Positions 1-64,000 of a stretch of 64,000 bases of DNA are shown one piece after another. The translations under genes were made by a program, and so were the position numbers. Source of the DNA: Renibacterium sp. (GTDB lineage: Bacteria > Actinomycetota > Actinomycetes > Actinomycetales > Micrococcaceae); contig JAFOLH010000006.1 of the NCBI GenBank assembly GCA_017419405.1, positions 186,001-250,000 of the forward strand, read 5' to 3'. Positions within the stretch are counted from its first letter, which is position 1. Every line of letters starts with the position of its first letter. The notes beneath the pieces were generated by a model. The model had not been told where the DNA came from, ran no database searches, and worked only from the letters and a program-made list of their open reading frames with translations.

Positions 1-987
1 ACCTCCTGCACCCCCGACCCAGAAGCCGCCGCCAACCTCTGGCACAACTTCCTCGACACCACCTTCAACGGCCAAACCGAGCTCATCCAATACATGCAAC
101 GACTCTCCGGATACTCCCTCGTCGGCGAAGTCCGAGACCACATCCTCCCCTTCGTCTACGGCTCCGGCGGCAACGGCAAATCCGTCTTCCTCGACACCAT
201 GATCGCCACCCTCGGCGAATACGCCACCAGCTCGCCCAACGGCTTCCTCATGGCCAGCCACTACCCCGCCCACACCACCGAAATCGCAAGGCTCAAAGGC
301 GCCCGATTCGTCGTCTGCAACGAGGTCAACGAATCCGACCGATTCGACGAAGCCAAAGTGAAATCCCTCACCGGCGGCGACACCCTCACCGCCCGATTCA
401 TGCGCAAAGACGACTTCACCTTCACCCCCACCCACCACCTCTGGCTAGCCGGCAACTTCCAGCCCTCCGTCGAATCCGGCGGCGACTCCTTCTGGCGCAG
501 ACTCCGCCTCATCCCCTTCACCCACACCGTCCCGAAACAAGACCAAATCGAAGGGCTCAAAGAAACCCTCGCCGCCCAACACGGACCCGCCGTCCTCGCC
601 TGGGCCATCCAAGGAGCCGCCGACTACGCCGCCCACGGCCTCCAAGAACCCGACACCGTCACCGTCGCCACCACCGACTACGCCGCCTCCACCGACACCG
701 TCGGCCGCTTCATCGACGAAGAATGCACCATCACCCCCAACTACTACCCCGGCCTCCCAGCAACCGCAATGACCGCCGTCCGGGCCGCCTACGAACGCTG
801 GTGCTCGGACAACGGAGAAACCCCGCTCAGCCCCCGCAGCCTCACCACCCAGCTCAACCGGCACGGCGTCGCCACCGGTGCAAAAGTTCCCAAAGGACCG
901 AAAGGCACCCGACTATATGGCGGCATCTCGATCCGCTCGAACCAGCCCGAGGCCGACCTCTTCGACGGCGACCGGGGTGGCTACTGA
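1..987 (+). CDS. Phage/plasmid primase-helicase, P4 family (C-terminal part, start outside window)
   Basis: Open from the first base, so the N-terminal primase half is missing; 328 codons are visible. The helicase part is a superfamily 3 / D5-type ATPase: Walker A GSGGNGKS at about visible residues 54-61, an acidic strand with VVCNEVNE about 50 residues later, then LWLAGNFQP (sensor Asn) and FWRRLRLIPF (arginine finger). The C-terminus looks like the usual DNA-binding winged-helix extension of this family. It would unwind and prime phage DNA at the origin. The iteron cluster directly downstream supports that role. Confidence 0.93.
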   Translation, partial: TSCTPDPEAAANLWHNFLDTTFNGQTELIQYMQRLSGYSLVGEVRDHILPFVYGSGGNGKSVFLDTMIATLGEYATSSPNGFLMASHYPAHTTEIARLKGARFVVCNEVNESDRFDEAKVKSLTGGDTLTARFMRKDDFTFTPTHHLWLAGNFQPSVESGGDSFWRRLRLIPFTHTVPKQDQIEGLKETLAAQHGPAVLAWAIQGAADYAAHGLQEPDTVTVATTDYAASTDTVGRFIDEECTITPNYYPGLPATAMTAVRAAYERWCSDNGETPLSPRSLTTQLNRHGVATGAKVPKGPKGTRLYGGISIRSNQPEADLFDGDRGGY

Positions 988-1294
988 TGCGCGGGGTGGC
1001 ACACTTCCACACCTCGGCCACCCAGTGTGCCACCCCGTGGGTGGCACAAGTGGCACATTTTCAAGACAACGAAATCGGACCACGATACGAAGCGTTTCAG
1101 CAGGTCAGCGCAATTAGTTACCCGTTCGTTATCTTTGGAAATTGTGCCACCTTTGCCACTTGTGCCACCCAAAACACGGGATGGGGTGGCACATGTGGCA
1201 CAACCTTCTATGTTCGACGCTACGCGGGCGCGTACACGCAGGCGCGCAGCCGGATAAACAAACCATGTGCCACCTTTGCCACCCCGGGGCCGAA
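988..1294. repeat. Iteron cluster, candidate phage replication origin
   Basis: This gene-free stretch holds eleven 7-bp units of GTGGCAC or its complement GTGCCAC (two are TTGCCAC), at 996, 1027, 1041, 1050, 1144, 1153, 1162, 1186, 1195, 1267 and 1276. Within a group the units repeat every 9 bp, and the groups alternate in orientation. Between 1057 and 1143 the DNA is clearly richer in A and T than its surroundings, as expected of an unwinding element. P4-family primases bind iterons at their own origin, so an origin is the best inference. Reading frames through it give Cys-His-rich repeats and are not convincing genes. Confidence 0.6.
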
Positions 1295-1759
1295 ATGACC
1301 CAGTCAACGCTCTTCCCAACACCCAGACCACGAAGCGCCCGCGAGCGCTGGCTCGACCAACTCCCCGACTGGTTAATCCTCACCATCGAAAACCAAAACC
1401 AACGCCTCGGCCCCTACGCCCACCTCGCCGGCTGCCCCCGCTGCCACCAACCAGTCCTGAAAGCCCTCGACAACCGCTGGGACCACCTATGCGACGCCAA
1501 AGTCGACCTAACGCTCCTCACGAACGCCGACGAACTCCAAGCCCTCCTCGCCGGCAGAACAACCCACACCATCGAAAAAGGAGTCACCGGCATCACCATC
1601 ACCGAACGCGACAAAACAGCCATCCAAAAAAAGCCAGCCAACCAATCACTCCACCCCGTCGCCCCACAACACCGCTGCAATGAACACCTCGGTTACCCGA
1701 TCCCCTGGGAACACCTCTTCCCCCGACCAAAGGAAGCCACCAATGAACCCCCATTCTGA
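1295..1759 (+). CDS. Phage hypothetical protein with Cys-rich (zinc-ribbon-like) centre
   Basis: 154 residues. The frame is open further upstream, but only through the GTGCCAC repeats, so the ATG after them is preferred. A CPRCH pair near residue 45 and later Cys and His residues (HLC, HRCNEH) suggest metal binding. The protein overlaps the next gene by 17 bp, so the two are probably co-translated. Codons are strongly C-ending, as in the primase gene. Similar small zinc-ribbon proteins are common in the early regions of actinophages; the function is unknown to me. Confidence 0.7.
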   Translation: MTQSTLFPTPRPRSARERWLDQLPDWLILTIENQNQRLGPYAHLAGCPRCHQPVLKALDNRWDHLCDAKVDLTLLTNADELQALLAGRTTHTIEKGVTGITITERDKTAIQKKPANQSLHPVAPQHRCNEHLGYPIPWEHLFPRPKEATNEPPF

Positions 1760-2105
1760 AATCAAAATCCCCGCACCCTGCGGATGGATAAATTCAAACC
1801 AGCGCCTCCACCGAATGCAGATCGCCAAGCTCACGAAAACCTGGCGCGAAGCCGCAAAAAACGCCGCCAAGACCATCACCCCAGCAAAAACACCCGCCAG
1901 AGTCACCGCCACCATCTGGAAACCACACGCCGGCCGCTACGACCCCGGCAACCTCTACCCCACCGCCAAAGCAATCCTCGACGGCCTCGTCGACGCCGGA
2001 ATCTTTCCCGACGACGACCACAAACACATCATCGGCCCAGACATGCGCCACGGAGGCAAGGGCCCAGCGCTAATCGTCATCCAAATCCAGGAGGTAGACC
2101 TGTGA
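1743..2105 (+). CDS. RusA-like Holliday junction resolvase
   Basis: 120 residues, normal for RusA-type endonucleases. The family hallmarks are present: an N-terminal basic part (NQRLHRMQIAKLTKTWRE), then DPGNLYPTAKAILDGL with the conserved Asp and Asn, and GIFPDDD with the acidic pair that binds catalytic Mg2+. These enzymes resolve branched phage DNA before packaging. The ATG at 1743 was chosen because a GGAAG ribosome site lies just before it and the RusA fold starts soon after. The stop overlaps the next GTG start by four bases. Confidence 0.8.
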   Translation: MNPHSEIKIPAPCGWINSNQRLHRMQIAKLTKTWREAAKNAAKTITPAKTPARVTATIWKPHAGRYDPGNLYPTAKAILDGLVDAGIFPDDDHKHIIGPDMRHGGKGPALIVIQIQEVDL

Positions 2106-2854
2106 CCCCCAGTGTGACCAGTCGTAGTGGCGTTCAGGTGCGCGAGTGTCGTTGTTCGCGGTTTGTGAAGGAAGCGTTTCTGTGTGGTGTGTGCGTCGGT
2201 TCGTTGCGGTCGTTGTTGGCGCGGGTGCCGGGTTTGTTGGCGGATTTGCGGGTGACGGCGGCGCGGCTTGATCATGTGGTTTCGGTGTCGTCGGTGCGTT
2301 CCCGGGTTTCGGGTCGGCCGTTGCCGGTGAATTTTGATGCTGTGCAGGCGGCTGCTGAGTTGGTGCGGGCTGTTGGTGTTTGGCGGCCGGCGAATGCTCT
2401 GTTGATTGCGCGGCGTTTGGATGCGGTGGCGGTGTTTGATCGGGTGGAGGCGGCTGTGCTGAATGGTTTGGCGGTGGTTGATTTGCCGCCGGAGTTGGTG
2501 CATGTCGGGGCGTGCGGTGCGTTCTGGGAGGGTCAGGAGTGCTTCCAGGAGCTTTTCGTGGCCGCGGATGCCTCCGAGGTGGTTTGCGAGGTTTGCGGCC
2601 GCGTGTGGGGCGTTCAGGAGCGCAGGGATAATGCTTTGCGGTCTGCGTGGAATGTCCTTGCCCCTGCTCGCGTCGTTGTCGAGGCTCTGCGGTCGCAAGG
2701 TGTGATGATCACGGCTAAGAGTCTCCAGAATTGGGAGCAGCTTGGTCACGTTTCGAGGCTGTGCGATGTGGCGAGTCGGAATTGCGGGTATCGGGTGGCG
2801 GATGTTTATGCGGTGGCGCAGCGCATGGCAGCACGCCGGCGAAAATCCGCATGA
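2102..2854 (+). CDS. Actinophage zinc-ribbon/helix-turn-helix protein
   Basis: 250 residues from the GTG that overlaps the RusA stop. The N-terminus has a CRC...CGVC cluster. Residues near 140-170 have the pattern GACG...EC...VVCEVCG, a likely zinc ribbon. The last 60 residues (ITAKSLQNWEQLGHV) look like a MerR/excisionase-type DNA-binding helix pair. This layout recurs in actinophage early regions, usually annotated as DNA-binding. Codon choice is unlike its neighbours: third positions are mostly G or T, whereas the flanking genes use C and A. This suggests a separate origin. Confidence 0.75.
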   Translation: MTPSVTSRSGVQVRECRCSRFVKEAFLCGVCVGSLRSLLARVPGLLADLRVTAARLDHVVSVSSVRSRVSGRPLPVNFDAVQAAAELVRAVGVWRPANALLIARRLDAVAVFDRVEAAVLNGLAVVDLPPELVHVGACGAFWEGQECFQELFVAADASEVVCEVCGRVWGVQERRDNALRSAWNVLAPARVVVEALRSQGVMITAKSLQNWEQLGHVSRLCDVASRNCGYRVADVYAVAQRMAARRRKSA

Positions 2855-3029
2855 CGTAATTGTCTACAGTCTTGCGAGACGTAGAACTTTTAGGGTAGTC
2901 TGGTTCTAGTCTCAGAAGACGTGGACCTAACAACAGCCACAGAGACCCCGCCCACAACGCTCTTTGCACTGGGCGAAGCGGCCCCGACCGCGCTTGAATG
3001 CGCACCGTCGCAGGCCGACAACTGAATAA
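2855..3029. other. Phage intergenic region with GTCT/AGAC boxes
   Basis: The first 70 bp contain a small palindrome GTCTTGCGAGAC (about 2869-2880) and further TAGTCT and AGAC copies, an arrangement that could be an operator or promoter for the packaging genes. A 34-codon frame starting with GTG at 2921 and ending TGA at 3025 lies just before the hairpin, but it has no good ribosome site and is not called as a gene. Confidence 0.3.
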
Positions 3030-3068
3030 GGTGATGCCCCGGCGACCACAGACCGCCGGGGCATCACC
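3030..3068. terminator. Hairpin terminator, probably for the minus-strand moron
   Basis: A perfect 15-bp inverted repeat (3030-3044 and 3054-3068) with a 9-nt loop. Read on the minus strand it follows the stop of the DUF2510 gene by 9 bp and is itself followed by TTATT. It would also stop plus-strand transcripts. Confidence 0.75.
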
Positions 3069-3077
3069 ACAACAACA

Positions 3078-3470
3078 TCAAGCCTGCCGATGCTCCGACC
3101 ACGCCGAACCATCCCACCAACGCTGCCCCTCGCCCGACTCGGGATCGACATACCAGCCCGCCGGAGGCCCCGACGGAGCCGGCAACGACACAGGCCGCGC
3201 CGGCTCGACAGGGGCCGGGTCCTCGGCCTTTTTGGGGCGTCGAAACGCATCCTTGAACTCCGCCCACGACTTCGGAAGTTCAGCCATTGGCGGGGCTTCA
3301 GGCGCAACCCGACGCAAGGTCGCCGTCGATACAGCACCAAACCGATGCTTCTCGCTTACCACTTCCCACCCTTCGGCTAAAAGCGCCTCGAGAGTTTTAC
3401 GCGACTTATGGCCCCGCTTCGCCCCAGGAAAATACTCGATGGTGCGAGTCTCGTACTTTTTATCGCTCAT
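3078..3470 (-). CDS. DUF4177-like plus DUF2510 protein (phage moron)
   Basis: 130 residues. The N-terminus (YETRTIEY, then LEALLAEGWEVVS) fits the small DUF4177 fold. A Pro/Ala-rich linker follows, and the last 30 residues are a DUF2510 motif (AGWYVDP, then QRWWDGSAW). The upstream extension of the frame was rejected because MSDKKYE gives a natural start. It lies alone on the minus strand between early genes and the terminase and carries its own terminator, the usual layout of a moron expressed from the prophage. DUF2510 usually sits at a terminus of actinobacterial membrane or secreted proteins. The role is unknown. Confidence 0.75.
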   Translation of the reverse strand: MSDKKYETRTIEYFPGAKRGHKSRKTLEALLAEGWEVVSEKHRFGAVSTATLRRVAPEAPPMAELPKSWAEFKDAFRRPKKAEDPAPVEPARPVSLPAPSGPPAGWYVDPESGEGQRWWDGSAWSEHRQA

Positions 3471-3511
3471 GCCACCAAACCCTACCGAACCCGGAACGAG
3501 GTGACCACGTT

Positions 3512-3994
3512 GTGCCCAAACCAACACCACCCGCAAAACGCCAACAAGTCATCAAACTCCACGCCGCCGGCCACACCCGCAACCAAATCGCCAAACAAAC
3601 CGGCATAGCCCCCGCCACCGTCACCAAAATCTGCCACCAAGAAAACCTCACCTTCAACCGCGACCACACCCGCGCCGCCGTCGCCGCCAAACAAATCGAC
3701 GCCAAAGCCCGCCGCGCCGAACTCCGCGAACTCCTCCTCGAAGACGCCCACAAACTCCGGCAACAACTCTGGGCACCAACCCGCCTTCTCAACTTCGGAG
3801 GCAAAGACAACACCCTCAACGAAACCCTCCTCGACGAACCCCTCTTCGTCGACAAAAAGAACATCCTCTCCGCCGTCGGCATTGCCGTCGACCGAGTCGT
3901 AAAACTCGACGCCCTCGACAACGACAACGGCATCGCCGACGCACAATCCATGATCCAAAAGCTCATCGAAGGGATCGGCATCCCGGATGAATGA
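3512..3994 (+). CDS. Terminase small subunit
   Basis: 160 residues from a GTG, with GAGGTG about 9 bp upstream. Residues 5-45 form a homeodomain-like helix-turn-helix (KLHAAGHTRNQIAKQTGI), typical of small terminases that recognise the packaging site. The rest is helical and charged. It overlaps the large terminase start by 8 bp, which strongly supports the assignment. It would bind the phage pac or cos site and deliver DNA to the large subunit. Confidence 0.85.
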   Translation: MPKPTPPAKRQQVIKLHAAGHTRNQIAKQTGIAPATVTKICHQENLTFNRDHTRAAVAAKQIDAKARRAELRELLLEDAHKLRQQLWAPTRLLNFGGKDNTLNETLLDEPLFVDKKNILSAVGIAVDRVVKLDALDNDNGIADAQSMIQKLIEGIGIPDE

Positions 3995-5318
3995 ACCCTC
4001 AACAACGAATCCCCCGGCGAACCTCGTCACCACCGACCGGATCCAGGGCGAGACCGTCCAACCGGCCGACGTGATCAGCGCCAAACAACTCCACTTCCTG
4101 CGGAACAGCAGCCAACGCGTCAACATCCTCGAAGGGTCCATCCGCTCCGGAAAAACAATCATCAGCCTCCTCCGATGGAAAATCTACGTCCACCGGGCAC
4201 CACTCGGCGGCGAACTCGTCATGATCGGCCGCACCCGCGACGCCGTCTGGCGCAACTGCATCGGCCCACTCCAAAACGTGGCACTCTTCGGACTCACCGC
4301 ACTCCAAGTCATCGGCAACTATGGTGCACCGACGGTCCGGATCATGGGCCGTGTCGTGCACATCCTCGGAGCCTCCGACGCGAAAGCCGAAAAGGTCATC
4401 CGGGGCATGACCGTCGCCGGAGCCTATGTTGACGAAGTCACCGTAATCCCCGAGGAATTCTTTACCCAGCTTCTCGGCCGGATGTCCGTGCCCAAGGCCA
4501 AGCTCTTCGGCACCTCCAACCCTGATTCGCCGTCGCACTGGCTGAAACGGAAGTTCCTCGACCGCATCGACGCGATCACCGATTGGGCGTCTTGGCACTT
4601 CACCCTCGACGACAACCCGGCCCTCACTGCCAGCTACAAAGAATCGATCCGCAACGAATTCACCGGGCTTTGGTACCGACGCTTCATCCTCGGCGAATGG
4701 GTGGCCGCCGAGGGCGCGATCTACGACATGTGGGACCCTGCCCGTCACGTCATCGCCTGGGACAAACTGCCGCGGATGCAACGCCTCCTCGGAACCGGCA
4801 TCGACTACGGCACCACCAACGCCTCCACCGCGCTCATCCTCGGCCTAGGCGAGGACAACCGCCTCTACCTCGTCGACGAATGGCGATACGACGCCGGAGT
4901 GTCCCAGCAGCGCCTAACCGACGCTGAAATCAGCCGCCGGATGGTCGCCTGGATGGGACAACAGCACTTGCCGTATGTCAACACGATCACCCCGGAATGG
5001 ACGATCGTTGACCCTGCCGCAGCGTCATTCAAAGTGCAGCTAGCCGCCGACGGTCTCACCAACGTCATCAACGGCGACAACAACGTCCTGTACGGCATCC
5101 GCACCACGGCTTCGCTGCTCTCGACCGGGAAACTCCTCGTCGCCGATCGGTGCCGAGGATTCATCCAGGAGGTCCCGGGCTACTCCTGGGATCAGAAAGC
5201 GACCGAAAAGGGCGAAGACAAGCCGCTCAAAGTGGCCGACCACTCGCTCGACGGCGGCCGCTACGTCATCGCCACCACCGAAACGAACTGGCGCAACTAC
5301 GTCGACCTTGCCGCATAG
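3987..5318 (+). CDS. Terminase large subunit
   Basis: 443 residues, the usual length. ATPase domain: Walker A EGSIRSGKT at 49-57, Walker B GAYVDE at 145-150, coupling motif TSNPD at 176-180. The nuclease domain starts at GIDYGTTNAST, with the first metal-binding Asp at 273 and later acidic residues. This is the PBSX/T4-type packaging motor that cuts concatemers and pumps DNA through the portal encoded next. Confidence 0.95.
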   Translation: MNEPSTTNPPANLVTTDRIQGETVQPADVISAKQLHFLRNSSQRVNILEGSIRSGKTIISLLRWKIYVHRAPLGGELVMIGRTRDAVWRNCIGPLQNVALFGLTALQVIGNYGAPTVRIMGRVVHILGASDAKAEKVIRGMTVAGAYVDEVTVIPEEFFTQLLGRMSVPKAKLFGTSNPDSPSHWLKRKFLDRIDAITDWASWHFTLDDNPALTASYKESIRNEFTGLWYRRFILGEWVAAEGAIYDMWDPARHVIAWDKLPRMQRLLGTGIDYGTTNASTALILGLGEDNRLYLVDEWRYDAGVSQQRLTDAEISRRMVAWMGQQHLPYVNTITPEWTIVDPAAASFKVQLAADGLTNVINGDNNVLYGIRTTASLLSTGKLLVADRCRGFIQEVPGYSWDQKATEKGEDKPLKVADHSLDGGRYVIATTETNWRNYVDLAA

Positions 5319-5326
5319 GAGGCACC

Positions 5327-6913
5327 ATGCCGCTCCCGGCAAACAACACCGCCTGGCCGCCGCCGGCCCTCGACCAAATCAGCAAAGACATGTCCGTCTG
5401 GTCCGCTCTCTACAGCAACGACATGGCGACACTCAGCCAAGCCTACGGTGCCCAAGCCTCAGGGCTGAGCCGGCGTGAACGTGCCGGCATGATTCAACGC
5501 GTCATCCGGTTTTTCTGGGACAACCACCAAACCGACCTCACCCGCCAACCAGAACGCAAAATTCACGTCCCCCTTGCCGCCGACATCGCCCAGGCCAGCG
5601 CCGACCTGCTCTTCTCAGAACCGCCAACCGTAGCGCCCGCCAACAAAGACGAAAGCAACGACACCACCGACGAACGCATCCGGCTCATCACCGGCCCAGC
5701 CTTCCAACAAGTGATCGTCTCGGCCGCCGAAGTCTCCGCAGCCCTAGGCGGCGTGTACCTCCGCGCCACCTGGGACAAAGACGTCGCCGACCACATTTTC
5801 ATCAGCAAAGTCGACGCCGACAAGGCATATCCAGAATTCCGCCACGGCAAGCTCATCGCCGTCACTTTCTGGCAAGTCGTCGAATCAGCGAACAACGTTG
5901 TGTGGCGGCACCTCGAACGCCACGAACTCACAGCCCTCGGCGTCGGCCAGATCGTCCACGGCCTCTACCAAGGAACGACCACGAACCTCGGACGGGCCAT
6001 GGCTTTCGACGACCACGCAGCCACCCAATGGCTCGCAGCCATGGCCGAAAACCTCGCCGACGGAAACACCATCAGTACCGCCACTCCGGGCCTCGCTGTC
6101 GTCTACGCCCCCAACATTGCACCATCCCGGACCTGGAGAAACGACCCGGTCGGCTGCAACCTCGGACGCTCCGACTACGAAGGTGTCGAGCCGCTGATGG
6201 ACGCCTTCGACGAAGCGTTTTCGTCCCTGATGCGTGACGTTCGCACCGGAAAGTCCATGCTCATCGTGCCCCAGATGATGCTCAACAACAATGGCCCCGG
6301 GCAAGGCGCATCATTCACCCACGACGAGGTTTTCACACCGGTGAACGCTGCACCTTCGGCCGCCGATCAGCAGAAAATGGCAGTTGAACGGGTCCAGTTC
6401 AACATCCGAGTGGCTGAGCACGAACAGACGATGATGCTGATTTGGAACCGCATCATCAACTCAGCCGGATACTCCGCCGGAACGTTCGGTGAAGGCAAAG
6501 AGACCATGATCACGGCAACCGAGGTAACCTCGAAAGAGCGCCGGTCTTTCATGACCCGGGACCGCAAGCTCCGGGCCCTGCAACCGGCCCTCGAGGAAAT
6601 CACCTCGAAAGCTTTGGCAATGGACGCCGCCCTGATGAATTCCGGCGCTTCGCCAGTTCGTGTTCGGGTCAACTTCCCCGACGGTGTCCAGGACGACCCG
6701 GAGAAGCTGGCTAGGACTGCTCAGCTTCTCGCCGTATCGCTTTCGGCGTCCGTCGAAACCCGGGTTCGGCTCATGCACCGAGACTGGGAGGAAGCCGCGG
6801 TCAAGGACGAAGTGCGCAAGATCATGGAGGAGAACAATCTGCCTATCCTTGACGATCCGGAGCTCGTCGGCCAGAACGGCGGCAGCGCCGGCACTGTACC
6901 TCAGCGCGGTTAG
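5327..6913 (+). CDS. Portal protein, SPP1 gp6-like
   Basis: 528 residues. The start ATG is preceded by AGGAGGC, and the frame upstream overlaps the terminase and is discarded. The text resembles SPP1 gp6-type portals: an N-terminal helical region, the central TSKERRSF segment and a helical C-terminus. It forms the dodecameric ring at one capsid vertex through which DNA passes. It sits exactly between terminase and minor capsid gene as expected. Confidence 0.9.
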   Translation: MPLPANNTAWPPPALDQISKDMSVWSALYSNDMATLSQAYGAQASGLSRRERAGMIQRVIRFFWDNHQTDLTRQPERKIHVPLAADIAQASADLLFSEPPTVAPANKDESNDTTDERIRLITGPAFQQVIVSAAEVSAALGGVYLRATWDKDVADHIFISKVDADKAYPEFRHGKLIAVTFWQVVESANNVVWRHLERHELTALGVGQIVHGLYQGTTTNLGRAMAFDDHAATQWLAAMAENLADGNTISTATPGLAVVYAPNIAPSRTWRNDPVGCNLGRSDYEGVEPLMDAFDEAFSSLMRDVRTGKSMLIVPQMMLNNNGPGQGASFTHDEVFTPVNAAPSAADQQKMAVERVQFNIRVAEHEQTMMLIWNRIINSAGYSAGTFGEGKETMITATEVTSKERRSFMTRDRKLRALQPALEEITSKALAMDAALMNSGASPVRVRVNFPDGVQDDPEKLARTAQLLAVSLSASVETRVRLMHRDWEEAAVKDEVRKIMEENNLPILDDPELVGQNGGSAGTVPQRG

Positions 6914-6922
6914 GATCCAGAT

Positions 6923-8005
6923 ATGCCGATCCGCCCCGACGATGCCGCGAACCTGGCAAAAGGGGTTCGCGAGGTTTATGTCGAGGCCGAAGCCGTCCTG
7001 CTGGCGAAAATCGCCAAGGCTTTAGCCTCCGGTGATGACGGCCCAGACTGGGCGGAACGCAAGCTTCTCGGCATCCGGGCAGTCACTGCGGCCACGGACA
7101 AGGTGCTTGCCGACCTTGCCGCCAACGTTCCCGGCGCAGTCGAGCGAGCGCTACAGTTCGCCTATCAGCGAGGCATTGCCGCATCCTCTCAGGAATTAGC
7201 CGATAGCGGTTTCGGCGCGGCGGCCTTTGCCGAAATCATGCCAACCCAGGCCGTGGCCGCGCTGGTAGCAGCAACGACAGCCTCACAGGCTGCCCAGGCG
7301 TTCCAGATCCGCCGGGCGGTCGCCGACGCCTACCAACAGGCGATCACCGCGGCGACCGCCCAGGTTTTGACCGGGACGATGACCCGGCGCGAAGCATCGG
7401 CGAAAGCGCTGACCGACCTGACCAAGAACGGCATCGCGTCGTTCGTGGACCAGCGTGGCCGGCGTTGGGAAATGGGAGCCTATAACGAAATGGCTGTCCG
7501 GTCCTCGGCGATGAACGCCATGCTTCAAGGCACTGTCGACAGGTTGGGCGAGTTCGGGGCCGACGAGGTCATGATTTCCGACGCCCCGGAAGAATGCCCG
7601 CGGTGCCGGCCGTTCGAAGGCCGCGTGCTGTCGCTAAGTGGGCGCAGCGCCGGCCAGTTGCTCGGCGACGGTGTCCCCGTTTTCGCTTCGCTGGAGGACG
7701 CGAAGGCGCAGGGGCTTTTTCACAATTCCTGCCGCCACTCGATGTCGATGTACATTCCGGGGTTCACGAAGCGTAGGGCGGCGACCGCGGATCCGGTTGG
7801 GAGCGAGTTGCGGGTGAAGCAGCGGGCTTTTGAGCGGCGGGTGCGGGAGTTGAAACGCGCCGATGCCATCGCTCAGGAGTTCGGCGGTGTCGAGGCGACG
7901 GCAGCCCGGGCGAAGCTTCGCGCCAAGCAACGGGAATTCACTGCCTGGCGCGAAGCCAATAACCGGAAGAACCTTTCCTACCGAACAAACATCACCAGCC
8001 GCTAA
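6923..8005 (+). CDS. Minor capsid protein (phage minor capsid 2 / MuF-like)
   Basis: 360 residues. A long helical N-terminal half is followed by the signature Cys/His region: ECPRCRPFEGRVLSLSG and, 40 residues on, GLFHNSCRHSMSMYIPG. These are hallmarks of the minor capsid 2 family related to the SPP1 gp7 / MuF fold. It is thought to act with the portal in head assembly or DNA ejection. The basic C-terminus (RAKLRAKQREFTAWREANN) is typical. Confidence 0.88.
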   Translation: MPIRPDDAANLAKGVREVYVEAEAVLLAKIAKALASGDDGPDWAERKLLGIRAVTAATDKVLADLAANVPGAVERALQFAYQRGIAASSQELADSGFGAAAFAEIMPTQAVAALVAATTASQAAQAFQIRRAVADAYQQAITAATAQVLTGTMTRREASAKALTDLTKNGIASFVDQRGRRWEMGAYNEMAVRSSAMNAMLQGTVDRLGEFGADEVMISDAPEECPRCRPFEGRVLSLSGRSAGQLLGDGVPVFASLEDAKAQGLFHNSCRHSMSMYIPGFTKRRAATADPVGSELRVKQRAFERRVRELKRADAIAQEFGGVEATAARAKLRAKQREFTAWREANNRKNLSYRTNITSR

Positions 8006-8190
8006 GCCTTCGGGATAGGGCCCGGATATGTTCCGCGGAGCAACGCGTAAACCTCGGCCCATTGCCTGGCACTGCCGGATCCGGTGGATTCCAGAACATT
8101 GCGCAGCGCATGAAGCTCTGCTTTTGCATATGTTTCATCGTGCAATTCGGCCGTTTGATCATTCGGCGTGAAATAGCGCTGAGTCGTCAA
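8002..8190 (-). CDS. Small phage protein on the opposite strand, unknown
   Basis: 62 residues from a TTG start with AAAGGGGG about 9 bp before it. The stop TAG overlaps the stop of the minor capsid gene, so the two genes converge. The sequence is soluble and helical (AKAELHALRNVLEST, then ARQWAEVYALLRG) with natural composition. It interrupts an otherwise plus-strand head operon. I do not recognise a family. Confidence 0.55.
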   Translation of the reverse strand: MTTQRYFTPNDQTAELHDETYAKAELHALRNVLESTGSGSARQWAEVYALLRGTYPGPIPKA

Positions 8191-8294
8191 AATGATCGAC
8201 CCCCTTTCGATAGATGGCTGAACACCGAATGCACCCAGCCTTACCAATGACGCTATCCGGAACCACCGACAAAATAACTACCTTGGAGGAAACC

Positions 8295-9017
8295 ATGCCA
8301 AAAACTATTCACGGAATCGACCCCTACGCCCCCGGCGGGCTCGACGAACTCTTCGCCTTCCACCGCGCTACCTTCGGCGATGCCGTCATGGAATCCGAAG
8401 GCGACGGCGCAGCTGCCGAAGATGCCGGCGGCGACCCGTCGTCCCCCACGCCGGGCACCCCGGCCACGGCCGCCCCTGAAGCGCAGGCTCCGGAAGCTCC
8501 TGCGGAATGGGACGGCAAAGTCGAGTCCCTACCCGAACCAGTCCAAAAGCTGATTCGGGATCTGCGAGAAAAGGACGGCGACGAACGCGTCGCAGCCAAA
8601 ACGCTCGCCGCGATCCAAAAAGCCATCAACCCCGACGCCGCCGACGCGAAGGTCGATCCCGAAACACTGGCCGCCGACCTCGTCAAAGAGCGAGCCGAAG
8701 GCCAGACGGCACGCGAAACTCTCCAATCCACCGAGTTGCAACTCGCCGTCTTCCGGAAGGCCGGCCGGCTCGGTGCTGATGGCGACTCACTTTTGGATTC
8801 CACCAGTTTCCTCGCGTCAATCAAGGGGCTGGACGCCTCAGACACCGAGAAAATCGACGCCGCCATCAAAGACGCTGTCGAGAAAAACCCCACCAAGTTC
8901 GCGGCAGCCCGGGTGGCTGGCAAGAGCAGCGCAGAATTCAACGGCGGGCCCGGCGAGCAGCGCACCACCAAACCCACGACCCTCGACGGGGCCATCAGCG
9001 AACACTATGGCTCCTAA
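8295..9017 (+). CDS. Scaffolding protein
   Basis: 240 residues, highly acidic and Ala/Pro-rich in the first 90 residues, then a coiled-coil helix (LAADLVKERAEGQTARETLQ) and a flexible basic tail, the profile of siphovirus scaffolds. It lies directly before the major capsid gene. The ATG at 8295 with GGAGGA before it is preferred to upstream starts. It would guide capsid assembly and leave before or during packaging. No protease gene is seen nearby. Confidence 0.85.
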   Translation: MPKTIHGIDPYAPGGLDELFAFHRATFGDAVMESEGDGAAAEDAGGDPSSPTPGTPATAAPEAQAPEAPAEWDGKVESLPEPVQKLIRDLREKDGDERVAAKTLAAIQKAINPDAADAKVDPETLAADLVKERAEGQTARETLQSTELQLAVFRKAGRLGADGDSLLDSTSFLASIKGLDASDTEKIDAAIKDAVEKNPTKFAAARVAGKSSAEFNGGPGEQRTTKPTTLDGAISEHYGS

Positions 9018-9035
9018 AATCCGAAAGGAACGACA

Positions 9036-9980
9036 ATGCCCGTAACTCTTGACCAGGCGTCCCAGAACGCCACCTCCGCCGTCGATGTCAACGTCATCGA
9101 CGAATTCCGCACCTCCGCGCTCCTGGACCAACTCACGTTCGCCGATGTGGTCAACCCCGCCGGCGGCGGGGCGACCCTGACCTACGGCTACCGCCGGCTC
9201 GCAACCATGGGGAGCGCCCAATTCCGCGCAATCAACAGCGAATACGCGCCGACCGAGGTTACGACCACCCAACACACCAGTGCTTTAAAGGTGCTGGGCG
9301 GTTCGTTCCAGATCGACCGAGTCCTCGCCAAGGTCGGCCCGGCAGCAAGCGGAGAAGTGTCCTTGCAGATGAGCCAGAAGATCAAGGCCGCAAAGGCGAC
9401 CTTCTCTGACGCGGTCATCAACGGCGATAGCGCCACGAATGCCGATTCGTTCGACGGCCTGTCCAAGGCTCTCGCCGGATCCACGACCGAACTGACCAGC
9501 ACCATCGACTGGTCTGGCGGCATGAACGAAGACAAATCCTTCGCCGTTCTGGACGACCTCGACACCTTGCTCGCACTCCTGGACGGCGATGCCGGATTGC
9601 TCATCGCGAATGCGAAGACGCTGGCAAAGATCCGGGCCGCCGCCCGGCGCTCCTCGATGTACGTCAAAGAGCCCGGCCCGGGAAAGTCCAGCCTCGAACG
9701 CTACGGCAACACGATCCTCTTCGACGCCGGCAAGAAGGCTGGAACCAACGACGACATCATCCCCGTCACCGCCGGGGTGAGCAGCCTCTACGCTGTCCGA
9801 CTGGGCCTGGACGGCTTCCACGGGGTCAGCACCCTCGGCGGCAACCTCGTCGAAACGTGGTTGCCCGATTTTACCAAGGCCGGCGCCGTGAAAACTGGCG
9901 AGGTCGAGATGGGTCCGGTCAGTGTCGCCTTGAAAGCCACCAAAGCGGCGGCCGTGGCCCGGAGCATCAAGCTCTCCTAA
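9036..9980 (+). CDS. Major capsid protein
   Basis: 314 residues, the expected size for an HK97-fold capsid protein without a long delta domain. It has a short N-arm, then an extended loop region (RRLATMGSAQFRAINSEY) and the alternating helix and strand pattern of the P and A domains. An AAAGGAA ribosome site precedes it, and a strong hairpin follows the stop, as is common after the most highly expressed virion gene. Confidence 0.92.
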   Translation: MPVTLDQASQNATSAVDVNVIDEFRTSALLDQLTFADVVNPAGGGATLTYGYRRLATMGSAQFRAINSEYAPTEVTTTQHTSALKVLGGSFQIDRVLAKVGPAASGEVSLQMSQKIKAAKATFSDAVINGDSATNADSFDGLSKALAGSTTELTSTIDWSGGMNEDKSFAVLDDLDTLLALLDGDAGLLIANAKTLAKIRAAARRSSMYVKEPGPGKSSLERYGNTILFDAGKKAGTNDDIIPVTAGVSSLYAVRLGLDGFHGVSTLGGNLVETWLPDFTKAGAVKTGEVEMGPVSVALKATKAAAVARSIKLS

Positions 9981-9988
9981 CGTCAACG

Positions 9989-10027
9989 CAACGGGGCAGC
10001 ACCGCAAGTTGCGGTGCTGCCCCGTTG
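9989..10027. terminator. Hairpin after the major capsid gene
   Basis: A perfect 17-bp stem with a 5-nt loop (19-bp arms around one central base) lies 9 bp after the capsid stop and ends 18 bp before the next gene. There is no T-run, so it may act as an attenuator or mRNA stabiliser that sets capsid mRNA above downstream genes. Confidence 0.65.
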
Positions 10028-10045
10028 CTCGGAAAGGAACCAACC

Positions 10046-10426
10046 ATGGCAATTACGATCACCTCGCCCGTCGAGGGATACACAGCCACCACCGAATTCG
10101 GACCGCTCCGGCTCGACTTCGTCGACGGTGTCGCCACCACCGACGAGCCGGTCAGCGAAGGGCACTTCGCGTACTTCCGGGAGCACGGTTTCGGTGTCGA
10201 GCTCGGTGACGATGAGAACAGCGGCGACAACGTTGCGCTGTTCGATCCGTCGGAGAACAAGGTCGAGGACGTCCTCGCCTATCTGGCCGGGCTTGATGAC
10301 AGCGACCCGGTAGCGCACGATGCCGAGGTTGTCCGGGTTCTGGAAGCGGAGCAGGCTGGCAAGAACCGCAGCACGTTGCTTGAGTCCATTGGCGGGACCA
10401 AAGTCCCGGACGGTGGTGCGGAATGA
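10046..10426 (+). CDS. Phage head protein of unknown role
   Basis: 126 residues starting MAITITSPV after AAAGGAA. It is acidic, with a beta-rich first half (YTATTEFGPLRLDFVDG) and a helical end with a LAYLAGLDDSD segment. Its place directly behind the major capsid gene suggests a decoration or head-completion protein, but I see no family signature. Its stop overlaps the next start. Confidence 0.7.
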   Translation: MAITITSPVEGYTATTEFGPLRLDFVDGVATTDEPVSEGHFAYFREHGFGVELGDDENSGDNVALFDPSENKVEDVLAYLAGLDDSDPVAHDAEVVRVLEAEQAGKNRSTLLESIGGTKVPDGGAE

Positions 10427-10722
10427 GCCTCGATCCGCGCGACGTAGTCCCGATCGTCATCGGAACACCGCTTCGGGATGCCGCGGTGAACCCGAAGCCG
10501 TCCGACTTCCTGCCACCGACAAACGCCGGTGTCGCCGGGCCTGGCGGCAACCCGCACGGCCCGAACGTTATCTCCCCGGAGATTCACGCGTTCGAAGGCG
10601 TCCACACCATCCGGCCGAACCTGGTCTCGTCCACTCCTGCGACTCAGTCCCAGGAAGAAACCGACCACCTCATCACCCAACAGCCGACCGCCGCGAAACC
10701 GACCCCGCCGGCCGGAACCTAA
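10423..10722 (+). CDS. Small Pro-rich phage protein, unknown
   Basis: 99 residues, ATG overlapping the preceding TGA. It is low in hydrophobics, rich in Pro, Thr and Gly, and probably largely disordered, with a Pro-rich tail. It lies among head-completion genes and is likely a minor structural or assembly factor. No family recognised. Confidence 0.6.
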   Translation: MSLDPRDVVPIVIGTPLRDAAVNPKPSDFLPPTNAGVAGPGGNPHGPNVISPEIHAFEGVHTIRPNLVSSTPATQSQEETDHLITQQPTAAKPTPPAGT

Positions 10723-10741
10723 CCGATCTGAGGAGGCCCGT

Positions 10742-11170
10742 ATGCCCCGCATCTACGCGACCCCGGAAGACCTGACCGACTGGACAGGTAAACCCGCGCC
10801 GGCGAACGCAACGAGCCTCCTCAGATCTGCGTCCGTCCTCGTCGAGGACGCCACGCTCACCGCAATCTACACCGTCGACCGCGACGGAAAACCAACGCAG
10901 CCGGCTATACGGCAAGCGTTCCTCGAGGCGACTTGCGAGCAAGCCGGGTTCTGGGCTGACAACGACTTGGACCCTGCCAAAGGCGCGCTCTCCACCCAGG
11001 CCCAACGCCTAGTAACGACCAAGGCGATTAGCGGCGCTTCGATCAGCTACGACGCCAACGACGCCGCGCGAACCAAGCAAGCAAAAATCGATGCACTGGA
11101 CCAGCTCAATGCGAATGCGTTGCGGATCCTGCGCAACGCCCAACTCGTGACCACCGCGGTTCAATCATGA
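10742..11170 (+). CDS. Head-to-tail adaptor
   Basis: 142 residues with GAGG before the ATG. The N-terminus (YATPEDLTDWTG, then ANATSLLRSASVLVEDAT) matches the helical head-tail connector family (HK97 gp6 / SPP1 gp15 type), and a long helix closes the protein. It would bind below the portal as the first connector ring. The stop overlaps the next start by 4 bp. Confidence 0.82.
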   Translation: MPRIYATPEDLTDWTGKPAPANATSLLRSASVLVEDATLTAIYTVDRDGKPTQPAIRQAFLEATCEQAGFWADNDLDPAKGALSTQAQRLVTTKAISGASISYDANDAARTKQAKIDALDQLNANALRILRNAQLVTTAVQS

Positions 11171-11490
11171 CCGACGAGCTCGCGGAATTCTGGGTCCACA
11201 CCGTCACCGTCGAAACACTCCTCGCTGAAACGACATTCGGCAAACAGTACGCACCCGTGAGCGACCCGATCCCGGGGTTCCTCTCGGACAAACGGAAGCT
11301 CATTCGCACCGCCGCCGGCGACAACGCAGTCTCCGAATCGACGTTCACCGCAAACCGCCAGTACGCCGGACTCTTCACTGATGGCTCCATCGTCCACCTC
11401 ACCACCCGGGTCGCGACCGTGATGAAAACGGCCGACAACTCCTCGGGGCCGCTCGAACTTCCCGACCACATCGAGGTCAATCTCACCTAG
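11167..11490 (+). CDS. Head-tail stopper
   Basis: 107 residues, beta-rich, ATG overlapping the adaptor stop. The order adaptor, stopper, tail-completion, terminator is the standard connector order and is the main reason for the call. The fold is consistent with SPP1 gp16-type stoppers, with a plug-like loop (GFLSDKRKLIRTAAGD). It would close the channel after packaging. Confidence 0.72.
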   Translation: MTDELAEFWVHTVTVETLLAETTFGKQYAPVSDPIPGFLSDKRKLIRTAAGDNAVSESTFTANRQYAGLFTDGSIVHLTTRVATVMKTADNSSGPLELPDHIEVNLT

Positions 11491-11499
11491 GAGGCATCC

Positions 11500-11847
11500 G
11501 TGGCCAAGGCAGCATTTACCTTCAAACAAGGCCCGGATGCAAGCAAGATCGTCAAAGCCAGCGCAGTCCGTGGCCTTACACTGGCCGGCGAGTATGTGCT
11601 CGGAGAATCAAACGCCGTAGTGCCCATTGAGGAGGGCACGCTCGAACGCTCCGGGACGACCAGCGTCGACCCCGCGAAACTCCAGGCAGCCGTTTCCTAC
11701 GACACTCCCTACGCCGTGCGGCAGCACGAAGACCTATCGCTCCGGCACGACCCCGGACGCCAAGCGAAGTACCTGGAAAACACCATGAACGCCGAGGTCG
11801 GTGCAGTCCGCAAGATCATTGCCGATGCCATCAAGGGGAGCCTCTGA
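11500..11847 (+). CDS. HK97 gp10-like tail-completion/neck protein
   Basis: 115 residues from GTG preceded by AGGAGG. It has a helical start, then VPIEEGTLERSGTTSVD and a strand followed by VSYDTPYAVRQHEDLSLRH, which is typical of the HK97 gp10 neck family. The last base of its TGA is the first base of the next ATG. It joins the tail to the connector. Confidence 0.8.
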   Translation: MAKAAFTFKQGPDASKIVKASAVRGLTLAGEYVLGESNAVVPIEEGTLERSGTTSVDPAKLQAAVSYDTPYAVRQHEDLSLRHDPGRQAKYLENTMNAEVGAVRKIIADAIKGSL

Positions 11848-12284
11848 TGGGATTCCACCTCGCCCTTCTCGCCGGCATCGGCGAATACCTCGACACCCTC
11901 GCAATCGGCAAATGGAATCCGACGCAGCCTTTTGCCCCGGCCGATACGGCCATCACGCTCGACGACCTGCCCACGTCGCCGGACCGGGCCGTCTCGCTGA
12001 ACCTTTACCCGGTGCAGGACGACGGGACCACTGATTCTGTTGTCGGCCTCCAATTCCGGATCCGCGGAGCACCCAACGACAAACGGTCCGACAAGACCAT
12101 CCTCGACGGGCTCTTCGACGCCCTGCATGACCTCAAAAATACCGAACTTGGCGGCATCCCGATTGTCCGGATCTGGCACCAATCCGGGGCGAACCTCGGA
12201 CCGGACGAGAAGCTCCGCCAAGAGCACACAGCCAACTACTACATCCAATTGACCCGCGAGGGCACCCACCGAACCGACGACTAG
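11847..12284 (+). CDS. Tail terminator (minor capsid 3-like)
   Basis: 145 residues. It has an alpha/beta arrangement, with the core SLNLYPVQDD, GLQFRIRG and LDGLFDALHDL pattern seen in tail terminators of Gram-positive siphophages. It caps the tail tube at its determined length and binds the neck. ATG overlaps the previous stop; the gene precedes the major tail protein as expected. Confidence 0.8.
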   Translation: MGFHLALLAGIGEYLDTLAIGKWNPTQPFAPADTAITLDDLPTSPDRAVSLNLYPVQDDGTTDSVVGLQFRIRGAPNDKRSDKTILDGLFDALHDLKNTELGGIPIVRIWHQSGANLGPDEKLRQEHTANYYIQLTREGTHRTDD

Positions 12285-12291
12285 GAGCACC

Positions 12292-12999
12292 ATGTCTACC
12301 ACCTCCATCACCCCGGGCCAGCTTTCCGACTGGGCTGTCCAACTCGCCAAATACACCGACGGATCGACCCCGGCCGATTCCGATCACGTGCCCCTGCGTG
12401 GAATCACCGAATTCACCCCGCCGGTCATCGAAAAGAACCAGGAAGACGACGGCGACTACGACAACGGTGTCTGGGGTTCCCAGACTTCGACCGGAATTAG
12501 CTGGAACTCGAGCGGCACCGTGAAGCTCGCGCGCGGCGGAATGCCCACGGATCCCGGCCAGAAGATCCTCAAGGATGCCGGCATCGGCGTGGCCGAGGCC
12601 GGATACGTCCATTTCCGCTGCTTCAACAAGGTCAGCGGCGAAGGCTGGGAAGGGATCGCGGACGCGACGCTCACCGCGAACGGCGGCCCGAAAACTGACC
12701 TCACGACCGCGGCGTTCACGCTGACCGGGCGAGGTGAGCTCAAGGAATACAGCGCCGCGCCCGGAGTCCAGGCCGAGGCCACGGCCAAAGCAATCGTCGA
12801 GGGCGGCGTGATCACCGGCGCGACGATCAGCAAAGGCGGAACCGGGTACACCAAAGCCCCCACGGTGAAAATCACCGGCGCAGGCACCGGAGCCACGGCC
12901 ACGGCCTCCGTAGCCAATGGCGAAGTCATCAACGTCAACATCACCGCCGGCGGCACCGGATACACCAAGCCGGCCATCTCCTTCACCCGCGCCTCCTAA
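12292..12999 (+). CDS. Major tail protein with C-terminal glycine-rich repeats
   Basis: 235 residues. The first 150 or so form the tail-tube core. After residue 160 come two copies of a GGTGYTK motif with Thr/Gly/Ala-rich strands between them (KITGAGTGATATA), a surface domain of a type often added to tail tubes. AGGAG precedes the ATG and a strong hairpin follows the gene, consistent with high expression. It polymerises around the tape measure to make the tail tube. Confidence 0.85.
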   Translation: MSTTSITPGQLSDWAVQLAKYTDGSTPADSDHVPLRGITEFTPPVIEKNQEDDGDYDNGVWGSQTSTGISWNSSGTVKLARGGMPTDPGQKILKDAGIGVAEAGYVHFRCFNKVSGEGWEGIADATLTANGGPKTDLTTAAFTLTGRGELKEYSAAPGVQAEATAKAIVEGGVITGATISKGGTGYTKAPTVKITGAGTGATATASVANGEVINVNITAGGTGYTKPAISFTRAS

Positions 13000-13009
13000 C
13001 CCCTCAACC

Positions 13010-13047
13010 CCTTCCTGCGCGGTGATCCAAGGCACCGCGCAGGAAGG
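13010..13047. terminator. Hairpin after the major tail gene
   Basis: A perfect 15-bp stem (13010-13024 with 13033-13047) and 8-nt loop, 10 bp after the tail protein stop. Like the hairpin after the capsid gene it lacks a T-run and probably tunes downstream expression. Confidence 0.65.
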
Positions 13048-13093
13048 CACCAGCATCAGCCCAGCCCTTGGAACCCCACCCTTGGAGAACAAC

Positions 13094-13588
13094 ATGCCCC
13101 TCAACGACCTCAGAGACTCCCTCAACGAATCCCTCCGCCTGCCGATCAACGGCGTCATCTACGAAGTCCAACCAATCACCGCCGACGTCGGCCTCCGCTT
13201 TATAGACACCCTGAACGTCACCAGCAAACTCCAGGACGCGAAGAACGAAGGCAAAGAGCCCAGCGCCGACGACATCCAAATCCTGACCGACGCCGCCGAA
13301 AACGACATGTACCGCGACGCTCTCGCCGATTCCTGGCAAGTCATGACCGAGGACGGTTTGACCTTCGCCGAGCTCAAGACGGCGGCCCTGTTCGTGATCA
13401 TGCATGGTGTCTACGGCGAGGAAATCGCAGAACGGTTCTGGAACTCCGGGGGAAAAGAACTCGGCCGGAATCGAGCGGAGCGCCGAACGGCGACCCGGAC
13501 CCGCACGGTCGCGGCCACTACGACCAAGAAACCGGCCTCTCGGACTGGTACGACTACCCGGAAGGCCACACGCAAGACGGCGGGCTGA
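13094..13588 (+). CDS. Tail assembly chaperone, short form (gpG-like)
   Basis: 164 residues from ATG after TTGGAGAAC. Residues 1-120 hold the conserved chaperone part; after the slippery site the zero frame reads a Thr/Arg/Lys-rich tail of the low-complexity kind that often ends the G form. It binds the tape measure during tail assembly. The longer fusion product is listed separately. Confidence 0.85.
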   Translation: MPLNDLRDSLNESLRLPINGVIYEVQPITADVGLRFIDTLNVTSKLQDAKNEGKEPSADDIQILTDAAENDMYRDALADSWQVMTEDGLTFAELKTAALFVIMHGVYGEEIAERFWNSGGKELGRNRAERRTATRTRTVAATTTKKPASRTGTTTRKATRKTAG

Positions 13589-13818
13589 CCTGGGACAAAG
13601 TGGTCAAATACTGGTCCCTGATCGAGGCCGATCTGCACCAGTTCTATCGCATCGATATCCAATCCGGGATCCTTCGGCAGCGCTCCTACAAGTGGCTGAT
13701 CGTCCGGATCCGTTCGCTCCTGGCGCTCCCGCCTACCTTCACCCCAGACGGCCGACCCGTCCATGCCAGCCGTCTCGGCCTGGCCGCCTTCCCGCCAGAG
13801 CCACCACGAAAAACATAA
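13094..13818 (+). CDS. Tail assembly chaperone, -1 frameshift fusion (gpGT-like)
   Basis: Translation of the zero frame to 13456, then one base back, gives 241 residues: 121 from the G frame and 120 from the -1 frame. The -1 frame after the slip reads well (for example QETGLSDWYDYPEGHTQDGG and LTWDKVVKYWSLIEADLHQF) and is much more protein-like than the zero-frame tail, so it is the true T domain. Its stop TAA lies at 13816-13818, just before the tape measure gene. The G-to-GT ratio is set by this slip in lambda-like tails. Confidence 0.88.
13450..13456 (+). other. Slippery heptamer G GGA AAA for programmed -1 frameshifting
   Basis: The zero-frame codons are GGA (13451-13453) and AAA (13454-13456), preceded by G, which is a canonical X XXY YYZ site. 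Slipping one base back re-pairs both tRNAs as GGG AAA. The new frame is open to 13818 and encodes the T part of the chaperone. Confidence 0.88.
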
Positions 13819-13837
13819 CTGCATAGCGGAGGTCCAC

Positions 13838-16468
13838 ATGGCCCTGACCATCGGCGAGCTCGTCGGATATCTGACCCTCGATTCCAAAGGGTTCGACCAA
13901 GGCGTCGGAAAGGCTCAGGGGACGCTGTCCGGTTTCGGCCAAGGCATCGGCAAGTTCGTCGGTGCGACAGGTGCCGCTATCGGCGCTGTCGGCGGGCTCC
14001 TGGGCGGGCTGGCCATTCAGGGCGGCATTAGCCGGGCGCTTCAGATTGAGGACGCACAGGCGAAGCTCAAGGGCCTCGGCCACGACACCGACACGGTCAC
14101 CTCGATCATGAAGAATGCGACCGCCGCTGTGAAAGGCACTGCGTTTGGTTTGGGCGAGGCGGCGACGGCGTCGGCCGGCGCGGTGGCCGCAGGCATCAAG
14201 CCGGGCCAGCAACTCGAGAAAGTCTTGAAGCTTGTGGCGGACTCGGCGACCATCGCCGGGACCGACATGGCTTCGATGGGCTCGATCTTCAACAAGGTCG
14301 CGGCCTCCGGCAAGTTGCAAGGCGACGTCATCAATCAACTCCAGGACGCCGGCGTGCCGGTGCTCCAGTTCGTCGCGAAGCAAATGGGCGTGACTGCCGG
14401 CGAGGCGGCGGACCTGGCGTCGAAGGGCAAGGTCAGCTTCGAGATCTTCTCCGACGCCATGCAACAAGGGCTGGGTGGCGCGGCCGCGAAGTCGGGCGAG
14501 ACGTTCCGCGGTGCCCTGAAAAACACCAGGGCCGCTCTGTCGCGGATCGGTGAGACTCTGGTGTTGCCGTTCATCGCTGCATCGAAAGCGATTTTGAACG
14601 CTGTGATGCCGATTTTCGATGGCCTGAACAATGCTCTGAAGCCGTTTGCGGCCGACCTTGCGCCGAAGGTGGCGGCGGCGGCCGCGAGTATGGCGTCCGG
14701 GCTTGAAGCGTTCTCGTCCCGGGCTTCTGCCGCGATCGGCACGGTTTCGGAGTTTTTCACGAAGTTCGTGGACACGATTCGCGGTTCTGCAGAAAACCTC
14801 AGCGGCATCCTCCTGCCCGCAATTGGCGGAATCATGGGCGCGTTCGGCCCCCTGATGACAAAACTTCCGCTCCTCGGCCCGATGTTCAAGAACATCACCG
14901 GTCCGGTTGGTCTTTTCGTTGGCGCGATCGCCGGATTGATCGCGGCGTCTCCGGAACTCCGCTCGGCCCTTGGTGGCGCATTCGAGCAAATCGTCCCGGT
15001 GATCGGCATGCTAGTCGGTGCCTTCGCTCCGCTGCTTGGCGTCATTGCGCAACTGGCTGAACCGTTGGGCAATCTGATCGCCGCCGTAATCCCGGCGCTC
15101 TCCGGGGTGATCACGGTCCTAGGAACAGCAATTGCCGGCGTAGTCTTTGGCATCAGCACCGCGATCTCCTGGTTCTCGAACCTCAATGGCGGATCGCAAG
15201 CTCTGGCGGCCGGAATTGCCGCACTGGTCGTAGGGCTTGTCGCCTACAACGCTGTGATGAAAGCGCAAGCGGCCTGGACTGCCATCGTTACCGCCGCTAC
15301 CGCGGTTTGGAACGCTGTGCAGGCCGCGAATCCTGTGGGCCTGGTCATCCTGGCCATCGCCGCGCTCATCGCCATCATCGTCCTCCTCGTCTCCAACTGG
15401 GACACCGTCGTCGCTTTCATCACCGATGTGTGGAACGGCTTCATCGGTTGGTTTACCGGCGTCATGGACGGATTCTTCGGCTGGTGGAATCAGATGTGGG
15501 CAGGGCTCTTCGGCTTCGCCACCGACGTGTGGAACGGCTTTGTCGGCTGGGTTCAAGGCATCTGGAACGGCTTCGTCAGTTGGATTATGGCCGTTTTGAT
15601 CGGCTACTACAGCTGGTGGCAGAGCATCTGGAACAGCATCGGACAGACTATTTCCGACGTGTGGAACGGATTCATCGGCTGGATTCAAGGAACCTGGAAC
15701 GGGTTCGTTTCCTGGATCGTCGGCGCGCTGCTCTCACATGCGACCTGGTGGTCCGGCGTCTGGAACGGAATCGGCAAAACCGTCTCCGATATCTGGAACG
15801 GAATTGTCTCCTGGATTGCCGGCGCTATTGAAAACGTTCGATCCACGATTCAGAACGTCCTCAACAGCATCTCCGCATTTTGGGGCAACGCCTGGAACTC
15901 GGCGCGGGATCTCATCGGCAATGTCTGGAACGGCATCAGCAACGGTGTTCGCTCCGGCATTGACAACGTCCTCGGCTTCGTCCGAGACCTGCCCGGCCAG
16001 ATCGGCGGGTTCTTCGCCGGTGCCGGATCCTGGCTGATCGACGCCGGGCGCAACATCATCGACGGATTCCTCAATGGCCTCAAGGGCGCTTTCAACGCGG
16101 TCAAGGACTTCGTCGGCGGAATCGGTGACTGGATCGCCCAGAACAAGGGCCCGAAGGCATACGACCTGGCGCTCCTAGTTCCCGCCGGCGGCTGGATCAT
16201 GGACGGCCTGCAGAAAGGCATCGAGAACTCGATGCCTTCACTGAAGAACACCCTCGGCGATGTGTCGTGGATGATCGCCAACGGGATCGACCCGCAACTC
16301 CAGGCAGGCGGAAACTACGATTTCGCCTCCGGTGGCGGGTTCGGTACGGCTCCGACCACGATCATCAACAACACGTCCAACCTGACCGTCAATCCGTCAC
16401 AGGGTATGTCCGAGGAAAACCTTGCGCGCATCGCCGCCGAGCGGCAGGAATGGCTGGTGAGAAGCTGA
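13838..16468 (+). CDS. Tape measure protein
   Basis: 876 residues, the longest phage gene, directly after the chaperones. It has a Gly-rich N-terminus, a conserved domain (about 60-260), several hydrophobic membrane-like segments between about 340 and 550, then Trp-rich tandem repeats (about 530-700) and a C-terminus ending in the Thr/Ile/Asn segment TTIINNTSNLTV. It sets tail length and is ejected ahead of the DNA. I saw no clear peptidase motif. ATG follows GCGGAGG. Confidence 0.93.
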   Translation: MALTIGELVGYLTLDSKGFDQGVGKAQGTLSGFGQGIGKFVGATGAAIGAVGGLLGGLAIQGGISRALQIEDAQAKLKGLGHDTDTVTSIMKNATAAVKGTAFGLGEAATASAGAVAAGIKPGQQLEKVLKLVADSATIAGTDMASMGSIFNKVAASGKLQGDVINQLQDAGVPVLQFVAKQMGVTAGEAADLASKGKVSFEIFSDAMQQGLGGAAAKSGETFRGALKNTRAALSRIGETLVLPFIAASKAILNAVMPIFDGLNNALKPFAADLAPKVAAAAASMASGLEAFSSRASAAIGTVSEFFTKFVDTIRGSAENLSGILLPAIGGIMGAFGPLMTKLPLLGPMFKNITGPVGLFVGAIAGLIAASPELRSALGGAFEQIVPVIGMLVGAFAPLLGVIAQLAEPLGNLIAAVIPALSGVITVLGTAIAGVVFGISTAISWFSNLNGGSQALAAGIAALVVGLVAYNAVMKAQAAWTAIVTAATAVWNAVQAANPVGLVILAIAALIAIIVLLVSNWDTVVAFITDVWNGFIGWFTGVMDGFFGWWNQMWAGLFGFATDVWNGFVGWVQGIWNGFVSWIMAVLIGYYSWWQSIWNSIGQTISDVWNGFIGWIQGTWNGFVSWIVGALLSHATWWSGVWNGIGKTVSDIWNGIVSWIAGAIENVRSTIQNVLNSISAFWGNAWNSARDLIGNVWNGISNGVRSGIDNVLGFVRDLPGQIGGFFAGAGSWLIDAGRNIIDGFLNGLKGAFNAVKDFVGGIGDWIAQNKGPKAYDLALLVPAGGWIMDGLQKGIENSMPSLKNTLGDVSWMIANGIDPQLQAGGNYDFASGGGFGTAPTTIINNTSNLTVNPSQGMSEENLARIAAERQEWLVRS
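15421..15800 (+). repeat. Trp-rich repeats inside the tape measure gene
   Basis: Imperfect copies of an approximately ten-residue motif, D-V-W-N-G-F-I-G-W and variants (IWNGFVSW, TWNGFVSW, VWNGIG), recur at least six times. Such repeats in tape measure proteins probably reflect periodic packing inside the tube or membrane insertion. Confidence 0.8.
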
Positions 16469-17352
16469 TGGCCCCTTACTCGGTCCCGTCCAGGACGGCG
16501 TTCTTGGTGCTCGGTTCACTGATGTTCAATCGGTGGACCGAGCACGGGTTCTTGATCAAGGTGCTCGATTTGAAAGGCTGGAACGGTCACAAACCTGGAA
16601 TGCGGCGGAACAAAACGGATCGGGTGTGGGCGCCGGGCATCTTCACGGAACCGGGCCAATCGGATGCGCGGCTGATCACGATCGAGTGCCGGGTTTTCAT
16701 GCCCACCGAACAAGCGCTCAGGGAAGCCACCAACCGGCTCGCCGCGGTCCTCCAAGACGGCGGAACTGAGCGCCTTACCGTCGATCATCCGGTCTTTGGT
16801 GTCCAGTACACCGACGTCCAACTTGCCTCCGACACCGACGGGCACTGGTCAGTGCCCGGAATTTACCCCTTCCAGCTTCATCTGATCGCCCCGGACCCTA
16901 AGAAGTACGGCCAATCGGCGACCGGGTCCACTGAGGTCCCGGTCGACGGAGGCGGCCTTTACTACGACCTCGGGACCAGCGCAATCGCTCCGGGCGTCCT
17001 TGACTACGGCCTGCCCGGGAACCCTGGAACTGTGACCATGGCTAATGCCGGCACGGCCAGCACTAGCCCCGTATTCACGGTCACCGGTCAGATGCCTCGC
17101 GGGTTCACGATCACCGAAACTCAGAGCGGCCGAAGGTTGATCTTCACCACAGCAGTCATCGCCGGGCAGGTGCTTCGACTGGACAGCGGTGACGGAACCG
17201 TGACCCTCGACGGTGATGCCGACCGTACTAGCGACCTCATCCGCGCTGAATGGACCCAGCTCCGCCCCGAGTCCTCGAGCACCTGGCTTTTTGAAGCGCC
17301 GGACTCGACCAACGCAAAACTGACCGTGGAGGTAACGCCGGCATGGTGGTAG
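16468..17352 (+). CDS. Distal tail protein (Dit-like)
   Basis: 294 residues. The ATG overlaps the tape measure TGA. The first half has the Dit pattern (LDLKGWNGHKPGMRRNKTDR, then PGIFTEPGQSDARLITIEC) and the second half is a beta-sandwich domain. It would form the hexameric ring at the tail tip that joins the tube to the next gene product. The last 10 bp overlap the following gene. Confidence 0.8.
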   Translation: MAPYSVPSRTAFLVLGSLMFNRWTEHGFLIKVLDLKGWNGHKPGMRRNKTDRVWAPGIFTEPGQSDARLITIECRVFMPTEQALREATNRLAAVLQDGGTERLTVDHPVFGVQYTDVQLASDTDGHWSVPGIYPFQLHLIAPDPKKYGQSATGSTEVPVDGGGLYYDLGTSAIAPGVLDYGLPGNPGTVTMANAGTASTSPVFTVTGQMPRGFTITETQSGRRLIFTTAVIAGQVLRLDSGDGTVTLDGDADRTSDLIRAEWTQLRPESSSTWLFEAPDSTNAKLTVEVTPAWW

Positions 17353-18497
17353 ACACCGAAGGATTCCGTCTTTTCGTCGGGACCATGGTCACGGGACGAA
17401 TCACCGCAGATCTACCCGTTTCTTCGCTGAAATGGGGGCTACGGCTCAACGACTCAGGGTCCATCGAACTCGCTTTGCCGGTGCGGGCACAGGAATATCA
17501 ACGGCTCAACCTGCGGGCCAACACCGCAGGCTTGCGGCAATTCGTCGGGATTTCCTACAACGGGATCATCCTCGAATGCGGCCCGATCTGGAAACGCTCC
17601 TACGACGCCGGCAACGAAATCCTCAAGATCACCGCAGCCGGGCTGTGGTCAATCCTCGACACCGTCAAAGCGCTCCCCTGGTATGCGATGGCAAAAGACA
17701 CTTCGCCGACCGAGGTGACGCTCTCTGTCGTAGGTAAGACGCTGGGCAGCATCGCACGCGAATTTGTCCGAATCAGCATCGAAACCAACTCGAAAAATCC
17801 GGGCTTGCCGATCGTCTTGCCCGACATCGTCCCGGACGGCACCAACGAAAGGAACATCCCCGGGTACGGGCTCCCCTGGCTCGGCGACCTGCTCAGGAAC
17901 CTTACCGGTGTCCAGCGTGGCCCCGACATCCGGTTCCGGCCCGAATTCGTGCCCGACGACCACCGCTTCATGCACTGGGTCATGGAGCACGGCACGGTGG
18001 ACAATCCTTTGCTGGCGCAGAGCGGCCCGGACTGGGTGTGGAACGCTGCCGCCCCGAAATCCACGGTCAGCGCCATCAGCTACACCGAAGACGCGACCCG
18101 GATGGCCGCCCGCGCCTACCAGCCCGGGGCCGGGTCCGAACTCGACATGAAACTCCGTTTCGCCGACGACACCACGCTCATCGATACGGCCGGCTACCCC
18201 TGGACCGAAATCGACATCGCCTCCAAGGACGTCGAAGACTTGGCACTTTTGCAGGAATACGCCGACGCCGGCATCGCCGGAGCCAAGTATCCGGTTGAGA
18301 CGTGGACGGTGAACGTCCGGGCCGACGAACGCCCCACGCTCGGAAGCTATCTCCCCGGGCACTGGGCCCGGATTATCGTCCCAGAAGACCACCCGTTCAT
18401 TCTCGGCGGCCCGGTCCGAACCCGGATCCTCGCCGTCGACGGTGACGACACGAACAACGTCAAACTCACCCTAGCCCCGATCCAAGGGAGACCATAA
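17343..18497 (+). CDS. Tail tip protein, probable hub (Tal-like) without enzymatic extension
   Basis: 384 residues. It begins with beta-rich text (GFRLFVGTMVTGRITADLPV), includes LKITAAGLWSIL, then a helical part and a beta-rich end. Its place after the Dit gene and its length suit the tail hub protein. No lysozyme or peptidase motif is visible. The last base of its stop is the first base of the next ATG. Confidence 0.75.
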   Translation: MVVDTEGFRLFVGTMVTGRITADLPVSSLKWGLRLNDSGSIELALPVRAQEYQRLNLRANTAGLRQFVGISYNGIILECGPIWKRSYDAGNEILKITAAGLWSILDTVKALPWYAMAKDTSPTEVTLSVVGKTLGSIAREFVRISIETNSKNPGLPIVLPDIVPDGTNERNIPGYGLPWLGDLLRNLTGVQRGPDIRFRPEFVPDDHRFMHWVMEHGTVDNPLLAQSGPDWVWNAAAPKSTVSAISYTEDATRMAARAYQPGAGSELDMKLRFADDTTLIDTAGYPWTEIDIASKDVEDLALLQEYADAGIAGAKYPVETWTVNVRADERPTLGSYLPGHWARIIVPEDHPFILGGPVRTRILAVDGDDTNNVKLTLAPIQGRP

Positions 18498-19240
18498 TGG
18501 ACAGCCTCGACGGGGTACCCCGCAGATCCTACGAACCGGACCCGGTCCTCTCCGGGATAAACCGGGCCGCCGACACGAACCGGCGAGTCAACGTTCTCGA
18601 ACGGGCAGCCCCGCAACGGTCTTCATCGATCAGCCAAAACGGCCGCAAACGGATCGGCCTCGGCCCCTTGAGCAGTGACGGATCAAAATACGGCATCGAG
18701 ATTTTCGACGATGCCGGAGCAGTCCAAGCCCGCCTCGGTGAACTTACCTCACAACCCGGCGTATATGGCCTCGAAGTGCTCGTCGGAAACGGCCGCTATG
18801 TGCCAGTCGCTTCAATCGCTTCCGGCCCCAACCGCCAAACTGTCGCCGGCAAATACGAGCAAACCGTGGCCACTGGTCAAAATACGGGCTGGCAGAACAT
18901 CGGCCCGGTCATCACGACGACGACGGCCTCGGGGAAAATCGAAGTGAGCACCGGCGGATCCCTCGTTGTCGCTGGGAACAAATGCACGGTCATGTACTCC
19001 TACTCGATCATCAACGCAGTCACCGGAGCCGTCGTTGTTCAGCCGGACCAGTTCCAAGGCATCCGTTGTGTCCACAACGGTTACGGCATGGACAATTCCC
19101 AATCCGGGGAACTCACCCTGACTCACCAACTCGACCCCGGCCGATACCGGGTCAACGGCCTGTTCCAGATCTACGGATCTGCCGGCATGGAAAGCACCGG
19201 ATCAATCAGCAACCGGACGCTCGGCGTCCAGGGCTACTAA
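18497..19240 (+). CDS. Minor tail protein
   Basis: 247 residues. The N-terminus looks helical and basic (NRAADTNRRVNVLER), the rest is beta-strand rich with Gly and Ser, ending in a jelly-roll-like stretch (GELTLTHQLDPGRYRVNGLF). It is probably part of the base plate or receptor-binding apparatus. I see no named family. Confidence 0.7.
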   Translation: MDSLDGVPRRSYEPDPVLSGINRAADTNRRVNVLERAAPQRSSSISQNGRKRIGLGPLSSDGSKYGIEIFDDAGAVQARLGELTSQPGVYGLEVLVGNGRYVPVASIASGPNRQTVAGKYEQTVATGQNTGWQNIGPVITTTTASGKIEVSTGGSLVVAGNKCTVMYSYSIINAVTGAVVVQPDQFQGIRCVHNGYGMDNSQSGELTLTHQLDPGRYRVNGLFQIYGSAGMESTGSISNRTLGVQGY

Positions 19241-19258
19241 CCACAACGGAGGAAAAGC

Positions 19259-20317
19259 ATGGTTGCAAATCGTGGCGTAGGCGTCCGCCAACTCAGCACC
19301 ACCGGAACAACCCCGAAAGAACACCGCCTCACCATCGCCGGCATGATGGCAGAAAACGCGCCCGGGACACCCCGCTCCGGGCTTCTGAACCCTGCGAGCA
19401 CAAACATTGTCTTTCCCAAGGCGAACATGTCCTACGACGTGCTCGCCTGCGCCGCGGTGATCCTTCGTGATCAGGACGAAGGCGTGTACACGCCGACGAC
19501 GACCGGTGTGACCAACGTCCTGACCGGGAATGCCCCGTCTTCGGGCTCGCGGTGGGACATTGTATGGATCAAGCAAAACGACCCTGAAAAGCAAGACAAC
19601 GACGGCGGCACCCCAGCGGTGAACCTGAACACGGCCATGGTCCGGGTTACTCAGGGACAGGCCGCCGCGTCACCGGTCAAACCTGCCATCCCTGCCGGCG
19701 CCTACGCTCTCTCCGAGCACCAAATTTTCTCAGGAACGACGGCGACCAACGCCAGCCCAAACACCTCCCGACAACTCTGGCGCTACACGGTTCCGCGCGG
19801 GGCACCGATCCCGGTGCGGAATCAGGCGGAGCGAGACGAGATCAGCCCCGTTCTGGGCACCACGGTTCTGCGACTCGACCAAGGCGGTTTGATCGAATCG
19901 TGGGACGGTGTTGGCTACTCTGGCAGCCGACAATTCGTCACGCTCCGAAACGTCGAGCTGCGATTCGCGCCGGGCACTCAGCGCAGTATTGGAAATCCGA
20001 CCGAGCAGTCTGCAGAAACCGTTGCAAATGACTTCCTCGTCCCCGCCAGCGGTGACGATACTTTCCGTTTCACTCGCCCGGGCCTCTACCAGATCGAATT
20101 TACGCCCATCGGTAGGAGCCAATCTTCGGCAGGTGTTTGCACGATCCTCCGGAATGGTGGCCAGCTGGCCGAGACCGGATTCGGCGGACAACGCGCCTGG
20201 AGCATGTCTTTAGTCACTACAGTCCTTGCAGCCTCCGGCGACCGAATTTCGATCATGATCACCTCGACGAACGAGTGGTACGCGATTCCGATTGTCCGTG
20301 TCGTAAGAATCGGGTAG
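19259..20317 (+). CDS. Putative receptor-binding/minor tail protein
   Basis: 352 residues after a GGAGG site. The first 200 residues resemble upper base-plate proteins (RQLSTTGTTPKEHRLTIAGM), and the last 110 form a C1q/TNF-like beta-sandwich (FRFTRPGLYQIEFTPIG, then NEWYAIPIVRVVRI). This combination is common in host-recognition proteins of phages of Gram-positive hosts. The receptor cannot be predicted. Confidence 0.7.
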   Translation: MVANRGVGVRQLSTTGTTPKEHRLTIAGMMAENAPGTPRSGLLNPASTNIVFPKANMSYDVLACAAVILRDQDEGVYTPTTTGVTNVLTGNAPSSGSRWDIVWIKQNDPEKQDNDGGTPAVNLNTAMVRVTQGQAAASPVKPAIPAGAYALSEHQIFSGTTATNASPNTSRQLWRYTVPRGAPIPVRNQAERDEISPVLGTTVLRLDQGGLIESWDGVGYSGSRQFVTLRNVELRFAPGTQRSIGNPTEQSAETVANDFLVPASGDDTFRFTRPGLYQIEFTPIGRSQSSAGVCTILRNGGQLAETGFGGQRAWSMSLVTTVLAASGDRISIMITSTNEWYAIPIVRVVRIG

Positions 20318-20321
20318 CTGG

Positions 20322-20651
20322 ATGAGCCAATGGATCATAGACCTCCTCATCGGCATCGGTGGCCCCTTGATTGCCGGCGCGACTGGGATCTATGTAGGCA
20401 CCCGTGTAGACCGAAGCAAAACCGTCGCCGACGCCAAGACCGAGGCTCGGACCGAAGCCCATGCAATGATCGACCAGCTGCAAGAAGAGCGGGCCGTTCG
20501 GGAATCTCAGGTGGCCGTCTTGCAGGCCCGTATCGATTCCTTCTACACCGACAAACACGCTTCTCGAATTTTTGTCGCCGCTTTGATCGATCACATCTGG
20601 CAACGCAAGCAGCCGCCACCGCCAGAACCACCCGCCGGATACATCCCCTGA
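20322..20651 (+). CDS. Small membrane protein with coiled coil
   Basis: 109 residues: one N-terminal membrane segment (IIDLLIGIGGPLIAGATGIYV), a charged coiled coil (about 30-75), and a Pro-rich tail. It lies between tail fibre and lysis genes and has its own terminator. It could be a spanin-like or superinfection protein, but no family is recognised. Confidence 0.7.
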   Translation: MSQWIIDLLIGIGGPLIAGATGIYVGTRVDRSKTVADAKTEARTEAHAMIDQLQEERAVRESQVAVLQARIDSFYTDKHASRIFVAALIDHIWQRKQPPPPEPPAGYIP

Positions 20652-20678
20652 GCCCCCGCAAACGCCGGGGCCTTTTTT
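20652..20678 (+). terminator. Intrinsic terminator before the lysis genes
   Basis: An 8-bp GC stem with one mismatch and a 4-nt loop, followed by six T residues. It lies immediately after the small membrane protein stop and separates the tail genes from the lysis cassette. Confidence 0.8.
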
Positions 20679-20701
20679 ATGACCAAAGCTAGGAGCCGAA
20701 C

Positions 20702-21625
20702 ATGCCTTTCCTGACTAACCTCGCCGACGTCGCACGCACCAGCGGGCTACGAGTAGTCGAAATCCCCGGCTGGCAGAGCCGAGGATACGCCGGACAATCC
20801 CTCAACGATCCTCGCGGAATCCTCTGGCACCACACCGCCACCCGAGGCGGTGGCAACATGCCAACCCTCAACGTCCTCACCAACGGCCGAGCAAACCTCG
20901 CAGGACCACTGGCCCAACTCGGACTCGGACGCGACGGAACCGTGTACGTCGTCGCAGCAGGACTGTGCAACCACGCCGGGCGGGGCCAAATCGCCGACAT
21001 CCCCCAGGACGCCGGAAACTACTACCTGATCGGCGTGGAAATGGAAGCCGCCGGCGAACCCCCGTTCGATTGGACCTCGGCACAACTCGATGCCGCCCCA
21101 CGGCTCGGCGCAGCCCTCGAACGCGCCTACCTGATGAACCGCCCGCCGGAGCTCCGTATTCAGGCCGGCCACAAGGAATACTCCTCGGAGGGCAAAATCG
21201 ATCCGGCGGGCTGGCCCGGAGACATGGAAGGACTGCGCGCCTCGATCAACGCCCTACTGGCCGGGACTGCTCCCACGCCCGAAGCCGTGACCCCGCCGGT
21301 CGTGACCCCGCCGCCGGTTACCCCGGCCGCCGGGCCGATCCAATGGCTGGTCGAAGCCGGCGAAACCCTCGCGCAGGTCCAGGCTTACTACAACGGCCCC
21401 ACGGCCGCACAGATCGCCGCCGCCAATGGAATCGCCGATCCGGACCGGATCCAGGTCGGCCAAGTGCTTACCATCCCGGGCCGGCTGGAATGGGTGGTCG
21501 ACCCTGGCGACACCCTGGGTAGTATCGCGGCCTATTACCGGGTGAGCGTGGACTACCTCGCCCGACTCAACAACCTCGGCGACCCGGACAAGATCCAGGT
21601 CGGGCAAGTCCTGAGAATCCAATGA
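20702..21625 (+). CDS. Endolysin: N-acetylmuramoyl-L-alanine amidase with two LysM domains
   Basis: 307 residues. The amidase_2/PGRP-type domain spans about 15-185, with candidate zinc ligands in WHHTATRGG (His43/44), CNHAGRG (His91) and GHKEYSSEGKIDP (His157). A Pro/Thr linker (187-212) leads to two LysM repeats (213-259 and 262-307), each ending in QVGQVL. It cuts the bond between muramic acid and the stem peptide after the holin opens the membrane. AGGAG precedes the ATG. Confidence 0.93.
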   Translation: MPFLTNLADVARTSGLRVVEIPGWQSRGYAGQSLNDPRGILWHHTATRGGGNMPTLNVLTNGRANLAGPLAQLGLGRDGTVYVVAAGLCNHAGRGQIADIPQDAGNYYLIGVEMEAAGEPPFDWTSAQLDAAPRLGAALERAYLMNRPPELRIQAGHKEYSSEGKIDPAGWPGDMEGLRASINALLAGTAPTPEAVTPPVVTPPPVTPAAGPIQWLVEAGETLAQVQAYYNGPTAAQIAAANGIADPDRIQVGQVLTIPGRLEWVVDPGDTLGSIAAYYRVSVDYLARLNNLGDPDKIQVGQVLRIQ

Positions 21626-21795
21626 TCAAAACCCGGATCAAACGGGCGCTGGCGCTGGTCGCCCGGGCACTCCCCGCAGTCTTTTTCGCGGTCTTGGCCG
21701 CCATGGCGATTGCCATTCTCTGGGCGGCAGCCTACATCGTTGGCAGCATCGTCACCGCCTTCATTCGCATCCTCAAAATCCTCACCGGAGCCTAG
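21622..21795 (+). CDS. Small cationic membrane protein of the lysis cassette
   Basis: 57 residues, ATG overlapping the endolysin stop. The basic N-terminus (MIKTRIKRALALVAR) is followed by one long hydrophobic segment (about 18-50). Size and place suit a second holin, antiholin or pinholin-like helper, but the family is not recognisable from sequence alone. Confidence 0.7.
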   Translation: MIKTRIKRALALVARALPAVFFAVLAAMAIAILWAAAYIVGSIVTAFIRILKILTGA

Positions 21796-21811
21796 CCCCA
21801 AGGAGTAAAAA

Positions 21812-22057
21812 GTGTTCACCTTCACATTCTGGGCAGCGGCCATCGAGCGGGCCGCAAAGACCGCAGCACAGGCCGCTATTGCGTTCTGGGCCACCGGTAG
21901 CGTGACCGGCCTGTTCGGCATTGACTGGGCCGCCACGGCCTCCGTGGCCGGCTTCGCAGCAGTACTGTCCGTGTTCACCTCGATTGCCTCCGGTGGGCGC
22001 GACGGCAACCCCTCTGCGGGAAACCTCGAAACCACCGGACGCCGCGCCGCCCGGTAA
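21812..22057 (+). CDS. Holin
   Basis: 81 residues from GTG after AAGGAG. Two hydrophobic stretches (AAKTAAQAAIAFWATG and TASVAGFAAVLSVFTSIAS) are separated by a short GIDW turn, and the tail is basic (TGRRAAR). This matches the r1t/actinophage holin type. It would permeabilise the membrane to release the endolysin. It is the last plus-strand phage gene. Confidence 0.88.
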   Translation: MFTFTFWAAAIERAAKTAAQAAIAFWATGSVTGLFGIDWAATASVAGFAAVLSVFTSIASGGRDGNPSAGNLETTGRRAAR

Positions 22058-22075
22058 GCCGGCACCCGCCAACCA

Positions 22076-22124
22076 AAATTGCCCCACCCCCGACGCCTAG
22101 ATGGTTTCGGGTGTGGGGCAATTT
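22076..22124. terminator. Bidirectional terminator between holin and the minus-strand cluster
   Basis: A 12-bp perfect inverted repeat (22076-22087 with 22113-22124) whose outer ends read AAATT and AATTT, giving a T-rich exit on both strands. It sits between convergent genes. Confidence 0.8.
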
Positions 22125-22130
22125 CGTCGT

Positions 22131-22280
22131 TTACCGGTCGATCTTCACATGCAGGAAAGTACACCCGCCCGGGCCGAGGGCTTTGAGTTGATCCATGGCG
22201 TCGTCTGGGTATTCGTCACGCTCGATCACCACATCGCTCATGATGCCATCGCTGTCGCGGAAAGTGCCAATGATTTTCAC
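22131..22280 (-). CDS. 49-residue accessory phage protein
   Basis: A GTG start gives a compact protein: KIIGTFRDSDGIMSDVVIE, then DAMDQLKALGPGGCTFLHVK. Two strands, a helix and a final strand are suggested. It is the last gene of the minus-strand cluster and stops 7 bp before the shared terminator. No family recognised. Confidence 0.6.
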   Translation of the reverse strand: MKIIGTFRDSDGIMSDVVIERDEYPDDAMDQLKALGPGGCTFLHVKIDR

Positions 22281-22289
22281 CGATCTAGC

Positions 22290-22601
22290 CTACCCGGCCG
22301 ACAGCAAAGGCTTGCCCGGGCCCGTGTGGTACTCGGGCCTGGGCCAATCATCAACCAGTCGCTGCACGGCGAAGACATCCGCCCCAGCATTTAGGACTAT
22401 GCCGGCTGCCATGGGGGCGTGCAATGCCGACGGCAGATGATCCCGAGCTGAGACGATCAGCGAAGCGGCAGCATGATCGAGTAGAACTTGTTCCCTGTTC
22501 GCCATGTCCTTGACTTCGTCGATTCCGGCGAGGATCGACCGGTCTCTGGCGTAGCGCTGGGCGGTTGCCGCGATCGATTCGGCTCTACTACGAACGATCA
22601 C
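22290..22601 (-). CDS. 103-residue accessory phage protein
   Basis: GTG start; helical text (AESIAATAQRYARDRSIL, then NREQVLLDHAAASLIVSARD) with one moderately hydrophobic segment (AAGIVLNAGADVFAVQRLV). It ends 10 bp before the 49-residue gene, so both are probably one operon. No family recognised; its place beside the attachment site is typical for accessory or superinfection genes. Confidence 0.55.
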   Translation of the reverse strand: MIVRSRAESIAATAQRYARDRSILAGIDEVKDMANREQVLLDHAAASLIVSARDHLPSALHAPMAAGIVLNAGADVFAVQRLVDDWPRPEYHTGPGKPLLSAG

Positions 22602-22609
22602 GGTCCGTC

Positions 22610-22789
22610 GTGATCAAAGATGGCTTTGCGCTGGCCTGGACGAAGCACGAGGTTTTGATCCTCTACTTGCACTCCGGGCGATGGGAAACCGCTACTGAAA
22701 TGACGTCACCCCTATTCGAGTGCTGGCTGCCTGCATCACAGGTTCAACGGCGCAATCCAGCCAAGCCAATGCGCGACTTCGCCAGCTAG
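22610..22789 (+). CDS. Possible 59-residue protein
   Basis: From a GTG the frame reads VIKDGFALAWTKHEVLILYL, then WLPASQVQRRNPAKP, which has natural composition and resembles small phage proteins with a W-V-L-V core. It is opposite in direction to its neighbours, ends overlapping the SRAP stop, and lacks a clear ribosome site, so it stays doubtful. Confidence 0.3.
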   Translation: MIKDGFALAWTKHEVLILYLHSGRWETATEMTSPLFECWLPASQVQRRNPAKPMRDFAS

Positions 22790-23527
22790 GCCGGCAAGAT
22801 CAGATCCGCGTTGTTGTTGCGCACATTCCCCACGTCCGGGCCGACCGGGCGGGCGGTGAGCGTGTCGGGCATCCGGCCAACCGCTTCATCGATCATCGCG
22901 GCCACATCCGCTTTCGACGTCGTGGCCGAGTTCATCCAGTCCACACCGAGGTCGTCGGGCATGATGATCGGCATCCGGTCGTGGATGTGCTTCATGTCGT
23001 CGGAGGCGTCAGCGGTCAGGATCGTGCAGGACATCAGCCACGAATCAGCATCGGATTTATCTTGCTGCCACCAGTCGTAAAGGCCGGCGAAAAAGAACCC
23101 TTCCCCGGCTTCGGGGTAGATGTAAAACGGCTGCTTGCCGCCTTCGAGCTTCTGCCATTCGTAGTAGCCGCTGGCCGGGATCAGCGCCCCGGCGCTTCGT
23201 GTAGGCAGATCGGAAAGTCGGCTTCTCCGCGGCGGTCTCCGAGCGGGCGTTGAATGCCCTGCTCCCCTGCGCCCGGTCCTTGGCCCACACCGGCAGCAAG
23301 CCCCACACGGCGTCGTCAATCGATGGGACCAGTTCCCCGTCGATCAGGCGCTCACTGAGCACAGTCAGAACCTGCGTCGGGGCCGCGTTGTAATTGCCCA
23401 GGGAGCTGATCCGTGAGAACTCGTCGCTCGTCCGCTGAAGATAGTCCCAGAACGCCGGGTCCGTCAGCTGGCGAATCCGGTGCTCCAACTCGATTTTGTT
23501 TTTCACGCCTACCAGTCGCCCACACAT
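22786..23527 (-). pseudogene. SRAP-family (HMCES/YedK) gene broken by a one-base frameshift
   Basis: Two frames together make a full SOS-response-associated peptidase-like protein. The first frame (23527 down to about 23205) starts MCGRL, whose Cys2 forms the DNA-protein crosslink at abasic sites and fixes the start at 23527 rather than further upstream, and includes NARSETAAEKP. The second frame (about 23200 to 22786) continues LIPASGYYEW and HDRMP, which carry the catalytic Glu and His. The join falls at a run of four G (minus strand) after TKR; removing one G restores one frame. All active-site residues survive, so a sequencing error or slippage is possible. Confidence 0.85.
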
Positions 23528-23642
23528 GGCCACAGCATACGACCGATAGCGCTGGGAGTCATCAGCCAGTGGTTCGTCGTCGTTGTAGGCACGAGGGTTT
23601 AAACTGGGAACGCCTTCCCCGGCCAAACCCTCGCGGTTTGCA

Positions 23643-23685
23643 GCGCCCCCTTCTTGAGGACCACCTCGAAGGGGGCGCGTTTTTT
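23643..23685 (+). terminator. Orphan intrinsic terminator
   Basis: A perfect 10-bp GC-rich stem (23643-23652 with 23669-23678) followed by GTTTTTTG on the plus strand. No plus-strand gene precedes it, so it may end a small RNA or a transcript that crosses the attachment site in the circular phage form. Confidence 0.7.
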
Positions 23686-23709
23686 GTCCGCGGGCTACGC
23701 GGAAAATCT

Positions 23710-23795
23710 GTGGTCCTTTTGTGGTCCTTCACTTATTTCTGAACGCTTCTACTTACTGCAATCTAGGGGAACTTTCGGGACCACAAAAGGACCAC
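23710..23795. repeat. 18-bp inverted repeat, candidate integrase arm-type or excisionase sites
   Basis: GTGGTCCTTTTGTGGTCC (23710-23727) is repeated exactly as its reverse complement at 23778-23795. Each copy itself contains the box GTGGTCC twice at an 11-bp step, one helical turn. Paired direct boxes near a tRNA-embedded attachment site are typical of tyrosine-integrase arm sites. The spacing to the tRNA end is 65 bp. Confidence 0.65.
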
Positions 23796-23859
23796 AACGA
23801 CGCGAAATCCCCGCCAGCCAGAACCGGGGTTCCTTGAATTGACGGGGATTTTTCCTGGG

Positions 23860-23932
23860 TGGGCCCTACCGGGATCGAACCGATGACATCCACGGTGTAA
23901 ACGTGGCGCTCTACCAGCTGAGCTAAAGGCCC
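23860..23932 (-). tRNA. tRNA-Val (anticodon TAC)
   Basis: A 73-nt cloverleaf: a 7-bp acceptor stem, D arm GCTC/GAGC, anticodon stem CCACG/CGTGG with loop TTTACAC (anticodon TAC), and T arm with TTCGATC. The discriminator is A and the next bases are CCC, so CCA is not encoded. The prophage lies against its 3' end and leaves the tRNA complete, as expected when the phage copy restores it. Confidence 0.96.
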
Positions 23933-23965
23933 CAACCGTCCGCAGCGAAGCTGCCGGACGAATAT

Positions 23966-24943
23966 CTACTGTACCTGATCGCCCGCGGATTTCGACAACC
24001 GGGCCGCAAGCCGACTCAGCGATTCGCTGACTCCGGCGGAGATTTTGAGCGTGGCCAAATCGTCGCCGCGAGTCGCACCCCGGTTGATGATCACCACGGG
24101 TTTGCCCGCTTTGACCGCGCGGCGCGGGAAACGCAATCCGCTCATCACGGTCAACGAGGATCCGACGACCAACAGCGCCGAGGCCTCGGCCAGCATCCCG
24201 AAACTTCGCTCCACCCGGTCCTTGGGCACGTTTTCGCCGAAAAAGACGAAATCCGGTTTCAGCATTCCGCCGCAGACTTCGCAAGGCGCCACGGTAAAAG
24301 AACCGATCAGTTCGGCACTGTCCAAGTCGGCATCCGCATCCGGTGCCAGATCGATCTGCCCGCCCGCCTCGGCCCGCGCCAAGAATCCCGGGTTGAATTC
24401 GTCCAGGCGAACCGCAATCTGATCCCGGCTGAATTCGGTGCCGCAGGCCAGGCAGACCACCCGGTCGAACCTGCCGTGCAGATCCACCACGTTCACCGAG
24501 CCGGCGTCCTCGTGCAACCGATCGACATTCTGCGTGATCAGTCCGGTGATCGCCCCGGCTGCCTCGAGCTCGGCAATCGCACGATGCCCGGCGTTCGGTT
24601 GCGCCCGGCGCAGGTGCCGCCAGCCCAACTGATTGCGTGCCCAATAGCGGCGGCGCAACGACTCGTCGCCGACGAATTGCTGGTAGGTCAGCGGGTTCCG
24701 CTGCGGGGCGTCGGGGCCGCGGTAGTCCGGGATTCCGGAATCGGTGCTCAGACCGGCCCCGGTCAAGACCGCGAACCGGCCGGCCGAAAGGATCTGCGCG
24801 GCCTGCTCCAGCTCGGAACTCGCCTGCTGGTCCAGCTCCTGGGCACTGGAAGCCGGCGGACTGTTCCGCGCCCGGTCCGCGACGAACCCGGTCAGCCCCA
24901 AACCGGGCCTTCCGGATGCCGCCGGAGGCTGCGGCTCAACCAT
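23966..24943 (-). CDS. Sir2-family NAD-dependent protein deacylase
   Basis: 325 residues. NAD-binding motifs GAGLSTDSGIPDYRG and TQNVDRLH, catalytic His in VVDLHGRF, and a zinc site of two Cys pairs (CLAC and CEVC) are all present. The ATG at 24943 overlaps the peroxiredoxin stop, so translation is coupled; the frame extends further upstream only inside that gene. It removes acyl groups from lysines using NAD. Coupling with a peroxiredoxin suggests a link to redox state. It is the last gene of a three-gene operon. Confidence 0.93.
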   Translation of the reverse strand: MVEPQPPAASGRPGLGLTGFVADRARNSPPASSAQELDQQASSELEQAAQILSAGRFAVLTGAGLSTDSGIPDYRGPDAPQRNPLTYQQFVGDESLRRRYWARNQLGWRHLRRAQPNAGHRAIAELEAAGAITGLITQNVDRLHEDAGSVNVVDLHGRFDRVVCLACGTEFSRDQIAVRLDEFNPGFLARAEAGGQIDLAPDADADLDSAELIGSFTVAPCEVCGGMLKPDFVFFGENVPKDRVERSFGMLAEASALLVVGSSLTVMSGLRFPRRAVKAGKPVVIINRGATRGDDLATLKISAGVSESLSRLAARLSKSAGDQVQ

Positions 24944-25430
24944 CCGAGCCGGCCAAGGCCTGCAACGCCCGTTGGTAATCCGCCCAGGGCCGGGCTTGCG
25001 AGGCCTCACTGAAGAAGGCAGCACGCACGATCCCCTCGGCGTCGATCGCAAAGCTGCCGCGCCGGGCCAGGCCGCGCTCGGCGTCGAACACGCCATAGGC
25101 CTCAGCTGCGGCCCCGTGCGGCCAGAAATCACTCAGCAGGCCGAATTCGACGCCTTCGGCAGCCGCAAAGGCGCGCAAGGTGTATTTGCTGTCCACCGAA
25201 ATCGCGAACAACGCCGCACCGGCCGCATCGAAATCCGCCGACCGGCCGGCCAACTCGCAGATCTCGGCGGTGCACACCTGGGAGAATGCGAAAGGGTAGA
25301 AAACCAGAACCACGTTTTGCCCGCGCAGCCCGGAAAGCCGGATCAGCTCGCCGAATTGATTCGGCAAAGCGAACTCCGGAGCCGCTTCGCCGATCACCAC
25401 CTGGCGCGACGTCCCGGCGGCATGGCTCAT
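24936..25430 (-). CDS. Peroxiredoxin, AhpE/Bcp type
   Basis: 164 residues with a thioredoxin fold. The active-site segment FYPFAFSQVCTAEICEL holds the peroxidatic Cys (VC) and a second Cys five residues on. FYPFAF is the usual lead-in of the AhpE group. It reduces hydrogen peroxide or organic peroxides; a mycothiol-linked partner is likely in this lineage, by inference. ATG overlaps the DUF3052 stop (ATGA). Confidence 0.9.
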   Translation of the reverse strand: MSHAAGTSRQVVIGEAAPEFALPNQFGELIRLSGLRGQNVVLVFYPFAFSQVCTAEICELAGRSADFDAAGAALFAISVDSKYTLRAFAAAEGVEFGLLSDFWPHGAAAEAYGVFDAERGLARRGSFAIDAEGIVRAAFFSEASQARPWADYQRALQALAGSDG

Positions 25431-25846
25431 TTGTTCTTGCGCGGAACCAGCCGGGTAGCGGCCCAGTCGTCGGAAACGCCCACCGAGCTGGTCACATGCA
25501 GGCCCGCGGTCGGCGCAGCTTCCTGGATTTCAGCAGGCGGCAAATAACCGTCCCGGCCGGACTTCGGGCTCAAGACCCAGATCACGCCGCCGTCTTCCAG
25601 CGAGGTCACCACGTCCATCAAGACGTCAACCAGATCGCCGTCGTCGGCCCGGTGCCAGAGCAATACCGCATCCACGACCTCGTGATCGTCTTCCTCGATC
25701 AGGTCGGATCCGATCAAGTCTTCGACATCAGCTCGGAGATCGAAATCGATATCCTCGTCGTATCCGAATTCCTGGACCAGGTCGCCTTCCTTGAAACCCA
25801 ATCGCACCGCCACGTTGTCTTCTGTGCCGGTTTCGGCCTCACCCAC
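25427..25846 (-). CDS. DUF3052 family protein
   Basis: 139 residues from GTG with GGGAGG 7 bp upstream; longer upstream frames have no support. It matches the actinobacterial DUF3052 family: VAVRLGFKEGDLVQEFGYD, then an acidic stretch, and HVTSSVGVSDDWAATRLVPR at the end. The family is conserved in Actinobacteria; its function is unknown to me. It starts a three-gene operon with peroxiredoxin and Sir2, divergent from aceE. Confidence 0.9.
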   Translation of the reverse strand: MGEAETGTEDNVAVRLGFKEGDLVQEFGYDEDIDFDLRADVEDLIGSDLIEEDDHEVVDAVLLWHRADDGDLVDVLMDVVTSLEDGGVIWVLSPKSGRDGYLPPAEIQEAAPTAGLHVTSSVGVSDDWAATRLVPRKNK

Positions 25847-26139
25847 GGTTATCCTCCCGAACCTTTCTGCTGTTGTTGACACCAAGTCTGCCATCCCGCA
25901 CCCAATCCCGGAGCAGCAACTATGTGCATTATCACAAGACAACACCCTAAACCGCGCCGCATCAAGCTTCTTACCGCGCGTTTGCCGTCCGAGTCGCAAT
26001 CCGCGGCTTCACAGTCCGCATCCGGCTACGCATCCGAGAGGCCGTCGGTCTAGAGTAGTTGTTGGATTCCTGCGCTCACCTTACGCAGGTCCTTTGACGA
26101 TGCCGCCTATCAGGCGGTGCTGCACAAGAGAGGTTGGAT

Positions 26140-28893
26140 GTGGCTGCTGGGGAAGAAAATTCTCACATTCTGAGCGTGCTGACTAATCAGTTGCCTGACC
26201 GTGATCCGGACGAAACCGCCGAGTGGATCGAATCCCTCGACTCGTTGATCAAAGAGCAGGGCACTGAACGGGCACAGTTCATCATGCGTTCGCTGTTGCA
26301 GCGCGCAGGAGCTCAGAGTGTCGGCGTACCGATGGTGACCACCACGGACTACGTCAACACGATCCCGGTCGACCAGGAACCAGAGTTCCCCGGCGACGAA
26401 GAGATCGAACGCAAGTACCGCGCTTGGCTGCGCTGGAACGCCGCGATCATGGTGCACCGGGCGCAGCGCCCCGGCATCGGAGTGGGCGGCCACATCTCGA
26501 CCTACGCGGGCGCCGCGACGCTGTACGAAGTCGGCTTCAACCACTTCTTCCGCGGCAAAGACCACCCGGGAGGCGGAGACCAGATTTATTTCCAGGGTCA
26601 CGCCTCCCCGGGTATGTACGCCCGCGCGTTCATGGAAGGACGCCTGAGCGAAGCGGATCTGGACGGGTTCCGGCAGGAGAAATCCAAAGCCGGCCATGGC
26701 CTCTCCTCCTATCCGCACCCGCGCCTGATGCCGGACTTCTGGGAATTCCCGACGGTCTCGATGGGCATCGGGCCGATGAACGCGATCTACCAGGCGCAGT
26801 CCAACCGCTACCTGGAGAACCGCGGGATCAAGGACACCTCGGACCAGCACGTCTGGGCCTTCCTGGGTGACGGCGAAATGGACGAGCCCGAGTCCCGCGG
26901 CCTGCTGCAACTCGCGGCAAACGACAAGCTGGACAACCTCACCTTCGTGATCAACTGCAATTTGCAGCGTTTGGACGGCCCGGTCCGTGGCAATGGCAAG
27001 ATCATGCAGGAACTCGAAGCGTTCTTCCGCGGCGCCGGCTGGAACGTGATCAAGGTCGTCTGGGGGCGCGAGTGGGATGCGCTGCTGGAAAAGGACGACG
27101 ACGGCGCGTTGGTGGACATCATGAACACCACGGTCGACGGCGACTACCAGACGTACAAAGCCGAATCCGGCGGATTCGTCCGGGAACACTTCTTCGGCAA
27201 GTCCCCGCAGACCAAGGAAATGGTCGCGGACATGACCGACGAAGAAATCTGGAACCTCAAGCGCGGCGGCCACGATTACCGCAAGGTCTACGCAGCGTAC
27301 AAAGCCGCCGTGGAATTCAAGGGCAAGCCGACGGTCATCCTGGCGCACACCGTCAAGGGCTACGGCCTGGGCACCCACTTCGAAGGGCGCAATGCGACGC
27401 ACCAGATGAAGAAGCTCACGCTGCAGGACTTGAAGGATTTCCGCGATCACCTGCGGATCCCGATCACCGATGAGCAGCTCGAGGCCAATCCGTACGAACC
27501 GCCGTATTTCCACCCCGGCATGGACACCCCGGAAATCGAATACTTGATGGAACGGCGCAAGGCCCTCGGCGGCTTCGTCCCGGAACGGCGGCACAAACAC
27601 ACGGAACTGGCCCTGCCCGAGGACAAAGCCTATGAAGTGGCGAACCGCGGTTCCGGCAAGCAACTCGCCGCCACCACGATGGCGTTCGTGCGTCTACTCA
27701 AGGACCTCATGCGGGACAAGGAGTTCGGCAAGCGGGTAGTGCCGATCATCCCGGACGAGGCCCGGACCTTCGGCATGGACTCGTTCTTCCCGACGGCGAA
27801 GATCTACAACCCCAAGGGCCAGAACTACTTGTCCGTCGACCGTGATTTGGTCTTGGCGTACAAAGAATCGCCGGCGGGCCAGATCGTGCACGCGGGCATC
27901 AACGAAGCCGGTTCGGTGGCGGCCTTCACCGCTGCGGGCACGGCCTACGCCACGCACGGCGAGCCCTTGATCCCGGTCTACGTGTTCTATTCGATGTTCG
28001 GCTTCCAGCGCACCGGCGACGGCCTCTGGGCGGCCGCGGACCAGATGGCCCGCGGTTTCGTGATCGGCGCCACCGCCGGACGCACCACGCTGACCGGTGA
28101 AGGCCTGCAGCACGCGGACGGCCATTCGTTGATCTTGGCTGCCACCAACCCGGCAGTGATCAGCTACGATCCGGCCTACGGTTACGAGATCGGGCACATC
28201 GTCCGTTCCGGCCTGGAGCGCATGTACGGGACCGATTCTTCGTTCACCGAAGAAGAGCGCAACGTCATGTACTACATCTTGGTTTACAACGAGCCGATCC
28301 TGCAGCCGGCAGCTCCGGAAGAAGTCGACGTCGAAGGGATCGTCAAGGGCATCTACCTCCTGGCCCCCGCCAAGGTCGACGGACCGCGGACCCAGCTGCT
28401 CGCCAGCGGAGTTGCGGTGCCGTGGGCTTTGGAGGCCCAGCAGATCCTGGCCGACGAGTGGGGGGTCTCCGCCGACGTCTGGTCGGTGACCTCCTGGACC
28501 GAACTGCGCCGGGACGGCTTGGCCGCCGAGGAAGAGCAGTTCCTCAACCCCGGCGCGCAGGCCAGGATCCCCTTCGTGACCGAGCAGCTCGCTGGGGCGA
28601 CCGGCCCGATCGTGGCGGTCACCGACCACATGAAGGCCGTGCCGGACCAGATCCGGCAGTTCGTGCCGAACGAGTTCGCGACCTTGGGCGCCGACGGCTT
28701 CGGCTTCTCCGACACCAGGGCGGCAGCGCGCCGGTTCTTCAAAATCGACTCGCATTCGATCGTGGTCCGGGCCCTGGAGATGCTCGCCCGGCGCGGCGAA
28801 GTCGATTGGCAAGCCCCGGCTCAGGCGATTGAGAAATACCGCTTGCTGGACGTGAACGCCGGCACCACCGGCAACGCCGGCGGCGACAGCTAG
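26140..28893 (+). CDS. aceE: Pyruvate dehydrogenase E1 component, homodimeric
   Basis: 917 residues. The GTG at 26140 is chosen because AGAGAGG lies 7 bp upstream and the protein then starts VAAGEE, as is usual in actinobacterial AceE; an in-frame TTG at 26134 is too close to that site. The thiamine diphosphate motif GDGEMDEPE...NCN is at about 250-285, and the transketolase-like and C-terminal domains follow in order. It decarboxylates pyruvate and passes the acetyl group to the E2 lipoyl domain. It is a single gene with no E2 or E3 nearby. The upstream 290 bp hold the divergent promoters. Confidence 0.96.
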
Positions 28894-28920
28894 GCGCGAC
28901 GCGCTAGTCCGCACTTCGCA

Positions 28921-28959
28921 GAAAGTGCCCGTTCCGGATCATCCGGAACGGGCACTTTC
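28921..28959. terminator. aceE terminator
   Basis: A perfect 19-bp stem with a single central base (working loop CAT-sized), 27 bp after the aceE stop. The left arm starts GAAAG and the right arm ends CTTTC, giving a moderately T-rich exit. Confidence 0.8.
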
Positions 28960-28977
28960 CGTTTCCGCCGGTCGGCG

Positions 28978-29051
28978 GTGTCCCAGTGAGCAGGCCCACT
29001 CAGTGGGACACACCAGGTCTGTCCCAGTGAGTTGCCGTGCCCAATGGGACC
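28978..29051. repeat. GTCCCAGTGAG repeat cluster
   Basis: TGTCCCAGTGAG occurs at 28979 and again at 29020. An inverted copy CTCAGTGGGACA lies between them (from about 28999) and a degenerate one, CCCAATGGGAC, at 29040. The first pair can form a hairpin. It lies between the convergent aceE and secreted-protein genes and may be an intergenic repeat or second terminator. Confidence 0.55.
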
Positions 29052-29062
29052 GAGCCGTCGGG

Positions 29063-29815
29063 CTATTGCCAACCGCGCTGAATCCGCAGACCGTTGCCTT
29101 CGACACTCGACGCGTAGTTCGCCTGCCCCAGGCAATCGCCATATTCATGCGCCTTGCTACTACTGCCGCTGAGTCCGCTCGAGGTCGTCGGGGCGCCCAC
29201 GGATACGTCGATCCGCGGCACCGTGGCGCAGCTCTTCGTGTTGTAGTTCTCCACGAAGCCGCTCTGCGCGGCACGGAAGTTGCCGCTGTTCGCCGGCAAT
29301 ACGTAGCTTCCGATGTGCGTACGGATTCCGGTCACCGCGTCCGTGACGGTACCGCTCCAAGTGTCCGTACCGGTCCTGGCGACGGTCAGCGTATAGCCAT
29401 GGAGGTAGTTCGCCTCGAAATCGACCGCACAGCTGACTCCAGCACCGCCGTCGGCGCCGTTGCTGCATTGCGCGTCGCCCGAGGTCGTGCCGGCGATGAA
29501 ACTGGAGAAGGCTGCATGCAGGCGCTGCTTGCCGTTCTGGTCGGGACGGGGCTGCAAGCCCATGTACCCGACGTCCTTCTGATTCATGAAATTGAATTGG
29601 TCCGCGACGTAATTCCCGGCTACCCGGGCCGTCTCCGGATTGAACTTCGTGCTGAAGCTGATATCGGTCAGTCCTGCCGCCGGGGCACCGGGAATCTGCC
29701 AGCTGAACCCGACGTTGCCGCCGAAGGTCTGCGCTGAGGCGGTGCCCGGGAAAACTGCAAGACTCAAGGTCAAGGCGGCAAGCACGGACAGCGCCGCTCG
29801 GATTGTCTTCGGCAT
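29063..29815 (-). CDS. Secreted protein, DUF3472-like
   Basis: 250 residues. The start has a Sec signal peptide: a basic N-terminus, hydrophobic core LSVLAALTLSLAVF, and probable cleavage after ASA (about residue 28). The mature part is beta-rich, with DVGYMGLQPRP and a central LHAAFSSFIAG segment like DUF3472 proteins, plus four Cys that could form disulfides. It is exported, probably free or wall-bound, as no sortase motif or C-terminal anchor is seen. The function is unknown. Confidence 0.75.
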   Translation of the reverse strand: MPKTIRAALSVLAALTLSLAVFPGTASAQTFGGNVGFSWQIPGAPAAGLTDISFSTKFNPETARVAGNYVADQFNFMNQKDVGYMGLQPRPDQNGKQRLHAAFSSFIAGTTSGDAQCSNGADGGAGVSCAVDFEANYLHGYTLTVARTGTDTWSGTVTDAVTGIRTHIGSYVLPANSGNFRAAQSGFVENYNTKSCATVPRIDVSVGAPTTSSGLSGSSSKAHEYGDCLGQANYASSVEGNGLRIQRGWQ

Positions 29816-30016
29816 GTTCTCCGCTTTCTTCTGATGACGTTTCGTGACTGATTGAGATGATCTTCAATCAGGTGTTCACGCCGGAGTGTAATCCGCCAAT
29901 CTGGAAGGACAACCCCGGAACCAACCGGCAAGGCCCAGTTCGACGACGGAGAAACCCGCCTGATTGTCGCTGGTCTCCAAAAACTCCCAGTCAACTTGTC
30001 CAAAATCGTCGAGCTG

Positions 30017-30033
30017 TTGTGCACTTCCTACAA
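30017..30033. promoter_or_regulatory. Candidate FasR operator upstream of fasR
   Basis: TTGTGC-N5-CTACAA, an imperfect inverted repeat with the same spacing as the site before fabD. It overlaps a possible -10 box TACAAT (30029-30034) and lies 22 bp before the fasR start, consistent with autoregulation. Confidence 0.55.
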
Positions 30034-30054
30034 TTGAAGTCGTATGCTCAAACC

Positions 30055-31251
30055 ATGCCTGCAGCGAAATCAGCCCTTTCCGGCGCCACTACGATGCTCA
30101 GCAACGATCACACCCTGGCCAAGCTGCGCGAAAGCATCGGCACGCTGTCGACGGCGACCACCCGGCAACTTGATGCCGCACTCCCCTGGTACCGCCGGCT
30201 CGACGCCGAGGAACGGAGCGCACTCGGCCTGCTGGCCCAAAACGGCATAGCCTCGTTCGTCAGCTACTACCAGAAGCCGTCGTCCCCGGGCTGGGTGCTC
30301 ACCGATGTCTTCGGCAATGCGCCCACCGAACTCACCAGCTCGATCAGCCTGCAGAAGGCTCTGCAACTGATCCGGATCGTGGTCCAAGTGGTCGAAGACC
30401 GGGTCCCGGAGCTGGCCGCGCCGGGCGACGAAGCGCCGCTTCGCGAAGCCGTCCTCCGTTATGCCCGGGAGGTCGCCTTCGCCGCCGCGGATGTCTATGC
30501 CCGCGCCGCGGAATCCCGTGGCGCTTGGGACACCAGACTCGAATCGCTCATCGTGGATGCGATCCTGCGCGGCGAGAACACCGATGCCCTGCGCTCCAGG
30601 ATCGCGGCGCTGGGCTGGAAATCCAAGGAGAAATTCACCGTGATGGTGGGCGCCTCGCCGGCCGAAGCCGGCCAGGGGTTCGTCAACGAGTTGCGCCGGA
30701 CGGCGAGCCGCTACGCCGAAGACGCGCTGGTCGGCATCCAAGGCGACCGGTTGATCGTGGTACTCGGCGGCGTCAACGACCAGGAATCCGCTTATCTGCG
30801 GATCAGTGAACTCTTCGGTCCGGGACCCGTGGTCTACGGTCCGGAAGCGCCTTCCTTGGTCGAGGCCAGCGGCTCTGCCCGCGCGGCCTTCGCCGGACTC
30901 GCTGCGGTCCGCGCCTGGCCGCAAGCTCCCCGTCCGGCCTCCGCGAACGACCTCTGGCCGGAACGGGTGATGAACGGCGACGATGACGCCCGGCGATCGC
31001 TGGTGCGCCATGTCTACCGCCCGTTGCTCACCGCGTCCAACGGGCTGGTGGAGACGCTCAGCGCCTACCTTTCGCTCGGGCACTCCCTCGAAGCCACCGC
31101 GCGGGAACTCTTCGTGCACGCCAATACCGTCCGGTACCGGCTCCGGAAAGTCACTGATCTGACCGGCTGGGATCCACTGCTGCCGCGTGAAGCCTTCGTG
31201 CTGCAAACTGCTCTGGCTGTGGGGCGGCTCGCCTCATCCGCCCGCAATTGA
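30055..31251 (+). CDS. fasR: PucR/CdaR-family regulator of fatty-acid synthesis (FasR-like)
   Basis: 398 residues. The middle is a GGDEF-like degenerate domain (KFTVMVGASPAEAG, then GDRLIVVLGG), and the C-terminus is the PucR-type helix-turn-helix: LSAYLSLGHSLEATARELFV followed by HANTVRYRLRKVTDLTGWDP. A gene of this type beside fabD is the known FasR of Streptomyces, which controls the fabD-fabH-acpP-fabF operon, so the same role is inferred. An internal ATG at 30094 is an alternative start. Confidence 0.87.
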   Translation: MPAAKSALSGATTMLSNDHTLAKLRESIGTLSTATTRQLDAALPWYRRLDAEERSALGLLAQNGIASFVSYYQKPSSPGWVLTDVFGNAPTELTSSISLQKALQLIRIVVQVVEDRVPELAAPGDEAPLREAVLRYAREVAFAAADVYARAAESRGAWDTRLESLIVDAILRGENTDALRSRIAALGWKSKEKFTVMVGASPAEAGQGFVNELRRTASRYAEDALVGIQGDRLIVVLGGVNDQESAYLRISELFGPGPVVYGPEAPSLVEASGSARAAFAGLAAVRAWPQAPRPASANDLWPERVMNGDDDARRSLVRHVYRPLLTASNGLVETLSAYLSLGHSLEATARELFVHANTVRYRLRKVTDLTGWDPLLPREAFVLQTALAVGRLASSARN

Positions 31252-31302
31252 TCGGAAGTCCACTAAAAGCCAGGGCCGGCAACGGGCAGACTCGCCGAAG
31301 TT

Positions 31303-31319
31303 TTGTAGCTTACCTACAA
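31303..31319. promoter_or_regulatory. Candidate FasR operator upstream of fabD
   Basis: TTGTAG-N5-CTACAA is a perfect 6-bp inverted repeat with 5-bp spacing. Its right half overlaps the -10-like TACAAT (31315-31320). The related site before fasR shares both the spacing and the right half, which makes a common regulator likely. Confidence 0.65.
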
Positions 31320-31385
31320 TGTGGCATCCTGAGCTTGGTACCAGGAAACACCGAGATTTCACTTCAGGTTTGGAAAACTAGATAC

Positions 31386-32342
31386 GTGCTTGCAATTGTC
31401 TGCCCCGGCCAAGGAGCCCAGTCCCCTGGATTCCTCAGCCCTTGGCTCGAACTCCCCGGCGTCGAAGCCCATCTGTCCAGTCTCAGCGATGTCGCCGGTT
31501 TGGATCTTTTGCGGCACGGAACCGTTTCCGACGCGGAAACCATCAAGGACACCGCGATCGCCCAGCCGCTCATCGTGGCGGCGGGGTTGCTGGCCGCCCG
31601 CGCCCTGTTCGGCAATGACGAAGTCGCGGAGCCGGACGTCGTCGCCGGCCATTCGGTCGGCGAGGTCACTGCAGCAGCGCTCAGCGGCGTGCTGACCGAG
31701 ACCGAGGCCATGCTTTTCGTCCGGGAGCGGGCCAATAAGATGGCCGAAGCCGCGGCTGCCACACCCACCGGAATGAGCGCCGTCGTCGGCGGGGATCCGG
31801 AAGCCGTGCTCGCGGCCATCCACGGGGCCGGTTTGACCCCGGCGAACATGAACAGCGCCGGTCAGACCGTCGCCGCCGGCACGCTCGAGCAACTCGCGGT
31901 GCTGGCCGCGAATCCTCCGGCAAAAGCCCGGGTCATCGCGCTCCAGGTGGCCGGGGCCTTCCACACCGAGCACATGCGGCCCGCCGTCGGCGCCCTGGAA
32001 GCACTCAGTCCCAGTCTGCATCCCGAGAATCCCGCAGCAACCCTGCTGTCGAATTTCGACGGCGCAGCGGTAGCCACCGGCGATGCCGCTTTGGCCAGTC
32101 TGATTGCGCAAGTCTCCCGCCCGGTCCGCTGGGACCTGTGCATGAAGACCATGCTGGACCTCGGTGTGGACAGCCTCATCGAGCTCGCCCCGGCCGGCAC
32201 GCTCACCGGACTCGCCAAGCGCGCGATGCCCGGAATTGCTACCGTTGCAGTCAAGACACCGGCAGACCTTGATGCCGCCCGTGAAATACTCAAAACCCGC
32301 ACCTTGGCCTCCGGGGCCACGGCACGGGGAGAAGGAGCGTAG
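31386..32342 (+). CDS. fabD: Malonyl-CoA:ACP transacylase
   Basis: 318 residues from GTG; the usual N-terminal motif IVCPGQGAQ comes right after it, which rules out the longer upstream frame. Active-site Ser90 is in GHSVGE and His193 in AGAFHTEHM. It loads malonate from CoA to acyl carrier protein. It is the first gene of the fab operon, and its TAG overlaps the fabH GTG. Confidence 0.95.
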   Translation: MLAIVCPGQGAQSPGFLSPWLELPGVEAHLSSLSDVAGLDLLRHGTVSDAETIKDTAIAQPLIVAAGLLAARALFGNDEVAEPDVVAGHSVGEVTAAALSGVLTETEAMLFVRERANKMAEAAAATPTGMSAVVGGDPEAVLAAIHGAGLTPANMNSAGQTVAAGTLEQLAVLAANPPAKARVIALQVAGAFHTEHMRPAVGALEALSPSLHPENPAATLLSNFDGAAVATGDAALASLIAQVSRPVRWDLCMKTMLDLGVDSLIELAPAGTLTGLAKRAMPGIATVAVKTPADLDAAREILKTRTLASGATARGEGA

Positions 32343-33403
32343 TGGCAAATCCCACGCTGAACCAAACCGCCCTGCGGGACAAGACCGCCATTCTGGGCCT
32401 GGGGTCCTACCGCGCCGAACTGGTGGTGACCAACGAGGACGTCTGCCAATGGATCGACTCCTCCGACGAGTGGATCCGGCAGCGGACCGGAATCATCACC
32501 CGTTTGCGGGCGCCGCGTGAAATCGGCGTGGTGGAAATGGCTGAAGCGGCGGCCCGCGAAGCCCTGGCCAACGCCGGCATCGAGGCTTCCCAGTTGGGTG
32601 CAGTCATCGTCTCCACGGTGACCCACCAGTACGCAACCCCTTCGGCGGCAGCATTGCTGGCCGACCGGCTCGGCGCTACGCCGGCCCCGGCCTTCGACAT
32701 CTCCGCAGCCTGCGCCGGCTATTGCTACGGAATCGGGCAAGGCGACGCCTTGGTCCGCTCCGGCGCGGCCGATTACGTGCTCGTCGTCGGCGTCGAAAAG
32801 CTTTCCGACGTGATCGACAACCACGAACGCACGATTTCCTTCCTGCTCGGCGATGGCGCCGGGGCCGCCGTGATCGGGCCCTCGGAAACCGCCGGCATCG
32901 GCCCCACGATCTGGGGTTCCGACGGCAGCAAATGGGATGCGATCGGCATGACGCATTCTTTGCTGGAAGTCCGGGATGCGAGCTTGGCGGCGAAAAACGA
33001 TGGCGGGTTGACCGCCGGAGCGATTGCCGAGGCCGAGTTCAGCCTCTGGCCGACGTTGCGCCAAGACGGGCAGACGGTCTTCCGCTGGGCAGTCTGGGAG
33101 ATGGCGAAGGTCGCCAAACAAGCGCTGGAAGCTGCTGGTGTGACCGCCGCCGATCTGGCCGCTTTCGTGCCGCACCAGGCCAATATGCGGATCATCGACT
33201 CGCTGGTCAAGGAGCTCGACTTGCCGGAAAGCGTCGTGGTGGCGCGCGACATCGAAGACACCGGGAACACCTCTGCGGCGTCGATCCCGCTGGCCACCTG
33301 CCGGCTGTTGAAGGAGAATCCTGAGCTGAGCGGCGGCTTGTCGCTGCAGATCGGCTTCGGCGCGGGCCTGGTGTTCGGGGCCCAAGTAGTGGTTTTGCCG
33401 TAA
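32342..33403 (+). CDS. fabH: Beta-ketoacyl-ACP synthase III
   Basis: 353 residues. The catalytic triad is visible: Cys124 in DISAACAGY, His278 in FVPHQANMRI and Asn309 in EDTGNTSAASIP. It starts each fatty-acid chain by condensing an acyl-CoA primer with malonyl-ACP. The branched primers typical of this lineage are likely but not proven from sequence. GGAGAAGGAG precedes the start. Confidence 0.96.
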   Translation: MANPTLNQTALRDKTAILGLGSYRAELVVTNEDVCQWIDSSDEWIRQRTGIITRLRAPREIGVVEMAEAAAREALANAGIEASQLGAVIVSTVTHQYATPSAAALLADRLGATPAPAFDISAACAGYCYGIGQGDALVRSGAADYVLVVGVEKLSDVIDNHERTISFLLGDGAGAAVIGPSETAGIGPTIWGSDGSKWDAIGMTHSLLEVRDASLAAKNDGGLTAGAIAEAEFSLWPTLRQDGQTVFRWAVWEMAKVAKQALEAAGVTAADLAAFVPHQANMRIIDSLVKELDLPESVVVARDIEDTGNTSAASIPLATCRLLKENPELSGGLSLQIGFGAGLVFGAQVVVLP

Positions 33404-33535
33404 ATTTCATAATTTTGCCGGTCTTTTCGGTGCAACATGCATCGTAGAGGTCGCGATTCGGGCCGCATTCGTGGTTTGATCGACACTGCCCGTCCAGCAA
33501 CCGGACCGGGCGGACACTGAGAAAGGGAGCCATCA

Positions 33536-33781
33536 ATGGCTAGCAACGAAGAAATCCTGGCCGGTTTGGCTGAAATCGTCAACGAAGAGACCGGTCTGGC
33601 GCCGGAGGCCGTGGAGTTGGACAAGTCCTTCACCGACGACCTCGACATCGATTCCATCTCGATGATGACCATCGTGGTCAACGCGGAAGAGAAGTTCGGC
33701 GTCCGCATCCCGGACGAGGAAGTCAAAAACCTCAAGACCGTCGGCGACGCAGTCAACTACATCGCAAGCGCGCAGGCCTAG
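33536..33781 (+). CDS. acpP: Acyl carrier protein
   Basis: 81 residues, acidic, with the phosphopantetheine site at Ser40 in DLDIDSISMM; the residue after Ser is Ile where most bacterial carriers have Leu. Helix II and the end (EKFGVRIPDEEVKNLKTVGD) are standard. AAAGGGAG precedes the ATG. The 130 bp upstream could hold an internal promoter, as the carrier is usually made in excess. Confidence 0.95.
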   Translation: MASNEEILAGLAEIVNEETGLAPEAVELDKSFTDDLDIDSISMMTIVVNAEEKFGVRIPDEEVKNLKTVGDAVNYIASAQA

Positions 33782-33895
33782 GCTTCCGCAGTCAACGCAG
33801 CTTCTCGCAATATTGCCGGCTTTTCAGGCTTGCGGTGCGCCAACTGGCGGTCACCGCAAGCCCGATGAGTTTTTAGACACCCAAGAGAGTGAAAA

Positions 33896-35131
33896 ATGTC
33901 CCGCAAAGTAGTCATCACCGGACTCGGCGCCACCACCCCCATCGGCGGTGACGTCCCGACCACGTGGAAGAATGCGCAAATCGGCGTGTCCGGAGCGCAT
34001 ACGCTCACCGATGATTGGGTCGCCAAATACGAGCTCCCGGTGACTTTCGCCGCCCGCGCCATGACTCCGGCGGCGGAGGTGCTGACCCGGATCGAAGCCA
34101 AGCGCTTGGACCCGTCCAGCCAGTTCGCCGTCATCGCTTCCCGCGAAGCATGGCAGGATGCCGGCGCGCCGGAGGTCGACAAGGATCGGTTCGCGGTGGC
34201 CTTTGCTACCGGAATCGGCGGCGTTTGGACGCTTTTGGATGCCTGGGACACGCTTCGCGACCGCGGACCGCGGCGGGTGCTGCCGATGACCGTTCCCATG
34301 CTCATGCCCAACGGCGCTGCCGCTGCCGTGAGCTTGGACCTCGGTGCCCGGGCCGGCGCACACACTCCGGTGTCCGCTTGCGCCTCCGGAACCGAAGCGC
34401 TCCACCAAGCCGTCGAGTTGATCCGGTCCGGCAAAGTGGACATCGTGATGGCCGGCGGCACCGAAGCCGCGATTCACCCGATGACGCTCGCCTCCTTCGC
34501 CTCGATGCAGGCGTTGTCCAGGCGCAATGACGATCCGGAACACGCTTCCCGGCCTTACGACCTCAATCGCGATGGCTTCGTGATGGGCGAAGGCGCCGGC
34601 GCTTTGGTACTCGAGGCCGAAGAGCATGCGCTGGCGCGTGGTGCACGGATCTACGGCGAACTCGCCGGCACCTCGGTGACCGCGGACGCCTACCACATCA
34701 CGGCACCGGACCCGGAAGGCTTGGGGGCCACACGCGCCTTGAAGGCCGCCTTGTTCGACGCCCGGGCACAGATCGAAGACGTGGTGCACGTGAATGCCCA
34801 CGCGACCTCGACCCCGGTCGGCGACAAGCCGGAATACACCGCACTCCGAGCCACCTTCGGAAACCACGTGGACAACCTCGCGGTGTCCGCCACGAAGTCC
34901 CAGATGGGCCACTTGCTCGGTGCATCCGGAGCGGTGGAAGCCGTGCTGACCGTGAAAGCGGTCCAGGACCGCAAGGCGCCGGCAACCATCAACCTGGAGA
35001 ACCAGGACCCGGAGATCCCGCTGGACATCGTCACCGCGGCCCGCGATTTGCCGACCGGCGACATCGTGGCGCTCAGCAATTCCTTCGGCTTCGGCGGGCA
35101 CAACGCCGTCGTGGTCATCCGCAACTACTGA
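33896..35131 (+). CDS. fabF: Beta-ketoacyl-ACP synthase II
   Basis: 411 residues. Active-site Cys162 in VSACASGTEAL, His302 in NAHATSTPVGD and His339 in SQMGHLLGASG form the Cys-His-His triad. It elongates acyl-ACP with malonyl-ACP. It is the last gene of the fab operon, followed by a long perfect palindrome. Confidence 0.96.
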   Translation: MSRKVVITGLGATTPIGGDVPTTWKNAQIGVSGAHTLTDDWVAKYELPVTFAARAMTPAAEVLTRIEAKRLDPSSQFAVIASREAWQDAGAPEVDKDRFAVAFATGIGGVWTLLDAWDTLRDRGPRRVLPMTVPMLMPNGAAAAVSLDLGARAGAHTPVSACASGTEALHQAVELIRSGKVDIVMAGGTEAAIHPMTLASFASMQALSRRNDDPEHASRPYDLNRDGFVMGEGAGALVLEAEEHALARGARIYGELAGTSVTADAYHITAPDPEGLGATRALKAALFDARAQIEDVVHVNAHATSTPVGDKPEYTALRATFGNHVDNLAVSATKSQMGHLLGASGAVEAVLTVKAVQDRKAPATINLENQDPEIPLDIVTAARDLPTGDIVALSNSFGFGGHNAVVVIRNY

Positions 35132-35159
35132 TTTTCGCTTAGCGGAGTCTTCGCGTTAG

Positions 35160-35216
35160 CGAAATGGCTTTGCGTTGGCCCAATGTCTGACATTGGGCCA
35201 ACGCAAAGCCATTTCG
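35160..35216. terminator. Long bidirectional terminator between fabF and DUF3145
   Basis: Arms of 28 bp (35160-35187 and 35189-35216) are perfect reverse complements around one base. The outer ends read CGAAAT and ATTTCG, giving some T-rich exit on both strands. It separates convergent genes. A shorter related motif (TTCGCTTAGCG) lies just before it. Confidence 0.8.
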
Positions 35217-35251
35217 GTATCTGAAACTTGTTCGCGCGCTGCCGTGCTGGT

Positions 35252-35755
35252 TCAGCCCACTTGGTGCAGCCAACGCACCGGAGCGCCCTCGGCGGCATGC
35301 CGGAATGCTTCCAGCTCCTCATCCCATGCCTCCCCGAGCGCCAGGGAAAGTTCGTGGTAAACCCGGGCCGGGTCGCCGGCCCCGGACTCGTAGGCATAAC
35401 GGATCCGGTCCTCGGAAACCATGATGTTTCCGTGTACATCGGTCATGGCATGGAAGATGCCCAGCTCCGGAGTATGCGACCAGCGGCCGCCGTCGACCCC
35501 CGCACTCGGTTCTTCAGTGACTTCGTAGCGCAGATGGGCCCAGCCGCGAAGTGCTGAAGCCAGCAGCGAACCAGTGCCCTGCGGTCCAACCCAGGACAAT
35601 TCGGCGCGGAAGGATCCGGGCGCGGCAGGCTGCGCCGTCCATTCGAGATCGGCCCGCTTGTCGAGCACGGAACCGATCGCCCATTCGACGTGCGGGCACA
35701 ACGCAGTGGGGGCTGAGTGCACGAAAAGCACTCCACGTGCCATCACAACAGACAT
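35252..35755 (-). CDS. DUF3145 family protein
   Basis: 167 residues; the ATG that gives MSVVMARGVLFVHSAP has GGAGG 5 bp before it. The text matches the actinobacterial DUF3145 family (CPHVEWAIGSVL, LRYEVTEEPS, EDRIRYAYE). Small, soluble, with no known catalytic motif; function unknown. It often sits near fatty-acid genes in this lineage, as far as I recall. Confidence 0.9.
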   Translation of the reverse strand: MSVVMARGVLFVHSAPTALCPHVEWAIGSVLDKRADLEWTAQPAAPGSFRAELSWVGPQGTGSLLASALRGWAHLRYEVTEEPSAGVDGGRWSHTPELGIFHAMTDVHGNIMVSEDRIRYAYESGAGDPARVYHELSLALGEAWDEELEAFRHAAEGAPVRWLHQVG

Positions 35756-35943
35756 TCCATCCTCCATAGCTGTAGGTACGTCTTCCCCAACGACCTGCTG
35801 CTGGAACCGGTTGTCCGTGCTTGCGCACTGCTGCCATCGACAGATGCCCACCTGGATCTATAGCAATTGTGCCGTATCCGGCAGAATAACGCCAGTGAAA
35901 TTTCTTGGCTGCAATTCCGCTCCCGCCCAGCTGCTGCCCAGAT

Positions 35944-36885
35944 TCAGGCCCGGGGGTGCGCTTGCTGATAACTCGACCGCAGCCGTTCCACGGATACGTG
36001 GGTATAGATCTGCGTGGTGGCCAAAGAAGAATGCCCCAGGATTTCCTGCACGGCACGCAGATCCGCCCCGCCGTCGAGCAAATGGGTCGCAGCGGTGTGC
36101 CGCAAGGCGTGCGGGCTGGTCGCCGCAGTATCGCCGAGCCCGTTGAAGCCGCGTTCGACGACGGCCCTGACCTGCCGCTGGTCGATCCGGCCACCCCGGG
36201 CGCCCAGGAAGAGTGCTGCCCCGCTGCGCGTTTGGCTCAGCGCCGGGCGCGCGCTGCGCAACCAGCGGAGCACCGCGGCCTCGGCCGGCATGCCGAAAGG
36301 CACCGTGCGCTCTTTGTTCCCTTTGCCGAGCACCTTGAGCGTGCGTCGTTCGAAATCCAGGTCATCGATATCCAGGGCCGCCAGCTCGCCGACCCGGATG
36401 CCTGCCGCATAGAGCAGCTCCACCAGGGCCAGATCGCGGACCGCCAGCGGATCCCCTTCGCTGGCCGCGGATTCCAAGGCAGCGATCAGGCGGGCCATCT
36501 GAGCCTGCTGCAATACCCCGGGCAAGGACTTTTGCCGTTTCGGCGCCTTCAGGCGAAGCGTCGGATTGTCCGCGATCAGCCCTTCGCGCAAGGCCCAAGC
36601 CATGAAGGTTCGGATGCTGGCCGCACGGCGTGCCAAGGTGGAGCGGGCCAGCCCCTCGGTGCTCTGTTCACCCAGCCACTCCCGGAGCATCCCCAGATCG
36701 ATTTCACCCGGATCCCGGGCGCCTGCCGCGACCGCGAAATACAGCAGGCTTTCGACATCCGCGGCATACGCGCGGATGGTGTGCTCGGAGCGCGCCCGTT
36801 CGGCACCCAAATGGAGCGCAAAAGCAGCCAAGGCGCTGCCGAACCGCAACGGCAGCTCGGAATTCGGCTTTTGCGCACTGGTCAT
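35944..36885 (-). CDS. xerC: Tyrosine recombinase XerC
   Basis: 313 residues. It has an N-terminal SAM-like domain and a C-terminal catalytic domain with all six active residues: Arg in AGIRVGEL, Lys in GKGNKERTVP, His-X-X-Arg in SPHALRHTAATH, His in EILGHSSLATT and Tyr in TQIYTHVS. It resolves chromosome dimers at dif with XerD. Its place after dprA is typical of the chromosomal XerC rather than a phage integrase. The GTG at 36927 is an alternative start with a G-rich site at better spacing. Confidence 0.93.
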   Translation of the reverse strand: MTSAQKPNSELPLRFGSALAAFALHLGAERARSEHTIRAYAADVESLLYFAVAAGARDPGEIDLGMLREWLGEQSTEGLARSTLARRAASIRTFMAWALREGLIADNPTLRLKAPKRQKSLPGVLQQAQMARLIAALESAASEGDPLAVRDLALVELLYAAGIRVGELAALDIDDLDFERRTLKVLGKGNKERTVPFGMPAEAAVLRWLRSARPALSQTRSGAALFLGARGGRIDQRQVRAVVERGFNGLGDTAATSPHALRHTAATHLLDGGADLRAVQEILGHSSLATTQIYTHVSVERLRSSYQQAHPRA

Positions 36886-36949
36886 TCCCCCACTGTGCTG
36901 CCTGATGGCGGCTCTTTCAAGCAGCACCGCCGCAAGCCCCCGTCGAAGT

Positions 36950-38170
36950 TCAGCCAGATCCGGACTTGGCCCGAGCCCAACCGCGATCCGATCGCCGGGC
37001 CAGGCCGAGCAGCTCCAGGCGGCCCAGTCCGGCCTGGACCGCAGGGGTCCCGAGCCCGGCTACAGTGCCGAGCTTTTCCACGCTTGATCCGGTCCGCATC
37101 GGCAAAGCATCCAGGAGCAGCAGATCTTCGGTCGAAAGACCGTCATGGACCGAAACCGGCGCGGCCCGTTCCGGCAACCGGACCGTCATCGGCGAGGCCA
37201 ACTCGAGCACCTCGTCTGCATCGGTGACGCAGACCGCGGCGCTCTCCCTGAGCAGCCGATGGCAGCCCGCCGAACCGGCGGCATAGACCGAACCGGGCAC
37301 AGCGCCCAGTTGCCGACCCAACCCCGCCGCGTGATGGGCCGTGCTGAGCGCCCCAGAGCGCCATCGAGCCTCGACCACCACGGTGGCAGCGGACAACGCC
37401 GCAATCAGCCGGTTCCGCTGCAGGAACCGGTAACGGGTCGGATTCGTCCCCGGCGGGACCTCTGCGATCAGCACGTCCTGCTCGGCGATTTGGCGCAGCA
37501 GGCCCTCATTGCCTGCCGGGTAGAACCGGTCCAGCCCACCGGCCATCACGGCAACCGTGGCCGGAGCACTGTGTTCCCTCGGCCCCGCGCCGCTGGGTTC
37601 CCTCGGCCCCGCGCCGCTGAGCGCCGCGCGGTGTGCGGCCGCATCGATTCCGTAGGCACCGCCGGAAAGCACAGTTTTCCCCTGGGCGGCGAGACGGTGG
37701 CAGATCGCTGCGGTCACCGATTCCCCATACTCGCTGCTGTCCCGGGCGCCGACGACCGAAATGCAGTCCTGGAACCGGGGCAAGCGCGCAGGGCCGCGGA
37801 ACCACAACCCGACCGGCGCCGCCAATCCCAGATCATCCACTCCAGCCGGCCAATCCGGATCTTCCGGGATGAGCAGCCCTCCGCCCAACCGCCGGATCAC
37901 CCGCAAGTCGCGCCCGGGCGCCAGATCCGGCAACCGTGGCCGCCATCGGTCCAGAGCTTCCGCCAAGCCGCCCCACCGGATACCGGCTTCAGAGCTCAGC
38001 AGTTCGGCTACCGCAGCTTCCCGGCTCGCGCCGATCCGGACGTGGCCGGCGATCACCCGCATCGATTCCCATGCTCCGAGCACCCTGATCATCGCCATCC
38101 CCGGCAGATCCGACGGCTCCATCAGCCTGGTCAACGCCGCGCGGGCCAACCGCACATCCTCCGGATTCAT
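36950..38170 (-). CDS. dprA: DNA-processing protein DprA
   Basis: 406 residues. The Rossmann-fold DprA/Smf domain is clear: SVVGARDSSEYG, SGGAYGIDAAAHRAAL, GGLDRFYPAGN, EVPPGTNPTRYRFLQRNRLI. A winged-helix-like C-terminus follows. It loads RecA on incoming single strands during transformation. An in-frame 24-bp tandem duplication (37573-37620) repeats the octapeptide SGAGPREP/H in a loop. The start overlaps the comM stop (ATGA). Confidence 0.93.
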   Translation of the reverse strand: MNPEDVRLARAALTRLMEPSDLPGMAMIRVLGAWESMRVIAGHVRIGASREAAVAELLSSEAGIRWGGLAEALDRWRPRLPDLAPGRDLRVIRRLGGGLLIPEDPDWPAGVDDLGLAAPVGLWFRGPARLPRFQDCISVVGARDSSEYGESVTAAICHRLAAQGKTVLSGGAYGIDAAAHRAALSGAGPREPSGAGPREHSAPATVAVMAGGLDRFYPAGNEGLLRQIAEQDVLIAEVPPGTNPTRYRFLQRNRLIAALSAATVVVEARWRSGALSTAHHAAGLGRQLGAVPGSVYAAGSAGCHRLLRESAAVCVTDADEVLELASPMTVRLPERAAPVSVHDGLSTEDLLLLDALPMRTGSSVEKLGTVAGLGTPAVQAGLGRLELLGLARRSDRGWARAKSGSG

Positions 38171-39702
38171 CGGGCAATCCCCCGGCTGCGCATGTTCAAA
38201 GCTTGTCCTATCTGGTCCGGCCCGGGAGCAGCTAGTTCCGCCAGATCCGCCAAGGTCCACGCCAACCGAAGCACCCGGTCATAACCGCGGGCGGTCAATG
38301 CTCCGCGGTCCAGCGCCTGGTCGACCAGCCTGGTCACCGGACCCGGCAGGCGCAATGGACCGCGGAGCAGCTGCCCGGTCGCTTCGGAATTGAAGCCGAT
38401 CCCGAACTGATGCAGCCTGGCCGATGCCCGGTGCCGCGCGGCCAGTACCCGGCAGGCCACCATAGCGGTCGGCTCCCCCGAGGGCCCCACAGCCAATTCC
38501 GCCAGGGAAAGCCGTGGCACGCTCATTTGGATGTCGACCCGGTCCAGCAACGGTCCGGAGAGCTTCCCGAAGTAGCGCCGCCGGGCAATCGGGGTGCAAC
38601 TGCAGTCCAGCGCCTTTCCGGCGGAATTGCCGCAAGGGCACGGATTCGCCGCGAGCATCAGCTGGAATCGGGCCGGATACGCCGCCACCCCGGCGGAACG
38701 GTGAATCACCAGTTCGCCGCTCTCCAGAGGCTGCCGCAATGCATCGAGGACCCTTCGGTCGTACTCCGGCGCCTCATCCAGAAACAACACTCCTCGGTGC
38801 GCCCGCGACGCGGCCCCGGGACGGGGCATCCCGGAGCCGCCACCGACGATCGACGCCATGCTCGCGGTGTGGTGCGGACTTTCGAAGGGCGGCCGCCGGA
38901 GCAGCCGGGTACGGCTTTCCCCGAGCCCGCCCAAGGAGTGGATTGCAGTGACCTCCATCGCCTGGCCATCGTCCAAGTCCGGCAACAATCCCGGCAACCG
39001 CTCAGCCAGCATGGTTTTTCCGGCCCCGGGCGGACCCACCAGCAGCACATGGTGCCGTCCCGCAGCAGCCACCTCCAAAGCCGCCCGGGCTTCGGCTTGT
39101 CCGGCCACATCCGCCAGGTCCAGGAGCGGGGCATCGTGCTCCGCGACGCCGGCAACGTCCACCTCCGGCAAGGCGGCCAATTGCAGTTCCGCAGGGTCCG
39201 CACCGAAGCGCAACGCCACCTCGGCCAAACTGGAAAAACCCTCGACCTCCGATCCGGGGACCAGACCCGCCTCGGGCACATTGGCCCGGGCCACGACGAT
39301 CCGCGGGTGCCCGGCACGCACCGCGGCCAGGACAGCCGGCAGAATCCCCCGGATCGGGCGCAGCCTCCCGTCCAGGCCGAGCTCGGCCAGGAAAACCGCG
39401 CTTCCGGTCTCCTGGACATCGCCGGCCGCCCGGAGCGTCGCCATCACGATTGCCAAGTCGAAGGAGCTGCCGCGTTTCGGCAATGAGGCCGGAAGCAGGT
39501 TGACCGTGATCTTGCGCCGGCTCAACGGGATCCCGGAATTGTGCGCCGCTGCACGGATCCGTTCTTTCGCTTCGACCAACGAAGCGTCCGGCAAGCCCAG
39601 CAACTGGAAAGCCGGCAACGTCTGCCCGATATCGGCCTCGACCTCCACCAGGTGGCCGTTCAGTCCGACCAGGGCCACACTGTAGGCGCGACCCAGCGTC
39701 AT
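38167..39702 (-). CDS. comM: YifB/ComM-type Mg-chelatase-like AAA+ ATPase
   Basis: 511 residues. It has an N-terminal Lon-protease-like domain, then the AAA+ core with Walker A GPPGAGKTMLAE and Walker B GVLFLDEAPEY, a Cys-bearing insert (NPCPCGN...CSC) and the C-terminal Mg-chelatase helical domain. ComM helicases aid branch migration of incoming DNA. It overlaps yraN upstream and dprA downstream by four bases, so these form one operon. Confidence 0.94.
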   Translation of the reverse strand: MTLGRAYSVALVGLNGHLVEVEADIGQTLPAFQLLGLPDASLVEAKERIRAAAHNSGIPLSRRKITVNLLPASLPKRGSSFDLAIVMATLRAAGDVQETGSAVFLAELGLDGRLRPIRGILPAVLAAVRAGHPRIVVARANVPEAGLVPGSEVEGFSSLAEVALRFGADPAELQLAALPEVDVAGVAEHDAPLLDLADVAGQAEARAALEVAAAGRHHVLLVGPPGAGKTMLAERLPGLLPDLDDGQAMEVTAIHSLGGLGESRTRLLRRPPFESPHHTASMASIVGGGSGMPRPGAASRAHRGVLFLDEAPEYDRRVLDALRQPLESGELVIHRSAGVAAYPARFQLMLAANPCPCGNSAGKALDCSCTPIARRRYFGKLSGPLLDRVDIQMSVPRLSLAELAVGPSGEPTAMVACRVLAARHRASARLHQFGIGFNSEATGQLLRGPLRLPGPVTRLVDQALDRGALTARGYDRVLRLAWTLADLAELAAPGPDQIGQALNMRSRGIAR

Positions 39703-40055
39703 CCGATCCCCCGCAGGTGTTCCACCGTCGGCTCCCCGCTACGCGGTGCCAGAACCGCCACTGCATCGATCCGCAACGCTCTGCCGAGATAGCCATGATG
39801 TCTGGCCCACAGCACGGACAAGGTCCGCAAGCGGTCCAGCTTGGCTTTGTTGATCGCTTCGAAGGGATGGCCGTAGGCGAGGCTGCGCCGGGTTTTCACC
39901 TCGGCGATGACCAAGATCTCGCCGTCGAAGGCGACCAGGTCGATTTCCCCCCGGTTGCAGCGCCAATTCACGTCGACGACGGTGAACCCACGCCGTTCGA
40001 GGTAGTCCGAGGCGAGAGCCTCGCCGAGCTTCCCCAACTCAATTTTCGTCCGCAC
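39699..40055 (-). CDS. YraN/UPF0102 family putative endonuclease
   Basis: 118 residues from a GTG next to GGGAGG; longer upstream frames are less likely. The restriction-like core is visible: GKLGEALASDYLERRGF, RGEIDLVAFDG and VIAEVKTRR, the D...E-X-K arrangement of PD-(D/E)XK nucleases. It leads the yraN-comM-dprA-xerC operon, suggesting a DNA-processing role. Confidence 0.9.
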   Translation of the reverse strand: MRTKIELGKLGEALASDYLERRGFTVVDVNWRCNRGEIDLVAFDGEILVIAEVKTRRSLAYGHPFEAINKAKLDRLRTLSVLWARHHGYLGRALRIDAVAVLAPRSGEPTVEHLRGIG

Positions 40056-40194
40056 CCTCCCAGCATCGCCGGCCGGTCGGGAAGAAGGTCTGAAAATCCG
40101 AAAAATCCGGCTGAATGTGGATAACCCGAGGTGCAGAGCAATCCGGAAAAATGCTTCGCCGGCTGATGAAACACCCCTGGATCCAGTCAATTGA

Positions 40195-40219
40195 AACATA
40201 CTGTCGCGTATGTTTTTTT
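40195..40219 (+). terminator. Palindrome with T-run: plus-strand terminator or operator for the yraN operon
   Basis: AACATAC and GTATGTT flank a 6-nt loop and are followed by a run of seven T (40213-40219). Read on the plus strand this is an intrinsic terminator, yet no plus-strand gene precedes it. On the minus strand it sits just upstream of TTGACT, a -35-like box that could serve yraN. Either role is possible. Confidence 0.5.
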
Positions 40220-40256
40220 CCTGTTAGGCTACAAGCACACTCACCGCATCAAAGGG

Positions 40257-40300
40257 AGCCCCGGAGCCGATGTTCCGGGGCTTTCCCATTCCCCGGAACA
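40257..40300. terminator. Overlapping alternative hairpins downstream of DUF2469
   Basis: AGCCCCGGA (40257-40265) pairs with TCCGGGGCT (40273-40281). Alternatively TGTTCCGGGG (40271-40280) pairs with CCCCGGAACA (40291-40300). The two stems share bases and exclude each other. It follows the DUF2469 stop on the minus strand, so a terminator is the simplest reading. Confidence 0.55.
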
Positions 40301-40312
40301 AAGTTGCGGAAC

Positions 40313-40639
40313 TCAATTCCCCAGATCGGGGGCCTTCGGCAGCTCCAAGTCGTCGTTCTTGCTGAGCTCTTCGACGTTGACGTCCTTGAACGTGATCACC
40401 CGGACGTTCTTCACGAACCGCGCGGAACGGTAGACGTCCCAGACCCAGGCGTCCTGGAGGTTCAGATCGAAGTAAACCTCGCCGTCGGCCGATCTGGCTT
40501 GCAAATCCACATGGTTCGCCAGGTAGAACCGGCGTTCGGTCTCCACCACATAGCTGAACAAGCCCACCACATCGCGGTATTCGCGATACAGCTGCAACTC
40601 CATATCGGTTTCGTAGTTCTCAAGGTCCTCAGCGCTCAT
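40313..40639 (-). CDS. DUF2469 family protein
   Basis: 108 residues starting MSAEDLENYETDMELQLYRE, the signature of actinobacterial DUF2469, ending with a DVNVEELSKNDDLELPK tail. It is acidic, with a beta-rich centre (FYLANHVDLQARSADGEVYF). It lies 7 bp after rnhB, its usual neighbour. Function unknown. Confidence 0.92.
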   Translation of the reverse strand: MSAEDLENYETDMELQLYREYRDVVGLFSYVVETERRFYLANHVDLQARSADGEVYFDLNLQDAWVWDVYRSARFVKNVRVITFKDVNVEELSKNDDLELPKAPDLGN

Positions 40640-40646
40640 TGAACCA

Positions 40647-41348
40647 TCATGCCCTATCCACTGCCGGACTCGCTTTGCTGCCGAGTTGCCAGGTCCGGCG
40701 ATGCCATTCGCTGGGTCCGCTGCGATCGATCGCGGCCCGGTGCCCGGCGGTCGCGTATCCCTTGTTGATTTTCCAGCCGAAGTCCGGGAACTCCGCATCC
40801 AAAGCGATCAGCATGGCGTCCCGCTGCACTTTCGCGAGCACGCTCGCCGCCGCCACGCTCAGACACTGCATATCGGCTTTGACCAAAGTCCGGACCGGGA
40901 CGTCCACCCCGTCGTCGAGCGAGCCCGGAGCATCGAAAATGCTCAACTGGCTCGCCGAGAGCCAATCGTGGTTGCCGTCCAGAATCACCACTTCTGCACG
41001 GACTCCTGCAGCAAGCAGCGCCGCCCAGGCCCGGGTTCCGGCGAGCCGCAGGGCCGACATCAGGCCCAGGGCGTCGATTTCCGCAGCCGAGGCATGCCCG
41101 ACGGCGTGGCCGACCGCCCATGCTTCGATCTTGGGCACGAGTTTCTCCCGCGCCTCGGCGGAAAGCAGCTTGGAGTCCTTGACCCCCGGCAGCGGCTTCT
41201 GCGCTGAGGCGTCGATCACCACCATGCCCACGCTCACCGGACCGGCAAGCGCGCCGCGGCCCACTTCGTCGGCACCGGCCACGAAGCGATGCCCTTGCGC
41301 CATCAACCCGCGTTCAACCGCGAGCGTCGGTGCCGCAGCCACCGGCAC
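40647..41348 (-). CDS. rnhB: Ribonuclease HII
   Basis: 233 residues from GTG 3 bp after the lepB stop. The catalytic acidic residues are in AGADEVGRGALAGP (Asp, Glu), VKDSKLLS and VKADMQCLSVAAASVLAKV, the standard type 2 RNase H pattern. It removes ribonucleotides from DNA and RNA of hybrids. The last residues are more variable. Confidence 0.94.
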   Translation of the reverse strand: MPVAAAPTLAVERGLMAQGHRFVAGADEVGRGALAGPVSVGMVVIDASAQKPLPGVKDSKLLSAEAREKLVPKIEAWAVGHAVGHASAAEIDALGLMSALRLAGTRAWAALLAAGVRAEVVILDGNHDWLSASQLSIFDAPGSLDDGVDVPVRTLVKADMQCLSVAAASVLAKVQRDAMLIALDAEFPDFGWKINKGYATAGHRAAIDRSGPSEWHRRTWQLGSKASPAVDRA

Positions 41349-41351
41349 GGC

Positions 41352-42233
41352 TCAGTTGCCCGACGGCACGGGATCGGGGCTGCTGACCGGCGCCGACGAC
41401 GGTGCCGGGACATCGCGGAAGGTGTCCGGGTAGTTGCCCAGCACCGCCCAACGGTTCAATGGCCAGGCGATCACCGAGGCAGTGCCTTCGACGTCGGATT
41501 CGGCGACGAAGCCCTGGCTCGCTGAATCCTGGTGGAACCGCGAATCGGCGGACCGGTTGCGGTTGTCTCCCATGACCCAGAGTTTGCCGGCCGGCACCGT
41601 GACGTCAAAGCTGGCGTTGGGCCCGGCGGTATTGTCCGAACCTGGGAAGAGATACGGCTCCACCAAGCCCTTGCCATTGACCGTGATCTGGCCTTGGGCA
41701 TCGCAGCAGACCACGCGATCGCCAGGCATCCCGATCACCCGTTTGATCAGATGCTGTTGTGACTCGTCCGGCATCAAGCCCACGAAGGTCAGTGACTCCT
41801 TGAACCAGTTGACCGGTTGGGCCGGAACTGCCGGGAGCCACCCCTGGGTGTCCTTGAACACCACCACATCGCCGCGCTGCAACGCGAACGGTCGGGGAAC
41901 CAGCAGATTCACGAAAATCCGATCGTCGACCTGCAGGGTGTTCTGCATGGACTCCGAGGGGATGAAATACGCCCGGAAGAAAAAGGTCTTGATCACAAAC
42001 GAGAGCACCAGGGCGATCACGATCACAATCGCGATCTCCTTCACCCAGGAGAGCAAGCCGGTGTTCTTGGCTTTGTCCTTCTTGTGCTTGGACTCGATGG
42101 CTTCGGCCGAAGCAGCCGGGTCGAAACCCGCAGCCTCGCCAGCGCCCTCGGCGGCGTCCGGTCCTGGTTGGCCCGGCTCCCGAGGCGGCTCGGAGATTGA
42201 GTCATCAGCGGGGCCGGGGGTACGGTGCGACAT
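41352..42233 (-). CDS. lepB: Signal peptidase I (with long cytosolic N-terminus)
   Basis: 293 residues. About 60 acidic, Pro-rich residues precede one membrane segment (IAIVIVIALVLSFVI, about 67-81). Catalytic Ser95 is in PSESMQNTL and Lys164 in LIKRVIGMPGD; GDNRNRSADSR completes the fold. It removes signal peptides on the outer membrane face. It stands in tandem with a second, shorter paralogue; the start follows that gene directly. Confidence 0.94.
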   Translation of the reverse strand: MSHRTPGPADDSISEPPREPGQPGPDAAEGAGEAAGFDPAASAEAIESKHKKDKAKNTGLLSWVKEIAIVIVIALVLSFVIKTFFFRAYFIPSESMQNTLQVDDRIFVNLLVPRPFALQRGDVVVFKDTQGWLPAVPAQPVNWFKESLTFVGLMPDESQQHLIKRVIGMPGDRVVCCDAQGQITVNGKGLVEPYLFPGSDNTAGPNASFDVTVPAGKLWVMGDNRNRSADSRFHQDSASQGFVAESDVEGTASVIAWPLNRWAVLGNYPDTFRDVPAPSSAPVSSPDPVPSGN

Positions 42234-42914
42234 CTATTGGGTGCCTTTCTGGGCAGGTGGACCGATAAAGGTCCGTGGAACTGATCCGAAGCGCTCGAGC
42301 GGCCAGAGGATCTGGAGGGGACGACCGATCACTTTCCCCACCGGGATCAGGCCGCCGCCGGGCGCACCGAGCAACGAACGGGAATCAGCGGAAACCGAAC
42401 GATGGTCCCCCATCAGCCACAACTTACCCTGTGGCACGATGACATCAAAGGACATCGAGCTGGGAGCATCCCCAGGAAAAAGATAGGGCTCCGCGAGGGC
42501 CTCACCGTTGACACTGAGTTGCCCTCCGGCAGTGCAGCATTTCACTTCGTCCCCGGCGATCCCGATCACCCGTTTGACGTACACCGTGTCACTGCCGACC
42601 AGGCCGAGGAACTGCCCGATCGCGGACAAACCGTCGAGCAGCGGTCCACGCCCGGAATTCAACGGGTCGAAGGAACCCCGGCCGTCGAAGACCACGATGT
42701 CGCCGCGGTTGATCGGGCCGAAGGCGTAGTCGGTACGGGAAACCGCAACGCGGTCCCCGGCGCCGAACTGCGGTTCCATCGATCCGGACGGAATGTAGTA
42801 GACCTCAAGCCACAGGGCACGGATCAGGGCGCTGGCCACCAGAGCCACCGCGGCGGCGAGCAAAACAAAGCGCCAACCCAGTTTCCTGGGCCGGCGCTCC
42901 GTACGTGCGGTCAA
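42234..42914 (-). CDS. Signal peptidase I, second paralogue
   Basis: 226 residues. One membrane segment (FVLLAAAVALVASALI), catalytic Ser45 in PSGSMEPQF and Lys114 in YVKRVIGIAGD, and MGDHRSVSADSR near the end. It lacks the long N-terminus of the neighbour and has a shorter beta-insert, so substrates may differ. The TTG start has no good ribosome site; translation may depend on rplS, whose stop lies 15 bp upstream. Confidence 0.92.
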   Translation of the reverse strand: MTARTERRPRKLGWRFVLLAAAVALVASALIRALWLEVYYIPSGSMEPQFGAGDRVAVSRTDYAFGPINRGDIVVFDGRGSFDPLNSGRGPLLDGLSAIGQFLGLVGSDTVYVKRVIGIAGDEVKCCTAGGQLSVNGEALAEPYLFPGDAPSSMSFDVIVPQGKLWLMGDHRSVSADSRSLLGAPGGGLIPVGKVIGRPLQILWPLERFGSVPRTFIGPPAQKGTQ

Positions 42915-42929
42915 GCGAGCGTCCGCTGT

Positions 42930-43289
42930 CTACTTGGTAGGCAGGTTGTCGCGCTTTTCCTTGATCTTTGCAGCCTTGCCACGCAGATCGCGCATGTAGT
43001 ACAGCTTTGCACGACGCACGTCGCCGCGGGTGACCACCTCGATCTTTTCGATGATCGGGGAATGCACCGGGAAGGTACGCTCCACGCCAACGCCGAAGGA
43101 GACCTTGCGGACCGTGAAGGTCTCGCGGATGCCATCGCCCTGGCGGCCGAGCACGAAGCCCTGGAACACCTGGACGCGGGAGCGGTTGCCTTCGATGATG
43201 TTGACGTGCACCTTGAGGGTGTCGCCGGCCCGGAAAGCCGGAACGTCGCTGCGCAGGCTGGCTGCGTCTACTGAATCTAGGATGTGCAT
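42930..43289 (-). CDS. rplS: 50S ribosomal protein L19
   Basis: 119 residues, full length: [33 protein letters not shown] and [18 protein letters not shown] are the L19 core. It sits at the interface of the ribosomal subunits. 215 bp upstream without a gene separate it from trmD; these could hold a leader or promoter, but I saw no strong structure there. Confidence 0.97.
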
Positions 43290-43504
43290 AGTGCGACTCC
43301 TGGTGAACGCTACAGGTCATTCACTTTGCTTCGCGGCACCAAGCACCCGGACGGAGCCGGGGCAATGCTGCCGGAGAGTGGATTAGCCGATCTGGCACGG
43401 ATGGCCGACCGGAGTATTCGCTTTCTGAACGTGCTCCCCCTGTAGCAGGAGACGCTCAGCAAACACAACTACCAATTCTGCCATATCCGGGGAAGCTGCA
43501 CCAA

Positions 43505-44317
43505 TTACCGCGGATCGAGGTCGATCCGCTGCAACCCGCCGTCGACGACGTGGAAACCGGCGCTGCGCAGTAGCTCGAGGTCCGCGCGGTTCAACCCGGA
43601 GACCTCGAGCCCGCGCAGCAGGTCCGGCCGGCGTGCGGCGGTGCGCAGCAGCTGCTGGTCCCGGCGGAACCTGGCGATCTTGGCATGGTTCCCGCTGAGC
43701 AGCGTCTCCGGGACGTCGGCCCCGCGCCACGAGGAGGGTTTGGTGTACACCGGGTATTCGAGCAAACCGTCCTGATGCGACTCTTCGACCAGGGATTCCG
43801 GATTCCCGACCACACCCGGCAGCAGCCTGGCGATCGCCTCGACCATCGCCAGGACCGCCACTTCACCGCCGTTGAGCACATAGTCGCCCAAGCTCATCGG
43901 CCGGACCGTGAAATGCTCTTGGGCCCAGTCAAGCACCCGCTCGTCGATGCCTTCGTACCGGCCGCAGGCGAATACCAAGTGGTCTTGCGCGGACAGCTCT
44001 TCGGCGATCCGCTGGGTGAAGACTTCGCCGGCCGGCGCCGGCACGATCAGCACCGGCTTCGCACCGGGTTCCGAATCGGCGGCGCCACCGCGCCCGAGCA
44101 ACGACTCCAAGGCCAACGCCCAGGGCTCCGGCTTCATCACCATGCCGGCACCGCCGCCGTACGGCGTGTCGTCTACCGTGCGATGGCGGTCCGAGGTGAA
44201 ATCACGCAGATTGTGCACTTCCAGCCGCAGCAAGCCGTCCTGGCGGGCTTTCCCGATCAGGCTCAGCTCGAGCGGAGCCAAGTACTCCGGGAAGATACTG
44301 ATCACATCGAGGCGCAT
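43505..44317 (-). CDS. trmD: tRNA (guanine-37-N1)-methyltransferase
   Basis: 270 residues. SPOUT-fold motifs: [16 protein letters not shown], the AdoMet-knot segment [14 protein letters not shown] and [19 protein letters not shown]. It methylates G37 of tRNAs and prevents frameshifting. The ATG follows the rimM stop directly. The C-terminus ([20 protein letters not shown]) is longer than in many homologues. Confidence 0.96.
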
Positions 44318-44860
44318 CTACTCCGTGCCCTCGCGCTGTTCGGCCTCGGAGTCCCGGTTGACCTCGAACAGACCCCCGGGCGGGGTCAATCGGATGAACC
44401 CGGCCTCGATATCCACTTCGGGGACGATCTCGGTGACGAACGGGACCAGGACTTCTTCACCGGCGGCAGTTTTGATCACGAGCAGATCCTGCGCGGGCAT
44501 CGGAGTCAGTGCCACGACCTTGCCTACTTCTTCGGAGCCGATCCGAGCGGCGAGGCCGATCAGTTCGTGTTCGTACCAGGCGTCGTCGTCGGTTTCCAGT
44601 TCGGAATCGGTGTCGAAAACCAACCTCGTGCCACGCAATGCCTCGGCCTGGTTCCGGTCCAGCACTTCCTCGAAGCCGAGCAGCAGGATCTCTTTGTTCC
44701 AACGCGCCGTGGCAACCGTCAAGGGCCCCCGACCAGCCGGTTCGGTCGCGAAGACGGCGCCCGCAGCGAACCGGTCCTGTGGCGCGTCGGTGAGCACCTC
44801 AACCGTCACCTCGCCGCGGATGCCGTGCGGTTTGCCGATTCGGCCGACGTGGACTTGCAT
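44318..44860 (-). CDS. rimM: Ribosome maturation factor RimM
   Basis: 180 residues: N-terminal barrel (VHVGRIGKPHGIRGEVTVEV) and C-terminal PRC-barrel (WYEHELIGLAARIGSEEVGK, then DLLVIKTAAGEEVLVPFV). It helps 30S head assembly together with S19 and is classically next to trmD. A hairpin lies upstream, between it and the KH gene. Confidence 0.95.
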   Translation of the reverse strand: MQVHVGRIGKPHGIRGEVTVEVLTDAPQDRFAAGAVFATEPAGRGPLTVATARWNKEILLLGFEEVLDRNQAEALRGTRLVFDTDSELETDDDAWYEHELIGLAARIGSEEVGKVVALTPMPAQDLLVIKTAAGEEVLVPFVTEIVPEVDIEAGFIRLTPPGGLFEVNRDSEAEQREGTE

Positions 44861-44902
44861 GTTTCTCCCGGGTTGGAACGATGGAAAGCGCGGAAAAGAA
44901 AG

Positions 44903-44929
44903 GGCCCCGGCACATTCCGTGCCGGAGCC
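44903..44929 (-). terminator. Hairpin between the KH gene and rimM
   Basis: An 11-bp stem with one G-U pair and a 5-nt loop, followed on the minus strand by CCCTTTCTTTTCC. It looks like an intrinsic terminator inside the rpsP-KH-rimM-trmD run and may reduce read-through to rimM. Confidence 0.65.
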
Positions 44930-44971
44930 ACAATCTTAGCTGTAATCTGGGGTGCTGCGTTGCCTGGTAGC

Positions 44972-45214
44972 TCAGCGACGCCGGTCGGTGTCGACGACGT
45001 CGACGCGGACTTGGTCGCCACCGGACAAGGCTCCCACCACGGTGCGCAAGGCACGGGCAGTGCGACCTTGACGGCCGATGACCCGACCCAAGTCATCCGG
45101 GTGGACCCGGACTTCCAAGGTCTCGCCACGCCGGTTGTTGCGCGCCGCGACAGTCACGTCGTCCGGGCTGTCCACGATTCCGCGGACCAAATGCTCCAGA
45201 GCCTCGGCCAGCAA
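44972..45214 (-). CDS. khpA: KH-domain RNA-binding protein (KhpA/YlqC family)
   Basis: 80 residues from TTG, which lies one base after the rpsP stop and has GAGG 9 bp upstream; it then reads LLAEALEHLVRGIVDSPDDV, the normal family start. The KH core is RVHPDDLGRVIGRQGRTARAL with the GxxG loop GRQG. It binds small RNAs or rRNA and is a standard neighbour of rpsP. Confidence 0.93.
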   Translation of the reverse strand: MLAEALEHLVRGIVDSPDDVTVAARNNRRGETLEVRVHPDDLGRVIGRQGRTARALRTVVGALSGGDQVRVDVVDTDRRR

Positions 45215-45215
45215 G

Positions 45216-45647
45216 TTACTCTGCCTCAGTGGTTTCTGCAGTTTCAACAGCCTCGGCAGCCGGCTCTTCAGCGACTTCTTCGGCCTTCTTCTTCGGGGTG
45301 ATGGCTTCCTTGGTGATCACCGAGCTCTTCTCCGGTGCCACGAAGGCGTCCTTGGCGACCTTGGTCTTCAACCGACCTTCGGCGCCCGGGAGGCCCTTGA
45401 ATTTCTGCCAGTCACCGGTGATCTTGAGGATCTGGGCGACCTGCTCGGACGGCTGAGCGCCGACGGAGAGCCAGTACTGTGCCCGCTCGGAATCGACCTC
45501 GATGAACGAGGGCTCTTCGGTCGGGTGGTACTTGCCGATCTCTTCGATGGCCCGGCCATCACGCTTGGTGCGTGAGTCGGCGACAACGATGCGGTAGTAC
45601 GGTGCGCGCATTTTTCCAAAGCGCTTGAGGCGAATCTTAACGGCCAC
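45216..45647 (-). CDS. rpsP: 30S ribosomal protein S16
   Basis: 143 residues. GTG at 45647 gives [20 protein letters not shown], the normal start; a GTG four codons earlier lies too close to the AGGAG site. The S16 core is followed by a 60-residue Ala/Glu/Lys-rich C-terminal extension typical of high-GC actinobacteria. Confidence 0.96.
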
Positions 45648-45811
45648 TTTTGTGGTCACTCCTGTTTCTGAAACGGGTCGAACCCTGTGTCACGCTCCCG
45701 TGGGGCGGGCCGATCTGAGGGTTCTGAAGGACACAATGCGCGCATGGAGAGAGGGGCCATGCGGATCGAGTACCTGTTCATTATGCCAGATGGTTCCGCG
45801 CAGCGCGAACT

Positions 45812-46240
45812 TCACACGGTGATGTAATACAGCGCCAACCGCGCGTCCTCGTCGGCCGCGACCACTTGGCCCGCCATCGATGCGATGCTGCGCAAAAGCG
45901 GCTCGGCGACGGCCGGCGTGGTGGCGAATTCTTCGGTTGCCGCCCATGCCGCGGCGAGTTCGGAAACCTCTTCCTGGTCTTCCAGCGTCGGCAATTCGGC
46001 AAGGACCTCGGCCAAGGCGTCCGGAAGCACCATCAGATGGTCCAGGTCGACGTCGACCATGCCGAGTGCAGTCTCGGTGCCCGTGGCGTGCACCGTCTTG
46101 ACCGCCAATTCGCCCAGTACCTCCAGATCGAGATCGGTTGCTTCGCCCAGGTCGAGCAACTGCTTGGGCTTCGGCCCGCCGTCGCGTGCGTAGCGGCTGG
46201 CTTCGTGGTGGGTTGCGATGAACAACTGATTAGTGGACAT
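45812..46240 (-). CDS. Conserved hypothetical protein
   Basis: 142 residues; ATG with GGAAGG 7 bp before it, giving MSTNQLFIATHHEASRYARD. It is acidic, Leu/Ala-rich and mostly helical (LMVLPDALAEVLAELPTLED), with no Cys, signal or membrane segment. It reads like a small soluble protein of actinobacteria, but I recognise no family. It follows the GNAT gene on the same strand, 79 bp away. Confidence 0.75.
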   Translation of the reverse strand: MSTNQLFIATHHEASRYARDGGPKPKQLLDLGEATDLDLEVLGELAVKTVHATGTETALGMVDVDLDHLMVLPDALAEVLAELPTLEDQEEVSELAAAWAATEEFATTPAVAEPLLRSIASMAGQVVAADEDARLALYYITV

Positions 46241-46319
46241 GGCATGGCCTTCCGCCGGTGGTCCGGGGCTCTGGGTTCGGGCCCCTGCTGAGTCAAGACT
46301 AGCCGGACTTCGCAGCGGT

Positions 46320-46829
46320 TCAAGCACGCCGGGCGGGCCGTTCGGAAAGCAATTCCGCGACCATCGCCACCCGCGCGCCGAGCGCGTCCAGCCCCAGCGC
46401 CCGCTCGTGCTCGAGCAGTTGCCGCAACCCGGGCGTAGCCGGCTCGACGACGCGGAACCCGCATCTCGCGTAGAACGGCGCATTGAACGGCACATCGCGA
46501 AAGGTGCACAAGGTCATCCGGCGGTAGCCTGCGGTCCGCGCCCAGTTCTTGGCCGCCTCGATCAACGCTCTGCCGATCCCCTGCCCCGCAGCTTCCGGCA
46601 GCACCGAGATCTGCTCCAGATGCGCCTGCCCGTCGACCTCGTCCAATTTGGCCAGGCCCAATAGCTGGCCCGCCCGTTCCGCGATCAGCACGTGCAATCC
46701 GGCGCGGTATTCTTCCGCGCTGCTCGCCGCAGGCAGCCCTGGCATGCCCATCACCGAGTCCGCTGCGCTCTCGATCCCCGGCAGCTGCGGATAGTCCGCC
46801 TCCTCGGCAGTCCGGATACTAAATTCCAT
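46320..46829 (-). CDS. GNAT family N-acetyltransferase
   Basis: 169 residues. The acetyl-CoA site is ISVLPEAAGQGIGRALIEAA (motif A), followed by the motif B region MTLCTFRDVPFNAPFYARCG typical of the fold. The N-terminus (SIRTAEEADYPQLPGIESAA) is standard. The substrate is not predictable; it divides from the thiC transcript at a divergent promoter region. Confidence 0.9.
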   Translation of the reverse strand: MEFSIRTAEEADYPQLPGIESAADSVMGMPGLPAASSAEEYRAGLHVLIAERAGQLLGLAKLDEVDGQAHLEQISVLPEAAGQGIGRALIEAAKNWARTAGYRRMTLCTFRDVPFNAPFYARCGFRVVEPATPGLRQLLEHERALGLDALGARVAMVAELLSERPARRA

Positions 46830-46878
46830 GGCTGAATCCTATCCCCCGGACCGGCCACCGCCGAGCCGGATCTGCTAA

Positions 46879-48753
<1,875 letters not shown>

Positions 48754-48774
48754 CCAGGATTCCGGTCTTGACCT

Positions 48775-48835
48775 GACTTGGGCGCAGTTGAGCAGGATGC
48801 TTATCCACAGAACCCCGCTCAACTGCGCCCAAGTC
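48775..48835. terminator. Palindrome after thiC with core ACTTGGGCGCAG
   Basis: 19-bp perfect arms (48775-48793 and 48817-48835) with a 23-nt loop. It probably ends thiC transcription. The outer 13 bases, ACTTGGGCGCAG plus one, recur in the palindrome after the next gene. Confidence 0.7.
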
Positions 48836-48871
48836 GAAGAAAACGTCAGTGTTGCGCTCCAGCCTGGAGCG

Positions 48872-49802
48872 ATGAGACGCAGCCTGCTTCCGGAAAATCT
48901 TCCGCTACCCGCCTTCACCCTGGCACAAGCTAGAAATCTGGGCGTCCCCCCGGTCCCGCTCCACCGCTCAGGACTTGGAGGTCCCCAGCCGGGGTCTTCG
49001 AGTACTCAAAAGTGCCGAGCCGGATCTGGCCGCTCTTGTCCGCAGCCTATTGGCCTTAACTCCCGGCTGCTTCGCAAGTCACCTCACGGCTGCGAAACTT
49101 TGGCGGGTCCCGCTACCGTTTTGGGCTGAGAATCGCACCGAGATCGACATCGCCCGCAGACGTCCTGCTGCTGCGCCTCGCCGCAAGGGCGTCAACGGCC
49201 ACCGGCTACGAATCACTCGGGACGAAGTCACGCTGCAAAACGGAGTCTGGCTCACCACGCCGGCACGCACTTGGCGCGACCTGGCTACAGTTCTCAACGA
49301 GGAAGATCTGGTGGTAGCAGGAGATTTCCTGGTCAGGTCGCGACAACGGGATTTCGGGGAGCAGCGTAAGGCGCACTGCACCCTGGCCCAGCTTACCGAA
49401 ATGCTCCCGGAACGAGCACAGGCCAATGTGCTGCGCCGAACGGCCGCGGCAAAAGTTCGTTCCGGCGTGGATTCTCCGCAGGAAACCAGGCTCCGGCTGC
49501 AATTGGTCGACGCCGGCCTGCCGGAACCCGCGGTGAATCATTCGCTCGATGATCCCTTCGACGGGCATCCGATTCGCTGGGCGGATTTGGCCTACCTCGA
49601 CTACAAGATCGTGATTCAGTACGAAGGCGATCACCACCGCTCCCGCGCGCAGCTGGCTACGGACATTGCGCGCGACGACGACTGGCAGCGCGCCGGTTGG
49701 ACCGTAGTGCGGCTGACTTCAGCGGACTTGCAGGCTGAAGGAGCTTACGCCGTCGCCAAAGTCCGTGCCGCGCTGGTTCGATCCGGCTGGCAACCCCGCT
49801 AA
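48872..49802 (+). pseudogene. AbiEi-like/DUF559 endonuclease-domain gene broken by one base
   Basis: The first frame starts MRRSLLPENLPLPAFTLAQA, an N-terminal AbiEi-like helical domain. After LHRS at about 48970 the sense passes to another frame: LEVPSRGLRVLKSAEPDL and on to 49802. Removing one G in TCAGGACTTG joins them. The C-terminal domain has the DUF559/Vsr-like nuclease signature WADLAYLDYKIVIQYEGDHH. Such proteins are common solitary genes in Arthrobacter relatives; the role is unclear. If the frameshift is real, only a product from an internal start could be made. Confidence 0.8.
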
Positions 49803-49809
49803 ATCTCGC

Positions 49810-49870
49810 CACTTGGGCGCAGATATGCAGGGTAAGAGAACCCAACACCCTGCATATCTGCGCCCAAGTG
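49810..49870. terminator. Palindrome after the DUF559 gene, same core as at 48775
   Basis: 24-bp perfect arms (49810-49833 and 49847-49870) and a 13-nt loop. It shares ACTTGGGCGCAG with the palindrome before the gene, while the inner arm sequences differ. It lies between convergent genes and should work as a terminator in both directions. Confidence 0.75.
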
Positions 49871-49933
49871 AAGGGCTTACGGGATCTGACGCCTCCTGAC
49901 GGAGACACCCGCGCGAGCGCCTACGCTCGGCGG

Positions 49934-50680
49934 CTATTTCTGGCTATTGGCCAAGAACTCCTTGATCGCAGCTTGACCCTGCTCAGTATCTTGCGGACGA
50001 TGGCCGCCACCGACAATGAGGTGGCGCGCGCCAGTACTCGAGAGATATTCGGCAACCTCTTCGTACATGGGCTCCCAACCACCGGTGAGCACCATGGTCG
50101 GCACACCCGGAACAATATCGAGCGGAGCTTCCCAGGCCGGCGCTTGCAGCCGAAGCCGACGCGCAGTGCGCAACGCCTCAGCGTCATCAGGATCCAGCTT
50201 CCGCGCCGCCTCACCGAACGCCAGCTGCGAAAACTGCCGGTAATACTCGACGTCGCCCAGCTCGTTGCGCAGATCGAAGACCGGCTGCATGAGCTTGATA
50301 TGGGCGGCGGTAGCAGGTAAATCCTTGGTCAGAGACAAAACCGCAGGCTCGCATAACAGCAATGAATGCACCAGATCCGGACGCTGCACCGCGGCCATCA
50401 TGGCGGCAACCGAGCCCTGGGCATGGGCGACCACTTGACCGCCATGGCGACCATCCAGTTGCAAGTTGTCGATGATGATCTGCGCGTCGGCAGCGAAGTC
50501 AGAAGGCACCGGCTCGGCGACCGGATCGAAGCCGGTTCTGCGTACAAAGAGGCAATCGAAGCTTCCGGCCAGCACATGTTGGACCGGCCAGGCGGCAGCA
50601 CCGAAGGCGCCGCTACCGTGGACGAAGACAACTCGGCCGGAGGAACCAACCGAACCGGATGAACTAAGGGAAACAGCCAA
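49934..50680 (-). CDS. Alpha/beta hydrolase fold protein with Ala at the nucleophile position
   Basis: 248 residues. The fold is clear: oxyanion HGSGAFG, strand and elbow VVAHAQGSVAAMM, and C-terminal VLTGGWEPMYEE and GGGHRPQDT with the catalytic His. The elbow should read H-S-Q-G, but the codon is GCC (Ala), so the usual nucleophilic Ser is missing. It may be inactive, use another mechanism, or carry a point mutation. The TTG start is weakly supported. Substrate unknown. Confidence 0.85.
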   Translation of the reverse strand: MAVSLSSSGSVGSSGRVVFVHGSGAFGAAAWPVQHVLAGSFDCLFVRRTGFDPVAEPVPSDFAADAQIIIDNLQLDGRHGGQVVAHAQGSVAAMMAAVQRPDLVHSLLLCEPAVLSLTKDLPATAAHIKLMQPVFDLRNELGDVEYYRQFSQLAFGEAARKLDPDDAEALRTARRLRLQAPAWEAPLDIVPGVPTMVLTGGWEPMYEEVAEYLSSTGARHLIVGGGHRPQDTEQGQAAIKEFLANSQK

Positions 50681-50700
50681 AAGCCTGGATCAGCCTGTCC

Positions 50701-52281
50701 CTATTTGCCGAGGAACTTCTCGAAGCCCTTGGGCAGATTCATCGCCGAAGGATCGAAATCCTGGTTCTGCGCACCGAAGGCTGCGCCAGTGGGGGCCGCG
50801 GCATTCTTCCCGGCGCGTTTCTCCTCGGCCTCGCGCAGCTGCTGCGCGGCCTTCGCCGGGTTCCCGGAGCGGGCTTTTTTCTTCGGCGCATTTTTGCCGC
50901 TCTTGCGGGCGCCGCCGAACCCGCCAGGGCCGGGCATCCCCGGCATTCCGGGAATGCCGCCGCCGGAAGCCATCTTCTTCATCATCTTCTGCGCCTGGCC
51001 GAAGCGTTCCAGCAGGCCGTTGACCTCGGAGACGTGCACCCCCGAGCCCCGGGCGATGCGTGCCCGGCGCGAACCGTTGATGATCTTCGGCGCAACGCGC
51101 TCGTGCGGCGTCATCGAGCGGACGATCGCTTCGACGCGATCGATTTCCCGCTCATCGAATTGCTCGAGCTGCTGGCGAATGTTCTGCGCACCCGGCATCA
51201 TCATGAGCATCTTCTTCATCGAGCCCATGTTGCGGATCTGGTTCATCTGGGCCAGGAAGTCTTCCAGCGTGAAGTCTTCCTGGTCGGCGAACTTCTTCGC
51301 CATCCGGGCGGCTTCGTCCTTGTCCCAGTTCTTTTCGGCCTGCTCGATGAGCGTGAGCACATCGCCCATGTCCAGGATCCGCGAAGCCATCCGGTCCGGG
51401 TGGAAGACCTCGAAATCGTCCAAGGATTCACCGGTCGAGGCGAACATCACCGGTTTTCCGGTGACCGTGGCCACGGAAAGCGCCGCACCGCCGCGGGCGT
51501 CGCCGTCGAGCTTGGAGAGCACGATGCCGGTGAAGTTCACGCCCTCGTCGAAGGCCTGGGCGGTGGCCACGGCATCCTGGCCGATCATCGCATCGATCAC
51601 GAAGAGCACTTCGTCCGGCGAAATCGCAGCCCGGATGTCCGCAGCCTGCTGCATCAATTCCGCGTCGACGCCGAGGCGGCCGGCAGTATCGACGATCACG
51701 ACGTCGTGCAGCTTGCTGCGCGCCTCGGCGAGGCCGGCCTGGGCTACCGCCACCGGATCACCGGTCGCAGCTTCGAACTCGGAGGAGACTCCGGGATGCG
51801 GCGCGAACACCGGGACCCCGGCCCGCTCGCCATTGACCTGGAGCTGCTTGACCGCGTTCGGCCGCTGCAAATCCGCCGCCACCAGCAACGGCGAATGCCC
51901 CTGGCCCTTGAGCCATTTGGAAAGCTTGCCCGCCAGCGTGGTCTTGCCGGCACCCTGCAGGCCGGCCAGCATGATCACGGTCGGCGGGTTCTTCGCCAAG
52001 CGGATCCGCCGGGTCTGCCCGCCGAGGATCTCCACCAGTTCCTCGTTGACGATCTTGACGATCTGCTGCGCTGGATTCAGCGCGGCATTGACCTCAGCAC
52101 CGAGGGCACGCTCCCGGACTTTACCGGTGAATTCGCGCACCACTGGCACAGCGACGTCGGCGTCGAGCAGGGCACGGCGGATCTCGCGCACCGTCGCATC
52201 GACATCAGCCTCGGAAAGCCGGCCTTTGCCGCGCAGATTCTTGAAAGTCGCGGCTAACCGGTCAGAGAGAGAATTGAACAC
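50701..52281 (-). CDS. ffh: Signal recognition particle protein
   Basis: 526 residues. It has the N-domain, GTPase G-domain (GLQGAGKTTLAGKL, DTAGRL, SKLDGDARGG) and M-domain with Met-rich helices (MGSMKKMLMMMPG) for binding signal sequences and 4.5S RNA. A long Gly/Pro/Lys-rich C-terminal extension is typical of this lineage. GTG start. With FtsY (55906) it targets membrane proteins. Confidence 0.97.
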   Translation of the reverse strand: MFNSLSDRLAATFKNLRGKGRLSEADVDATVREIRRALLDADVAVPVVREFTGKVRERALGAEVNAALNPAQQIVKIVNEELVEILGGQTRRIRLAKNPPTVIMLAGLQGAGKTTLAGKLSKWLKGQGHSPLLVAADLQRPNAVKQLQVNGERAGVPVFAPHPGVSSEFEAATGDPVAVAQAGLAEARSKLHDVVIVDTAGRLGVDAELMQQAADIRAAISPDEVLFVIDAMIGQDAVATAQAFDEGVNFTGIVLSKLDGDARGGAALSVATVTGKPVMFASTGESLDDFEVFHPDRMASRILDMGDVLTLIEQAEKNWDKDEAARMAKKFADQEDFTLEDFLAQMNQIRNMGSMKKMLMMMPGAQNIRQQLEQFDEREIDRVEAIVRSMTPHERVAPKIINGSRRARIARGSGVHVSEVNGLLERFGQAQKMMKKMASGGGIPGMPGMPGPGGFGGARKSGKNAPKKKARSGNPAKAAQQLREAEEKRAGKNAAAPTGAAFGAQNQDFDPSAMNLPKGFEKFLGK

Positions 52282-52418
52282 CAGGGGTTATCTTTCGACA
52301 AGGGGCTAAAGAAATCTGAAACTTTGGTCGGACCAACTACCAAGGATACCAAGCCCAACGAACCGGCCGGGAAGAACGATCCCTGCCAATCCGGAGCAGA
52401 AAATGACATGCTGGGTCG

Positions 52419-53846
52419 GTGAGCCAAAAAGTACAGGACAGCCAGCACTCGACCATCCGGACGCTTCTCATTCTAGGCGCCTCGGGCGACCTCACCGGCA
52501 GGCTTCTGCTGCCTGGTGTCGCCCGCCTGATCGTAGCCGGCCGGGCCAAGGGACTGACCCTGATCGGCGCCGGCGGTAGCCAAAACCCTCAAGAGAGTTG
52601 GCAGCAACGGGTCGACCGGGTCTTCGGGGCTGCCGCCGAGGGCTGCAACGCCAGCGGCCGGGCCGCCCTCGCGAAGGTGGCCAAGACCACCGCTTACCAC
52701 CAGCTGGACGTGACCGCCGAGGGCGAACTGGCCGCACTGCTGGCCAGCTTGACCGGCCCGGTCGCGATCTACTTCGCCTTGCCGCCGGCGGTCAGCCAGC
52801 GCGCCTGCGAGCTCCTAACCGCGGCCGACCTGCCAGCCGGCACCAGGCTCGTGATGGAGAAACCATTCGGCTCGTCGGCCGCTTCGGCGCATCAACTCAA
52901 TGCAACCCTCGCCGCTTTGGTCCCGGAATCGCACATCCACCGGGTAGACCATTTCCTCGGCAAGTCCACGGTCTTCAACATCCTCGGTCTGCGCTTCGCC
53001 AATCGGCTGCTCGAACCGCTCTGGAATTCCGACCACATCCAGCAAGTCGAAATCATCTTCGACGAAGACCTGACCCTGGAGAACCGCGCCGGCTATTACG
53101 ACCGGGCCGGAGCGCTGCGCGACATGATCCAGAGCCATCTGCTGCAGATCATGGCACTGGTGGCCATGGAACCGCCCGCCACGCTGGGCGAGCAGGACGT
53201 CCGCGACGGGATCGCCACAGTGCTGCGCGCCAGCACCGCCGCCCCGGCCAAGAGCCGCCGGGCCCGCTACACCGCGGGAAAAATCGGTCGACGGAAGGTG
53301 CCGGATTACCTGGCCGAAGCCGGCGTCGAGGCCAAGAACAACACCGAAACCTTGGCCGAGGTCGAAGTCTCGATTGCCAACTGGCGTTGGGCCGGCGTGC
53401 CGTTCATTCTGCGCTCCGGGAAATCGCTGGGCCGGTCCCGCAAAGAAGCGGTGATCACCTACAAGTCGGTTCCGCATTTGCCCACGGGGTTCCGCGGCAC
53501 CGATTCGCCGACCCAACTGCACATCGGCTTCGGTCCGGACACCTTGCAGCTCGATCTGGACGTCAATGGCCCGGGCGATTTGTTCACCCTGAACCGGGTC
53601 CGGCTCGAGGCGGAACTCGCCGGGGATTCGTTGCTGCCCTATGGCGAAGTACTGGACGGGGTGCTCAACGGCGATCCGTTACTTTCGGTGCGCGGCGACA
53701 CCGCAGAACTCTGCTGGCAAATCGTCGAGCCGACCCTCGACGCCTGGCACGCCGGGAAGGTCCCGATGGAAGAGTACCCGGCGGGCAGCTCCGGTCCCGC
53801 CGATTGGCCCACGAGCAACGACCACTCCGCAGCCCGGATCCGCTGA
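52419..53846 (+). CDS. zwf: Glucose-6-phosphate dehydrogenase (paralogue outside the usual operon)
   Basis: 475 residues from GTG. NADP site ILGASGDLTGRLLLPG, EKPFG and the active-site RVDHFLGK are present, and the C-terminal beta domain follows. It makes 6-phosphogluconolactone for the pentose phosphate pathway. It stands alone, without tal, opcA or pgl, so it is probably a second copy of zwf with its own role. It is divergent from ffh; a repeat runs over its stop codon. Confidence 0.92.
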   Translation: MSQKVQDSQHSTIRTLLILGASGDLTGRLLLPGVARLIVAGRAKGLTLIGAGGSQNPQESWQQRVDRVFGAAAEGCNASGRAALAKVAKTTAYHQLDVTAEGELAALLASLTGPVAIYFALPPAVSQRACELLTAADLPAGTRLVMEKPFGSSAASAHQLNATLAALVPESHIHRVDHFLGKSTVFNILGLRFANRLLEPLWNSDHIQQVEIIFDEDLTLENRAGYYDRAGALRDMIQSHLLQIMALVAMEPPATLGEQDVRDGIATVLRASTAAPAKSRRARYTAGKIGRRKVPDYLAEAGVEAKNNTETLAEVEVSIANWRWAGVPFILRSGKSLGRSRKEAVITYKSVPHLPTGFRGTDSPTQLHIGFGPDTLQLDLDVNGPGDLFTLNRVRLEAELAGDSLLPYGEVLDGVLNGDPLLSVRGDTAELCWQIVEPTLDAWHAGKVPMEEYPAGSSGPADWPTSNDHSAARIR

Positions 53847-53887
53847 ATCGGGACAGTGAAACGACTGAATCGGATAGTGAAACGACT
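53845..53887 (+). repeat. Tandem 22/21-bp repeat over the zwf stop
   Basis: GAATCGGGACAGTGAAACGACT and GAATCGGATAGTGAAACGACT follow each other directly (53845-53866 and 53867-53887). The first begins within the zwf stop codon and the second runs into the left arm of the terminator. Confidence 0.75.
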
Positions 53888-53931
53888 TTGGGATAGCCAG
53901 ATGACAGGCATCCGGCTATCCCAAAGTCGTT
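53881..53931. terminator. Bidirectional terminator between zwf and glnB
   Basis: 18-bp perfect arms (53881-53898 and 53914-53931), 15-nt loop, and a short T-run just after on the plus strand. The genes on both sides converge on it. Confidence 0.8.
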
Positions 53932-53968
53932 TTGCTATCTGAGAGCGGGAACGACGACGGCGCTCGGC

Positions 53969-55698
<1,730 letters not shown>

Positions 55699-55847
55699 GG
55701 ATACGTCAGCCCCACTTTCCCGTCCGATGCGTCAGTGATTGCCTACACCGCACGAAGGCGGCGCCACTGTTGCAAACGAGTCTCGCGAAAGCGTGTTTCG
55801 GCTCGGCACGTTCTAGATTGCGCGCAGGTTACAAGCCCGGCCCGAGC

Positions 55848-55885
55848 GTAAATGCTGAGTCACGCCCATGTTTCGGCCAGGTAAA
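55848..55885 (-). promoter_or_regulatory. Candidate GlnR binding site upstream of amtB-glnB
   Basis: On the minus strand four 5-bp boxes stand exactly 6 bp apart: TTTAC, GAAAC, GTGAC, TTTAC. The known GlnR pattern is gTnAC and GaAAC in alternation with 6-bp spacers, so boxes 2 and 3 match fully, box 1 misses one base and box 4 is weak. Nitrogen-controlled amtB expression would fit. Confidence 0.6.
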
Positions 55886-55905
55886 TTCACCGGCTGTTGC
55901 CAGGC

Positions 55906-57093
55906 TCAGTTCAGGATCGCGTCCACGAATTGCTCGACGTCGAACGGTGCCAGGTCGTCGGCCCCCTCGCCCAAGCCGACCAGCTTAACCGGGACTCCCA
56001 GGCTCTTCTGGATCGCGACCACGATGCCGCCCTTGGCGGTGCCGTCGAGCTTGGTCAACACGATTCCGGTGATGTCCACGACCTCGGCGAACACTTTGGC
56101 CTGGTTGAGCCCGTTCTGCCCGGTCGTGGCGTCCAGGACCAGCAGCACCTCGCCGACCGCAGCGAGCTTCTCGATGACCCGTTTGACCTTGCCGAGCTCG
56201 TCCATCAGGCCGACTTTGTTCTGCAGCCGGCCCGCGGTGTCCACCATCACGACGTCGACTTCCTGCTCGATTCCGGTTTTCACCGCTTCGAAGGCGACCG
56301 ATGCCGGATCCGCCCCGTCGACGTCGGACTTGATCGTCGGGACGCCTACCCGGGCGCCCCAAGTGGCGAGCTGTTCCGCTGCGGCGGCCCGGAACGTGTC
56401 CGCAGCGCCGAGCAGGACGTCTTTGTCCTCGGCGACCAGCACGCGGGCCAGCTTGCCCACCGTGGTGGTTTTGCCGACACCGTTGACGCCGACAACCAGG
56501 ACGATCGCCGGGAGTTCGCCCTGCCGGGAGACGGCCAGCGACCGGTCCATCCCGGGATCCACCAACTTCACCAGTTCTTCGCGCAACATCGCGCGGACTT
56601 CATCCGGTTTCCGGCTGCCCATGATCTTGACGCGTTCGCGCAGGATTTCGACCAGCTCAAGGCTCGGTTCGGTGCCGATGTCCGCCAACAGCAGGGTCTC
56701 TTCGATCTCTTCCCAGACGGCTTCATCGATCTTGTCGCTGGCGAGCAGCGCCAGCAGTCCCTTGCCCAGGGCATTGTTCGACTTCGAGAGCCTGGCCCGC
56801 AAACGCTGCAAGCGGCCGGCCGCCGGTTCCGGCTGTTCCAGGACCGGGGTGTCACCACCGGGCAGGACTACCAGGCCTTCATCCGGGACATCGAGCACCA
56901 CCGGCCGCTCGGCGAGATCCACTGCGCCTCCGGCATCCGCGCCCGGCGCCGCACCGGGCGCCGGGTCGTTGGCGTCCCGAGGTCCGGAATAATTGCCACG
57001 GCTGCGCGCGGTCTTGATGAAAACCGCGAGCAGCGAGCCGATCACGGCCAAGCCCACGACGATATACAGAATCAGAAGCCAGATGTCATTCAC
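55906..57093 (-). CDS. ftsY: Signal recognition particle receptor FtsY
   Basis: 395 residues. An N-terminal membrane segment (IWLLILYIVVGLAVIGSLLA) is followed by an acidic/Pro linker, helical N-domain and G-domain with GVNGVGKTTTVGKL, DTAGRLQ and LTKLDGTAKGG. It docks ribosome-SRP complexes at the membrane. Its usual upstream neighbour smc lies 3.4 kb away here, split off by two inserted genes. Confidence 0.97.
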   Translation of the reverse strand: MNDIWLLILYIVVGLAVIGSLLAVFIKTARSRGNYSGPRDANDPAPGAAPGADAGGAVDLAERPVVLDVPDEGLVVLPGGDTPVLEQPEPAAGRLQRLRARLSKSNNALGKGLLALLASDKIDEAVWEEIEETLLLADIGTEPSLELVEILRERVKIMGSRKPDEVRAMLREELVKLVDPGMDRSLAVSRQGELPAIVLVVGVNGVGKTTTVGKLARVLVAEDKDVLLGAADTFRAAAAEQLATWGARVGVPTIKSDVDGADPASVAFEAVKTGIEQEVDVVMVDTAGRLQNKVGLMDELGKVKRVIEKLAAVGEVLLVLDATTGQNGLNQAKVFAEVVDITGIVLTKLDGTAKGGIVVAIQKSLGVPVKLVGLGEGADDLAPFDVEQFVDAILN

Positions 57094-57133
57094 GCATCTA
57101 GCTTCTCATAGGCCCGGAGTCCGCTGGAGCCGG

Positions 57134-57877
57134 CTAGGAACCCTCGGTTTCTTCCTCTTCGAGCACCCCGGCGTTGTCCGCTGCAACGGCCAGCTGAACC
57201 CGGTTGTCGATGCCCACGCTGCGCATGATCTGCGCCAAGTGCGCCTTCACCGTGGCTTCGCTGATGTGCAGCAGATTCCCGATCTGCGCATTGGTCAGCC
57301 CATTGGCGATGGCCCGGACGATTCTGCGGTCCCGGATGTTCAGCGCTTGGAACCGTTCGAATTGCGGATTGTCCAGACGACGGGTCGCCGCGGTCCGGCT
57401 CAGTTGCGGCTTCGAGGCGAACACCACACCACCGGCACTGACGATCCGCACGATCGATGCGATGTCTTCGAGCATCGAGCGTTTGTCCAGGAAACTGCTG
57501 GCGCCGGTCTCGATCATCGCGTCCATGCTGTCCAGGGCTTCCACCGAGGACAACACCACCACTTTGGTCCGGGACCCGGAGAGCTTGATCGCCCGCAATA
57601 TTGCGGCACAGGCCTCGACACCGATTTCCGTGTCCACCACAGCGATATCCGGATGGTCATTTTGGACCCGGCGAATCGCTTCGGTCTCGGTACGGCTAAT
57701 TCCGCTGACTTCGATGAACCCGGCAGTTGCAAACAATTGGGCCAGACCGAGTCTGGTCAAAAAGTCACCACCGGCTATATGGACCTTGATCGGTCCGGTC
57801 TCAGTAAGCGCCTCCGTTGAAACCGGAGTTGCTTTTACCCGTGCTTGCATGACTTTAGGGGCTGCTTGAAGACTCAC
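57134..57877 (-). CDS. LuxR-family response regulator, orphan
   Basis: 247 residues. The receiver domain (about 28-150) has the phosphoacceptor Asp82 in VVDTEIG and Lys132 in FLDKRS. The acidic pair after the first strand is partly lost (HIAGGDF). The C-terminal NarL/LuxR helix-turn-helix is NIRDRRIVRAIANGLTNAQI, then ISEATVKAHLAQIMRSVGID. No histidine kinase is next to it. It is divergent from a secreted protein gene across 691 bp and might control it; this is inference. Confidence 0.88.
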   Translation of the reverse strand: MSLQAAPKVMQARVKATPVSTEALTETGPIKVHIAGGDFLTRLGLAQLFATAGFIEVSGISRTETEAIRRVQNDHPDIAVVDTEIGVEACAAILRAIKLSGSRTKVVVLSSVEALDSMDAMIETGASSFLDKRSMLEDIASIVRIVSAGGVVFASKPQLSRTAATRRLDNPQFERFQALNIRDRRIVRAIANGLTNAQIGNLLHISEATVKAHLAQIMRSVGIDNRVQLAVAADNAGVLEEEETEGS

Positions 57878-58568
57878 GACCCCTCCTTACCGCTCAGCCC
57901 CAATGCCGACAGATTGATCATCACTAAGCCTACTGGCTAACTCATCCGTTTCACCGGATGGTTATGAACTCGTAATGAGTCGAGACTACCAGTTAGCGCA
58001 AGAGTTTCCAGGTGGCCATTCGACTAGCCTCCGGTATCCAACTAGATATGCCTACCCCGAGTACCTGATGAATCCCTGAGAAGTGGCCGCGCCTTCGGCA
58101 GCCGGGCACTGCAATGGACGGTCATCCACGGCAAAAAGTCACCCCGGCCGACGCCGGGTCGGCCATGCGACCCACCGCTCGCTTTCCCGACTGCGCCGGT
58201 GCAGCAACCCTGCCGCACCGTGTCGAACGGGCCTCCGGCGGACTCCGGCACGCCGTGTCGCCCGGCAACCGGATGCCGTGATCCATCCAGCAACCGGCGG
58301 CCGACCATCTGCGGAGTCCGCTTATAGCGCTTCCCCCGGCCGAAAACCAGCCCTGATCGGCCATTCCGATTAGCTGATCGGTGCCGCGCCAAGGCGATTC
58401 GGCGGCCTTCGAACCGGATGTCCGGACAGTTCCCCGGCGACCCTGTCCAACGATGACCGCTCGGCGGCGCGGTCCTACCCGGCTGGATATGGGACTCGCT
58501 GTCCGCGGATGAAAAACTGGAATTGACCGAGTCGGTCAAAATTCAGAAAACAATTGAAGGGAATAACT
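57878..58568. other. Long intergenic region between the response regulator and the secreted protein gene
   Basis: I see no convincing gene. There are several small inverted repeats: CATCCG...CGGATG near 57947, GCTAACT...AGTTAGC around 57936-57980, and the palindrome at 58523. The half nearest the regulator is AT-richer and should hold its promoter. Confidence 0.6.
58523..58539. promoter_or_regulatory. Palindrome TTGACC-N5-GGTCAA before the secreted protein gene
   Basis: A perfect 6-bp inverted repeat 30 bp upstream of the start. The size and symmetry fit a dimeric regulator such as the LuxR-type protein encoded divergently. The left half also resembles a -35 box. Confidence 0.5.
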
Positions 58569-60353
58569 TTGCCATTCCTCAGTTCAAGACACAGAACAAA
58601 ATCCAGTGGGAAAAAGTGGTTCAGCGGGTCCGTGGCAACCGTGGCGGCCGCCGCATTGGTCGTTTTGCCGATTACCCCGGCACACGCGGCGAATACCATT
58701 TCGGAAAGCCAGGGAAAATTCCTCAGCGGCCAGGTCCTGGGTTTCGATTTGGATACCATTGCCTCCATTTACGGTTCCTTCGCGAACCATCCGAACGGCC
58801 CCGGCCCGTACGGCGCCAACAACAAGATCGACGCCGAGCTGCTCAATGCGCTGCCGATCAAACTCGGCCCGCTGCTGAACAACCTCAACTTGTTCGGCAA
58901 CACCGGCATCATCCAGCTCGGCGCCGTGTCGCAATACTCCCAGGCCGAACCGAACGGCGATGCCAAAGCAGCGGCCGGTGCGGCCGGGAACCAAGGCGGC
59001 ATCGGGATCAACCCGCCGCCGGCCGGGACCACCGGCGTCGCTGACGCCCATGTGGACCTCGGTCCGATCCTGAACGCCATCGGCCCGGTCGCCACCTCGG
59101 TGCTGTCCAAGGCCCGGATCGAGACCGGTGCATTGGCCTCCTATGCCGAGCAGATTTCCGGTACGGTCAAGAGCAAGTATCTGGTCGACGGGCTGAAAGC
59201 CCAGGTGACCAGCCCCCTGGTCGGCAACCTCTACACCGGAGTCAAGTCGGGATTGCTCGGCGGCCCGGTCAAGGACCTGTTGACCGGGATCCAGAACCTG
59301 GTCAAAGCGCTCAAAATCGATCTGCTGGGCCTGGTCTCGGTGAACCTGGACGTCCAGCTGCCCGCGGACCTCGGCCAATTGCTGCCGACCGGCCCGTTGA
59401 CCGGCGGCATCGACCGCGGAATCACGGTGAACCTGGCCACCGGCGAGGTCGTGATCGACGTCAAGAAGATCCTCTCCAGCAACAACCCCTCGATCGACCT
59501 GAATGACCTGCCGCCGAACAGCCCGGCCCTGAGCGGCCCGTTGGTCGGTGCGGCGATCACCACCGCGCTCACCCAAACGCTGATCGGCGTGGTCAACTCG
59601 ACCGTGCAGCACGCCGTCAACACGCTGTTCGCGCAGACCCGGATCATCGGCAATGTTTCCGCCCTGGGCATCAGCTTGAATGCCGATGTCTCCTTCCAGG
59701 GGATCCTGGACGGCAAGCCGCTGATCACCAGCAACAACCCGCTGCTCGGCTTCGTGCTCGGCGCCGTGGGCGGTTTGGTTTCCGGAACCTTGAAACCGGC
59801 CCTGGAGTTGCTCAAGGGGAATTTGCTCGGCACCGTGCTGGGCGGCCTGCAATCGGTGATCGACGGTTTGACCGTGAACGTGGTGCAACCGGTGGTGAAC
59901 CTGTTGGACCAGATCGCTTCCATCCATGTCAACGTCCAGCCGACCACGCCCACACCGAACCAGCCGTTCACCGTGCGGGCTCTGCAGATCGGTCTCGGCT
60001 TGCCGGGAGTGCAGCTGGCAACGGTAAACCTGGCCAACTCCACGGTGCTCGGCACCGTGACTCCGGTCTACAAACCGGTCATTTCGGCAGCACCGGCCAG
60101 CGTGCCCCGGGGCGGGACGACCACATTGTCCGGCACCGGCTTCGCACCCAATGACATCGTCACGCTCACTCTGGCGGCCGCCAACGGCCAACCTGCAACC
60201 ACCGTGAGCACTGAAGCCGATGCCTCCGGCACGATCGAGCCGGTGGACCTGACCGTGCCCACCGACTACCCGACCGGAACCGCTGTGATCACCGGGCACG
60301 GCAGCAATACCAACATCCCGGTGGATCCGACGGTCAGCATCACGGTGCTCTGA
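58569..60353 (+). CDS. Secreted choice-of-anchor-G-like protein
   Basis: 594 residues; TTG at 58569 is chosen for AAGGGA 6 bp upstream, with an earlier in-frame TTG at 58554 as alternative. Signal peptide: SGKKWFSGSVATVAAAALVVLPITPAHA with likely cleavage after AHA. The body (SESQGKFLSGQVLGFDLDTI) and repeated Leu-rich LGPL and GLLGGPV segments resemble the actinobacterial choice-of-anchor-G family. The last 80 residues form an Ig/TIG-like domain (PRGGTTTLSGTGFAPND). No LPXTG or C-terminal membrane helix. Function unknown, surface or matrix protein likely. Confidence 0.82.
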   Translation: MPFLSSRHRTKSSGKKWFSGSVATVAAAALVVLPITPAHAANTISESQGKFLSGQVLGFDLDTIASIYGSFANHPNGPGPYGANNKIDAELLNALPIKLGPLLNNLNLFGNTGIIQLGAVSQYSQAEPNGDAKAAAGAAGNQGGIGINPPPAGTTGVADAHVDLGPILNAIGPVATSVLSKARIETGALASYAEQISGTVKSKYLVDGLKAQVTSPLVGNLYTGVKSGLLGGPVKDLLTGIQNLVKALKIDLLGLVSVNLDVQLPADLGQLLPTGPLTGGIDRGITVNLATGEVVIDVKKILSSNNPSIDLNDLPPNSPALSGPLVGAAITTALTQTLIGVVNSTVQHAVNTLFAQTRIIGNVSALGISLNADVSFQGILDGKPLITSNNPLLGFVLGAVGGLVSGTLKPALELLKGNLLGTVLGGLQSVIDGLTVNVVQPVVNLLDQIASIHVNVQPTTPTPNQPFTVRALQIGLGLPGVQLATVNLANSTVLGTVTPVYKPVISAAPASVPRGGTTTLSGTGFAPNDIVTLTLAAANGQPATTVSTEADASGTIEPVDLTVPTDYPTGTAVITGHGSNTNIPVDPTVSITVL

Positions 60354-60387
60354 CCGAGCCGGGTTTCCAACGACAACATTTGATCTG

Positions 60388-60435
60388 ACCGGAGTGCCGG
60401 AGGCGGCTAGTGAGAGCTGCTTCCGGTGCTCCGGT
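60388..60435. terminator. Bidirectional terminator between the secreted protein gene and smc
   Basis: Arms of 21 bp (60388-60408 and 60415-60435) pair with few mismatches around a 6-nt loop. It lies 35 bp after one stop and 31 bp after the other, between convergent genes. Confidence 0.65.
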
Positions 60436-60465
60436 GCGACAAAGGTCCTGAATGGAAAGTGCTGC

Positions 60466-63400
60466 TCAGACTTCGGCGGTCAACCGCTGACTGATCACCG
60501 TGGAGACCCCGTCGCCGCGCATGGTCACCCCGTACAAGGCATCGGCGACTTCCATAGTCCGCTTCTGGTGCGTGATCACGATCAGCTGGCTCGACTCGCG
60601 CAGCTCCTCGAAAATCGTGATCAGCCGGCCCAGGTTGGTGTCGTCGAGCGCAGCCTCGACCTCGTCCATGACGTAGAACGGCGAAGGCCGGGCCTTGAAA
60701 ATCGCCACCAGCAAAGCCACCGCGGTGAGCGAGCGCTCACCGCCGGAAAGCAAGGACAGCCGTTTGATCTTCTTGCCGGCCGGCCGGGCTTCGACTTCGA
60801 TTCCGGTGGTCAGCATGTCTTCCGGGTCGGTCAGCACCAGACGGCCCTCGCCGCCGGGGAACAACCTGCCGAAAACCCGCTCGAATTGCACCGCGGTATC
60901 GGCATAAGCAGCGGTGAAGACTTGTTCCACCCGCTCATCCACCTCGCGGATGATGTCCAGCAGGTCCTTGCGGCTGGATTTGAGATCCTCCAATTGGCTC
61001 GCCAGGAACTGGTGGCGCTCCTCCAAGGCGGCGAATTCTTCCAGGGCCAGCGGGTTGACCTTGCCGAGGGCGGACAGGTCGCGTTCCGCCCGCCGCAACC
61101 GCTTCTCCTGCTCTTCGCGGACGAAGGGGATCCCTTCCCGGATCGCGTTGCCGTACTCGTCCACCGGGACCCGGAGCGCCGCCCATTTGTCCGTGACCTC
61201 CCCCGGCCCCAGAGGCACCAGGGTCTCCGGACCGTACTCGGTCACCAAATGCTCGGCGGTGAGCCCCAGCTCTTCGATCGAACGGTTCTCCAGGGCTTCG
61301 ATCCGCAACCGCTGCTGGGTGCGGGCGAGTTCGTCCCGGTGCACGGTATCGGTCAATTCGGCCAGCTCGGCCGCTGCTGCCTCATTGTCCGCCCGGACCC
61401 GGGACAGCTCGGCGTCCCGGCTGGCGCGCAGCTCTTCGGCGGCGTCGCGTTCCCGGCCGGCCAAGTCCACGGAGACGTCGGCGTAGTGGATCGCAATGCC
61501 GACCGCGCTGGCCACCGCTGCGGCTTTGCGGGCTTGGAACTGCCGCAGTTTCGCCCGCTCGGCCGCCTGGGCCCGGGCTTGGCGTTCCGTGGCGGCCGCC
61601 CGCTCCAGGGATGCCGCGCGGTTCGCGGTACTGGAGAGTTGTTCCTCGCCGCTGCGCAACGCGAGCCGGGCTTCCATTTCGGCGGAACGGGCTGCCACTG
61701 CGGCCGCGGCCAGTTCGTCGCGCAGCTCGGTGGAAGGTTCCTCGTCCGCGGGCGTGTCCTGCGCCGCCTGCAATCGGGCGGAAATCTCCACCAGTGCGGC
61801 CTGTTCCCGTTCGATGCTCTGCTTCGCGGTCTCCGTGGCTTTCGCAATCCGCTCGCTCTCCCCCACCGCGGAGCGCAAGGTGGTGCCGAGGTGTCCGAGC
61901 CGTTCCGCGACCGCGGCCATCCGGGCATCGGATTCGTGCAATCGTTCCAAGGCCGCATCGCTGGCCGCAGCAGCTTCGAGTCGCCGGGAGCCGGCACCGG
62001 CGAGTTCGAAGGTATGGCGTTCGGCCTCCGCAGTCAACACCGCGATCCGCTGTTCCGCCTCGTCCACGGCGGCCAGCAGTTCCAGCTGCGACGGCGCCGA
62101 CGCCGATCCGCCCCGCGCCGCGAAGGCGGTGAACACCTCGCCGGCCTGGGTCACTGCGGTCAGGCCGGGATCCTGCTCGATCACGCCGCGAGCCTGGGCC
62201 AAGTCCGCGACGAGCACCACCTCGGCCAGGGCTGCCGCAATCGGCTCGGCGATCCCCGGCTCGGCGGTGACCACATCGACGGCGGCTTTGGCCGAGCCCA
62301 GGGCTGCGGCAGCCGTTCTGGCCGCTTTGCCTGCCGGATTTGCGGCTTTCGACTTGCCTGCCGCCGGGGCGGCCAGCAGCAGTTCCAAGCGGCCGACGTC
62401 GTCCGCTTTGGCCCAATCCAGGGTCTCCACTGCGGCCGACAGCCCGGCCACGGCCACCGCATCGGCCAGCTGGCCCAAGGCTGCCGCGATCGCGGTCTCG
62501 TATCCGGCAGCCACCGTGATCAAACTGGAGACCGGGCCCAGCACGCCGGCCCGTGAAGCCGACAGCAACTGCTCAGTGCCGTCTTTGCGTTCCAGCCCGA
62601 CCCGGAGCGCGTCCCGCCGGGCCACCCAGGAGTCCCGTTCCCGTTCCGCGTTCTGCTTGGCCTGCTTCAGGGTTTCGATCTGCTCGTCCAGAGCGGCCAA
62701 CGCCTCGCTGGCGTCCTCGTAGTCGGCGTCGAGCGACTCTTCGCCCTCTTCCACGCCGGCGATCTGCGATTCCAGCGCGGTGAATTCCTGTTGCGCCGCC
62801 AGCCGGCGCTGCTCGCCCGCGGTTTCGGTCTCGCGCAACCGGCCCAACTCGGCTTCGGCGGCTTCGACCCGGGATCGCGCCGCACCCACCTGGCCGGCGA
62901 GTTTGGCCAGGCCCTCGCGCCGATCCGCCGTGGCGCGCAAAATCGCGGTCAGCCGCTGCTCTTCGGCCCGGGCCGCCGCTTCGGCTTCGCTCCGGCTACC
63001 GATCGCGGTCTCCAACGCGCTCCGGCTGTCCGCCAGGGCGCGTTCCAACTCCGCTTGTTCGGCGCGGACCGCCGCGGCCTGCTTCTCCAGCCGTTCCGGA
63101 TCCCGGCCGGAATCCACCGCGACGTCGGCACTGCCCAACAGCCGGCGCCGCTCCGCGGCCAGGTTCCCCAACGACCGGAGCCGCTCGCGTTGCGAGGAGA
63201 GCTGGTACCAGGTGTCCCGGGCCGCATTGAGCAACGGCGTGGCCTGCGCCGCGAGCTGCTCGAGTTCGGCCTGCCGCTGCCGTCCGGTTTCCAGGATCGC
63301 TTCGACCTCGGCCCGGCGGGCCTTCAATGCGGTTTCGTCGGCGACTTCCTGCTCCAGCGAACCCCGCAACTGCACCAGATCATCGGCGAGCAGCCGGGCC

Positions 63401-64000
63401 CGGGAGTCCCGGACTTCGAATTGCACGCTCTGCGCCCGGCGGGCGACTTCCGCCTGCTTGCCCAACGGGGTGAGTTGCCGGCGGATCTCCGTGGTCAGAT
63501 CGCCCAGCCGGGTCAGGTTCGCCTGCATCGCTTCGAGCTTGCGCAGGGTCTTTTCCTTGCGCCGCCGGTGTTTGAGGATGCCGGCGGCTTCTTCGATGAA
63601 GCCGCGGCGGTCCTCCGGAGTCGCGTGCAAAACCTTGTCGAGCTGGCCCTGGCCCACGATCACGTGCATCTCCCGGCCCAGGCCGGAATCGGAAAGCAGT
63701 TCCTGGATGTCCAGCAACCGGGCGCTTTCGCCGTTGATCGCATATTCGCTGCCGCCGGTGCGGAACAGCGTCCGGGAGATGGTGACCTCGCTGTAGTCGA
63801 TCGGCAGGGCGCCGTCGGCGTTGTCGATGGTCAGCGAAACCTGCGCCCGGCCCAGCGGCGGCCGGCCGCTGGTGCCGGCGAAGATCACGTCCTCCATCTT
63901 GCCGCCGCGCAAGGTCTTGGCGCCCTGCTCGCCCATCACCCAGGCCAGTGCGTCCACGACATTGGACTTGCCGGAACCATTGGGCCCGACGACGGCGGTC
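60466..64000 (-). CDS. smc: Chromosome segregation protein SMC (start outside window)
   Basis: The frame is open to the window edge; 1177 residues are visible. The N-terminal Walker A GPNGSGKS lies in the last codons of the window, so only about 30 residues are missing. Long coiled coils surround the hinge (about the middle), and the C-terminal head has LSGGERSLTAVALLVAIF and the Walker B VMDEVEAALDD. It compacts and segregates the chromosome with ScpA and ScpB. Confidence 0.97.
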   Translation of the reverse strand, partial: TAVVGPNGSGKSNVVDALAWVMGEQGAKTLRGGKMEDVIFAGTSGRPPLGRAQVSLTIDNADGALPIDYSEVTISRTLFRTGGSEYAINGESARLLDIQELLSDSGLGREMHVIVGQGQLDKVLHATPEDRRGFIEEAAGILKHRRRKEKTLRKLEAMQANLTRLGDLTTEIRRQLTPLGKQAEVARRAQSVQFEVRDSRARLLADDLVQLRGSLEQEVADETALKARRAEVEAILETGRQRQAELEQLAAQATPLLNAARDTWYQLSSQRERLRSLGNLAAERRRLLGSADVAVDSGRDPERLEKQAAAVRAEQAELERALADSRSALETAIGSRSEAEAAARAEEQRLTAILRATADRREGLAKLAGQVGAARSRVEAAEAELGRLRETETAGEQRRLAAQQEFTALESQIAGVEEGEESLDADYEDASEALAALDEQIETLKQAKQNAERERDSWVARRDALRVGLERKDGTEQLLSASRAGVLGPVSSLITVAAGYETAIAAALGQLADAVAVAGLSAAVETLDWAKADDVGRLELLLAAPAAGKSKAANPAGKAARTAAAALGSAKAAVDVVTAEPGIAEPIAAALAEVVLVADLAQARGVIEQDPGLTAVTQAGEVFTAFAARGGSASAPSQLELLAAVDEAEQRIAVLTAEAERHTFELAGAGSRRLEAAAASDAALERLHESDARMAAVAERLGHLGTTLRSAVGESERIAKATETAKQSIEREQAALVEISARLQAAQDTPADEEPSTELRDELAAAAVAARSAEMEARLALRSGEEQLSSTANRAASLERAAATERQARAQAAERAKLRQFQARKAAAVASAVGIAIHYADVSVDLAGRERDAAEELRASRDAELSRVRADNEAAAAELAELTDTVHRDELARTQQRLRIEALENRSIEELGLTAEHLVTEYGPETLVPLGPGEVTDKWAALRVPVDEYGNAIREGIPFVREEQEKRLRRAERDLSALGKVNPLALEEFAALEERHQFLASQLEDLKSSRKDLLDIIREVDERVEQVFTAAYADTAVQFERVFGRLFPGGEGRLVLTDPEDMLTTGIEVEARPAGKKIKRLSLLSGGERSLTAVALLVAIFKARPSPFYVMDEVEAALDDTNLGRLITIFEELRESSQLIVITHQKRTMEVADALYGVTMRGDGVSTVISQRLTAEV

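Follow-up and report, generated by a model that had tools for sequence, protein, structure and literature searches.

A candidate lytic replication origin of alternating iterons behind the primase-helicase gene of a Micrococcaceae prophage, with words that vary with the predicted wing of the primase

The closest described counterparts of the locus reported here are the crr origin of P4 and the origins of the SaPI and PICI satellites. In P4, the alpha protein combines a helicase with a C-terminal winged-helix origin-binding domain, and crr, directly 3' of alpha, carries 8-bp iterons of the word GGTGAACA, paired at a 9-bp step and in opposed orientation; a second iteron site lies 4.5 kb away, and a terminator is annotated between alpha and crr. 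The iterons of lambda ori bind the phage initiator and sit in a translated frame, which is that of the initiator gene O itself. In the Pri-Rep systems of SaPIs and PICIs, the origin is immediately 3' of the initiator gene and comprises two sets of iterons that flank an AT-rich stretch, and the iterons differ between elements and are recognized by the C-terminal domain (PMC6092414 and PMC7581432). The C-terminal domain of SaPI Rep acts on iterons directly downstream of its gene (PMC7581432), and a PICI rep-ori segment sustains a plasmid (PMC6092414). ORF904 of pRN1 unites a Prim-Pol type primase, an SF3 helicase, and a winged helix, and its required origin is again directly 3' of the gene (PMC4234260). 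Among the mycobacteriophages, the replication systems for lytic growth are not well characterized (PMC7157519).

Here we describe an iteron array behind a primase-helicase gene in the 64,000-nucleotide stretch of DNA that was analyzed (the window). The array belongs to a Micrococcaceae prophage in which genes for head and packaging proteins are present as well; SaPIs and PICIs, in contrast, are satellites and not complete prophages. A divergent repressor, an exonuclease, and a topoisomerase-like protein are encoded upstream of the primase, and the genes downstream of it include those of a RusA-like resolvase, the large subunit of a terminase, and a major head protein (Pfam/PHROG). The primase gene begins 1,476 bp before the window (full gene, G000:C2:184525-186987), and its product, the only D5_N protein in the genome, has Pfam matches to PF09250 Prim-Pol (E 3e-14), PF08706 D5_N (E 1.9e-34), PF19263 DUF5906, and, weakly, PF03288, together with profile matches to the solved primase-helicases 8iqh, 7ola, and 8apl. 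A D5/SF3-type helicase fused to a primase, or next to one, is characteristic of the D5/SF3 self-loading initiators. The preliminary description of this DNA, made from its letters, had assigned the neighboring gene to the P4 alpha family; this holds for the D5_N helicase and for a predicted P4-like C-terminal fold, but not for the N-terminus, which is Prim-Pol, no P4-type primase model being found by Pfam. ORF904 shares this Prim-Pol, SF3 helicase, and winged-helix composition, as well as the position directly 3' of the gene, but has a stem-loop where this locus has iterons. The features of the region are listed in Table 1.

Table 1. Features at and around the candidate origin (positions within the window)
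Feature	Position	Strand	Basis
Primase-helicase gene, 3' part (last 328 of 820 aa)	1..987	+	Pfam, PHROG DNA polymerase/primase
C-terminal winged-helix (putative origin-binding) domain, residues 700-820	622..984	+	AlphaFold2 model
ORF, 103 codons, spanning the whole candidate origin	987..1298	+	Kept open in most relatives
Iteron GTGGCAC	996..1002	+	Exact word match
Iteron GTGGCAC	1027..1033	-	Exact word match
Iteron pair, 9-bp step (1041, 1050)	1041..1056	+	Exact word match
AT-richer gap, possible melting region	1057..1143	.	GC 0.46 at 1060-1139
Three iterons at 9-bp steps (1144, 1153, and 1162; one mismatch in that at 1153)	1144..1168	-	Word match
Core module, left pair (1186, 1195)	1186..1201	+	Convergent pair-of-pairs in relatives
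Spacer of the core module; contains the alternating purine-pyrimidine tract GCGCGTACACGCA (1228-1240)	1202..1266	.	Run in relatives' spacers
Core module, right pair (1267, 1276 with one mismatch)	1267..1282	-	Word match
Gene, 154 aa, function not assigned; start homologous to that in L078 and in Arthrobacter phages	1295..1759	+	Weak PHROG matches
RusA-like Holliday junction resolvase	1743..2105	+	phrog_34, E 3e-21

The array holds nine exact GTGGCAC/GTGCCAC units (996+, 1027-, 1041+, 1050+, 1144-, 1162-, 1186+, 1195+, and 1267-) and two with one mismatch (TTGCCAC as read on the + strand, at 1153 and 1276), which gives the eleven units in about 300 bp reported previously, spanning 996 to 1282; there is also a weaker GGCCAC unit at 1016. 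Nine exact units in 300 bp compare with a maximum of 3 and a mean of 1.3 when the whole window is shuffled 300 times under a dinucleotide model. As had also been noted, steps within groups are 9 bp and orientation alternates from group to group. The iterons start 9 bp and end 295 bp 3' of the primase stop, and GC content drops between iteron sets to 0.46 (1060-1139), against 0.61-0.69 in the flanks; no switch in GC skew was seen around the array. Iterons directly 3' of an initiator gene, in sets that flank an AT-rich region, are features of the P4 crr and SaPI/PICI kind, to which the candidate origin belongs by its layout; its place and arrangement are ordinary for that kind. The word GTGGCAC differs from that of P4, which had suggested a new recognition sequence, but both fall within a degenerate GGTG..CA family.

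To place the array among related phages, we searched with an alignment of seven primases, which yielded 139 distinct primases; scans of genomes and viral contigs with the single primase protein gave no matches. Of the 107 closer primases, mostly actinobacterial, 75 are followed on the 3' side by a significant array, one that exceeds each of 30 shuffles, and the words differ among them; 72 of these 75 loci have words in both orientations and 66 have steps of 7-12 bp. Exact 7-mers repeat at lag 9 in 76/130 pooled downstream regions, versus 34 inside the primases and 6 in shuffled sequence, and AT content in the relatives' downstream regions, averaged over 66 loci, rises to 0.42-0.46. The Arthrobacter phages have AGTGACAC arrays in the same position as in the window, Gordonia phage GMA4 has an GGTGCCGCA array behind its primase, and Mycobacterium phage MarkPhew has AGCACAGAT; a common frame, (A/G)GTG(A/C/G)C and then letters that vary, runs through the loci. 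Arrays in like position beside the primase are widespread, but the unit itself, which the preliminary description had proposed to seek in related prophages, gives way to many different words. Homologous primases with no iterons nearby, which the same description had named as contrary to its reading, occur in part: Shambre1 and the Microbacterium group (L026, L031, L121, L122, L128, and similar) have no recognizable array nearby, and about 30% of the closer homologues have no significant array adjoining the gene, some of them showing one on inspection. Distant relatives with shorter primase-helicases (L369, L370, L372, L373, and L380) carry minimal arrays of about two convergent pairs ~60 bp apart. 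We note that three loci of Luteimicrobium album (L053, L054, and L055, all on the chromosome contig NZ_BSUK01000001.1) have identical match figures, and represent either three copies of one primase region or an assembly artefact.

Most of these loci have one core in common. Two tandem pairs of words face one another across a spacer with a median length of 59 bp in 55/64 loci; randomizing the orientation of groups gives 32.5 on average and never more than 42. A layout of the form >> << > << was also considered and dropped, as it fits 7/64 loci. In the window, the conserved core corresponds to 1186-1201 and 1267-1282 with the spacer between them, and not to the AT-richer gap at 1057-1143 to which attention had been drawn, even though that gap is real. 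Alternating purine-pyrimidine runs of at least 10 nt, such as TACGTGCGCGCACGCGTA, are present in 47/55 spacers, and runs of at least 11 nt in 52/66 origin regions versus 21.7 in shuffled ones. The tract at 1228-1240 and those of the relatives are CG-rich; Z-DNA, a cruciform, or a priming site are possible roles. P4 differs in this spacer, as it does in the Prim-Pol N-terminus and the run-through ORF (see below), and the convergent pairs around a ~59-bp purine-pyrimidine spacer look to be a new feature.

The AlphaFold2 model of the C-terminal domain has a mean pLDDT of 78.9, with values of 88-94 for the larger part of the winged helix, and a wing loop at about residues 781-798 that includes K787-G...K793-G-T-R796. 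As a predicted fold, it would provide the C-terminal winged-helix origin-binding domain expected of this kind of initiator, and its best structural matches in the Foldseek list are the DNA-binding domains of RFX5 (Z 9.8) and RFX1 (Z 8.8) and the P4 origin-binding domain 1ka8 (Z 6.9). RFX1 contacts DNA mainly through its wing, and an RFX1-like reading fits the association between word and wing in these primases described below. The closest match by sequence is a profile match to the tail of ASFV C962R (E 5e-6), and the ASFV primase tail has been described as resembling the P4 domain and RFX1 (PMC10516667).

Comparison of sequences across the loci indicates that the word varies with the C-terminal winged helix, and above all with its wing. 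Measured against helicase-core columns of like entropy, the strongest partner of word position 5 is residue 787 (z 5.2), that of positions 7-8 is residue 796 (z 4.3-4.8), and those of positions 1-2 are residues 793-794 (z 2.5-8.0), all of which lie in the wing loop; the words of L142, L122, L106, L051, L154, L028, and L010 aligned poorly and were left out of these tests. Partial Mantel correlations of word with protein distances, given the helicase core, were 0.29 for the wing (p 0.001), 0.13 for the recognition helix, and 0.10 for helices 1-2. A KGxxGxR wing goes with GTGGC in 7/7 loci, versus 2/56 of the others (Fisher p 6.5e-8, a value that ignores kinship), and both exceptions with G at that word position have related wings and an altered neighboring base. 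On the helicase tree, the trait turns up in scattered places, with at least six changes in the wing and eight in the word letter, and an independent-pairs comparison gave only five pairs, too few for significance, of which three agree, none disagree, and two show no difference.

The wing rule was derived on the same 70 loci, and the tests outside them are few, but four loci outside the set (L078, L227, L152, and L167) agree with it; L227 was sampled afterwards, and L152 and L167 came from loci already sampled. For L078, the nearest relative, the rule predicted GTGGC, and an array with GTGGC was then found 1.9 kb 3' of the primase, ahead of the homologous next gene, with nothing directly behind the primase. 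Additional genes or sequence lie between primase and origin in L078 (6488-8298) and in phage RootBeer (L007:4915-5193), and an origin can evidently be displaced from its primase. No array is visible at three other KGxxGxR loci (L008, L133, and L253), including Shambre1 (L008/L387), where the whole genome was searched, and the array of L089 is weak; a sample of distant genomes held no new KGxxGxR locus. Since the word changes in step with a loop of the primase, it should be in part predictable from the protein. The wing-word correspondence would amount to a partly predictive protein-DNA code, with many natural initiator-origin pairs sharing a single layout with differing words.

We infer that the array is very probably the lytic origin of the prophage, with words bound by the winged helix of its own primase mainly through the wing, in convergent pairs and within a run-through frame. 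The earlier proposal of a candidate origin recognized by the C-terminal domain of the adjacent primase-helicase gains support from the arrays of the 75/107 relatives, the word-wing association, the modeled fold, and the layout shared with P4 crr and SaPI/PICI. A plausible mechanism is that the winged helix binds the GTGGCAC words largely via its K-G-x-x-G-x-R wing, in the manner of RFX, and that helicase rings, probably loaded at the convergent word pairs, face each other around the spacer, which would then melt and be primed by the fused Prim-Pol domain. Because word and wing change together, each phage would have a private initiator-origin pair. What emerges is a computationally proposed candidate origin, of the P4/SaPI kind, for a large group of actinobacterial phages.

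Alternatively, the words could be operators through which the primase or a repressor controls transcription of the downstream genes, and not the start of replication; the genes on either side of them apparently form one operon, and alternating sites would suit DNA looping. We consider this unlikely, as the words vary with the wing of the primase itself, and convergent pairs around a spacer are the layout of P4 crr and of the PICI origins (PMC6092414), although autoregulation is possible as a side effect of origin words. A somewhat less probable alternative is that the origin is recognized as a stem-loop, as has been proposed for the pRN1-type primase-helicases, and that the words are incidental. 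In pRN1, a stem-loop of ~100 nt located 3' of orf904 serves as the origin, and an origin of this type has also been suggested for phages whose domains follow the same order (PMC4234260); inverted word pairs with arms of 14-25 nt are present in the array, and inverted words and spacers could form cruciforms. Nonetheless, the identity of the word follows the wing, as expected of a protein that binds duplex DNA by its sequence, and divergent words share one layout. Binding of the words by the primase winged helix is the reading that we retain.

The candidate origin is also spanned in its entirety by an open reading frame. Its ATG (987-989) overlaps the primase stop (985-987) and its TGA (1296-1298) overlaps the next ATG (1295-1297), and a frame running from on or next to the primase stop to next to the following start is found in 41/59 loci, with the exact 4-nt overlap in 33. 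The median distance to the first stop is 257 nt in this frame versus 57 and 79 in the other two. That the repeats encode a repetitive small protein, with the array a codon by-product, would agree with these overlaps and with the openness of the frame in most relatives, with 9-bp steps that preserve the frame, and with the annotation of the ORF as a gene in Arthrobacter phages. However, in contrast to the primase and the next gene, substitutions are spread evenly over codon positions (0.35/0.31/0.34, versus 0.21/0.17/0.62 in the primase), synonymous and nonsynonymous codons number 130:580, and alignments between related origins do not keep the frame. Both strands carry words, whose steps vary among loci (9-12 bp). 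A conserved protein encoded in the array is rejected on the even substitutions and the out-of-frame alignment, and the small-protein explanation as a whole is very unlikely. Translation with codon-level conservation, which the preliminary description had held up as a reading contrary to an origin, is therefore borne out only as to the open frame. Least probable of all is that a protein other than the primase binds the array as a centromere (parS) or packaging site. Although clustered inverted and direct repeats occur at such sites too, the position of the array is fixed behind the primase and its words vary with the primase wing.

Since the frame is open and its codons are not conserved, it is the frame rather than the protein that seems to be kept, and ribosomes probably cross the candidate origin, with translation running on from the end of the primase gene into the following one. 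This would probably keep the downstream genes translated and expressed, and the covered transcript shielded from termination. As at lambda ori, the iterons would then sit in a translated frame, although here in a separate, unconserved ORF behind the initiator gene. An origin inside a run-through ORF without protein conservation looks new, and raises the question as to whether translation across it is needed for replication or for downstream expression. We regard as evenly balanced the stronger proposition that specificity resides mainly in an RFX-like wing, making the word predictable from the primase, and that the origin is translated through in an ORF kept by selection with a protein under no visible constraint. 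In a limited search of open-licence literature, we found no report of the wing-word link, the purine-pyrimidine spacer, or the run-through frame, and the excerpts of the SaPI/PICI papers (PMC6092414 and PMC7581432) mention neither a wing-word correspondence nor an open frame across the origin.

Two minor observations concern annotation and gene content. The hypothetical-protein genes L004:4987-5328, L005:4987-5328, and L006:4984-5325 of Arthrobacter phages correspond to the run-through ORF and, from their sequences, probably do not encode functional proteins. Downstream of the resolvase, a + strand gene at 2102-2854 (PHROG 908) has a G-rich sense strand amid C-rich neighbors, and looks like a recently acquired module.
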